From IMG/VR virus record IMGVR_UViG_3300009509_000086, positions 1 to 35,028 of that record: a stretch of 35,028 nt of DNA, one strand, 5' to 3'. This DNA is from a virus. A program made the position numbers and the translations under genes. Under the pieces are notes generated by a model that was not told the DNA's origin, ran no database searches, and saw only the letters and a program-made list of their open reading frames with translations. Position 1 is the first letter of the stretch. Each line of letters starts with the position of its first letter. This document shows, piece after piece, positions 1 through 35,028 of the stretch.

Positions 1-1
1 G

Positions 2-832
2 GTGCCCGCCGGGGTGGACGATCAACATATCTACTATGTGGATGGTCATACCGGGCACGATGGCAATAGCGGGCGTTCGTGGGGGGATGCATTCGCGACC
101 ATCGACAAAGCGGTCGATACCTGGAACGCCCAAATCAACTGGTCAGCTACCCCGATGCGCTACGGCTGTATTTTCATCGCGCCGGGCCTATATGCCGAAG
201 CGCCGAGCATCCCGTTCTACTGTTGGATGATCGGCACGGGAACGTATGGCACCGATTCGGAAGTCGAAATTCACCCGACGACCGGCTCCTGCATGACCGG
301 CACGTTTCTAGGGACACGTATCATCGGCATCCGGTTTGAAGTCAACGAGGCGGTGGATTGTCTGAACATCGGCATCTGCAACAACTCGGAGATCGCCTAT
401 TGCACCTTCACCAATGGCGCGGCGGTCGCAGCCACTGCGGTTTCTACGGATAACTGTACCCACCTGTTGTTTCATCATAACCACATCAATAGCGGGCAGG
501 GAACCGGAATGAACTATGGGCTGTATTTCCAGGGCGGCGATAACAAATACGCGCACAACATCCGCGTGTTCTCAAACACCTTCACTTGCACTACATCCGC
601 CGTCTGGATCCAAGACACTTGTACCGCGTCGGAAGCGTTCATTTGCGATAACTATATCCGGTGTACAGGTGGGTCGAGCAAAGGCATTGACGACAATAAC
701 GGCACCTCATTTTGTGCCGGGAACTACATCAGCGCCAACGACGCCATCGAACACCCCCACTCTACAACGCATTGTGTCGGCAATCACGTTTCTAACGCGG
801 GCACCGGCGCGATGGAAGTTTCCGGATCATAG
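2..832 (+). CDS. Beta-helix virion (decoration-type) protein, 5' end uncertain
   Basis: The product looks like a right-handed parallel beta-helix protein. It starts with a DDQHIYYVDG-type segment, then NSGRSWGDAFATI, then successive short beta-rich rungs with N/G turns and repeated 'CDNYI', 'CAGNYI', 'CVGNHV' rungs near the C-terminus. In environmental phages such proteins commonly follow the major capsid gene and are thought to sit on the virion. That fits here if the window edges join. The open frame begins at a GTG on the second base, so the true start may lie outside the window. It is followed at once by a Shine-Dalgarno sequence and the next gene. Receptor binding or glycan contact is possible but only inferred. 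Confidence 0.6.
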   Translation: MPAGVDDQHIYYVDGHTGHDGNSGRSWGDAFATIDKAVDTWNAQINWSATPMRYGCIFIAPGLYAEAPSIPFYCWMIGTGTYGTDSEVEIHPTTGSCMTGTFLGTRIIGIRFEVNEAVDCLNIGICNNSEIAYCTFTNGAAVAATAVSTDNCTHLLFHHNHINSGQGTGMNYGLYFQGGDNKYAHNIRVFSNTFTCTTSAVWIQDTCTASEAFICDNYIRCTGGSSKGIDDNNGTSFCAGNYISANDAIEHPHSTTHCVGNHVSNAGTGAMEVSGS

Positions 833-841
833 GAGGTTGTT

Positions 842-1036
842 ATGTCTGATCCATTGACTATCGATGTTGTGTTGGTGGCTGATGTTTACGCCGGGGAGGT
901 CGCCGGGTTTGATGGGGGCCTCAGGGGGGAAACTGTCGAACTCCCATTTTCGGTCGGGGCGCGCTTGGTCGCGGCTGGATTTGCCGAACCCGCGCCGGAG
1001 CCGGAAAAGAAAGCAACCGACAAGAAAAGTAAATAA
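842..1036 (+). CDS. Small acidic head-region protein
   Basis: This is a 64-residue protein preceded by an AGGAGG Shine-Dalgarno sequence seven bases before the ATG. The first 50 residues are predicted to be compact (VVLVADVYAGEVAGFDGG, then a Val/Ala stretch), and the tail is charged (EPEKKATDKKSK). I do not recognise a named family. Position and size resemble the small proteins found between capsid and connector genes in many siphoviruses. A head-associated role is inferred from context only. Confidence 0.6.
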   Translation: MSDPLTIDVVLVADVYAGEVAGFDGGLRGETVELPFSVGARLVAAGFAEPAPEPEKKATDKKSK

Positions 1037-1045
1037 TATCCTATA

Positions 1046-1069
1046 GGGGGGATAGCTATCTATCCCCCC
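1046..1069 (+). terminator. Strong hairpin after the first head genes
   Basis: Ten paired bases (GGGGGGATAG with CTATCCCCCC) enclose a four-base loop. No T-run follows, so this is either a weak terminator, a processing site or an mRNA-stabilising hairpin. Its place shortly after the capsid-proximal genes would suit lowering expression of the downstream portal operon relative to capsid. Confidence 0.55.
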
Positions 1070-1091
1070 GCTACTCCTATAAGGACAACAA

Positions 1092-1472
1092 ATGGCCAAG
1101 ATCATCAAACAGGTTACCGTACAGGCCGCGACCACGATTCACGCCAACGCAACCACGATTGCGACTATCGTATGTGACCATTATGACCGCTTGATCCTGT
1201 ATCCAAGCTATGTTAAGGGCGACGAAACCGGGGTGTACATCAGTTTGTGGTTCTCCGGCGAACGGGGCGGCACCGCCATACAGGACGCAACCTGGTCAAT
1301 AGATGCGGATCGCACCATCACCTATCACCGCTATTATCTCACTGCGTCGGGCGGCGGGCCGATTGTGTTAGATATCACCGGGCATTGTGAGATCGTCGTG
1401 AAAGACGACGCGAACGGGGGAACGCCGACTGGCACATTGGCGTTGAGTTATACCTTAGCACGGACTATATGA
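1092..1472 (+). CDS. Hypothetical beta-rich structural protein
   Basis: A 126-residue protein with AAGGACAACAA before its ATG. The sequence alternates hydrophobic and polar residues (ITYHRYYLTA, GTLALSYTL), which suggests a small beta-sandwich. There is no signal peptide or membrane segment. It lies between the hairpin at 1046-1069 and the next structural gene, with which it shares an ATGA overlap, so the two are probably translated together. I do not recognise the family. A minor virion component is the likeliest role by context. Confidence 0.6.
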   Translation: MAKIIKQVTVQAATTIHANATTIATIVCDHYDRLILYPSYVKGDETGVYISLWFSGERGGTAIQDATWSIDADRTITYHRYYLTASGGGPIVLDITGHCEIVVKDDANGGTPTGTLALSYTLARTI

Positions 1473-2047
1473 CATTACTCAATCAAACTCATCCAGATAC
1501 CGATGTATCGAAGATTGACGGGGCGGCTACGTCCGGGTTAACTGGGGTGGCCGACAGTCTGGCATATCGTGTGCATGAGATTGAGCGACATCTGCATAAC
1601 TACGAGCGCGCGCTGGAATTGGCGGCTGTTCCGAACGGCGAGGCGCACGTGGCCGACCGCGCCGGAACGGGTGGCGGGCCATTTGTCATCGATGCTGGCG
1701 ATGATACCTGGGGCGCATGGGTACAAATTTTGGGCAGCGCCGATACCCCCACCATCCCCGGCAAAGTGCGCTTTGATCCACAGCGCATCCAGATATCGGG
1801 CGCAGAACGGAACGCCACATATATAATCCAAATTGGGGCGGGCGCTAGCGCCGCGGCGGCATTGACGGCGGGCACGTTTACCGAATTTGTTTATACTCCG
1901 GAAGCCGTCCAGACAAAACCGGACTGGCTCAATATCGGGTTTAGGGCGCAGGCTGCCGGAACAAAACTATGGGCGCGTTGCATCTGCCCCGGCCAGAACA
2001 CGGCCTACCTGAATTTCTATCTAGGGCTGCACGAGTACGAGGGATGA
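1469..2047 (+). CDS. Hypothetical virion protein with N-terminal helix and beta C-terminus
   Basis: A 192-residue protein starting in an ATGA overlap with its upstream neighbour. Residues 1-55 look helical (LAYRVHEIERHLHNYERALE). The rest is beta-rich with Gly/Ala turns and an aromatic end (YLNFYLGLHEYEG). This arrangement, helix for attachment plus beta domain, resembles small head or tail decoration proteins, but no family is recognised. It precedes the portal gene with a single micro-ORF in between. Confidence 0.6.
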   Translation: MTLLNQTHPDTDVSKIDGAATSGLTGVADSLAYRVHEIERHLHNYERALELAAVPNGEAHVADRAGTGGGPFVIDAGDDTWGAWVQILGSADTPTIPGKVRFDPQRIQISGAERNATYIIQIGAGASAAAALTAGTFTEFVYTPEAVQTKPDWLNIGFRAQAAGTKLWARCICPGQNTAYLNFYLGLHEYEG

Positions 2048-2106
2048 TCTGCCCGCGCCATTTTATCTGTGCGGAACTCGAATGCGCAAAGGATAATCGC
2101 TGGTGA
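2044..2106 (+). CDS. 20-residue Cys-containing micropeptide coupled to both neighbours
   Basis: This short frame encodes MICPRHFICAELECAKDNRW. Its ATG overlaps the upstream stop (ATGA), and its TGA overlaps the GTG start of the portal gene (GTGA), so it exactly fills the gap between two structural genes. Three cysteines and one histidine in 13 residues suggest a minimal metal-binding knuckle. Dense end-to-end overlaps like this are typical of translationally coupled phage genes. It may act mainly to pass ribosomes to portal, or be a real peptide. No family is assigned. Confidence 0.5.
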   Translation: MICPRHFICAELECAKDNRW

Positions 2107-3593
2107 ACATATTAGACCGAATCGCGAGAAGGTTTGGCTACATCAAGGCGGTGTCAACCCCAGCGTTTATCCGCGCGGGGCTATCCCCCTGGGGCGACGA
2201 GGTGCCTGATTATAGAGCAGTCGAAAATCAGGTGACATTGTACGCCAAATTGTCATGGGTTTATAGCGCGGTTAAAAATGTGTCATCCGTCGCGGGCGGC
2301 GAGCCGTTCCGTGTTAAACGGCTTATCGGCGAGAAGGAGGAACAGATTGAAAATCACCCGTTTGAATTGCTGCTTAGGAAACCGAATGATCTTCATTCGC
2401 GCTTTGAATTGCTTATGGCAACCTTTGCGTTTTGGCAGTTGGCGGGCAATGCCTATTGGTGGCTCAACCGGGCCAATGATGCGGCCCCCCCCGATGAAAT
2501 CTGGCTATTGCCCCCGCATCGTGTGAAGCCGGTGCCGGATCGCAAGTTATACCTAAAAGGGTATCTATACGATCCGGGCGGGGGGGCGGCTGAAATCCCG
2601 CTCGAAACGTGGGAGATATGCCATTTCAAGACATTTCATCCGAAAAGTTTATTCGTCGGCATGAGCGGCATTGAAGCATTGGCACAGACGGCAATTAGCG
2701 ATATGGCAATGCAGCAATGGAACACAAATTATTTCGGGCGTGACTTTGCCAAGCCGTCTGGCGCACTAGCCTTTTCTGGGCCGATGAGCGATTCGGACTG
2801 GGCAGCCCTCCAAAAGAAATTTGTCGAAGAGCATGGAGGGGCCGACCGGAGACTTATGTTGCTTCGTAATGTGGGAAAAGAAGGCGCGCAGTGGCTGCAA
2901 TTCGGCGTGTCGCAAAAAGATATGGAATTTTTAGCCGGGCGCAATTTCAATAAAGAAGAAATTTATGCCGCATTCGCGCCGGGGCTGGCGTCGGTGTTGG
3001 CGATTAACGCGACCGAAGCCAACAGCGTGGCAGGCATGGCGACTTTCAATAAATTGGCGGTCTGGCCCGCGCACCAGGCCATTGCCGAAAAGATTACTAA
3101 CATCATTTTACCCGCCTATGGCGATGATTTGATTGGCGAGTTCGATGATGTGCGGATGGGCGACCGCGCGATGGATTTACAGGAGCAGGCGAACGCATTC
3201 CAATTAATGACGGTGGCCGAAGCGCGGGAACGCTATTATGATCTCCCGCCGCTTGGCGATGCGCGCGACAATGAAATCGTGGCCGGGGGGGGGGCGGTGC
3301 CGCCGCAGTTCCCCATCGGGCCAACGGCACAGCCAGAATGGGGCGGCGCGCTGGGCGACGAGACGACAGGAATTATCGAAGAGGATGATCCGTTTAAGAC
3401 CGATCTCGATAAGTGGCGCAAAAAGGCCATCAAAAGCATGAAGGCCGGGAAGGGCGCGCGGGTCAACTTTTCCAGCCCGAACATTCCGGGCACGCTCAAG
3501 GCCAGTCTAGCGGGGGCGCTTGAAGCGGTCGATAATGTGGCGGCGGTGCAGCGCCTATTTGAAAGCGCGCTGAACTGGCGGGGGTATCCGTAA
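2103..3593 (+). CDS. Portal protein (HK97-type)
   Basis: A 496-residue portal forms the dodecameric ring at the head vertex through which DNA is packaged and ejected. Family signs include the N-terminal YAKLSWVYSAVKNVSSVAGG, the ENHPFELLLRKPNDLHSRFELL helix region, 'WLLPPHRVKPVPD' and the C-terminal crown segment AVWPAHQAIAEKITNIILP. The length suits an HK97-type portal with an added C-terminal extension of about 100 residues (acidic, then Lys-rich). The start is GTG, overlapping the stop of the micropeptide. It lies downstream of capsid rather than between terminase and protease, which is unusual. Confidence 0.93.
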   Translation: MNILDRIARRFGYIKAVSTPAFIRAGLSPWGDEVPDYRAVENQVTLYAKLSWVYSAVKNVSSVAGGEPFRVKRLIGEKEEQIENHPFELLLRKPNDLHSRFELLMATFAFWQLAGNAYWWLNRANDAAPPDEIWLLPPHRVKPVPDRKLYLKGYLYDPGGGAAEIPLETWEICHFKTFHPKSLFVGMSGIEALAQTAISDMAMQQWNTNYFGRDFAKPSGALAFSGPMSDSDWAALQKKFVEEHGGADRRLMLLRNVGKEGAQWLQFGVSQKDMEFLAGRNFNKEEIYAAFAPGLASVLAINATEANSVAGMATFNKLAVWPAHQAIAEKITNIILPAYGDDLIGEFDDVRMGDRAMDLQEQANAFQLMTVAEARERYYDLPPLGDARDNEIVAGGGAVPPQFPIGPTAQPEWGGALGDETTGIIEEDDPFKTDLDKWRKKAIKSMKAGKGARVNFSSPNIPGTLKASLAGALEAVDNVAAVQRLFESALNWRGYP

Positions 3594-4252
3594 TGGACTT
3601 GCCGAACCGCGACAAGCATGAGAATGCATTGGCGCGGGCATTGGGGAAGCTCAACCAAGAGCAACTTAACCGGCTGATGCGCGATTTAGGGAATCCGCCG
3701 ACATTAGACAATCTGCCGCCCGATTATTTTGCAAAAATGGGCATCGAATTGAGCGGCGTGTTACAACCTGCGCTCGAAGAAGTTTTTTTAGAACAGGTGA
3801 CGGCATTGTCGGCAGAATCGACTATCGGCCTCGATTGGGAGCGCATGAATATGCGGGCGGCTGAATGGGCGCGCCGCCATTCCGCCACCTTAGTAAAAGA
3901 CATCTCCGACAATACGGCGGCGGCATTGCGCGAAAAAATAGCCGCATTTTACGAGGGCGGGCGCACGCTGGGCGATCTTGAGGCCAGTATCGCAACGTTA
4001 ATGGGGCCAACGCGCGCAATGCCCATTGCCATCACCGAAACCACGCGGGCGGCGTCTCAGGGGGAGCGGGGATATGGCGATGAATTGCGCGATTTGGGGC
4101 TTGATGTTGCAGTCATTTGGAATACGAACGTGGATGAGAAGGTATGTCCGATTTGCCGCCCGCGCAATCGCAAGCGACATGGCGATGGGTGGCAGGATGA
4201 TCCGCCTGCCCACGTCAATTGTCGGTGTTGGATCAATACGCAGGTGATATAA
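3593..4252 (+). CDS. MuF-like minor head protein
   Basis: A 219-residue protein starting in a TAATG overlap with portal. The C-terminus carries the MuF/SPP1-gp7 signature: ITETTRAASQGERGYG, then VCPICRPRNRK and PPAHVNCRCW, with a Cys/His cluster typical of the fold. Proteins of this family bind portal inside the head, and some are ejected with the DNA. It is somewhat short for the family and has no obvious extra toxin or enzyme domain. The next gene begins within its stop codon. Confidence 0.88.
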   Translation: MDLPNRDKHENALARALGKLNQEQLNRLMRDLGNPPTLDNLPPDYFAKMGIELSGVLQPALEEVFLEQVTALSAESTIGLDWERMNMRAAEWARRHSATLVKDISDNTAAALREKIAAFYEGGRTLGDLEASIATLMGPTRAMPIAITETTRAASQGERGYGDELRDLGLDVAVIWNTNVDEKVCPICRPRNRKRHGDGWQDDPPAHVNCRCWINTQVI

Positions 4253-4722
4253 TGACGGTCGTGATACGTGGGCTAGATGAGGTCATTAAAAAGTTACAGA
4301 CCCTGGGCAGTGATATGCCATTGCGCCGCGCGGTTGCCATCAGCGCTACGCTGGTTAAAGATCGTGCGGCGCAATACCCGGCGCGGCGGCATGGGCCGAT
4401 GCCGGGCTTCCCGCGCTCGGAACGACAACGCCGCTTCTTTTTTGCGGCGCTCAAAGATGGGCGAATCGAGGTGCCCTATATTCGGGGCGGATCGCCCGGC
4501 AGCGAAAAGTTAGGGCAACGTTGGACGGTGGTTTTTTTAAGTGGGGGAACGTCGGCGCGGATTGAGAACAACGCCAGCTATGCCCCGTTTGTCATGGGGC
4601 GTGAACAGGCAGCCTATCATCGGATTACCGGTTGGCCGACGACTGATGCGATTGCCGACGCTGTCGCGCCCGACGTGTTGAGGATTTTTCAGCGCGAATA
4701 TGATCAGGAGGCTAACGCATGA
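4252..4722 (+). CDS. Head-tail joining protein, HK97 gp10-like
   Basis: A 156-residue basic protein. I place the start at the ATG inside the TAATG overlap (MTVVIRGLDEVIKKL) rather than at an upstream in-frame ATG that would overlap the MuF-like gene by 34 bases. The beginning 'IRGLDEVIKKLQTLG' and the following 'RRAVAISATLVKDRAAQYP' resemble gp10-like tail-completion proteins of HK97-type phages. Its position between MuF and the connector matches that order. An ATGA overlap leads to the next gene. Confidence 0.65.
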   Translation: MTVVIRGLDEVIKKLQTLGSDMPLRRAVAISATLVKDRAAQYPARRHGPMPGFPRSERQRRFFFAALKDGRIEVPYIRGGSPGSEKLGQRWTVVFLSGGTSARIENNASYAPFVMGREQAAYHRITGWPTTDAIADAVAPDVLRIFQREYDQEANA

Positions 4723-5525
4723 CGGCGGTCTATAGTGTGTATGCAACGCTAAACGCGATATGTCGGCGGCTTGGATTTACTGTCGGAGCGGACGCCAGCC
4801 GCGATACGCTGTTCGCCGAATTGCTGCGCACCGCGTCGCGCTGGATTGACCATGAGTTGGGGCGGCACATCGGCCCGCGCGTGGCCGCGCGATACTACAC
4901 CGCCGAATGTGGGCGCGGCATCCTAATTGACGATCTGTTATCGGTTACTGCGCTCGCTACGGACGACGCGGGAGATCGCAACTATAGCACGACATGGGCG
5001 GCCACCGATTACGATCTATTCCCATTTAACCACCCGCCCTACCAACGGATCACCGTTGCCCCTACCGGCCATTATAATTTTCCGGTTGGCGCTGCCAAAG
5101 GCGTCAAAATCACGGGCGTTTGGGGATTTGCCGATGATACATTGATAGGCACAACGGCAGCCGAACAGATTGATAGTTCCGAGACGGCTATTGATGTCAC
5201 GAGCGGGGCGGCGCTTGAAGTCATGTGTTCGATTAGGATTGATGCTGAAGATATGCTCGTGACGGCCATCGCAACCAATACGATCACGGCAATCCGGGCG
5301 ATCAACGGCACGACCGCCGCCGCGCATGACAATTTAGCAGCGATTGATGTCCTGGACTTTCCCCATGAAATTAAAGAGGCGTGTTTATGGAAAACGATTC
5401 AACTTTTCAAGCGCCGGGATGTAGTAGGGCGCAGCACATCCGGCAAAGATGCGCTTGGCCAATTACAGCCGCCAAGTGATGCGTATATTTGGGAACTGCT
5501 CGCGCCCTTTAGGAGAATTTACTAA
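4719..5525 (+). CDS. Head-tail connector with inserted beta module
   Basis: The two ends match gp6/gp15-type connectors: an N-terminal helical part (LLRTASRWIDHELGRHIGPR, then YYTAE) and a C-terminal helix (IKEACLWKTIQLFKRRDV). These adaptor proteins form a ring under portal. At 268 residues it is longer than usual. The excess lies at roughly residues 143-211, a beta module ending in INGTTAAAHDN, a motif that recurs twice in the distal tail protein of this phage. The start overlaps the previous stop by ATGA. Confidence 0.72.
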   Translation: MTAVYSVYATLNAICRRLGFTVGADASRDTLFAELLRTASRWIDHELGRHIGPRVAARYYTAECGRGILIDDLLSVTALATDDAGDRNYSTTWAATDYDLFPFNHPPYQRITVAPTGHYNFPVGAAKGVKITGVWGFADDTLIGTTAAEQIDSSETAIDVTSGAALEVMCSIRIDAEDMLVTAIATNTITAIRAINGTTAAAHDNLAAIDVLDFPHEIKEACLWKTIQLFKRRDVVGRSTSGKDALGQLQPPSDAYIWELLAPFRRIY

Positions 5526-5950
5526 TGGCGTTCACATCACTTGATAACGGTATCGAAACGGTTCAAACGGCGGTGGCGGGAGTGAGCGGGGTAAAATATG
5601 CCCCGGCAGACCCACCGGAGCAAGCAAACGATTTTCCATTTTCCGTTACCTATGCGGGGGATTTCACGATAGTTCAAAGTCCGACCGGGGTATTGACTTA
5701 TCTCTATGATTTTATCGTGGAACTACATATCGCCCGCGTTGACCTGCCGTCTGACATTGCAGAAGCATATGGTTATGCCGAATCGATTCCGCTAGCAGTA
5801 TTTGAATGTCTGAACGATAACGGGGTGTCCCAGTCAGAATGCGTTGGGCGGTTTGGGTTTTTAGGATGGGGCGGCGGCGAGGACGCCGCGCCAACTATCG
5901 GTTTTCAATGGCGCTTCACAGGCGTAAAAATACAAATCGTGATCAGTTAG
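5525..5950 (+). CDS. Tail terminator or completion protein
   Basis: A 141-residue protein beginning in a TAATG overlap with the connector gene. It has an N-terminal helix followed by alternating strands (YLYDFIVELHIARVDLP), a fold pattern common in tail terminator proteins that cap the tube and join it to the head. The slot between connector and tail tube gene is where such a protein is expected. Sequence alone does not prove the family. Confidence 0.6.
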   Translation: MAFTSLDNGIETVQTAVAGVSGVKYAPADPPEQANDFPFSVTYAGDFTIVQSPTGVLTYLYDFIVELHIARVDLPSDIAEAYGYAESIPLAVFECLNDNGVSQSECVGRFGFLGWGGGEDAAPTIGFQWRFTGVKIQIVIS

Positions 5951-5959
5951 GGGGTAAAA

Positions 5960-6955
5960 ATGGCAAGTAGAATGTTTTTCCAGATGGGGCGCGAATCGGT
6001 CGCGGGCACAGAAGTCAACGCCACCGCAATTTGGCGCGGCACCGGCGCGGCGGATGATGCCAGCGAGTACATTTGGCCTGACGAAGATGTGGGGTATTTA
6101 TCTAGAACGGATCGGCAATGTGTCCCTAAATATCTCGGTAAGGTCACATTGGATACCGATGCAATCTCATTTGAGCAAATCCTCTATCCGTTCGACGCCG
6201 GAGTTAAAACGGTAACGGCGGTAGCCGATGGCGGGGGCGGATCGGGCAAAATCTATACCTATATATTCCCAACCACCGCCGCCAATACCATCAAAACTTA
6301 CACGCTCGAATTCGGCGATGAACAGCAAGAGGAACAGATGCTTTATTCGTTTTGCGAGAGTTTCAGCCTGCGCGGGCAGGCGGGCGAGCCGATGGCGTGT
6401 TCATCCAGTTGGGCCGGACGGCAAATCACGCCCGGCACCAAAACAGCCGGGGTAGCGCTGGCAACGGTTGATGAGATTCTGATTTCTAAAGGGAAGCTGT
6501 ACATCGATGCGGCAAGTGGCACTATCGGCAGCACGCAGAAATCAAATACGTTGTTGACGCTTGATTTCTCGGCCATTACCGGGTGGGTGCCTGTTTTCAC
6601 CGCCGATGGCAATTTGTATTTCTCGTTTGCCAAAATGTCCTATGGGCAAGAAGTGGTGTTGAAATTAACGTTTGAACACGATGCTACCAGCGTGGCCGAA
6701 AAAGCCGCATGGCGGGCGGGCACTCCCCGCCAAATTCGTCTGTTGTTTCAGGGGGCGGCCCTGACGACGCCCGGCTCCGGCTATACTTATAAAACATTGA
6801 TTCTGGACATGGCGGGCAAGTGGGAGAAGTTCGACAAACTTGATGAAATGAACGGAAACGATGTTGTGACCGGCACATTCCGGGCGCGCTATAATGTCAC
6901 CGCCGATCTGTTTTGTGAGGCCATTGTCGTAAATGAATTGGCGGCGGTCGTTTAG
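5960..6955 (+). CDS. Major tail tube protein
   Basis: A 331-residue protein with a GGGGGTAAAA leader. The opening 'MFFQMGRESVAGTEVNATAIWRG' is typical of phage tail tube proteins, which start with a target-type and strand-rich region and polymerise as stacked hexamers. Beta-rich stretches follow throughout, with a predicted insertion near YTYIFPTTAAN. The position, directly before the chaperone pair and tape measure, strongly supports the call. The length indicates an extra surface domain compared with the smallest tube proteins. Confidence 0.8.
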   Translation: MASRMFFQMGRESVAGTEVNATAIWRGTGAADDASEYIWPDEDVGYLSRTDRQCVPKYLGKVTLDTDAISFEQILYPFDAGVKTVTAVADGGGGSGKIYTYIFPTTAANTIKTYTLEFGDEQQEEQMLYSFCESFSLRGQAGEPMACSSSWAGRQITPGTKTAGVALATVDEILISKGKLYIDAASGTIGSTQKSNTLLTLDFSAITGWVPVFTADGNLYFSFAKMSYGQEVVLKLTFEHDATSVAEKAAWRAGTPRQIRLLFQGAALTTPGSGYTYKTLILDMAGKWEKFDKLDEMNGNDVVTGTFRARYNVTADLFCEAIVVNELAAVV

Positions 6956-6965
6956 GGAGAGGAAA

Positions 6966-7286
6966 ATGAAATTCCGAATCCATATCACGCAAGAAACCAT
7001 TGACCAAATGAATCTGGCGGCGCATATCGCCATCGCACAGATGGCGCGGGGCGAAACGCCGGAGTTAGACGACTTGCGGGAAGTGCTCGTTTCATTTTTG
7101 GTGGATGAACACGGGAAGGCGCTAGACGAATCCGCCGCGCGGCGGCAAATTGGACGGCTCAAGGCGGATGAACTTACCGAGACGGTTGACACATTTGCGG
7201 CGGCGCTTGGCGAATATCTGCTCCCAAAAGCGAGGCGTCATCGCCGCCATCTGGCATGGAGGACGCGGGCCGGGTTGGATAACTGA
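6966..7286 (+). CDS. Tail assembly chaperone, upstream frame
   Basis: A 106-residue protein after GAGAGGAAA. It is helical and acidic (ETPELDDLREVLVSFL) and lies between tail tube and tape measure, the place of the G/GT chaperone pair in siphoviruses. The frame stops at 7284-7286, but a second open frame, shifted by +1 (equal to -2), overlaps and continues to 7443. Near the end the bases C CCA AAA lie in phase as a classic -1 heptamer, and AAA followed by G allows a +1 slip. A minority fused product is therefore likely. Confidence 0.68.
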   Translation: MKFRIHITQETIDQMNLAAHIAIAQMARGETPELDDLREVLVSFLVDEHGKALDESAARRQIGRLKADELTETVDTFAAALGEYLLPKARRHRRHLAWRTRAGLDN

Positions 7287-7443
7287 TCTGGTGCTGTCGG
7301 AGGAGTGGCGTATGCCGCCCTGGAAAGTGCGCCCACTGCCTGCCGACGCCGAGCCGAATTTAATTGAGCGGGAGCGGTGGATCGCGCGGCTGGCGTTTTA
7401 TCGCGATATTGTCGCTAAATATCATCAATCGCGGCTCGAATAA
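7228..7443 (+). CDS. Tail assembly chaperone, downstream frame (probable frameshift extension)
   Basis: This frame encodes a segment with WITDLVLSEEWRMPPW and IERERWIARLAFYRDIV, like the short C-terminal parts of phage tail chaperones (Trp/Pro-rich start, then an aromatic and charged helix). It has no convincing Shine-Dalgarno start of its own. GTG at 7291 and ATG at 7312 are possible but weakly supported. I infer it is joined to the preceding protein by a +1 or -2 ribosomal shift near 7223-7230. The -1 frame entered from the heptamer closes at 7280-7282, so that simple route would not reach it. Confidence 0.6.
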   Translation, partial: KRGVIAAIWHGGRGPGWITDLVLSEEWRMPPWKVRPLPADAEPNLIERERWIARLAFYRDIVAKYHQSRLE

Positions 7444-7452
7444 GAGGCAATG

Positions 7453-8646
7453 ATGGCAAGTAAAGTCGAAATTGAAATTACCACCGATGCAAAGCAGAGC
7501 GCGGCAGACATCAATGATCTTGCAGACGAAATAAACGCGGCAGAGACGCGGCTAATCGAATTAAATCAGGCGCTAATCGATAATGCCAGAGCTTCCGGTG
7601 ATACTAGCGAAAAAATAAAAGAAATAAAGAATGCGATTGCCGCCGTTAAGGATGAGATTCGCGGGTATAATGAAATTTTAAAGATAACAGAGGATCGGCA
7701 ATCGCGGGCAGGGGCTAGCGCCGATCAAGCCTCTAATCGTATGAAGGGATTAGGCGATGCAACCAGGACATTGGACGACTCATTCACGGCGGCGCTCACC
7801 CCATCATTACAGAGTTTTGGCACGCTGTTAGGCGGCACGGTTAACCCGGCCATTGTCGGGCTAGCGGCGACGGCAGGGATTCTCGTCATCTCGTTTAAGG
7901 CATTGTCGGCGGGGTTTAAATTTATCACTGAAAATTCGGCCAAAGCTGGCGCAGAATGGGAAAAACTCCAAGGCATCTTCGATAAAGTTTCTAAAGCAGT
8001 CGCCGAAGCGCTCGGCGGCCCACTCGGCGCCGGGCTTGAAAATATACGGATTCTCATTGAACAAATTATAAAATACGCGGCGCCAGCGTTTGAAGAACTC
8101 ACAAAAAGTTTCAAAAATTATGGGCGGGCCATCAGTTCGCCGGATGTACAACGAGCCATCAAGGAATTAGGAAAAGCGCTCGGAGAATTATTTGCACAAA
8201 TCGGCCAAGAGGGATTTGGGGCGTTGGCGGCGGGGATTACCACATTCGCGGAACTTTTCGCCAGGCATGGCCCGCAGATCATCCGCACATTGACCAAGAT
8301 TTTGGATATCGTAATGAGGCTGATCGATGCCCTCAGCCGGGCCAGTAGTACATTTAATGCGCTTGTTAGCGCGGGCGGGGTTGGTCTGGCGATACCCGGT
8401 TTTCAACATGGCGTGACCAATTTTAGCGGTGGCCTGGCCGTCGTCGGGGAGAGAGAGCCAGAAACACTCATCCTCCCGCGCGGCGCAAGCGTGCTGCCGG
8501 ATGGTGGGGCGCTGGCGCGGGGGGCTGGCGCAGTTAATTTCTACGGGTCGGTTACATTTGCCATCCAGGGCGGCACCCGGCTCACCCTTGAGGATTTTAA
8601 TCGGCAGGTTAGACAGCAAGCATTTACAGCCGGAGCAAATCGATAA
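7453..8646 (+). CDS. Tail tape measure protein (short)
   Basis: About 397 residues. An N-terminal coiled-coil stretch (ITTDAKQSAADINDLADEIN onward) is followed by a hydrophobic segment (VGLAATAGILVISFKAL), helical repeats, and the C-terminal GFQHGVTNFSGGLAVVGERE plus LILPRGASVLP pattern that marks many tape measure proteins. Using the usual 1.5 Angstrom per residue, the tail would be only about 60 nm. I prefer the second of two adjacent ATGs because GAGG then has normal spacing. It follows the chaperone pair and overlaps the next gene by TAATG. Confidence 0.85.
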   Translation: MASKVEIEITTDAKQSAADINDLADEINAAETRLIELNQALIDNARASGDTSEKIKEIKNAIAAVKDEIRGYNEILKITEDRQSRAGASADQASNRMKGLGDATRTLDDSFTAALTPSLQSFGTLLGGTVNPAIVGLAATAGILVISFKALSAGFKFITENSAKAGAEWEKLQGIFDKVSKAVAEALGGPLGAGLENIRILIEQIIKYAAPAFEELTKSFKNYGRAISSPDVQRAIKELGKALGELFAQIGQEGFGALAAGITTFAELFARHGPQIIRTLTKILDIVMRLIDALSRASSTFNALVSAGGVGLAIPGFQHGVTNFSGGLAVVGEREPETLILPRGASVLPDGGALARGAGAVNFYGSVTFAIQGGTRLTLEDFNRQVRQQAFTAGANR

Positions 8647-10886
8647 TGCAATTAGTAGTTGATAGTTTCAACGGAACAGATTTAAATGATGCGAATTTTC
8701 AGGCATATTTCCCGGTTGGGTCCGTCATGCTCCACCCCGGAGCCGATCCTATAATGATCTCTCGCGAGAATAACTCGCCAACGCTGGTTTATATGAATCG
8801 GCGGCCTGCGTTATGGCAACTCCATATTATCATGTTGGGAACAATTGTATCGCAAGTAGATACCCTCAAGGGGTTGTTTAATCCAAATGATAAGACATTA
8901 AAGCAATTAATTGTGCTTGACGCCGCCGACAGCGATAGGCAATGGTATGTCGAATGTGTATGTGATCAAATATTGGCTATTAATGGGCAAGAAATGATCG
9001 TAAATTTAGTAGTTCCTGACCCTATTTGGAAGGCGTACCTTCAGGGAAGCGACACATGGGGCATTACTGCTAGCGGGCAAACTAATGATGTGGCGGTAGC
9101 AGGAACAGTAGATACCTCGCCCATTTTTGAGATTACGCCGACTACAGAAAAAGACCTATATACTGCCCCGATCCCGGTTGATTATCGCCACTTTGTTAAA
9201 ATTTATAACAGGATTTACGATGGCTTATCAGGCGTGCCACATGCCAGAGCACTCACAAAATATCCTATCGATATAACCAATGGCGGGCTAGATACCGCCG
9301 CGCTGATTGCAGACAATACTAATAAATGCCAAATTGACGATCTGGCGGGCATTACCGATGATGCGGATACTATCCCCTATGATACGGTGACAGGCACGAT
9401 CCCAGACGCGGGCATGGCGATGATCGAATCAGAACAGGTGAAATGGTCGGGGAAAACGGCCACCACCCTGACTGGCGTCGCGCGGGGGATAGGCGGCACG
9501 ACCGCCGCCGCCCATGCGGATGATGTCGAGATTAAAGTCTCAAAGATGTTGGCGAACGGCGATGATGTGCGGGTTGTTGTGGATGGCGCCGATATAGTGC
9601 GGTGGTTTGGCACAGGGACGAATGATATCAATACTGCCAATACTAAGATATGGGTTTTAATCAATTTGGCCGCCGTTCCTTATTGTACCTTAGCGGCGGG
9701 CATTTCGGGCACTGGCGCGGTGACGGCAATTAGTCTAAGCACATTGATAGGCCCGGAAGCCGGGCGGGTTTTGATTGATAATGAGATATTCACATATACG
9801 GCGCAAGACCCTATCGGGAAACAACTGTTGAGCACTACGCGGGCGGCCTATAATACCGCCGCCGCCGCGCATACGGCGGGGACCCGAGTTTATCGACTCG
9901 ATCATGAGATATGGTTAGTATATGGCGATGCCGCTGCAGTCGCCGCGCCGGTTGATGTGATCAACAAGCCTATTTTTAATTTAACATCGACTAATACGTC
10001 TTGGGATTATGATGATTTCTATGGCCTATATGGATTGCGGGCGGCATCCTGGCGGCCATATATTGTATCCTGCACTTCTCCAGGCACCGTTAGAACTACG
10101 GGGTGGTACACAACTTCTCAAGATGAGGATACGCCGGCTGATCCGGCACCGGCGATGGGGATATCAATCGGCTCCTATTATTATAGCGGCGCTTGGCGGG
10201 CAGACACGGCCATCATTGATTGGGAGCTAAGGAACGAGTGTGGGTTTACCCATATCACCGCCACCGGGTATAAATATAGAGATACCTCTACCTGGTTCAG
10301 CGCCACGTATACGGGGCTATATGCCGTGACTGGTTCAAATAATTCGTTTACTAAGATTTGGGTCGAGGCCACTCCCGCGGCGCCAGATGTATGGTCGGCA
10401 CTCACCGCGCATAATAATGTTTCATTTGGCGGGACTGCCCGCATTATCAAATTGACGGTTAACAGTGCTGGGCCGGGGGGGAATACGGGCGGATTGCCGA
10501 ATCGCATCAGCCAAGAATTTACAGATGTGACACTCACTCTAGACAGCAATAGGACTCCGGGCGTTGTTCTTGATCCTGTTATTGCCCCCCCCGCAGCGAG
10601 TGGCGGGGGATATCACTTAAATTGTACGATAACAAATAATGATACCAATGAATGGATGACAGTTGATTGCTTTTGTGAATTAGATCAGACCGTCATTATT
10701 AATTGCGCGGATAAGACGGTTATCTATGATTTTGATGGTAGCAATATGCCGGTAATACTTGGGTTTTCATCTATTCGCCATGATTGGTTAAATCTCAAGG
10801 CGGCAACTGCTAATACACTCCAATTCGATGATACCGGCACGACCGGGGTGACGTTCGTGACCAAGTGGCGGGATAGGAAAAATTGA
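8646..10886 (+). CDS. Distal tail (Dit-like) protein with added beta modules
   Basis: A 746-residue protein. The N-terminal 150 residues resemble a distal tail protein: strands, then LWQLHIIMLGTIVSQVDTLK, QLIVLDAAD and VNLVVPDPIW. Large beta insertions follow. Two of them, near residues 232-300 and 347-415, share the 'GTTAAAHADD' / 'NTAAAAHTAG' ending, also seen in the connector protein. The C-terminal third is beta-rich and ends with WMTVDCFCELDQ and a TVIYDF segment typical of tail proteins. It follows the tape measure directly, as expected for a tail-tip hub component. Confidence 0.72.
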   Translation: MQLVVDSFNGTDLNDANFQAYFPVGSVMLHPGADPIMISRENNSPTLVYMNRRPALWQLHIIMLGTIVSQVDTLKGLFNPNDKTLKQLIVLDAADSDRQWYVECVCDQILAINGQEMIVNLVVPDPIWKAYLQGSDTWGITASGQTNDVAVAGTVDTSPIFEITPTTEKDLYTAPIPVDYRHFVKIYNRIYDGLSGVPHARALTKYPIDITNGGLDTAALIADNTNKCQIDDLAGITDDADTIPYDTVTGTIPDAGMAMIESEQVKWSGKTATTLTGVARGIGGTTAAAHADDVEIKVSKMLANGDDVRVVVDGADIVRWFGTGTNDINTANTKIWVLINLAAVPYCTLAAGISGTGAVTAISLSTLIGPEAGRVLIDNEIFTYTAQDPIGKQLLSTTRAAYNTAAAAHTAGTRVYRLDHEIWLVYGDAAAVAAPVDVINKPIFNLTSTNTSWDYDDFYGLYGLRAASWRPYIVSCTSPGTVRTTGWYTTSQDEDTPADPAPAMGISIGSYYYSGAWRADTAIIDWELRNECGFTHITATGYKYRDTSTWFSATYTGLYAVTGSNNSFTKIWVEATPAAPDVWSALTAHNNVSFGGTARIIKLTVNSAGPGGNTGGLPNRISQEFTDVTLTLDSNRTPGVVLDPVIAPPAASGGGYHLNCTITNNDTNEWMTVDCFCELDQTVIINCADKTVIYDFDGSNMPVILGFSSIRHDWLNLKAATANTLQFDDTGTTGVTFVTKWRDRKN

Positions 10887-11905
10887 TGGCTAGCCGAGTA
10901 TCGATTTATAGGCCAGACGGCGCATATTTAGCTGATATTGAATGCCGCGTATCCAGAACATGGAGGCTAAATGCCATTGGGCAGGCCAAAATTATCATCG
11001 CCAATAATGACATTCACGCCACGCCCGATATAATATGTTTGGGCAATTATATTCTAATCGAAAATGACCGGGCGGGCGATTGGGGCGGGATGATTTGGAC
11101 ACCTATCGAATTTCATTCAAGCCATATTATATTTTCTGCCTACACTGCCGAAATCAAATTGAGGTACCGGCGGGTTGTGCCGGGGAGCATTAAGGGATCG
11201 GCAGGACTAATGTTCGTAAGATTGATCGAAATGGCGAACAGGCAAGAGACAACTAATATTATAATCGATGCGGCACAATATGCCGGGATATCGTGGCAAG
11301 AAGACCTAAAGTATCTCAGTATTTATGACACTGTAATTAAGTTGGCTGAAAATTCCGGGCAAGATTGGAGCATAGAGCCGAGGATTAATGAAGATACCCG
11401 CAGACTTGAATTTGTAGCTAACTGGCATGAACGGCGTGGAAGTGATCATTATTATAGATTGGAGGAAGGAGTACATTTAGAACGGCCCCCCGGCGCGGGG
11501 CTTATCATCGAAGGGGATATTACCAATGATGTATTAGTATATGGCAATTCCGGGTCGGTCATCAGTTCAATTTATACGAACAAGATTGATGATGAATCGC
11601 GGGCGCAACATGGGTTGCTACAACAATCATTTGGAATTGATGCAACGACGGCAAATGTCATTGAAGCAGCAGCAGATGGCATATTGAAAACATTGAAACA
11701 GCCCAAGGCGCGGCACAATCTTATCGCGATTGATGTGAATAGCGCATTTAATTATCTAGGAATAGGAGATAGTGTTATGGTGCGCCTCTTATATTATGGC
11801 TTCCAAAACGGGCGGCTAGGACAAGAATTTCGCGCCAGGATCATTGGAAAAGAATACGATGAGACGGTAGGGAAGATGGCGCTATTAGTGGAAGAAACGA
11901 TATGA
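10886..11905 (+). CDS. Tail tip hub protein (Gp37/Tal-like)
   Basis: A 339-residue protein started at the ATG of a TGATG overlap rather than the TTG three bases earlier. The sequence IYRPDGAYLADIECRVS at the start, YILIENDRAGDWGGMIWTP and GITYKK-free hub strands followed by LEFVANWHERRGSD match siphovirus hub or Gp37-like proteins that close the tail tube. The end (YLGIGDSVMVRLL, then ARIIGKEYDETVGKM) is also typical. It sits right after the Dit-like gene, consistent with a baseplate complex. Confidence 0.7.
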   Translation: MASRVSIYRPDGAYLADIECRVSRTWRLNAIGQAKIIIANNDIHATPDIICLGNYILIENDRAGDWGGMIWTPIEFHSSHIIFSAYTAEIKLRYRRVVPGSIKGSAGLMFVRLIEMANRQETTNIIIDAAQYAGISWQEDLKYLSIYDTVIKLAENSGQDWSIEPRINEDTRRLEFVANWHERRGSDHYYRLEEGVHLERPPGAGLIIEGDITNDVLVYGNSGSVISSIYTNKIDDESRAQHGLLQQSFGIDATTANVIEAAADGILKTLKQPKARHNLIAIDVNSAFNYLGIGDSVMVRLLYYGFQNGRLGQEFRARIIGKEYDETVGKMALLVEETI

Positions 11906-13104
11906 TTCCATTTGGCGAGCTATTGTGGGGGCATGGGAATAATTCATGGATTGGCGATCTGAATAGGCTCAGGCGCGATATACAGCAATTGCAATCCAAG
12001 AATATTAACATAGCCGCACTAGATGAACTTACTATAGATATGGGCCTGCTCCAGGTAGGAGAGTTCCGCACCGGAGATGGCGAGCCGGGCGAGGGGTTTA
12101 CCGGGGTTCGCATTTCTTATCCCGGAATCACGTATGGCGATTCCGCCTATGTCATTGCCGGAGTGTTAGACGACGTGCTCCAATTCGGAATCACCGAGTT
12201 GGGCGGCACCGGGGTGTCCGGGGGCGGATCGGCGGTACTCGATATTCAGGGCATTCGCATTTATCAGGGCGCAACAGAACGCGCCCGGCTGGGCGATCTG
12301 AACGGATTTTTAGGATATACTACGCCAACTTATGGCGTGGCGGTCGGGGAAGACGACTCATTTCTCAAGTATGACCCAACTAATGGGCTGCGGGTAAAAG
12401 GAACGGCGGTTATCTCCGGGCTGTTTCCGGGCGGTTTTGATATCTATTGTGAGGAAGTGTCGGTAGACATTGATGGTAGCCAAACGTATTTTGCTGTAAA
12501 ATATCCTTATATACCCGGCACGCTCATGCTGCTCCTTAATGGGATATGGCTTAAGGGCGGCGGAACGGACTATTCGGCGATTGAAAACGGGCTTTTTAAG
12601 ATGTTGTTGCCGCCGCAGACGGGGGACACCCTGCGCGTCAACTACATTAAATCCGAAGACCGTAGCAGTGTCTACAACGAGACGCCCACAGGGGCAATCG
12701 ACGGCAGTAACCAATCTTATTCGTTGGCCTATGCGCATATCGGCGGGTCATTACAGGTATTCCTTAACAATGTGACGTATTGCGAAATAGAGGATTTCGT
12801 AAACGGCGGGCGCAGCGTATCGATGACGAGCGCGCCCCAGGCGGGCGATAAATTAATCGCCGTCTATCTAGTCGAGGATGATGACGACTTAGTCTTTCAA
12901 GAAGCGCCGACAGGCTTAATCGACGGCAGCAATACGGTATATACCCTAGCGTATGATTATGCGCCCGGATCATTATTGGTGGCGCTAAACGGGTTACACC
13001 AGACGCTGACCGCAGACTATACCGAGACGGACACAAATGAAATCACATTTGCGGACGCCCCGCAAACGGGCGACAGTTTATGGATAACCTACCGGAAGGC
13101 GTAA
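11902..13104 (+). CDS. Tail fibre or spike protein with three tandem repeats
   Basis: A 400-residue protein. The N-terminal part has a helix (LNRLRRDIQQLQSKNINIAA) suited to trimer attachment. From about residue 182 to the end there are three repeats of about 75 residues, each with the pattern P(T)G.IDGSN..Y.LAY, GSL.V.LNG and P.AGD.L.V.Y. These short beta-sandwich repeats are common in phage fibres and probably form the distal, host-facing part. ATGA overlap with the hub gene supports a tail-tip role. Receptor binding is inferred. Confidence 0.7.
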   Translation: MIPFGELLWGHGNNSWIGDLNRLRRDIQQLQSKNINIAALDELTIDMGLLQVGEFRTGDGEPGEGFTGVRISYPGITYGDSAYVIAGVLDDVLQFGITELGGTGVSGGGSAVLDIQGIRIYQGATERARLGDLNGFLGYTTPTYGVAVGEDDSFLKYDPTNGLRVKGTAVISGLFPGGFDIYCEEVSVDIDGSQTYFAVKYPYIPGTLMLLLNGIWLKGGGTDYSAIENGLFKMLLPPQTGDTLRVNYIKSEDRSSVYNETPTGAIDGSNQSYSLAYAHIGGSLQVFLNNVTYCEIEDFVNGGRSVSMTSAPQAGDKLIAVYLVEDDDDLVFQEAPTGLIDGSNTVYTLAYDYAPGSLLVALNGLHQTLTADYTETDTNEITFADAPQTGDSLWITYRKA

Positions 13105-13105
13105 T

Positions 13106-13645
13106 ATGACAACTCAAATTAGACCGAGCCAAATTCAAGACATCCCGGTTGGAACACGGCTAACCGGGTTGACATTATCCGATAACACAATAGCCACCAT
13201 TGTTAATAGTGCGGTAGAGACAACCATCCTTACCGGCACGGTGCCTGGCGGAACATTGGGCACAGATGGGGCATTGCGGATTACTTTACAGGCGGCATAT
13301 AAGAACAGTAGCGGCGCGGGGAGAACAATTACGATTAATATCAAATACGGGGGCACTACCGTTCTTACGTTTACTTCTCCAAGTATCGGGTCTGATCCTT
13401 CGCCGAGATCGGTTTTATGTCAGGCTGTCATCACTACAGATGGGACAACAAGTGGGCAATATGCGATAGGCCATATCATTGTTATATTAACTGCCGCATC
13501 AGTAGTGGCCGATGATGGAACTGCCGCCATTGATAGCACGGCGAATCAGACATTGGAGATTACGTGGACGCACAGCGCGGCAGCCGCCACCATATCGGTG
13601 GATGTCTTAAGCGTAGCAGTCGAATATTTATCAGAAACGGTTTAG
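13106..13645 (+). CDS. Tail-tip or fibre-associated beta protein
   Basis: A 179-residue, Thr- and Ser-rich protein without charged clusters. It has regular strands (GRTITINIKYGGTTVLTFT, then TLEITWTHSAAA and ISVDVLSVAVEYLSE), so a jelly-roll-like sandwich is likely. Similar proteins lie at the end of tail modules in many uncultured phages, where they are listed as structural or fibre proteins. It lies two bases after the repeat fibre gene. Confidence 0.58.
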   Translation: MTTQIRPSQIQDIPVGTRLTGLTLSDNTIATIVNSAVETTILTGTVPGGTLGTDGALRITLQAAYKNSSGAGRTITINIKYGGTTVLTFTSPSIGSDPSPRSVLCQAVITTDGTTSGQYAIGHIIVILTAASVVADDGTAAIDSTANQTLEITWTHSAAAATISVDVLSVAVEYLSETV

Positions 13646-13649
13646 GAAG

Positions 13650-14069
13650 ATGATGCAAACAATATCCGCCCCATATAAACCATATAATAAACCATTACTC
13701 ACTGCACAGGCCCGCGCCCTATTTGGGGCGCGCTTTATCGGTTGTAACGACACGGCCGAAAAAACATTTCTAACGGTCTATCTCACTGAAGGCATGCCCG
13801 CCGATTTTGCGGATTGGGCGGCGCTGGTTTCAAGCCATGACTACGAATCGAAAACGCCCGACCAGCAAGCCGAAATTTGGCGCACCGAGGCATTCGGCCA
13901 TTGGGAGATGTCTAGTCTGCATGGCAAAAGCCCGGCCCAAATTGTAACATATCTTCATTCCGCAATGGATGGATGGGCAACGCTGGCCGACGCGCGCGCC
14001 GATCTTAAAAACTGGCTGCCTATTTTGGCAATTGCCATAGCCTATATCGCGCGAGCAGAAAGGACATAA
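13650..14069 (+). CDS. Hypothetical tail-module protein
   Basis: A 139-residue protein following AGGAAG. It is mixed helical with several Trp residues (DFADWAALV, EIWRTEAFGHWEM) and a hydrophobic C-terminal helix (WLPILAIAIAYIA). I recognise no domain. It lies between fibre genes and the membrane/lysis cassette, so it could be a fibre chaperone, a tail accessory or the first lysis gene. I looked for amidase, lysozyme and transglycosylase motifs and saw none. Confidence 0.55.
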   Translation: MMQTISAPYKPYNKPLLTAQARALFGARFIGCNDTAEKTFLTVYLTEGMPADFADWAALVSSHDYESKTPDQQAEIWRTEAFGHWEMSSLHGKSPAQIVTYLHSAMDGWATLADARADLKNWLPILAIAIAYIARAERT

Positions 14070-14073
14070 TACG

Positions 14074-14394
14074 ATGTCAGATGATAACATTGCATCAAAA
14101 GCGACCATCGCCGATGTATTTAATGCGCTGTTGCGCATCGAGCGAACGTTTGGCGAGCGCTTAGCCCGCATCGAATCTGAACAAACACATATTAGGGAAC
14201 GGCTTAAAGAGGCCGGCGAACAGGCTATCCGCAATGAGCAAAAATACAACAATGATCTATCCGAACTGGATAGGCGGCTCGACGCTTTGGAGCAAGCGCA
14301 GGCGCGGGCCTATGGTTTTGCCGGAGCAATCGGGCTGATGAGCGGCCTGATACCGACTTATGTTATCCCATTCATCAAGGATGTGCTTAAGTGA
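14074..14394 (+). CDS. XhlA-like coiled-coil protein with C-terminal membrane helix
   Basis: A 106-residue protein. Residues 10-80 form a continuous charged coiled coil (LARIESEQTHIRERLKEAGE). A single membrane segment follows (FAGAIGLMSGLIPTYVIPF). This layout resembles XhlA/hemolysin-type or holin-accessory proteins that occur next to holins. The upstream AAAGGAC has good spacing. A GTGA overlap joins it to the exported protein downstream. A role in lysis timing is inferred. Confidence 0.6.
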   Translation: MSDDNIASKATIADVFNALLRIERTFGERLARIESEQTHIRERLKEAGEQAIRNEQKYNNDLSELDRRLDALEQAQARAYGFAGAIGLMSGLIPTYVIPFIKDVLK

Positions 14395-14819
14395 ATCATC
14401 ACAGCATGATATACCTGCTATGCCTTGTTATGGTCATTACCGCCGCGCCAGGCGTATATTATAACGCTACTTCGGAAGCGCGGCTTCTGCATTTCTGCGG
14501 CTGGGGCGGCGGCGATCCGGCAATCTGTACGACGGAGCGTCCGGTCTGCAAGCTAAATGCAGATGGCATCGAATGCCACAATGAGATGGTTTATTTGATG
14601 CCCAAACAGGCAATGGTCTTCGATTACGTGCTTCAAGATAAACTGGACAACCGGTGGGCAGTCAAAGGCAATCCGGCAGGGGCGCATATCAAGGCGCTTG
14701 CCTGTGGGTTTTGGGTATATGAAAATATCACGTTGGCGGATTGGGTAGAGATAATACGGGCCTCGTTTTCGCGGCTGTTGCCGAAGCCGGACGCCATTAT
14801 TGCCTGTGGAGGCTTATAA
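14391..14819 (+). CDS. Exported Cys-rich protein
   Basis: A 142-residue protein with a likely signal peptide (MIYLLCLVMVITAAPGVYY; an internal ATG at 14406 could be the real start). The exported part has six or so cysteines (FCGWGG, ICTTERPVCK, IECHNE, LACGFW, ACGGL), suggesting disulfides or metal binding outside the cell. No family is recognised. It is coupled to its neighbours by GTGA and TAATG overlaps, so it belongs to the same membrane cassette as the lipoprotein that follows. Confidence 0.58.
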   Translation: MNHHSMIYLLCLVMVITAAPGVYYNATSEARLLHFCGWGGGDPAICTTERPVCKLNADGIECHNEMVYLMPKQAMVFDYVLQDKLDNRWAVKGNPAGAHIKALACGFWVYENITLADWVEIIRASFSRLLPKPDAIIACGGL

Positions 14820-15883
14820 TGAAACCATTTGCATTTACACGTAAAATTGGCTGGTCACTTTTCAAAATCACCCTATGGATATTGGCATTGCTGGCGCTGG
14901 CCCTCGTTATCGCGGCGCTACTGGTCGGGTGTGACATGCCGCCGCCAGCGCCAAAACCAACGCCGGGGAAGACGCCCACTGCGCCAACAACCGCGCCATC
15001 CCCGACCGCAACCGCCGCGCCAACAGCGACGCCAACGGTCACGCTTGATTCTACCGCCACTGCGCTGCCCGCAAGCCCCACCGCGCCCGCCAATACGCCT
15101 ACCCCGCCGCGCGCTACCGCTACCGCTACCACTCCCCCCCCCTCCACGTCGATTCCCACTTCCGGCACGAACCTGTTTGTCAACCCGACGTTCACCGGGC
15201 GCGTCGTCAACCATACCTACCCGGAGATCAACGTGCGCGAAGGGTGGCAGCCCTACTATTGCGCCGAGCCGCATACCCCGGAGCCGTGTCCGGCAGAATG
15301 GGGGGGCAGCAAAAATCCGCCCGACTTGGTAATGGGCCGCCCGGAGTACAAACCAGTTAGCGGCGGGCAGTCGTGGTTCTGCTTCATGCGCACCTGTGAC
15401 GCCGGTATCTATCAGGTGGTAGATACCCTGCCCGGACACTACTACTGGGTCAGCTTCACCGCCCAACTGTGGAGCGAAGACGGGAAAAACCCGGACGGGC
15501 AAGAGAGTCATAGCAAGGGCTGGTGGGGAACATTGCCGGATGGGAGCGGGTGGGTATTCGGCCCGGACTATAGCTCCGATTTGGCCGGGGCGGACGATCT
15601 GATCAATGCGCGGCTCTATATCGCCATCGATTTAAGAGGAACCACATTCGGGTTTGCCGAACATCTGGTATATTCGTCTGAATTCGGGTATTGGAAAGGA
15701 TGCTACCGGTTAGTCGGCGATGAATGGTGCACCGTCGAGATGGCCTTCGTTGCTAATAGCTATGTGACGACAATTTTTCTGGGGGCGCGGTTTGCTTTCC
15801 CGTTTGCCCACAACGATGTGATCATGCGAGAGGCGGCGGCGTATGGCGCATCCTATGCCACGCCTACGCCAATGGTTCCATAG
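14819..15883 (+). CDS. Lipoprotein with Thr/Pro/Ala linker and sugar-binding-like domain
   Basis: A 354-residue protein. A charged N-terminus and hydrophobic segment end in LLVGC, a good lipobox with the cysteine near residue 40. A linker of about 75 residues rich in Thr, Pro and Ala follows. The C-terminal domain begins NLFVNPTFTG and contains VREGWQPYYC, LVMGRPEYKPV and AGIYQQV-like GIYQVVDTLPG, a pattern I associate with extracellular galactose-binding-like domains of Chloroflexota. It would sit on the cell surface. It could block superinfection, bind host wall sugars or aid lysis. The function is inferred. Confidence 0.65.
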   Translation: MKPFAFTRKIGWSLFKITLWILALLALALVIAALLVGCDMPPPAPKPTPGKTPTAPTTAPSPTATAAPTATPTVTLDSTATALPASPTAPANTPTPPRATATATTPPPSTSIPTSGTNLFVNPTFTGRVVNHTYPEINVREGWQPYYCAEPHTPEPCPAEWGGSKNPPDLVMGRPEYKPVSGGQSWFCFMRTCDAGIYQVVDTLPGHYYWVSFTAQLWSEDGKNPDGQESHSKGWWGTLPDGSGWVFGPDYSSDLAGADDLINARLYIAIDLRGTTFGFAEHLVYSSEFGYWKGCYRLVGDEWCTVEMAFVANSYVTTIFLGARFAFPFAHNDVIMREAAAYGASYATPTPMVP

Positions 15884-15893
15884 GGGGTTTACA

Positions 15894-16226
15894 ATGGATT
15901 TTCTAATGGATTTTCTGATTGAAGTTTTGCGACTGGTGCCGCCGGTCGTGCCCGCCGCGATGCTGATCTATCTCCTGGTCGATGCCGCTAAGCGGCTCGG
16001 CTTGCCGGATGGCCGCGCGGGGCAGCTATCTTTGGCGCTTAATGTGCTGGCTTGGGGGGGGATGTATATCGCCCGCGCCCAGGGCCTGGAAGAAAACACG
16101 TTAGGTTGGTTGGCGTGGCTGACCGACCTGGCGGAATTGCTCTTGCCTGCGGCGCTATCGGTGGCGGCGACAAAGGGGTTTTACTTGTTCGGGCAGAAGA
16201 TCGGCATTGCCAAAAAGCACACATAG
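15894..16226 (+). CDS. Holin-like membrane protein
   Basis: A 110-residue protein preceded by AGGGGGTTT. I place the start at the ATG after the lipoprotein stop. The first two codon groups repeat (MDFLMDFL). Predicted membrane segments lie near residues 12-30 (VPPVVPAAMLIYLLV), 45-60 and 80-95 (LLPAALSVAATKGFYLF), with a short Lys-rich tail (GIAKKHT). Size, three helices and the final position in the rightward late operon suit a holin. No endolysin was recognised next to it. Confidence 0.62.
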   Translation: MDFLMDFLIEVLRLVPPVVPAAMLIYLLVDAAKRLGLPDGRAGQLSLALNVLAWGGMYIARAQGLEENTLGWLAWLTDLAELLLPAALSVAATKGFYLFGQKIGIAKKHT

Positions 16227-16258
16227 CCCAGGCGCTTCGAGAATGCAGCGCTTAGGCT
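16225..16258 (+). terminator. Hairpin at the end of the late operon
   Basis: AGCC..GCGCT pairs with AGCGC..GGCT around a ten-base loop, with three internal mismatches. It overlaps the holin stop codon. There is no strong T-run on the plus strand, so termination may depend on this together with the next hairpin. Confidence 0.5.
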
Positions 16259-16270
16259 ATCAAAACATAT

Positions 16271-16293
16271 GCCCCCGGTGATAAGCCGGGGGC
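16271..16293. terminator. Symmetric hairpin between convergent operons
   Basis: Eight perfect pairs (GCCCCCGG with CCGGGGGC) with a seven-base loop, flanked by ATAT on each side. It lies between the ends of the rightward late genes and the leftward operon, so it can serve both directions. Confidence 0.65.
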
Positions 16294-16314
16294 GATATGC
16301 CGCGCGGCGGCGTT

Positions 16315-16539
16315 TTACCAGGGCGGCGGAATTTGCCGGTCATAGTCCTGTTCGCGCGCGGCGCGGCGCAGTTCATCCGCCAGGGCTTCATCCTCAAGAA
16401 ATTTATCAACCGCATTGGCGGTCGTGAATTCTCGGACAACATCCTCATAACGGATCGCCCAGGCCTCGCCCGATCCGGGGATTGGCGGGATTATCTCAAA
16501 TCCCCCTGTTCGCCATGCTTGGGGATAATATTTAGCCAT
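16315..16539 (-). CDS. Small hypothetical protein, end of leftward operon
   Basis: A 74-residue protein with GAGAGGAAAAC before its ATG. It has an N-terminal WRTGGFEIIPPIPGSGEAW part and a helical charged C-terminus (KFLEDEALADELRRAARE). No domain is recognised. Its start overlaps the last codons of the HTH gene, so it is coupled to it and could be a partner or modulator of that regulator. Confidence 0.55.
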   Translation of the reverse strand: MAKYYPQAWRTGGFEIIPPIPGSGEAWAIRYEDVVREFTTANAVDKFLEDEALADELRRAAREQDYDRQIPPPW

Positions 16540-16726
16540 GTTTTCCTCTCGGTCGTCCGCTTTGGCGGGGGATCGCCGCGAATTTTTCGAGATCGTCTTG
16601 GCGAATGATCAATATATTGCCGATGCGGGTGGCGGGTAGGCGTTTGGCGGCAATGAATTGTAACACCCGGCGTTTACTCACTCTCAGGCGGCGGGCGGCT
16701 TGCGCCGCCGTCAAAAGTCCGTCCAT
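16532..16726 (-). CDS. Excisionase-family HTH DNA-binding protein
   Basis: About 64 residues. MDGLLTAAQAARRLRVSKRR is followed by VLQFIAAKRLPATRIGN and IRQDDLEKF, the standard winged-helix excisionase/MerR-like layout. I choose the ATG with GAGGAGG seven bases upstream. A TTG further upstream would place that Shine-Dalgarno inside the gene. No integrase is visible, so it is probably a transcription regulator rather than a true excisionase. It lies just after the membrane protein gene. Confidence 0.8.
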   Translation of the reverse strand: MDGLLTAAQAARRLRVSKRRVLQFIAAKRLPATRIGNILIIRQDDLEKFAAIPRQSGRPRGKHG

Positions 16727-16727
16727 A

Positions 16728-17612
16728 TCAATCCTCCTCAATCATAGGATAAACTGCCCCCGCAGCCGTATGGCGGCGGGCGTGCGCCGCAAATGCGGCT
16801 TTGGCGCTTGCAGGAGTCGCATACCATTCCTGCCCGCGCGCTTGCATTGCGCTGGTAGCTTCGCAAACGTCACATGTCCAGCGCATGCCGCGCGGGGATG
16901 TTTCATAGGTGGCGCTGATGCGCGCGCGCGGGCGAATGTGCGCGCGCGCGGCAAGCGGTGCTTGAATGTACGCATGCGGCGCATGGCGATAGGCTTGTTC
17001 GGGCGCTTGCATGTTAAACACGCCCCAAGATGCGCGCAAGCGGGCAATCGCCGCAAGCGTGTAATCAAACACTGCGGGCAGCACGTTTGCAAGCACGGCA
17101 ACCGCGAATGTGCACACACTTGCCAACACATACGCTACGTTGCTTGCCGCGCTTTGCAATGTATGCGTGCGCGCGCCTGCGTGCGCGTGTGCGCGCCTAC
17201 GTTGCGCAAGCCAAGCAAGCACGCGATTAGTCCAGTCTACCAGCACGCCCGCGCTCACATAGCCCACCAACATAGCGCCGCTTACCCGGCTGGCGTAGCG
17301 CACCGCCACCACGCCGGAAGCGATACCAACCATATTCGCGAACAGCGCGGCGGCCCCAGCCGCCGCCAACGGGCGTAGTTTACTGTCGCGTTGCCCATCG
17401 CCCAAATGATGGGCCGCTTGAAGGAGAAGCAAAAACACCCCTTCATTTAGGGCCACATCCAGAGCGCTTAGCGCCATAACGAACCAGGGAATCGTAATTT
17501 CACCGGCGTGCTCTAGGACGGCGGCGCGATAGGTGTCGAATCCATATCGGGCAACCAACACGGCCTCGGCTAAAAACAACAGGACATTGATTATCTTGCG
17601 GTTCTTGCTCAT
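16728..17612 (-). CDS. Membrane protein with C-terminal C2H2-like finger
   Basis: A 294-residue protein. Hydrophobic segments appear near residues 8-25, 42-65, 80-105, 110-128 and 158-185 (VAYVLASVCTFAVAVLANVL). A His/Ala/Arg-rich cytoplasmic linker follows, then TCDVCEATSAM ... AAFAAHARRH, which has the spacing of a C2H2 zinc finger. AGGAGA lies upstream of the ATG. Combining a membrane anchor with a finger suggests tethering of nucleic acid or protein to the membrane. I know no named family. The His/Ala codons create long GCGC/GTGC alternating tracts. Confidence 0.6.
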   Translation of the reverse strand: MSKNRKIINVLLFLAEAVLVARYGFDTYRAAVLEHAGEITIPWFVMALSALDVALNEGVFLLLLQAAHHLGDGQRDSKLRPLAAAGAAALFANMVGIASGVVAVRYASRVSGAMLVGYVSAGVLVDWTNRVLAWLAQRRRAHAHAGARTHTLQSAASNVAYVLASVCTFAVAVLANVLPAVFDYTLAAIARLRASWGVFNMQAPEQAYRHAPHAYIQAPLAARAHIRPRARISATYETSPRGMRWTCDVCEATSAMQARGQEWYATPASAKAAFAAHARRHTAAGAVYPMIEED

Positions 17613-17623
17613 TGGTCATTCTC

Positions 17624-18025
17624 CTAAATTGCTAAGATCAACTCGCACAACGCCGAGGCGAGGGCCGCCTCATGCGTTGCCAGCGCCAAGGCGTGGGTGA
17701 TAGCATATGCACAATATGCCGCCCACACCCCGGCGCGGGCGGCATCATCTGCATAATACGAGTCGGCGGCGGCACGATACGTCTCCCACGCCAGATTGAC
17801 GGCTGCACGATATATCTCCTGCGCCGGGGCGATGGCGGCGCGATACGTCTTCTGCGTCAGTGGGGGCGCAAAGCGCACCAGCCACTCCACATCAAGCCCC
17901 ACGCGCAAGGCCAATAGCACATTGGCCTCGGTCACGACGGCGAGGACACCGAAGGTGGCGCGGAACAATGCCGCCTGCCTCGCGCACCCCTGTTCCTCTA
18001 ACCATTCAGCCGTTATTGTCTGCAT
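17624..18025 (-). CDS. Alanine-rich repeat protein A (paralogue family)
   Basis: A 133-residue protein. The N-terminal domain begins MQTITAEWLEEQGCARQ and continues ALFRATFG...VTEANVLLAL...LDVEWL, shared with three other genes in this window. The rest consists of degenerate 11-residue units of the type YRAAIAPAQE. The start lies inside the end of the upstream paralogue (20-base overlap). Similar repeat proteins with an 'EWL..C..Q...F' head occur in many phages, but I know no function. It is the shortest of the three tandem copies. Confidence 0.6.
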   Translation of the reverse strand: MQTITAEWLEEQGCARQAALFRATFGVLAVVTEANVLLALRVGLDVEWLVRFAPPLTQKTYRAAIAPAQEIYRAAVNLAWETYRAAADSYYADDAARAGVWAAYCAYAITHALALATHEAALASALCELILAI

Positions 18026-18096
18026 GGTCGTCCTCCTCGATTGCCAAGATCGCCGCGCACAGCGCCGGGGCGATGGCCGCATGATATATCGCCCAC
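18006..18096 (-). repeat. Duplicated junction of the alanine-rich paralogues
   Basis: This block (gene end plus next gene start) is nearly the same as 18607-18697, differing at few bases over about 80 positions. The start part (GACGACCATGCAGA and the next codons) recurs on the plus strand at 23981-24009, and the end part at 24270-24312. These are remains of gene duplication. Confidence 0.75.
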
Positions 18097-18626
18097 GCCG
18101 GGGCAACGGCCTCCTCATATACCGCCTCGGCTGGGGCGCAGGCTGCGATAAGCGCCGCCCGCGCCGGGGCGGTAGTCTTGTCGTATATCTCCCAGGCCTG
18201 GGCGCAGGCATTACGATAGGCTATGCGCGCCTGGATAACGGCCTCGTCCGTCCGAACATATGTAATGAGGGCTTTTTCATAGGCATCACGCGCCGGGGCG
18301 GTGGCTTTTTCAAATGCCGCATCTGCCGGTGCAATAGCCACCTCAAATTCCGCCCGCGCCGGGGCGGTGGCGGCATAGTAGACTTTCCGCGCCGGGGCGG
18401 TGGCTGCGCAAAATGCCGACCATGCCTGCACGCGGACGCCAGCATATACTACGTTTGTCGGGGGGGGCGCAAACGGCATCAGCCATTCTACGTCAAGTCC
18501 GGCGTCCAGCGCCCGCAGCACGTTGGCCTCGGTCACGACGGCGGCGTCGCCGAAGGTGGCGCGGAATAATTCAACCTCCCCCGTGCACCCCTGTTCCTCT
18601 AGCCATTCAGCCGTTATTGTCTGCAT
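18006..18626 (-). CDS. Alanine-rich repeat protein B (paralogue family)
   Basis: A 206-residue protein with the same head (MQTITAEWLEEQGC, VELFRATFGDAAVVTEANVL, LDVEWLMPFAPP) as copies A and C. It is followed by about ten units near 11 residues with the pattern (Y/F)..A.APARAA. The hendecad spacing predicts a long helix or coiled coil. It ends PALCAAILAI followed by EEDDHADNNG, the last codons overlapping the start of copy A. Within the repeats the code is highly GC-biased, so the opposite strand also looks open. Confidence 0.63.
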   Translation of the reverse strand: MQTITAEWLEEQGCTGEVELFRATFGDAAVVTEANVLRALDAGLDVEWLMPFAPPPTNVVYAGVRVQAWSAFCAATAPARKVYYAATAPARAEFEVAIAPADAAFEKATAPARDAYEKALITYVRTDEAVIQARIAYRNACAQAWEIYDKTTAPARAALIAACAPAEAVYEEAVAPAWAIYHAAIAPALCAAILAIEEDDHADNNG

Positions 18627-19254
18627 GGTCGTCCTCCACAATCGCCAAGATCGCCGCGCACAGCGCTGGGGCGATGGCCGCATGATATGCCGCGCGCGCC
18701 GGGGCAACGGCCTTCTCATATGCCGCCTCTGCCGGGGCGAGGGTCTTGATAAGCGCCGCCCACGCCGGGGCGCGGGTCTTACGAAATGCCATCCATGCCT
18801 GGGCAACGGCTTGGCGATATGCCTCTCGCGCCGAGATAATAGTTTCCTCAAATGCCGCATCTAGTATAGATATGGTATCGAACGTTTGGCGGACGGCGGC
18901 GTCGCGGGCCTCCAATGCCTGGGCGATGGCCGCATTGCGCGCCACATCTGCCGGGGCGGTGGCCTCCTCGTATGTCTCCCAGGCCGGATCGGTGGCCGCA
19001 ATAAACGCGGCCCAGGCCGGAGCGATGGCTTCGAGATACCCCTCCCGCGCGGATACGATGGCCGCATGGCACACCGCCCGCGCCGAATCGGGCGCAAACG
19101 GCATCAGCCATTCCAGGTAAATCCCGGTGCGCAATGCCAATAGCACATTGACCGCAGTTACAGGGGCGGCGTCATCGAAGGTGGCGCGAAATAACGCCAG
19201 TTGTTCTCCAGATATATTCTTATCCTCTAACCATTTAGCCGTTATGACTCGCAT
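18607..19254 (-). CDS. Alanine-rich repeat protein C (paralogue family), first gene of the leftward operon
   Basis: A 215-residue protein. The head domain is more divergent (MRVITAKWLEDKNISGEQLA, LFRATFDDAAPVTAVNVLLA) than in A and B, but the layout is the same, followed by hendecad-like units (AYEKAVAPARAAYHAAIAPA). The ATG follows AGAGGAGACAAATC. It ends in the same PALCAAILAI ... DDHADNNG segment that overlaps the start of copy B. This is the promoter-proximal gene of the leftward operon. Confidence 0.63.
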   Translation of the reverse strand: MRVITAKWLEDKNISGEQLALFRATFDDAAPVTAVNVLLALRTGIYLEWLMPFAPDSARAVCHAAIVSAREGYLEAIAPAWAAFIAATDPAWETYEEATAPADVARNAAIAQALEARDAAVRQTFDTISILDAAFEETIISAREAYRQAVAQAWMAFRKTRAPAWAALIKTLAPAEAAYEKAVAPARAAYHAAIAPALCAAILAIVEDDHADNNG

Positions 19255-19357
19255 GATTTGTCTCCTCTTGCTATCAATAGAATGCCCTGTCACCGCCCGG
19301 CAATTCGCGCCGGGGCGGTCGCCCCATCCGGGGGCGGGGTGGCAGCATTATAATTAA

Positions 19358-19366
19358 AGTATACCA
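19358..19366 (-). promoter_or_regulatory. Candidate extended -10 promoter for the leftward operon
   Basis: On the minus strand TGG TATACT forms an extended -10 element, about 100 bases upstream of copy C. No good -35 is seen at 17 bases. A second AT-rich box (TATAAT) lies just downstream. Moderate support only. Confidence 0.38.
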
Positions 19367-19393
19367 CGCCGGGCACAATTTGCGCGCGTCATT

Positions 19394-19414
19394 TGTCATG
19401 GATTTTATATGACA
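19394..19414. promoter_or_regulatory. Inverted repeat, candidate operator
   Basis: TGTCAT and ATGACA are separated by nine AT-rich bases, with an additional GTCAT half-site just before. It lies between the two divergent promoters, where a repressor or activator dimer could control both. The binding protein is unknown. Confidence 0.45.
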
Positions 19415-19474
19415 TTCATAACGATTGGCGGGCGCGGCGGCGGCGTGAAGAAGGGCGGGGGCGCGCCGCGCATT

Positions 19475-19503
19475 TTGCATAGAAAGCGCCCTTGATATAT
19501 ACT
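19475..19503 (+). promoter_or_regulatory. Sigma-70-like promoter for the replication block
   Basis: TTGCAT, a spacer of 17 bases, then TATACT. The expected start near 19510 leaves a leader of about 100 bases before the phosphoesterase gene. Confidence 0.62.
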
Positions 19504-19611
19504 AGGGGCATTAATTGCCGCAAGCAATATGCGGCTCAAATCGGGGAGGCGTAACAGTAAACAATATCTACTAGAATCTTCCCGCCGCCAAAAACCATAG
19601 GAGAGGCGCTA

Positions 19612-20499
19612 TTGATAACACTTCACCCCGTTCCGATACAAGTTTCATCTCGGCGCTCCATCCATCCGCACTTTCATTTAACGGATACCCATGTAGGACA
19701 CGCGGCCTGTCATGAGGCTATGCTGCGGGCACATGTGGCCTGGATCGCCAAGCATCCTACCGCCACCTGGGGCGGCGGCGGCGATTACATAGACGCCATA
19801 ATCCATACCGATAAACGATTTCGCGCGTCCTCCGTTGACAAGCGGGTTATACAGGATGATATTGCCACCGCACAGGTAGAGTTATTCTTAGATATTTTCA
19901 CCCCGATTGCCTCCCGTTGCCTCTATTTGGCAATGGGCAATCATGAGGATGTCCTACAACGCAATTATGGCTATAGCGCCTACAATGCAATCCTGCGGGG
20001 GATCGCGGCGCAGGGGGAAAATAGACTTGCCGATCTTGCGCTTGGCTGGGGAGGATTCGTAAAATTCAGGATCGTTTGGGAGAAAGAGACCGGGGCTATG
20101 ACCGGCAAGACTATTATGTTTTATGTCCATCACGGATCAATAAATGGCCGAAAAAAGGGGGCTATTGGGTTAAGGGCCGAGGAGGTGATGCAAACCTACG
20201 AGGCCGATTTGTACTTTATGGGCCATCGCCATAACCGAGATATCATTACAAAAGTCGTTGTGCGGTCATCCGGCAAGGGGAGTGTCCTACATCGGCGCAT
20301 CTGTGTTTGGGGCGGCAGTTATATGCACCCGTATAATCCGCGCATTGATGGATTGCCCACGCCACATTATGCAGACGCCAAACAGCTACCCCCGGAAGCG
20401 CCAGGCTGCGTTCCAGTTTTGATTATGCCCGATGGTCAATTTACGCCAGTGATCGGGGATGATCCAATGGCGATTCTAGACGGGTTGCTTGGCGATTAA
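19612..20499 (+). CDS. Calcineurin-like metallophosphoesterase (putative nuclease)
   Basis: A 295-residue protein. The metal-binding motifs appear in order: TDTHVGH (about 24-30), GGDYID (about 55), MGNHED (about 107), VHHG (about 172) and GHRHN (about 204). This matches calcineurin-type phosphoesterases, including Mre11/SbcD-like phage proteins, which hydrolyse phosphodiester bonds using two metals. The start is TTG with AGGAGAGG upstream. It opens the replication/recombination block and precedes ERF, which suits a role in end processing, but a nucleotidase or other phosphatase is not excluded. Confidence 0.82.
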   Translation: MITLHPVPIQVSSRRSIHPHFHLTDTHVGHAACHEAMLRAHVAWIAKHPTATWGGGGDYIDAIIHTDKRFRASSVDKRVIQDDIATAQVELFLDIFTPIASRCLYLAMGNHEDVLQRNYGYSAYNAILRGIAAQGENRLADLALGWGGFVKFRIVWEKETGAMTGKTIMFYVHHGSINGRKKGAIGLRAEEVMQTYEADLYFMGHRHNRDIITKVVVRSSGKGSVLHRRICVWGGSYMHPYNPRIDGLPTPHYADAKQLPPEAPGCVPVLIMPDGQFTPVIGDDPMAILDGLLGD

Positions 20500-20539
20500 T
20501 AATGCGCTATACTAAGGGTGTTCTTAGCTCCTCTTTCTT

Positions 20540-20580
20540 GCCGCCCCTGGTTCCAGCCTCCCAAGAGTACCAGGGGCGGC
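20540..20580 (+). terminator. Stem-loop after the phosphoesterase gene
   Basis: A perfect 12-bp stem (GCCGCCCCTGGT with ACCAGGGGCGGC) carries a 17-base loop. There is no clear T-run. The loop contains CTCCCAAGAG, exactly complementary to the Shine-Dalgarno region of the next gene. It may terminate, attenuate or regulate. Confidence 0.6.
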
Positions 20581-20593
20581 GCGATTCTGCTTA

Positions 20594-20622
20594 TTGACAA
20601 GCAAATGAGATGGCTCTATAAT
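20594..20622 (+). promoter_or_regulatory. Perfect consensus sigma-70 promoter
   Basis: TTGACA, exactly 17 bases, TATAAT. Transcription should start near 20629, giving the ERF gene a leader of under 30 bases. It is the strongest promoter seen in the window. Confidence 0.9.
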
Positions 20623-20656
20623 CTAAGTAACGCAAAATAGCTCTTGGGAGATTCAG

Positions 20657-21382
20657 ATGGCTCAGCATACAGATGCAAATATTCATATGGCTATCGCGGC
20701 AGTGATGGCCCTAGTTGGGTATGTTCAAAAAGAACAAAACTCCAACTTGAACTATTCGTATGCCGGGGAAGCGGCGCTTATCGCTGCGGTGCGCCCGGCG
20801 ATGGTCGCGCATGGAATATATGTCTATCCGTCCGGGGTAGAGGAGTTAACCCAAACGGAATACCGTACCCGGAACGGCACGGCAATGACCCGCGTTACCG
20901 CGCGATTCCGATTCATTTTCGTACACGCCCCATCAAATACCACGATTGAAGTTGAAGTGTTAGGCGAAGGGGCTGATGCAGGAGATAAGGCGTGCAATAA
21001 GGCGATGACGGGCGCGCTCAAATATGCCTTGCGGCAGACGTTTTGTATCGAAACCGGAGACGACCCGGACAGAACGTCAAGCGAGGAGCTTGCCCGATAT
21101 ATGCCGCCTGCGGATTCGGATCAACCGATTGAAGTCGCCGGGCTTGACAATTTGCCAGCCACTACTATGGTAAGCGAGTTAACCAATGCCCAGATGACTG
21201 TGATTTGGGCCAATTGGCAGACAATCGCGCCCGATTGTGATCACATAAATCACTTTCGGAACCGGGTGACCAAGCGGTTTGGCACGGCCAATTTGAAATT
21301 CATTAATACGTGCACGGTACAAGAATTTTTTGAGACTATGGCAATTCCTCATGCGGAATATGAGAAATCGATAAGCGCGTAG
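20657..21382 (+). CDS. erf: ERF-family single-strand annealing protein
   Basis: A 241-residue recombination protein that anneals complementary single strands. The N-terminal half has the family core: NSNLNYSYAGEAALIAAVRP, then GEGADAGDKACNKAMTGALK and YALRQTFCIETGDDPD (about residues 103-137). The C-terminal half is variable and probably binds partners. GGGAG lies six bases before the ATG. It is driven by its own consensus promoter and is grouped with SSB, a nuclease and replication genes, so it probably serves genome recombination and circularisation. Confidence 0.93.
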   Translation: MAQHTDANIHMAIAAVMALVGYVQKEQNSNLNYSYAGEAALIAAVRPAMVAHGIYVYPSGVEELTQTEYRTRNGTAMTRVTARFRFIFVHAPSNTTIEVEVLGEGADAGDKACNKAMTGALKYALRQTFCIETGDDPDRTSSEELARYMPPADSDQPIEVAGLDNLPATTMVSELTNAQMTVIWANWQTIAPDCDHINHFRNRVTKRFGTANLKFINTCTVQEFFETMAIPHAEYEKSISA

Positions 21383-21430
21383 AAAGGAGGGCCGGGGGGA
21401 GGGGAGAAATCCCCTCCCCCAGTTGTTATG
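21383..21430 (+). promoter_or_regulatory. Shine-Dalgarno separated from its start codon by a hairpin
   Basis: AAAGGAGG lies 37 bases before the ATG at 21428, too far for normal initiation. In between, GGGGGAGGGG pairs perfectly with CCCCTCCCCC (21395-21404 and 21411-21420, six-base loop). Folded, the effective distance drops to about 11 bases. It could instead act as an attenuator. Confidence 0.55.
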
Positions 21431-22012
21431 CCAGATTATAACAGCGATTTGGCCTATCTTATCGGCTTAAGAGAAAATACTGATCTTGTCAGGTTCAAAA
21501 TCGGGTTGCGGCTGGCGCGCATGACGCGGGGCAAGCATTATGGGCGGGCGATTATTCCACAGTTAGCCCGCGAAATCGGGTTACAGCGCGCCACCTTACA
21601 GGAATATCGCCAGGTCGCGGTATTCATGGTGTGGATCGGCGGCATTGAACAAAACGCCGCGCCGCGTCTTTTTCACTATCATCCTACTTGGGCATGGTCG
21701 CATCTGCGCCGCGCGGCCCGGATGGATTGGGAGGCGGGGCTTGAGGCGTTATATATGATAGATGATGGGATAATGGACGCCGATTCGCGGCTCACAGATG
21801 AACAGCGACGGCAACTTAATAGCAGTCTTCCCTTATCGCCGGATGCATTTAACGTATTATGTGATATATTGACAGGGCATATCATCCCGCCCCCCGCCTT
21901 ATTCGACGCCGAGATTACGGGGGATGAACTACTCTATACAATATCGCGGCAGATTCCCGAATGGCGGGGGAAGCGGCTGTGGGTGAAGATTACCGAAATC
22001 CGAGACGGCTAA
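21428..22012 (+). CDS. Hypothetical helical protein of the replication block
   Basis: A 194-residue protein. The N-terminal 110 residues look like an HTH-containing helical domain (IPQLAREIGLQRATLQEYRQ, VAVFMVWIG), followed by a Trp-rich part (YHPTWAWSHLRRAAR, MDWEAGLEAL) and a C-terminal charged region (EWRGKRLWVKITEI). The HTH hint suggests DNA binding, but I recognise no family. It follows ERF, and its translation may depend on the bridging hairpin upstream. Confidence 0.58.
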   Translation: MPDYNSDLAYLIGLRENTDLVRFKIGLRLARMTRGKHYGRAIIPQLAREIGLQRATLQEYRQVAVFMVWIGGIEQNAAPRLFHYHPTWAWSHLRRAARMDWEAGLEALYMIDDGIMDADSRLTDEQRRQLNSSLPLSPDAFNVLCDILTGHIIPPPALFDAEITGDELLYTISRQIPEWRGKRLWVKITEIRDG

Positions 22013-22019
22013 ATTGCCC

Positions 22020-22048
22020 TTGACAAATCAAGAATAAAGGTCTAAGAT
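22020..22048 (+). promoter_or_regulatory. Sigma-70 promoter upstream of a terminator
   Basis: TTGACA, 17 bases, TAAGAT. The predicted start is near 22055, about 40 bases before a strong terminator stem and 142 bases before the initiator ATG. Confidence 0.8.
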
Positions 22049-22054
22049 ATGTAT

Positions 22055-22172
22055 ACAAATGCGGACAGCGCCCGCCAGTACCCGGAGATGAAAGCCCCCA
22101 ATGCGAGGCTTTGGCTACCCCAACGATCCGGGGGGGGTGCGCTGAGGCCAAAGTCTCGCAATGGGGGTTTTT
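22055..22172 (+). ncRNA. Candidate small RNA or attenuated leader of the replication gene
   Basis: Promoter and terminator together define a transcript of about 118 nt without a convincing ORF. The 3' half is a long stem with an inner CCCC/GGGG hairpin. It could be an independent RNA or the leader of the initiator mRNA, with the terminator as an attenuator. No known RNA family is recognised. Confidence 0.55.
22095..22172 (+). terminator. Rho-independent terminator before the replication initiator
   Basis: CCCCCA.TGCGAG.CTTTGGC pairs with GCCAAAG.CTCGCA.TGGGGG (about 19 pairs, one mismatch, one G-T), followed directly by TTTTT. An ATG inside its 3' arm (22161) is in frame with the initiator but would be sequestered. 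Confidence 0.85.
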
Positions 22173-22196
22173 GATTTAATAAAGAGGCATAGCGCT

Positions 22197-23018
22197 ATGG
22201 GGGATAGTGATAGTATCCGAGATGTTCGTAAACAACCCTTCGCCTGGTTTGATAAGGCGCTCATCATCCGAGATGGAGAAGAATTAGGGGCACAGGCTAT
22301 CGCGGTGTACTGTGTGTTGTCAGCTTATGCGAATAACGATACCGGGCAAGCATTCCCATCGGTCAATACCATCGCCAAACAATGTGGGATAACGCCGCCA
22401 ACGGCGCATAAGGCGCTTGCCACATTATCACGTATGGGGTGGATTGCTATTGAAGCGCGGAAAGCGGCCAGTGGCGGGCATCTCAGTAATCAATATACGC
22501 TACTCGATTGCCCATCCCCCCAATTAGATTTATACCCCCCTATAAATGACGTTTGCCCCCCTCCTAAACCCGGTTTGGTACCCCCTACCCAACCAGGTTT
22601 ACACGAACAACAAGAAGCTATAACTAAAATAACTAAACAAGAATCGCAAAAGCCGCTCACAGACTGGCAACAGCGCATAAAAACATATGCCGCCGCCTTA
22701 TGTGCTCTCACCGGGGATGATATAAATATCTCTAAAATTGCGAGCCGGGCGGGGAAAATAGCGGCCATGCACCTTAAGGCGGGGTATGGCGTATCAGATA
22801 TAGCCAATTTTAACCAATATTGGTATGCCAATGATTGGCGCGGCAAAAAAGGACAGCCCCCTACATTGACACAGGTAGAAACTGAAATCGGGAAAATACG
22901 TAGTAGCGCGGCCCAATCGCCATTGCCGCCCCCGCCCGAATTAGATGAGGGATTAAAGCGGCGGGCGCAAGCATTTGGACGAAAAGAAACACAATGCCCT
23001 GCCGGGCATGAGGGGTAA
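22197..23018 (+). CDS. Replication initiator (winged-helix, lambda O/DnaD-like)
   Basis: A 273-residue protein. Residues 10-95 form a winged-helix domain typical of phage replication proteins (AIAVYCVLSAYANNDTGQAF, PSVNTIAKQCGITPPTAHKA, LATLSRMGWIAIE). A Pro-rich linker follows (about 100-145), then a helical domain with YWYANDWRGKKG. I choose the ATG after AAGAGG rather than one inside the terminator stem. The DNA of the linker has evenly spaced C-tracts and an A-rich stretch like an internal origin. The helicase loader gene follows at once. Confidence 0.75.
   Translation: MGDSDSIRDVRKQPFAWFDKALIIRDGEELGAQAIAVYCVLSAYANNDTGQAFPSVNTIAKQCGITPPTAHKALATLSRMGWIAIEARKAASGGHLSNQYTLLDCPSPQLDLYPPINDVCPPPKPGLVPPTQPGLHEQQEAITKITKQESQKPLTDWQQRIKTYAAALCALTGDDINISKIASRAGKIAAMHLKAGYGVSDIANFNQYWYANDWRGKKGQPPTLTQVETEIGKIRSSAAQSPLPPPPELDEGLKRRAQAFGRKETQCPAGHEG
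22510..22660 (+). other. Candidate replication origin inside the initiator gene
   Basis: Four C5-C6 tracts begin at 22516, 22535, 22556 and 22581, spaced about two helical turns, each preceded by T-rich and three followed by A-rich bases. About 50 bases of A-rich sequence follow (22600-22660). Lambda has iterons next to an A/T stretch in gene O. The parallel is by layout only. Confidence 0.4.
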
Positions 23019-23019
23019 T

Positions 23020-23796
23020 ATGGGTACCTGGTCAGAGAAACATTATGGACAGGGGATGGCGGATTGCCCAATCTGTGGTGGATGCGGGTATGTCCGGCAC
23101 GATGTCGATGAGCATGACCCGCGTTTTGCAAAGATATTCGATTGCCAATGCCGCAGACACGCGCCCGGCTTCCGCCGCGCATCCGGCTTGCCGGAATATG
23201 CCTTTGATTTTACCGAGGCGCAGGTATTAGGGCTGCCTGGCCGCCAGGACGTCGATGGGGCGTTGCGCCATTTTTTGGCGGTTGCGCCGCTTGCGCCAGC
23301 CGGGTGGCCCGACGCATGGAAAACGATTACCGGGCCCTGGGGAGACGGAAAATCGGTGGCGGTACTATGGCTGGCGGCTCAACTGGTAATATTGGGGCAG
23401 CGTGTCTTCTATCTCTCCAGCGATGCGTGGCAGTTGGGCATAATGGACTCATTTAGCGCCGATAGTCCGGGCGGCGTTCCCACAGTGTTGAATAAGGCGG
23501 TTGGCGCGCCAATCCTTATCGCCGATAATGTGCTAGATTGGTGTTATCGCGTTGATGGGGGGAATATTTCTTGGAGCGCCAATTTATTACTTCAATTAGT
23601 CGAAGCGCGGAATAGAACACAACTCGCCACTATATGGGTGGTTAATCCCCCGTTTTGGAAGATGACCGGCGAAACGGTGCAGGCCATCCAATCGCGATTG
23701 CGCGGCGGGGATTGCGCCATTACAAATACCCCCGACTTGCGTCCGGCAGTCGGGGAGGCCGCCACCGCCCGACGTCGACAATGGGCGGGCGCGTAA
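23020..23796 (+). CDS. DnaC-like helicase loader ATPase with N-terminal zinc knuckle
   Basis: A 258-residue protein. The N-terminus has CPICGGCGYVRHD followed by CQCRRH, a zinc-binding pattern often fused to phage helicase loaders. The Walker A motif is GPWGDGKSV (about residue 104), and the ILIADNVLDW segment is a plausible but atypical Walker B. The C-terminus has a DnaC-like WVVNPPFWKM..IQSRLRGG region. I start at the ATG with GAGGGG seven bases upstream, two bases after the initiator stop. It probably loads the host replicative helicase onto the origin. Confidence 0.78.
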   Translation: MGTWSEKHYGQGMADCPICGGCGYVRHDVDEHDPRFAKIFDCQCRRHAPGFRRASGLPEYAFDFTEAQVLGLPGRQDVDGALRHFLAVAPLAPAGWPDAWKTITGPWGDGKSVAVLWLAAQLVILGQRVFYLSSDAWQLGIMDSFSADSPGGVPTVLNKAVGAPILIADNVLDWCYRVDGGNISWSANLLLQLVEARNRTQLATIWVVNPPFWKMTGETVQAIQSRLRGGDCAITNTPDLRPAVGEAATARRRQWAGA

Positions 23797-23814
23797 ATAT
23801 GCACGGAGCATAAT

Positions 23815-24009
23815 ATGGATATCGGGAATTTTGTCATTGCCGCCGATGGCCGCATAGGATGTATTTACCGATTGTTGGGGAATAATCAGGCGATGGTGGC
23901 CTGGCCAGAGAGATATGGGGCAGTGTTTAGCAAGCATTGCATAGACGACCTAATTTTAATTGTTCCCGCCACTCAAGAGGAGGACGACCATGCAGATAAT
24001 AACGGCTGA
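23815..24009 (+). CDS. Small hypothetical protein carrying the paralogue junction tail
   Basis: A 64-residue protein. Its body (MDIGNFVIAADGRIGCIYRL onward) looks like a small beta-barrel of the type found in short phage proteins. Its last residues are EEDDHADNNG, the same tail as the alanine-rich proteins B and C, because its 3' end overlaps the start of paralogue D by 20 bases. The tail therefore comes from the junction, not from common ancestry of the whole gene. Confidence 0.55.
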   Translation: MDIGNFVIAADGRIGCIYRLLGNNQAMVAWPERYGAVFSKHCIDDLILIVPATQEEDDHADNNG

Positions 24010-24355
24010 ATGGCTGGCTAATAAAAAGGCGTGCGCGGATCAGGTTGAATTGTTCCGCGCCACCTTCGGCGCTGCGGCCCCCGTGACCGAGGCCAATGTG
24101 CTGCGCGCCTTGCGCGCGGGGCTTAATGTACGGTGGCTGGCAGGACATGCGCCACCCCCGGCGTGGGAGACGTGTTATGCAGTCATCATCCCAGCATGGG
24201 AGGCATATCGTGCCGCCGTCGTTTCGGGTAAGGCAGCATATGATATTGTCTATGCCGAGGCGTGGGGGGCGTATCATGCGGCCATCGCCCCAGCGCTGTG
24301 CGCGGCGATCTTGGCGATTGATGTCGGCTGTGCGTCAATCATTGGCAGGCGATAG
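23990..24355 (+). CDS. Alanine-rich repeat protein D (paralogue on the opposite strand)
   Basis: A 121-residue protein. The head (MQIITAEWLANKKACADQ, VELFRATFGAAAPVTEANVL, LNVRWLAGHAPPP) is clearly homologous to copies A-C, as is AYHAAIAPALCAAILAI near the end. It has only about four repeat units and a different tail (DVGCASIIGRR). It lies within the replication block, far from the other three and in the opposite orientation. The head is the most conserved part, so it probably carries the function. Confidence 0.63.
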   Translation: MQIITAEWLANKKACADQVELFRATFGAAAPVTEANVLRALRAGLNVRWLAGHAPPPAWETCYAVIIPAWEAYRAAVVSGKAAYDIVYAEAWGAYHAAIAPALCAAILAIDVGCASIIGRR

Positions 24356-24359
24356 AATA

Positions 24360-24644
24360 ATGAGACGGGCAGCCCGGCGTGATGCCAATGAGGGAACTAT
24401 AGTCGATGCGCTGCGTAGCATGGGCTGTGTAGTATATGCCATCGGATGGCCGGTGGATTTGTTGGCGATCCTGCCGGACGGCGATATTGTTCTTATGGAG
24501 GTCAAGACGCCCACCGGGAGATTGCGCGGTCAACAAGTGGAGTTTATTCAAGCGGCACAGATGCGCGGGGCGCGGGTGCATATTGTGCGCACCCTTGATG
24601 ATGTGCTACAAGCATTGAAGATTGGCGATAATGGATATATATAA
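24360..24644 (+). CDS. VRR-NUC-like nuclease
   Basis: A 94-residue protein. RRDANEGTIVDALRSMG, then WPVDLLAILPDGDIVLMEVK and GRLRGQQVEFIQAAQMRGAR form the PD-(D/E)xK layout of VRR-NUC proteins: E in the first helix, D in the first strand and E-x-K in the second. These small phage proteins cut branched or structured DNA, for example acting as resolvases. The ATG lies four bases after copy D. A recombination role fits ERF and SSB nearby. Confidence 0.82.
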   Translation: MRRAARRDANEGTIVDALRSMGCVVYAIGWPVDLLAILPDGDIVLMEVKTPTGRLRGQQVEFIQAAQMRGARVHIVRTLDDVLQALKIGDNGYI

Positions 24645-24695
24645 GCAATACTGCCGCGCAATCGATTTAAACGCGGGCGCGCGGCATACGGAAGA

Positions 24696-24724
24696 TTGCC
24701 TGACTGCGAATATTCTGTTAGACT
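24696..24724 (+). promoter_or_regulatory. Sigma-70-like promoter for ssb
   Basis: TTGCCT, 17 bases, TAGACT, then GGAGAGGAG before the start codon. The leader would be about 37 bases. Confidence 0.5.
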
Positions 24725-24767
24725 AATAGATATGCGCCGCCATTTCTGGCGGGGAGAGGAGTAAATA

Positions 24768-25109
24768 ATGTTTCAGCAATGTATGATCATCGGCAATTTG
24801 GGCCGCGACCCGGAGATGCGGTATACGCCTGATGGCAAGCCCGTCACGTCGTTCTCGGTAGCCGTTAACAAGAAATGGGCGGACGGCGAAAAAACCTGGT
24901 GGTTTCGGGTAACTTGCTGGGACCGCCTGGCGGAAACCGCTAACGAATACCTTAAAAAAGGCAGCCTGGTGATGGTGATCGGCGAGATAGACGCCAACGC
25001 ATGGACAGCCCAGGATGGGACGGCGCGGGGCAGCTTGGAACTTACGGCGCGGAATGTTAAATTTTTGAGCGCGCCAGGCGGCGGGGCGGGCGCGGCTGGG
25101 GGGGAATAA
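24768..25109 (+). CDS. ssb: Single-stranded DNA-binding protein
   Basis: A 113-residue OB-fold SSB: CMIIGNLGRDPEMRYTPDGK, PVTSFSVAVNKKW, WWFRVTCWDRLAE and YLKKGSLVMVIGEI are all family hallmarks. It is short and ends GGGAGAAGGE, lacking the usual acidic C-terminal tip that recruits host proteins. It may therefore work only with phage partners. GGAGAGGAGTAAATA precedes the ATG, and a promoter lies upstream. Confidence 0.95.
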   Translation: MFQQCMIIGNLGRDPEMRYTPDGKPVTSFSVAVNKKWADGEKTWWFRVTCWDRLAETANEYLKKGSLVMVIGEIDANAWTAQDGTARGSLELTARNVKFLSAPGGGAGAAGGE

Positions 25110-25113
25110 AAAG

Positions 25114-25191
25114 ATGGAGGGCTGTATTGATTGTTTGTTGGCGGGGCTGTGCTTAGTAGGCGCAGTATATCTATTGTGGGGGTCGCGATGA
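25114..25191 (+). CDS. 25-residue single-pass membrane micropeptide
   Basis: MEGCIDCLLAGLCLVGAVYL followed by LWGSR. Nearly the whole peptide is one hydrophobic helix with three cysteines. Its stop overlaps the next ATG (ATGA), which supports translation. It lies four bases after ssb. Function unknown. Confidence 0.45.
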   Translation: MEGCIDCLLAGLCLVGAVYLLWGSR

Positions 25192-25559
25192 GGATTATCA
25201 CGCTGAATAACACGACGCGCGCGCTTATCTGGCGCGCGGTGGGATATATCATGATGAATGATGGCAAATACATACCAGGCCCCTGGCGGGTTGGGGGCAT
25301 GTCTCTAAATGAGTTGGGGTTACATCTTCTAAGCATTTGTGACACTGATGGTCTCATGGTTGCTATGATACCTGCCGGGCCCTGGGGCGATTTGAGCGAA
25401 ACGAAAAAGGCGAATGCCGACCTTATTGCCGCCGCGCCCGAATTGCTTTTAATGCTCAGGTGCGTTCGCGCATGGATAGAGGCCGGGTATCCGGGGGGAG
25501 AAGAAACGATGTTGACAGAAATAGATGACATTATTCATAAGGCGGCGGGGATTGAGTGA
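25188..25559 (+). CDS. Phage accessory protein with PGPW and ADLIAAAPELL motifs
   Basis: A 123-residue protein. The middle KYIPGPWRV and the later KANADLIAAAPELLLML match a widespread small phage family, often starting HTPGPW and ending NARLIAAAPELLEAL, of unknown function. Here about 25 extra residues precede the motif. An internal ATG pair at 25251 could be the true start. I keep the first ATG because it overlaps the micropeptide stop. Confidence 0.65.
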   Translation: MRIITLNNTTRALIWRAVGYIMMNDGKYIPGPWRVGGMSLNELGLHLLSICDTDGLMVAMIPAGPWGDLSETKKANADLIAAAPELLLMLRCVRAWIEAGYPGGEETMLTEIDDIIHKAAGIE

Positions 25560-25590
25560 TGGTTGCTGCGGTATGGCGTGGAGGCAATCG

Positions 25591-25815
25591 ATGGACGACC
25601 TCAAGATAGGCGATTTTATTGAATTTGATGGCCTTGTACGCGGACGGTCGACCGAGTGTTATTGGACAACCCTTTCGCCAGGCGTGTACCGGGTGATCAA
25701 TCGCCTCGGAGGTGACTACATTGCGATACGGCATGGCGCGCAGATCATCTTAGTGAATATGAGTAATTATCCAATGAAGAAAGTTGAGCCGCCCTTACAG
25801 TCCCGCCCGGACTGA
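25591..25815 (+). CDS. Small hypothetical beta protein
   Basis: A 74-residue protein started at the ATG after GTGGAGG (MDDLKIGDFIEFDGL). GDFIEF, YRVINRLGGDYIAIRHGA and IILVNMS suggest a small SH3-like barrel. No family recognised. It is one of a run of short accessory genes after ssb. Confidence 0.55.
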   Translation: MDDLKIGDFIEFDGLVRGRSTECYWTTLSPGVYRVINRLGGDYIAIRHGAQIILVNMSNYPMKKVEPPLQSRPD

Positions 25816-25836
25816 ATACAGACGAGGGAAAAAACA

Positions 25837-26022
25837 ATGGACATCTATGTCAGATATTTGATTGCGGCGATTGAACAGGCGCTGGTCTTCTTGCCCGATC
25901 TAACCGGCGAGGACGACTTTGATACGCCAATAGAGGCGCTCTATGGGCGGGCCATTCTCGAAGAAGCAATTCGCCAGATTAACCTTGCCCTTTCGCTTTG
26001 CGAATTTGAACGCGGTGCGTGA
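25837..26022 (+). CDS. Small helical acidic protein
   Basis: A 61-residue protein after GAGGGAAAAAAC. It is entirely helical and acidic (YLIAAIEQALVFLPDLTGED, then ILEEAIRQINLALSLCE). No domain is recognised. It is the last gene before a gene-free structured stretch. Confidence 0.5.
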   Translation: MDIYVRYLIAAIEQALVFLPDLTGEDDFDTPIEALYGRAILEEAIRQINLALSLCEFERGA

Positions 26023-26056
26023 CAATCTCCGGCAGCGACGAAGTGTTGGCATAGCT

Positions 26057-26129
26057 GGACGCGGACGAGTTCGACGGTGGCTAAAACGCAAGTCCGCCAC
26101 CCCACCCGGTGCAAATCCGGGCGCGTCCA
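26057..26129 (+). ncRNA. tRNA-like 73-base element
   Basis: The ends form a perfect 7-bp acceptor-like stem (GGACGCG with CGCGTCC, then A). A perfect 5-bp T-arm follows the rules, CCCGG TGCAAAT CCGGG, close to the usual T-loop. The centre does not fold normally: GGTGGC pairs with GCCACC around a 14-base loop, and only 12 bases remain for a D-arm. No CCA is encoded. It may be a degenerate tRNA or a tRNA mimic. I assign no anticodon. Confidence 0.45.
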
Positions 26130-26370
26130 CTGCCCGCCATGTTAATAGTATACATGCTATCCCGTATCAGGAGTCGGGATCGGGCAATCGTATCCGCTCC
26201 GGCGTTTCGACGGCGGGGTTGCGCCCCTGGGGGCGCTGTTGGGCGGGCGCGGCCACTGGCGCTGAAGCTGTGTCGCATGACCAGCAAGTAGGCGCCGCCC
26301 GGCCCCGGTAGGGGGCCTCTAGTAGACAGCCGCGCCCCGCCCCGCTTAACAGTTTGGGAGGATTTTACAC
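26130..26370 (+). other. Gene-free region rich in RNA hairpins
   Basis: Stems include ATCCCG/CGGGAT (26159-26180), GCGCCCC/GGGGCGC (26221-26236), a long GC-rich stem joining 26241-26250 with 26292-26300 and enclosing CTGG/CCAG, and GGCCCC/GGGGCC (26301-26318). Open frames here look like shadows. No known RNA family is recognised. The last part carries the Shine-Dalgarno of the next gene. Confidence 0.5.
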
Positions 26371-26589
26371 ATGATGAACTTCTGGGACTTGCAATATTAT
26401 GAAAAGAAGTGGGGCAAGTTCTGGGGTGAAACCGTTGCACGCTGTTTTTGCTGCGGGCGCTTCGTTTCATACGACAAGGTAATACATGCCCCGGCATGGG
26501 AAACGCACGCCCTGAGTTATGAGCCGTGCGATGTTTTTGTTCCTCTATGCCCACAATGTACAGGCGAGGTGAACGATGAAAGCGATTGA
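26371..26589 (+). CDS. Small zinc-ribbon protein
   Basis: A 72-residue protein. RCFCCGRFVS and PLCPQC give two Cys pairs 40 residues apart, as in zinc ribbons. GGGAGGATTTTACAC precedes the ATG. Its last seven residues (EVNDESD) are encoded by the start of the 120-bp duplicated block and also end the protein at 27388. It may bind nucleic acid or protein. No named family. Confidence 0.58.
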   Translation: MMNFWDLQYYEKKWGKFWGETVARCFCCGRFVSYDKVIHAPAWETHALSYEPCDVFVPLCPQCTGEVNDESD

Positions 26590-26685
26590 AATCCAAAAGC
26601 TAATCAAGATCATTCGCACCAAACCGTATAAGCGCCCGGCGCGCCTGCGTGGTGGGCAGTTTTTGATTCGGAGGTGAACGATGAA
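26566..26685 (+). repeat. 120-bp exact direct repeat, copy 1
   Basis: This block is identical to 27365-27484 (offset 799). It contains the end of the upstream gene, a complete 33-codon frame, and a Shine-Dalgarno (GGAGGTGAACG) leading to the next ATG. Confidence 0.95.
26576..26677 (+). CDS. 33-residue basic peptide, copy 1
   Basis: MKAIEIQKLIKIIRTKPYKR followed by PARLRGGQFLIRR. A helical start and a strongly basic end suggest nucleic-acid contact. GAGGTGAAC precedes the ATG, which lies inside the end of the zinc-ribbon gene. Perfect conservation in two copies with flanking ribosome sites supports a translated peptide, but recent duplication could also explain it. Confidence 0.5.
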   Translation: MKAIEIQKLIKIIRTKPYKRPARLRGGQFLIRR

Positions 26686-27388
26686 TGAGACACTCTACAA
26701 GGTCACCGGGCCGGACGGCACAGCCTGGCACGGCGGCACGGGGAAATGGCCGTTGCCGCAGGGTGAGCAGCCCGGCGATTGGGTTGAGGTCGATGGCGAT
26801 CTCGTCCCATGCAAGAACGGGCTGCATCTGTGCAATGACCAGACCTTAATCGATTGGCTCGGCCCGGTGATCTGGCGGCCTGAATATGACGGGGAACGAT
26901 TAGACACGGACAATAAAATCGTTGTGCGTCGGGCGCGTCTATTATTCCGCGTCGAGGCGTGGAATGCGCGCACGGCGCGGCTATTTGCCTGCGACTGCGC
27001 AGATCAGGCATTGGCAGTATTGGGCGCGGATAGGGTTGACCAATATAGCGTCGAGGCTATCCGGGTGGCCCGGTTGTTCGCCGTTGGACAGGCAACCCGC
27101 GAGGAGTTGGCCGCCGCTAGGGATGCCGCTAGGGCCGCCGCTAGGGATGCCGCTAGGGCCAGCGCTAGGGATGCCGCTCGGGATGCCGCTTGGGCCGCCG
27201 CTTGGGCCGCCGCTAGGGCCGCCGCTTGGGATGCCGCTTGGGCCGCCGCTAGGGCCGCCGCCGGGGACGCCACTTGGGATGCCGCTAGGGATGCCGCTTG
27301 GGATACCGCCGGGGATGCCGCTAGGGAGTGGCAGACTAAACGATTGCTGCAATATCTAAATGGAGAGGTGAACGATGAAAGCGATTGA
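26681..27388 (+). CDS. Alanine-repeat protein with C.NGLHLC motif
   Basis: A 235-residue protein. The N-terminal 135 residues (LYKVTGPDGTAWHGG, VPCKNGLHLCND, RRARLLFRVEAWNARTARLF) match a phage family of unknown function that has a short beta-domain with 'C-NGLH-C'. Residues about 143-215 are four-residue units AARD/AAWA, encoded by an imperfect 12-bp tandem repeat. The helix would be long with Trp/Arg faces. The gene lies exactly between the two 120-bp repeats. Confidence 0.62.
   Translation: MNETLYKVTGPDGTAWHGGTGKWPLPQGEQPGDWVEVDGDLVPCKNGLHLCNDQTLIDWLGPVIWRPEYDGERLDTDNKIVVRRARLLFRVEAWNARTARLFACDCADQALAVLGADRVDQYSVEAIRVARLFAVGQATREELAAARDAARAAARDAARASARDAARDAAWAAAWAAARAAAWDAAWAAARAAAGDATWDAARDAAWDTAGDAAREWQTKRLLQYLNGEVNDESD
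27111..27328 (+). repeat. 12-bp tandem repeat tract within the alanine-repeat gene
   Basis: About 18 imperfect copies of GCCGCTAGGGAT or GCCGCTTGGGCC encode A-A-R-D and A-A-W-A. Copy number may vary by slippage in steps of four residues without breaking the frame. Confidence 0.9.
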
Positions 27389-27484
27389 AATCCAAAAGCT
27401 AATCAAGATCATTCGCACCAAACCGTATAAGCGCCCGGCGCGCCTGCGTGGTGGGCAGTTTTTGATTCGGAGGTGAACGATGAA
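27365..27484 (+). repeat. 120-bp exact direct repeat, copy 2
   Basis: It is identical to copy 1. Recombination between the copies would delete the alanine-repeat gene and one 33-codon frame, 799 bp in all. Confidence 0.95.
27375..27476 (+). CDS. 33-residue basic peptide, copy 2
   Basis: It is identical in DNA and protein to the frame in copy 1. It precedes a different gene, so the peptide plus ribosome site acts as a movable leader. Confidence 0.5.
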   Translation: MKAIEIQKLIKIIRTKPYKRPARLRGGQFLIRR

Positions 27485-27695
27485 CGACATTCCGCATATT
27501 AGGCGATTCAAGACGCAACGCTGTATCGGCTACGATGGTGACCTAGCGTGGTATTACTGCGAGGTGGTACTGGCCGACGGGCGTGAAGTGACCGGGTATG
27601 CCGCCTACAGGCTGCTAGAGTATGGCATCTGCCAATGGGCGACGATGCGCCCAGTGTTACGGTGGACTTGGAGTCAGATTTCGTGCAAGAGGTGA
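27480..27695 (+). CDS. Small hypothetical protein with probable C-terminal frameshift
   Basis: A 71-residue protein with GGAGGTGAACG before the ATG. WYYCEVVLADGREVTGYAAY is a likely beta hairpin region. The DNA near 27636-27678 matches 28584-28626 except for one missing base after GTGTTA. With it, the end would read VDLESDFVQEVNE and stop at 27701-27703, as in the related gene. As it stands it ends in an unrelated basic tail (LRWTWSQISCKR). Confidence 0.5.
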   Translation: MNDIPHIRRFKTQRCIGYDGDLAWYYCEVVLADGREVTGYAAYRLLEYGICQWATMRPVLRWTWSQISCKR

Positions 27696-27714
27696 ATGAG
27701 TGAGGGGGGCGGTG

Positions 27715-28485
27715 ATGCAAATCATCTCCTACGGCGGCGGCATCCAGACTGTCGCCCTTGCCATCCTGAACGCGACGGGGCAGGTGACACCCCGCGCTGA
27801 GGTCGCCGTGTTTGCCGATCCCGGCGCTGAGATGCCGGGGACATACCGGCACATCGAGATCATGCAGCCCTGGTTGGCCGAGCGGGGGATGGAACTGGTA
27901 ACGGTCAGGCAAGATCGCTTCCCGCCATTGGAGCAGAACATTAGAGAGCGGAGCACGACTATTCCTGTGCGCTGGAATAACGGGAAAGAGGGAGGTATAG
28001 GGCGGCGCGCGTGTACAACCCAATGGAAAATCGAGCCTATCAACAAGTGGCTAAAAGCCCAGGGTGTCACGCACGCGATAACACAGATTGGATTCAGCCT
28101 GGATGAGTTCCACCGCATGAGGCCAAGCCCAATCAAGTGGATAGAAAATCGTTATCCGCTAATTGATATGGGTCTATCTCGTGATGATTGCCGCCGCATT
28201 ATTGAAGAGGTAAAGCTACCGCAGCCGCCCAAAAGCGCCTGCTATTTTTGCCCGCTCAACAATGTAACCGGGTGGCAGTTGTTGGCAGTATATCACCCTG
28301 ATCTATTCGACAAGGCGTGCGAATTAGAACGTGCCGTTAATCGGCGCGGCGATTATAACGATGGTAAACCGGTGTATCTGTCATCCCGCTTGCGGCCACT
28401 GGTTAAGGCATTCAGCAAGCACCAGTTGCCCCTACCGGGGATGCCAGAGCCGGACGACATGTGCGGCGGGTATTGCTTTGTGTGA
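27715..28485 (+). CDS. PAPS-reductase/PP-loop ATPase-like protein
   Basis: A 256-residue protein. The N-terminal SYGGGIQTVALAIL is a modified PP-loop of the adenine-nucleotide alpha hydrolase fold, followed by VAVFADPGAEMPGTYRHIE, typical of phage PAPS-reductase-like proteins. ACYFCPLNN and CGGYCFV supply two Cys pairs, as in relatives with a metal site. Such proteins often lie near DNA methylases and nucleases in phages. A role in DNA or tRNA modification is suspected but unproven. I choose the ATG over a GTG five codons upstream because GAGGGGGG then has good spacing. Confidence 0.78.
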   Translation: MQIISYGGGIQTVALAILNATGQVTPRAEVAVFADPGAEMPGTYRHIEIMQPWLAERGMELVTVRQDRFPPLEQNIRERSTTIPVRWNNGKEGGIGRRACTTQWKIEPINKWLKAQGVTHAITQIGFSLDEFHRMRPSPIKWIENRYPLIDMGLSRDDCRRIIEEVKLPQPPKSACYFCPLNNVTGWQLLAVYHPDLFDKACELERAVNRRGDYNDGKPVYLSSRLRPLVKAFSKHQLPLPGMPEPDDMCGGYCFV

Positions 28486-28493
28486 GGGGGGCG

Positions 28494-28643
28494 GTGATCA
28501 CCTTCTACTATACCATTGATGCCGACTCGGACTATCCCTGGTTAATGCCACCAGACGTCCAGTACATGCTACCCGCCTCCTCGTGGGCGACGATGCGTCC
28601 GGTGTTCCCGGTGGACTTGGAGTCAGAGGAGGAAGCGGCATGA
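28494..28643 (+). CDS. Small protein starting with GTG
   Basis: A 49-residue protein (FYYTIDADSDYPWLMPPDVQ, then WATMRPVFPVDLESEEEAA). GTGAGGGGGGCG precedes its GTG, the same leader seen before the PAPS-reductase-like gene. The last third is homologous to the frame-shifted end of the gene at 27480-27695. Its stop overlaps the ATG of the ASCH gene. Confidence 0.5.
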   Translation: MITFYYTIDADSDYPWLMPPDVQYMLPASSWATMRPVFPVDLESEEEAA

Positions 28644-29110
28644 TATTTCAACATACCTGGAAGGACGTATTATCCGGGCGCAAGACGCAGACGCGGCGGC
28701 TGGTGGATGCTGATGACGAGATGGACTACTATCGCCGCGATGCATCGTGGGTGAAGTCCAGGCGCCCGCAGCGTGTAAAAAAGAATGGGCGTACTAAGTG
28801 GTGCGTTGGCAACCGATATGCTGTGCAACCTGGACGCGGCAAGAAAGCCGTTGGCCATATTCGAATTACGGCCATTCGCCGAGAGCGGCTATGGGACATT
28901 ACAGATGCAGATGCTATAGCGGAAGGCTGCAATGCCCGCATCATTGGGAAAATCGGACACGGGGAGCCCCCATTTGCATTTACCGATGTCATTCTGCGAG
29001 CCAGGGGCGAGTTCACTAAATTGTGGGACAGCATCCACACTAAACCCGGTACGCGCTGGGAGGATAACCCGGAAGTCTGGGTTTTGGCGTTTGAGGTGAT
29101 TGATGAATAA
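28640..29110 (+). CDS. ASCH-domain protein
   Basis: A 156-residue protein. The sequence has the ASCH hallmarks: W.DVLSGRKTQTRRLV at the start, then GNRYAVQPGRGKKAVGHIRI and RRERLWDITDADAIAEG, and near the end FTKLWDSIHTKPGTRWEDNP. ASCH domains are PUA-like RNA- or modified-base-binding folds and are common in phages. The start lies in an ATGA overlap. The neighbours (PAPS-reductase-like, methylases) suggest a nucleic-acid modification island. Confidence 0.85.
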   Translation: MIFQHTWKDVLSGRKTQTRRLVDADDEMDYYRRDASWVKSRRPQRVKKNGRTKWCVGNRYAVQPGRGKKAVGHIRITAIRRERLWDITDADAIAEGCNARIIGKIGHGEPPFAFTDVILRARGEFTKLWDSIHTKPGTRWEDNPEVWVLAFEVIDE

Positions 29111-29870
29111 CCGCGCCGCCCTGATGAGCACCGGCAACGGCGACTGGCAAACACCCCCGGAGGTTATCGAGCGGGTTATCGCCGTGCTGGGTGCCATCGA
29201 CCTCGACCCCTGCTCCAATAGCCACGACGATCCGAACGTGCCCGCCGCCAAGCACTTCACCGAGGAGGACGACGGCCTGGCGCAGGAATGGCGCGGGCGG
29301 GTGTACATGAATCCCCCCTACGGGCGCGTGATCGGTAAGTGGGTCGAAAAGCTGGTTGAGGAGTTCGAGGCGGGGCGGGTGACGCAGGCGATTGCGCTCG
29401 TTCCGGCCCGCACCGATACCCGGTGGTTCAAACGTTTCCGGGCGTTCCCGCGCTGCTTCGTGCAGGGGCGGCTGAAGTTCGTTGGGGCGGCGGCGGGAGC
29501 GCCGTTTCCATCGGCGATTATCGGGGTGGGGGTGAGCGTGGAGGCGTTGGCAGAGGGGTTCGGCGATATCGGCGATTGCTTCCCCATAAAGGAGAATAAA
29601 ATGATCTGTTTAAAAATGACCAGTTTAGGTGAACGGTTACGCGGCTTGCGAGTTGCTCAACCCGGCCTTACGCTGAAAGAGGCAGCGCGGGAGACGGGAA
29701 TAACCCTATCTTATCTGAGCGACATCGAGCGCGGAAGGACAATTCCCTCATTGCGCACCCTCGCGAGATTGGCGACGACGTATCGAATGTCCGTCGTTGA
29801 CGTGCTGGCGGGCACAGAATACGCATTTATCCAGGTACGCGCAGATGAAGGATGGGGCGATGAGCGATGA
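29103..29870 (+). CDS. Dam-type adenine methyltransferase fused to an XRE-type HTH domain
   Basis: A 255-residue protein. Residues 1-160 match phage N6-adenine methyltransferases: STGNGDWQTPPEVIERV, IDLDPCSNSHDD, DGLAQEWRGRVYMNPPYGR. The catalytic NPPY is present. Residues about 170-245 are an XRE HTH (SLGERLRGLRVAQPGLTLKE, AARETGITLSYLSDIERGRT, IPSLRTLARLATTYRMSV). The two parts are in one frame, but AAAGGAG and an ATG (29601) lie at the join, so the HTH may also be made alone. I start at the ATG in the GAGGTGATTG context. Confidence 0.82.
   Translation: MNNRAALMSTGNGDWQTPPEVIERVIAVLGAIDLDPCSNSHDDPNVPAAKHFTEEDDGLAQEWRGRVYMNPPYGRVIGKWVEKLVEEFEAGRVTQAIALVPARTDTRWFKRFRAFPRCFVQGRLKFVGAAAGAPFPSAIIGVGVSVEALAEGFGDIGDCFPIKENKMICLKMTSLGERLRGLRVAQPGLTLKEAARETGITLSYLSDIERGRTIPSLRTLARLATTYRMSVVDVLAGTEYAFIQVRADEGWGDER
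29588..29603 (+). promoter_or_regulatory. Internal ribosome site at the methyltransferase-HTH join
   Basis: AAAGGAG lies six bases before an in-frame ATG. It would give a separate HTH protein of about 89 residues. Confidence 0.6.
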
Positions 29871-30214
29871 ATAGATGCAAATACTGGCAGCCCCACAGTG
29901 GCGAGGGGCTATTTTACGGAAAGCAGTGCCACCGAGAGGACGGGCATGTCGGGCCGCATCAGTATATTGGCTTGACCGAATTAGCTGAATGGCCCAACCT
30001 TGATGAGCGCATCGCCGAATTGAATGATCAATTGCAAGCGGCGCGACAGCGCATCGTTGACCTTGAGGCGGCGTTCGCCGAGGTTAGCAGGCTGGCCGAT
30101 GAGATGACCGTTTTCGCCAATCGCTGCGGGCGGACGGTGCTGATCGGCGAATTCTACCGCATTGCCGGTGAAATCAAATATGTATGCAAGCAGGCGTTGA
30201 GGCAAAAGGAATAA
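29867..30214 (+). CDS. Hypothetical protein with N-terminal Cys/His and coiled coil
   Basis: A 115-residue protein. CKYWQPH...KQCHREDGHVGPHQ at the start could bind a metal. Residues 45-75 are a coiled coil (ERIAELNDQLQAARQRIVDL). The remainder is helical. Overlaps (ATGA upstream, TAATG downstream) tie it to the two methyltransferase genes, so it may be an accessory to DNA modification. No family is recognised. Confidence 0.55.
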   Translation: MNRCKYWQPHSGEGLFYGKQCHREDGHVGPHQYIGLTELAEWPNLDERIAELNDQLQAARQRIVDLEAAFAEVSRLADEMTVFANRCGRTVLIGEFYRIAGEIKYVCKQALRQKE

Positions 30215-31137
30215 TGGGCTTGAGTATGCGCGCCCCATTCCCCTATTTTGGCGGCAAATCTAAGATCGCGCCAGTCGTTTGGGAGCGCTTTGGGCATAAC
30301 GTCGCACGGCTAATTGACCCATTTTGTGGTTCGTTGGCCGTGCCACTGGCTGCGCCATATCCGATTGCTAAACGGATTTTCAATGACGCCGACGCCCTCC
30401 TCATAAACGCATGGCGGGCGATTCAAGCCGCCCCGGATGAAGTGCTGCGGTGGGCTGCCCGGCCTATTGCCGAGTTGGAACTGCGGGCGCAACATGCCGC
30501 CATGCGCACAGCCTACCCGGAATTGGCGCAGCGCATAGCGGCAGACCGGGATTATTATCATGCCGAATGGGGGGGCATATGGATTTGGGGAATGAGTAAT
30601 TCACTTGGGAACCATTGGTGGCTAGAACAATATCCGCGCGCCATTCCGCAGCGCACGTCATTTAAAGGGATTTCATCCTGGCGCGCGGCGGGCACGGCTA
30701 GTGCACAAATACAGGCGCTTTCGGTGTATTTGGCGGGGTGCATTCTCCCTTGTGGCGATTGGTCGCGGGTAATGACGGATGCAGCCTTATTCTATCGCGC
30801 CACAACAACAAATCAGACGGCGGTTTTTCTTGATCCGCCATATCAACATGATGGGCGGGCAGTACAAGTATATGGCGCATTTGATGATCCGAACCTCATG
30901 GGGGCTGTAATCGATTGGTGTTTGGCATATGGCGATGACCCCCGCCTCAGAATTGCATTATGTCGTTATGATACGTGTACAGCGCTCGATGCGGCGGGGT
31001 GGGGGGGCTATACATGGGCAGCGCCTGGCGGGTATGGGAATCAGAATGCGCAGGGCAATGATAATCGGCATCGCGAAATAATCTATTTTTCACCACACTG
31101 TCTGAATAATCGACAATTGAAATTATGGGGCGATTAA
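30214..31137 (+). CDS. D12-class DNA adenine methyltransferase
   Basis: A 307-residue protein. PFPYFGGKSKIAPVVWERF gives the F-x-G-K S-adenosylmethionine-binding motif, LIDPFCGSLAVPL and RIFNDADALLINAW fit the Dam/D12 fold, and VFLDPPY is the catalytic motif. I start at the ATG of the TAATG overlap. It would methylate adenine at N6 and could protect the phage from restriction. This is the second adenine methylase in the window. Confidence 0.9.
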   Translation: MGLSMRAPFPYFGGKSKIAPVVWERFGHNVARLIDPFCGSLAVPLAAPYPIAKRIFNDADALLINAWRAIQAAPDEVLRWAARPIAELELRAQHAAMRTAYPELAQRIAADRDYYHAEWGGIWIWGMSNSLGNHWWLEQYPRAIPQRTSFKGISSWRAAGTASAQIQALSVYLAGCILPCGDWSRVMTDAALFYRATTTNQTAVFLDPPYQHDGRAVQVYGAFDDPNLMGAVIDWCLAYGDDPRLRIALCRYDTCTALDAAGWGGYTWAAPGGYGNQNAQGNDNRHREIIYFSPHCLNNRQLKLWGD

Positions 31138-31163
31138 CTGTCGATTTGGTGAAGATATGAGCA

Positions 31164-31190
31164 AAAATGGCGCAAAATAGCGCCTTTTTT
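31164..31190 (+). terminator. Rho-independent terminator after the methyltransferase
   Basis: GGCGC, six bases, GCGCC, then six T residues, with an A-run before. Standard layout. Confidence 0.9.
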
Positions 31191-31191
31191 A

Positions 31192-31220
31192 TTGTATACA
31201 GGGGCATTCTGTGTTATGCT
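31192..31220 (+). promoter_or_regulatory. Extended -10 promoter for the packaging operon
   Basis: TTGTAT, 17 bases, TATGCT with TG two bases before the -10. It lies just after the terminator. The predicted start near 31227 is only about three bases from the next ATG. Confidence 0.7.
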
Positions 31221-31229
31221 ATAGAGACT

Positions 31230-31427
31230 ATGGGCGAGCGCATCATATTTGTTTGTACGGTTTATAAAGTGCAGACGTTGGCAGATGGCGGTCTGCGCGT
31301 GTCCCTTGATCTGCCGGAGGGTCTCATCGTAGAGGCGGGCGCGCTGATTAAATGCCTTCAAGATGGGATCGCACTAAAAATTGAGGCCGAGCCGGTTTTG
31401 GATATTATAGAAAACGATTGGCACTGA
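31230..31427 (+). CDS. Small hypothetical protein, possibly from a leaderless mRNA
   Basis: A 65-residue protein (MGERIIFVCTVYKVQTLADG onward). Alternating strands and an L-DLPEGLIVEAG segment suggest a small beta-barrel. An upstream in-frame ATG at 31167 would overlap the terminator, so I reject it. There is no good Shine-Dalgarno, and the promoter places the mRNA start at about the ATG. Function unknown. Confidence 0.6.
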   Translation: MGERIIFVCTVYKVQTLADGGLRVSLDLPEGLIVEAGALIKCLQDGIALKIEAEPVLDIIENDWH

Positions 31428-31448
31428 GTTATACAGGGATTAAACAGG

Positions 31449-31799
31449 ATGGCTGAAGAAGATGTCGGTTATAAGAAGCCGCCAAAGAGCGGGCAATTCG
31501 TCAAGGGCGATAAGCGAATCAACCGCAAAGGCCGCCCAAAGAATTTTGACAAGCTGCGCAAGCTGGCGCAGGCTGTCGCCAGCGAGGAAGCCCGGTTGAA
31601 GGATGGTTCCCCATCCGGCATAACCCATATCGAGGCCATTCTGCGCGCACTCGCCACGAGTAAAGCCCCGGCAGATCGCAAGCTGTTTTTGGAGGTCGCC
31701 TACGGCAAAGTGCCCGATGAGCAAATCGCCGAAGTGACGCATCGGATTAAGGTCGAGTATGTGAATGCCTATCAAGACGACGGAGACCAGGACGGTTAA
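31449..31799 (+). CDS. Small terminase-like protein
   Basis: A 116-residue protein. GYKKPPKSGQFVKGDKRINR and KGRPKNFDKLRKL match the N-terminal 'F.KG...N.KGRP' signature of DUF5681-type proteins, which are found next to large terminase genes. The helical remainder (IEAILRALATSKAPADRKLF) could bind DNA or oligomerise. Its end overlaps the large terminase gene by 35 bases. It is likely the DNA-recognition subunit. Confidence 0.7.
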   Translation: MAEEDVGYKKPPKSGQFVKGDKRINRKGRPKNFDKLRKLAQAVASEEARLKDGSPSGITHIEAILRALATSKAPADRKLFLEVAYGKVPDEQIAEVTHRIKVEYVNAYQDDGDQDG

Positions 31800-32988
31800 G
31801 CTCCCCTACCCGTTTGATTTGCAGCGCCAGATATTACAATCCCCCGCCCGATTCAAAGTGGTTGCCTGCGGGCGGCGGTGGGGCAAAACGACGTTAGCCC
31901 GTATCGCAGTCGTCGAGGCGGCGCTGCGGGGGAACGCGCTCTGGTGGGTATTGCCCAATTATCCGATGTCATCCGAGATATGGCGCGAACTCGAAGACAC
32001 GCTTAGGGAGGCGGCGGTGTCGAAAAATAAAACCGAGCGCCGGATTGATGTATTGGGCGGCGGACATGTGACCGTCAAATCTGCCGATAACCCGGACACG
32101 CTGCGTGGTGTGGGGCTGGATGGCGTGGTGATTGACGAGGCGGCAATGATTAGAGAGGATGTATGGCGCGCGGCGCTCAGGCCGACCCTATCCGACCGGG
32201 CGGGATGGGCGCTGATCATTTCAACGCCGCGTGGCCGCAACTGGTTCTTTGATGTATACCGCGCCGGGCTAGACCCTGATCAAGATGTATGGCGTTCCTG
32301 GCAGTATCCGACCAGCACCAGTGGCAACGTTGGGGCCGCCGAGATCGCGTTGGCGCAGGCGCAGCTTCCTGAGCGCATTTTCCAACAGGAATATGAGGCG
32401 GTCTTTTTGGAGGGGGCGGGGGCCGTTTTCCGCAATATCGCCGCATGCCTTCATGCCCCTACCCCGCCCGGCGAGCATATCGGTCATCGGTTGGTGGCGG
32501 GCGTGGACTGGGGCAAGCATAATGACTACACGGCGATTTCAATCGGCTGTGCGGTCTGTCGTGTTGAGGTCGCGCTAGACCGGTTCAATCGAATCGATTA
32601 TACTTATCAGCGCCACCGGCTCGAACAACTGTGTTTTGGATGGGGGGTTAACTACATCTTAGCCGAAAGTAACGCGATGGGCGAGCCGATCATTGAGGAG
32701 TTGGCCCGGTCTGGGTTGCCCATTCGCGGATTTACCACCACGTCCGCCAGCAAGCCGCCGCTCATCGAAAACTTGGGCTTGGCGCTTGAGCGGGCCGAAT
32801 GGCAATTCATCGCCGACCCGGTTGGCAAGGGCGAGCTAGAGGCCTATGAAATGCGAACGAATGTTTATACCGGGCGCGCGGCATATAGCGCCCCGGATGG
32901 CGGACATGATGATACGGTCATAGCGCGGGCGCTGATGTTGCGCGCGGCGCTGATGCCGGCTCCCGGCGATTTGGTGGCCTTCGCATGA
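31765..32988 (+). CDS. Terminase large subunit
   Basis: A 407-residue packaging motor. The ATPase has Walker A CGRRWGKTT (about 35-43), Walker B GVVIDEAAM (about 119-127) and the STPRG coupling motif. The nuclease has AGVDWGKHNDYT (about 245) and GGHDDTVIARAL (about 379), with the needed acidic residues. The length is near the short end of the family. The start is inferred from the ATG in an overlap with the small subunit. Downstream Com-like, protease and capsid genes complete the packaging/head module. Confidence 0.95.
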   Translation: MPIKTTETRTVKLPYPFDLQRQILQSPARFKVVACGRRWGKTTLARIAVVEAALRGNALWWVLPNYPMSSEIWRELEDTLREAAVSKNKTERRIDVLGGGHVTVKSADNPDTLRGVGLDGVVIDEAAMIREDVWRAALRPTLSDRAGWALIISTPRGRNWFFDVYRAGLDPDQDVWRSWQYPTSTSGNVGAAEIALAQAQLPERIFQQEYEAVFLEGAGAVFRNIAACLHAPTPPGEHIGHRLVAGVDWGKHNDYTAISIGCAVCRVEVALDRFNRIDYTYQRHRLEQLCFGWGVNYILAESNAMGEPIIEELARSGLPIRGFTTTSASKPPLIENLGLALERAEWQFIADPVGKGELEAYEMRTNVYTGRAAYSAPDGGHDDTVIARALMLRAALMPAPGDLVAFA

Positions 32989-33119
32989 AGTGGATTGATG
33001 TCCGTTGCCCGCATTGTCGCAAGTTGTTGTGCAAAATTCGCGGGCAGTGTATAATGGAAGTGATCTGTCCGCGCTGCCGCAAAAAGACGGAGTTGGCAGT
33101 TCACAAAATGCCAAAATGA
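32985..33119 (+). CDS. Com-like zinc finger protein
   Basis: A 44-residue protein starting in ATGA overlap with the terminase. Two CxxC pairs (RCPHCRKLLCK and VICPRCRKKTEL) match Com-family small proteins. In phage Mu, Com binds mRNA to activate mom translation. A regulatory or nucleic-acid-binding role is likely. No mom-like gene was recognised nearby. Confidence 0.78.
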   Translation: MKWIDVRCPHCRKLLCKIRGQCIMEVICPRCRKKTELAVHKMPK

Positions 33120-33128
33120 GCGCCAAGA

Positions 33129-33153
33129 GCGCCTGAGTAATCAGGCGCTTTTT
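33129..33153 (+). terminator. Rho-independent terminator between packaging and capsid genes
   Basis: GCGCCTGA, GTAA loop, TCAGGCGC, then TTTTT. It lies ten bases after the Com-like gene, so the protease and capsid are either read through or have another promoter. Confidence 0.92.
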
Positions 33154-33168
33154 GTTAGGGGATATCAC

Positions 33169-33945
33169 ATGCCATATATGATCGTTGAACGTGACGACGA
33201 GTTTTGTGTCCACAAAGAGTTAGACGAAGGCGAGGCGGGGGAGGTCATCAAGTGCCACCCTACCCGGCAGGCCGCCGCCGACCATATGGCGGCATTATAC
33301 GCCGCCACTCAAGACGAAGTTAAAGTGACCGTCAAGGCGTTGCCGGGCGACGACTGGCTATTGGACGTATTGGGCGTGCCGTATGGCGGGCCACATGGCG
33401 GAAAAGACGCACAGGGTGAATACTTCACGCCCGACACCGAATTGTGGTTAGATAAAATCCCGGCCCGGCCCATTGTCTATTTTCATGGCATGGATGAGGA
33501 TCGCGCGCCTGAAATCATTGGGCGCGAAATCGGGCATGAACGGCGCGCTGATGGCGTGTGGTTCAAAGTGGCGCTCGACAAAACTTCACGGCTGGCCCGC
33601 AAAGTTTGGGAAGCCGCCAAACAGGGCTTGGCGCGGGCGTCATCCGGCGCTATCGCGCACCTGGTGCGGACGGCCCGCGATGGGCGAATCGAGGTCTGGC
33701 CTATCGGGGAGTTATCGTTGTTAGATGGGCGAGAGCACCAGCCCGCTAATCAGTATGCAATCGCGATCCCGGCAGCCAAAGCAATATTTGCCCAAGCCGG
33801 GATCGCGTTTCCGGCAGAAGCCACGCAGGAGGGGAAACAGGCGGGGGCGGAAGGCGAACAGCAAAGCGACCCTGCGATTACCGGAATAGATGGCTATCGA
33901 TACTTAAAACTTTTAGCACTTGATGAGGTGTACAACGATGACTGA
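33169..33945 (+). CDS. Prohead maturation protease (S78-like)
   Basis: A 258-residue serine protease that trims the capsid scaffold. LLDVLGVPYGGPHGGKDAQG and YFTPDTELWLD are followed by YFHGMDED (candidate catalytic His about 106) and ASSGAIAHLVR (candidate Ser about 158), then WPIGELSLLDGREHQPAN, typical of HK97-like proteases in environmental phages. An extra N-terminal region of about 45 residues (KELDEGEAGEVIKCHPTRQA) resembles a short hydrolase-accessory fold. The capsid gene starts inside its last codons. Confidence 0.82.
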   Translation: MPYMIVERDDEFCVHKELDEGEAGEVIKCHPTRQAAADHMAALYAATQDEVKVTVKALPGDDWLLDVLGVPYGGPHGGKDAQGEYFTPDTELWLDKIPARPIVYFHGMDEDRAPEIIGREIGHERRADGVWFKVALDKTSRLARKVWEAAKQGLARASSGAIAHLVRTARDGRIEVWPIGELSLLDGREHQPANQYAIAIPAAKAIFAQAGIAFPAEATQEGKQAGAEGEQQSDPAITGIDGYRYLKLLALDEVYNDD

Positions 33946-35028
33946 ACGTCAGGAATTGAAAAAAAGGAACAAGGAATTACGCGACAAAATCAAGGCGCTT
34001 TCTACGAAAGCCCAATTGAGCGAAGAAGAGGCCGCATCATTGGGAGAAATGATGGCCGCGCTTGATATCGTTAAGCAGCAACTCGCCGCACTGATCGCGG
34101 TTGAGGATGAAGAAAGCGCCGAACAAGCCGCCGCCGCCCAAGAAGCGGCGGAAGGGGCAATTCAAGCGGCATTGGAAGAAGTGCAGAGCGAGATCGCGGA
34201 AGTTAAGGCGGCCCAGGCAGAGTTATTGAAAGCGGCGGCCAAAGCAAACCGGCTGCCATTCGACGCCGATGACGCCCCGACTATCGCCCGCTATGGCGAT
34301 CTGCGAAAGTACGGCCATTTGGACGCCGGAGATACCGCGCTCATGATTGAAGTGCTGCGCGGGGCCAAAGAGCCGGTCAGCCCCAATGCGTATAAGGCAT
34401 TGGCGATCAAGCTGGACGAGGATAAAGGCGAAGTCGGCGAATATGGCCGGGCGGCAATGAAAGCGGCCAATATGCCATTCGCTGGCGGGCGCGTCAAGGC
34501 CGATGAAATCAACTACTCAACCCTTCCCAGCTACGGCGACGAGTGGGTAGTGACTGCCAATAGCACGCAACTATGGGAAAGCATCCGGCGCGGTTCAGAT
34601 ATCGCCGCCCAACTCCCCAGTGTTGAAGTGCCGCAGGGCAGCGAAAGTTTGCTCATCCCATTGGAGGGAACTGATCCCGTGTTCTACAAGGTGGCGCAGG
34701 CAACCAGCGACGCCGCCACTGGCGGGCTATCTACTCCAAATCCAACGGTGCCAAGCTCTCGATTGGGCACGGCGCAGAATACACTAACCGTCGCCAAAAT
34801 GGGCGCGCGCGTGCGCTGGACGGGCGAGCTAGATGAAGACAGCATCGTTCCATTTGCGCCAGAAATTCGGCGCACACTGGAAGTTGTGGGGCAAGAGTAT
34901 TTCGACCACGTCATCCTTGATGGCGATACGCGCACGGGGGCAACCACCAATATCAATGATATCGGCGGCACGCCTGCCGGCACCGAAGCCTTTTTGCTCG
35001 TTAACGGAATGCGCTATGTGGCGCTCAC
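33938..35028 (+). CDS. Major capsid protein, HK97 fold (3' end outside window)
   Basis: 363 codons are visible and the frame is still open at the edge. Residues 1-95 form a charged coiled coil (KKRNKELRDKIKALSTKAQL; IQAALEEVQSEIAEVKAAQA), the scaffold part removed by the protease. The capsid domain includes FNYS-like INYSTLPSYGDEW, EVPQGSESLLIPLEG, VRWTGELDEDSIVPF and EYFDHVILDGDTRTG, typical HK97-family features. About 100-180 residues are probably missing. The start overlaps the protease gene by eight bases. Confidence 0.9.
   Translation, partial: MTERQELKKRNKELRDKIKALSTKAQLSEEEAASLGEMMAALDIVKQQLAALIAVEDEESAEQAAAAQEAAEGAIQAALEEVQSEIAEVKAAQAELLKAAAKANRLPFDADDAPTIARYGDLRKYGHLDAGDTALMIEVLRGAKEPVSPNAYKALAIKLDEDKGEVGEYGRAAMKAANMPFAGGRVKADEINYSTLPSYGDEWVVTANSTQLWESIRRGSDIAAQLPSVEVPQGSESLLIPLEGTDPVFYKVAQATSDAATGGLSTPNPTVPSSRLGTAQNTLTVAKMGARVRWTGELDEDSIVPFAPEIRRTLEVVGQEYFDHVILDGDTRTGATTNINDIGGTPAGTEAFLLVNGMRYVAL

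Follow-up and report, generated by a model that had tools for sequence, protein, structure and literature searches.

A possible start-site-dependent translation switch ahead of the erf gene of an uncultured phage

We have examined the leader of a phage recombination gene, erf, in a window of 35,028 nucleotides that comprises the whole of IMG/VR virus record IMGVR_UViG_3300009509_000086 (positions 1 to 35,028). The features of the region are collected in Table 1. The original prediction, made by a model from the letters alone, had named this gene erf and the gene upstream of it a phosphoesterase, and both names are confirmed by the Pfam and PHROG matches, the PHROG family matched by erf being that of Erf-like ssDNA annealing proteins. 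The phosphoesterase gene is co-oriented with erf and may have a weak promoter of its own (19474-19503, 9/12 matches). Upstream, on the minus strand, are three adjoining reading frames (17624-19293) composed of degenerate 33-nt (11-residue) alanine-rich repeats, which are without a PHROG match. Downstream, erf is the first in a run of replication genes. An 11-bp hairpin, GGGGGAGGGGA-GAAA-TCCCCTCCCCC (21395-21420), occupies the gap that follows erf, just ahead of the next gene's start at 21428. Further along the run, a second strong promoter (TTGACA-17-TAAGAT, 22020-22048) precedes a long hairpin of very high stability (22093-22173, z-score -5.3), which carries a T-run and is located ahead of the replication-initiation-type gene. 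The stretch 22020-22195 may be a small RNA gene and its terminator, or else a leader of attenuator-like type.

Table 1. Genes and sequence elements in and around the erf leader
Feature	Position	Strand	Remarks
Calcineurin-like phosphoesterase / DNA repair exonuclease-like gene	19612-20499	+	PF00149, E=2.3e-5; phrog_7339, E=6.9e-13
Perfect hairpin, 12 bp (12/12 pairs)	arms 20540-20551 and 20569-20580	+	no U-tract behind
Putative anti-Shine-Dalgarno arm, CTCCCAAGAG	20558-20567	+	last ten loop bases before the final T
Sigma-70 consensus promoter, TTGACA-17-TATAAT	20594-20622	+	12/12 matches; between the two arms
Putative masked arm, CTCTTGGGAG	20641-20650	+	contains the erf Shine-Dalgarno
erf, Erf-family single-strand annealing protein, 241 aa	20657-21382	+	Pfam PF04404 (ERF), E=1.9e-16; phrog_155, E=3.8e-28
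HTH protein, replication-initiation type	~22196-23018		in the run opened by erf
Possible ATPase			in the erf-led run; AAA-like matches below cut-off
Holliday junction resolvase-like endonuclease and SSB			in the erf-led run

The arms of the hairpin, GCCGCCCCTGGT and ACCAGGGGCGGC, enclose a 17-nt loop (20552-20568, TCCAGCCTCCCAAGAGT), and the loop 10-mer is the exact reverse complement (10/10 nt) of the 10-mer in the erf leader, which is found at two places only in the window, i.e. the two arms. The Shine-Dalgarno (GGGAG/GGAG) is positioned 6 nt ahead of the ATG at 20657. Between the arms, TTGACA (20594-20599) and TATAAT (20617-20622) are separated by a 17-nt spacer; this is the sole 12/12 sigma-70 match between 15000 and 34000, and transcription would be expected to start near 20629. 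All coordinates reported for the hairpin, the two 10-mers and the promoter were found to be exact. Another perfect 12-bp hairpin, with a 22-nt loop, occurs at 33762-33807, within the reading frame 33169-33945.

The inverted orientation of the arms is that needed for RNA pairing, and the promoter is so placed that its own transcript, from the likely start, would lack the upstream strand and keep the Shine-Dalgarno. It is hypothesized that the region acts as a start-site-dependent translation switch through a pseudoknot formed in cis between loop and Shine-Dalgarno, which is the best single reading of the locus, although tentative and of somewhat less than even probability. RNA reading through from the phosphoesterase gene would carry the hairpin, and its loop segment CUCCCAAGAG would pair with CUCUUGGGAG across the erf Shine-Dalgarno. 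The resulting H-type pseudoknot would have a stem 1 of 12 bp, a loop 1 of 6 nt and a stem 2 of 10 bp, with a gap of 60 nt from the hairpin to the second arm, and in the long RNA it would bar ribosomes from erf. RNA begun at the promoter between the arms (~20629) would be without the hairpin, would form a weak 3-bp leader hairpin only and would be translated. In its strict form, in which the pseudoknot spans a strong early promoter and erf is translated only from the RNA of its own promoter and never from read-through RNA, the proposal is more doubtful.

The proposal presupposes that transcripts pass the hairpin. The tail beyond position 20580 (GCGATTCTGCTTATTG) contains no U-tract, and the hairpin is absent from the terminator-scan output. 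For want of a U-tract, a role as intrinsic terminator was ruled out; for the same reason nothing indicates that the phosphoesterase message ends here, and read-through of the hairpin into erf is to be expected. This bears directly on one of the two models offered in the original prediction, in which the 3' end of the phosphoesterase transcript would pair with the erf ribosome site and repress translation. Read as action in trans, a processed or terminated 3' end carrying the hairpin would pair with separate erf mRNAs and repress them in the manner of a 3' UTR-type RNA. Such action would be helped by the short erf transcript, which holds the whole 10-nt target near its 5' end. However, neither a U-tract nor any other sign of a 3' end follows the hairpin, though clear T-tailed terminators occur elsewhere in the genome (22093-22173 and, by eye, 33128-33153), and pairing in cis would be kinetically favoured in a read-through RNA. 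We therefore regard repression in trans as improbable. Of that model, the repression of erf by RNA pairing stands as physically plausible and statistically favoured; the separate phosphoesterase 3' end fits worse than masking in cis, given the missing U-tract.

Folding energies are consistent with the masking of the Shine-Dalgarno in cis. The hairpin (20536-20584) was computed at -28.5 kcal/mol, the duplex of loop and leader at -20.4 kcal/mol, and the stem-2 duplex at -16.6 kcal/mol with initiation included. For the pseudoknot total, the stacking of stem 2 was added to the energy of a fold in which the hairpin is formed and both arms are unpaired, and pseudoknot penalties of 7-12 kcal/mol were applied. 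This gave -57.8 to -62.8 kcal/mol versus -52.8 kcal/mol for the best nested fold, a crude comparison, with stem 2 crossed by some of the pairs left in the fold. By these computed values, the pairing is strong enough for a pseudoknot. In RNA starting from ~20629, opening of the Shine-Dalgarno was calculated to cost only ~2.2 kcal/mol. The low cost in the short RNA and the strong pairing in the long RNA thus lead the anatomy to predict that the long RNA would be silent and the short RNA active. The best nested structure also hides the Shine-Dalgarno, by means of a CUCCU at 20528-20532. Counting against a switch, the nested fold of the region was found to have no extra stability relative to shuffled sequences (z -0.8).

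A serious rival, close behind the switch in cis, is coincidence, which we consider slightly less probable. Here, the erf promoter and the intergenic hairpin would both be real, and the CUCCC of the loop, which resembles an anti-Shine-Dalgarno, would match the erf leader over 10 nt by chance; the hairpin would then be a transcript boundary or a 3'-end stabiliser of the phosphoesterase message. Inverted pairs of ten bases no more than 120 nt apart number 17 in the window versus 4.2 in Markov shuffles, so that such a pair alone is ordinary in this window, and what is unusual is its placement, a hairpin loop against a Shine-Dalgarno. Any pyrimidine loop that contains CUCCC matches a Shine-Dalgarno over 4-5 nt, and the match came to light in a search of 35 kb for anything striking.

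Controls specific to the placement argue the other way. When the loop was shuffled, at least 10 nt complementary to the leader were obtained in 2 of 20000 cases. When the 25 nt ahead of each start were compared with the 225 nt further upstream, the longest complementary run was 10 nt at erf, the maximum for the window, versus 4-8 nt at 46 other window genes and 4-7 nt at a further 76 erf loci drawn from IMG/VR. In 579 kb of phage sequence, a scan for hairpins with a stem of at least 9 bp, a loop of 8-30 nt and a start preceded by a Shine-Dalgarno within 150 nt returned 57 hairpins including that of erf, whose loop pairs over 10 nt, the runner-up reaching 7. Among the 69 hairpins of a smaller scan, two other matches of 9 nt were found anywhere downstream, neither of them linked to a start. 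Extrapolation from these controls puts the chance odds roughly at ~0.1-2% per window, a figure in which the reader's free choice among oddities is uncounted. The original prediction had called a chance match of this length in so short a loop unlikely; by the placement controls this holds, with the post hoc choice still to be counted.

Comparison with relatives was limited to distant ones, the nearest Erf relative having 59% identity. None of the 76 IMG/VR erf loci, all of them at or below this identity, has the pairing, which is thus kept in no relative found, as coincidence would have it. At such distances, its absence would neither refute a leader element nor support it. Leaders differ among these Erf relatives, most of which are without the hairpin or the promoter; one relative (L005/L028) has a TTGACA promoter at a greater distance ahead of erf and lacks the pairing. 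IMG/VR contained no exact pattern match to the stem, to the leader of erf or to the two 10-mers spaced 60-90 nt, and a DNA similarity search with 20400-20800 gave none in the phage collection. The IMG/VR scan returned no relatives of the phosphoesterase; one record, L003, contains a single distant phosphoesterase copy, ~12 kb from the erf of that record. Terminase and portal relatives have 54% and 50% identity, respectively. The one large terminase-related record (L016) has no Erf match, and the portal relatives are on contigs under 10 kb. The single genome-contig match, a Planctomycetota MAG, starts inside erf and so is without the leader. No Rfam covariance model was matched in the whole window at the gathering cut-off, nor in 20480-22260 at E<=1.

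The second model of the original prediction placed operators at the two 10-mers. A phage repressor would bind the quasi-palindrome CTC-N4-GAG at 20558-20567 and 20641-20650 and would loop out or block the erf promoter, the putative operator centres being 83 bp apart (~7.9 helical turns). Both 10-mers have this form, and the motif occurs only four times in the window. Candidate DNA-binding partners are encoded as well, namely an XRE-type helix-turn-helix on a Dam-like methyltransferase and, by eye, an HTH-like stretch in the gene after erf (21428-22012; Pfam match non-significant, E=0.25). However, the other two copies of the motif (6166 and 8759) are inside long reading frames, and no third site was found at the second strong promoter (22020-22048) or in any other intergenic region. 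The half sites are just 3 bp, the identity of the two sites ends at 10 bp, and the hairpin and the exact reverse complementarity of the sites would be left unexplained. Operators and a DNA loop are accordingly weaker as a model than pairing at the RNA level in cis, and we consider them unlikely.

The proposed masking in cis has counterparts in known systems. In phage T4, gene e (lysozyme) and the gene for I-TevI are carried on read-through mRNAs made early, in which the ribosome-binding site is masked, and a late promoter is located inside the upstream part (reviewed in PMC3014915). As with gene e, a structure in the long transcript would cover the Shine-Dalgarno of erf, and RNA begun at a promoter a short way upstream of the ribosome site would be without the 5' strand and would be translated. 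Gene e, however, depends on a plain stem and on T4 late promoters, whereas at erf the partner is 73 nt upstream in the loop of a hairpin, which would make a pseudoknot, and the promoter is a sigma-70 consensus. Also unlike gene e, erf is a recombination gene, and its putative switch is a proposal from sequence. In Staphylococcus aureus, the icaR mRNA has a UCCCCUG in its 3' UTR that has been experimentally proven to pair with the Shine-Dalgarno (PMC3868564). A C-rich anti-Shine-Dalgarno motif in untranslated RNA may likewise block ribosome loading at erf. In icaR, the 3' UTR and the 5' UTR are those of the same mRNA, whereas the motif at erf is between two genes and upstream of its target, with a promoter between the arms. 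The leader pseudoknot of gene 32 in T4 and T2 is the binding nucleus for gp32 and is itself without the Shine-Dalgarno (PMC3014915). In that leader, as in the one proposed for erf, the pseudoknot is a phage structure that precedes the start of a protein handling single-stranded DNA; the gene 32 pseudoknot binds gp32, but nothing at erf points to binding by Erf.

If the switch in cis is real, the position of a promoter relative to an RNA pairing could act as a filter on the transcripts from which a phage recombination gene is expressed, and the logic of gene e and I-TevI would reach an unrelated, uncultured phage in the shape of a pseudoknot. If it is not, the locus provides a useful gauge of how often complementarity between a loop and a ribosome site arises by chance.

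Other features were noted outside the erf region. The Dam-like N6-adenine methyltransferase (29100-29870) has its XRE-type helix-turn-helix domain fused at the C-terminus and is possibly self-regulating; a search of four relatives did not find this fusion. A phosphoadenosine phosphosulfate reductase-like gene (27700-28485; PHROG E=3.2e-39) is located in the early region. A direct repeat of 126 nt, 98% identical between its copies (26563-26688 and 27362-27487; 799 bp spacing), occurs on either side of the gene at 26681-27388, in which, moreover, 12-nt (4-residue) units are repeated in tandem at 27073-27348.
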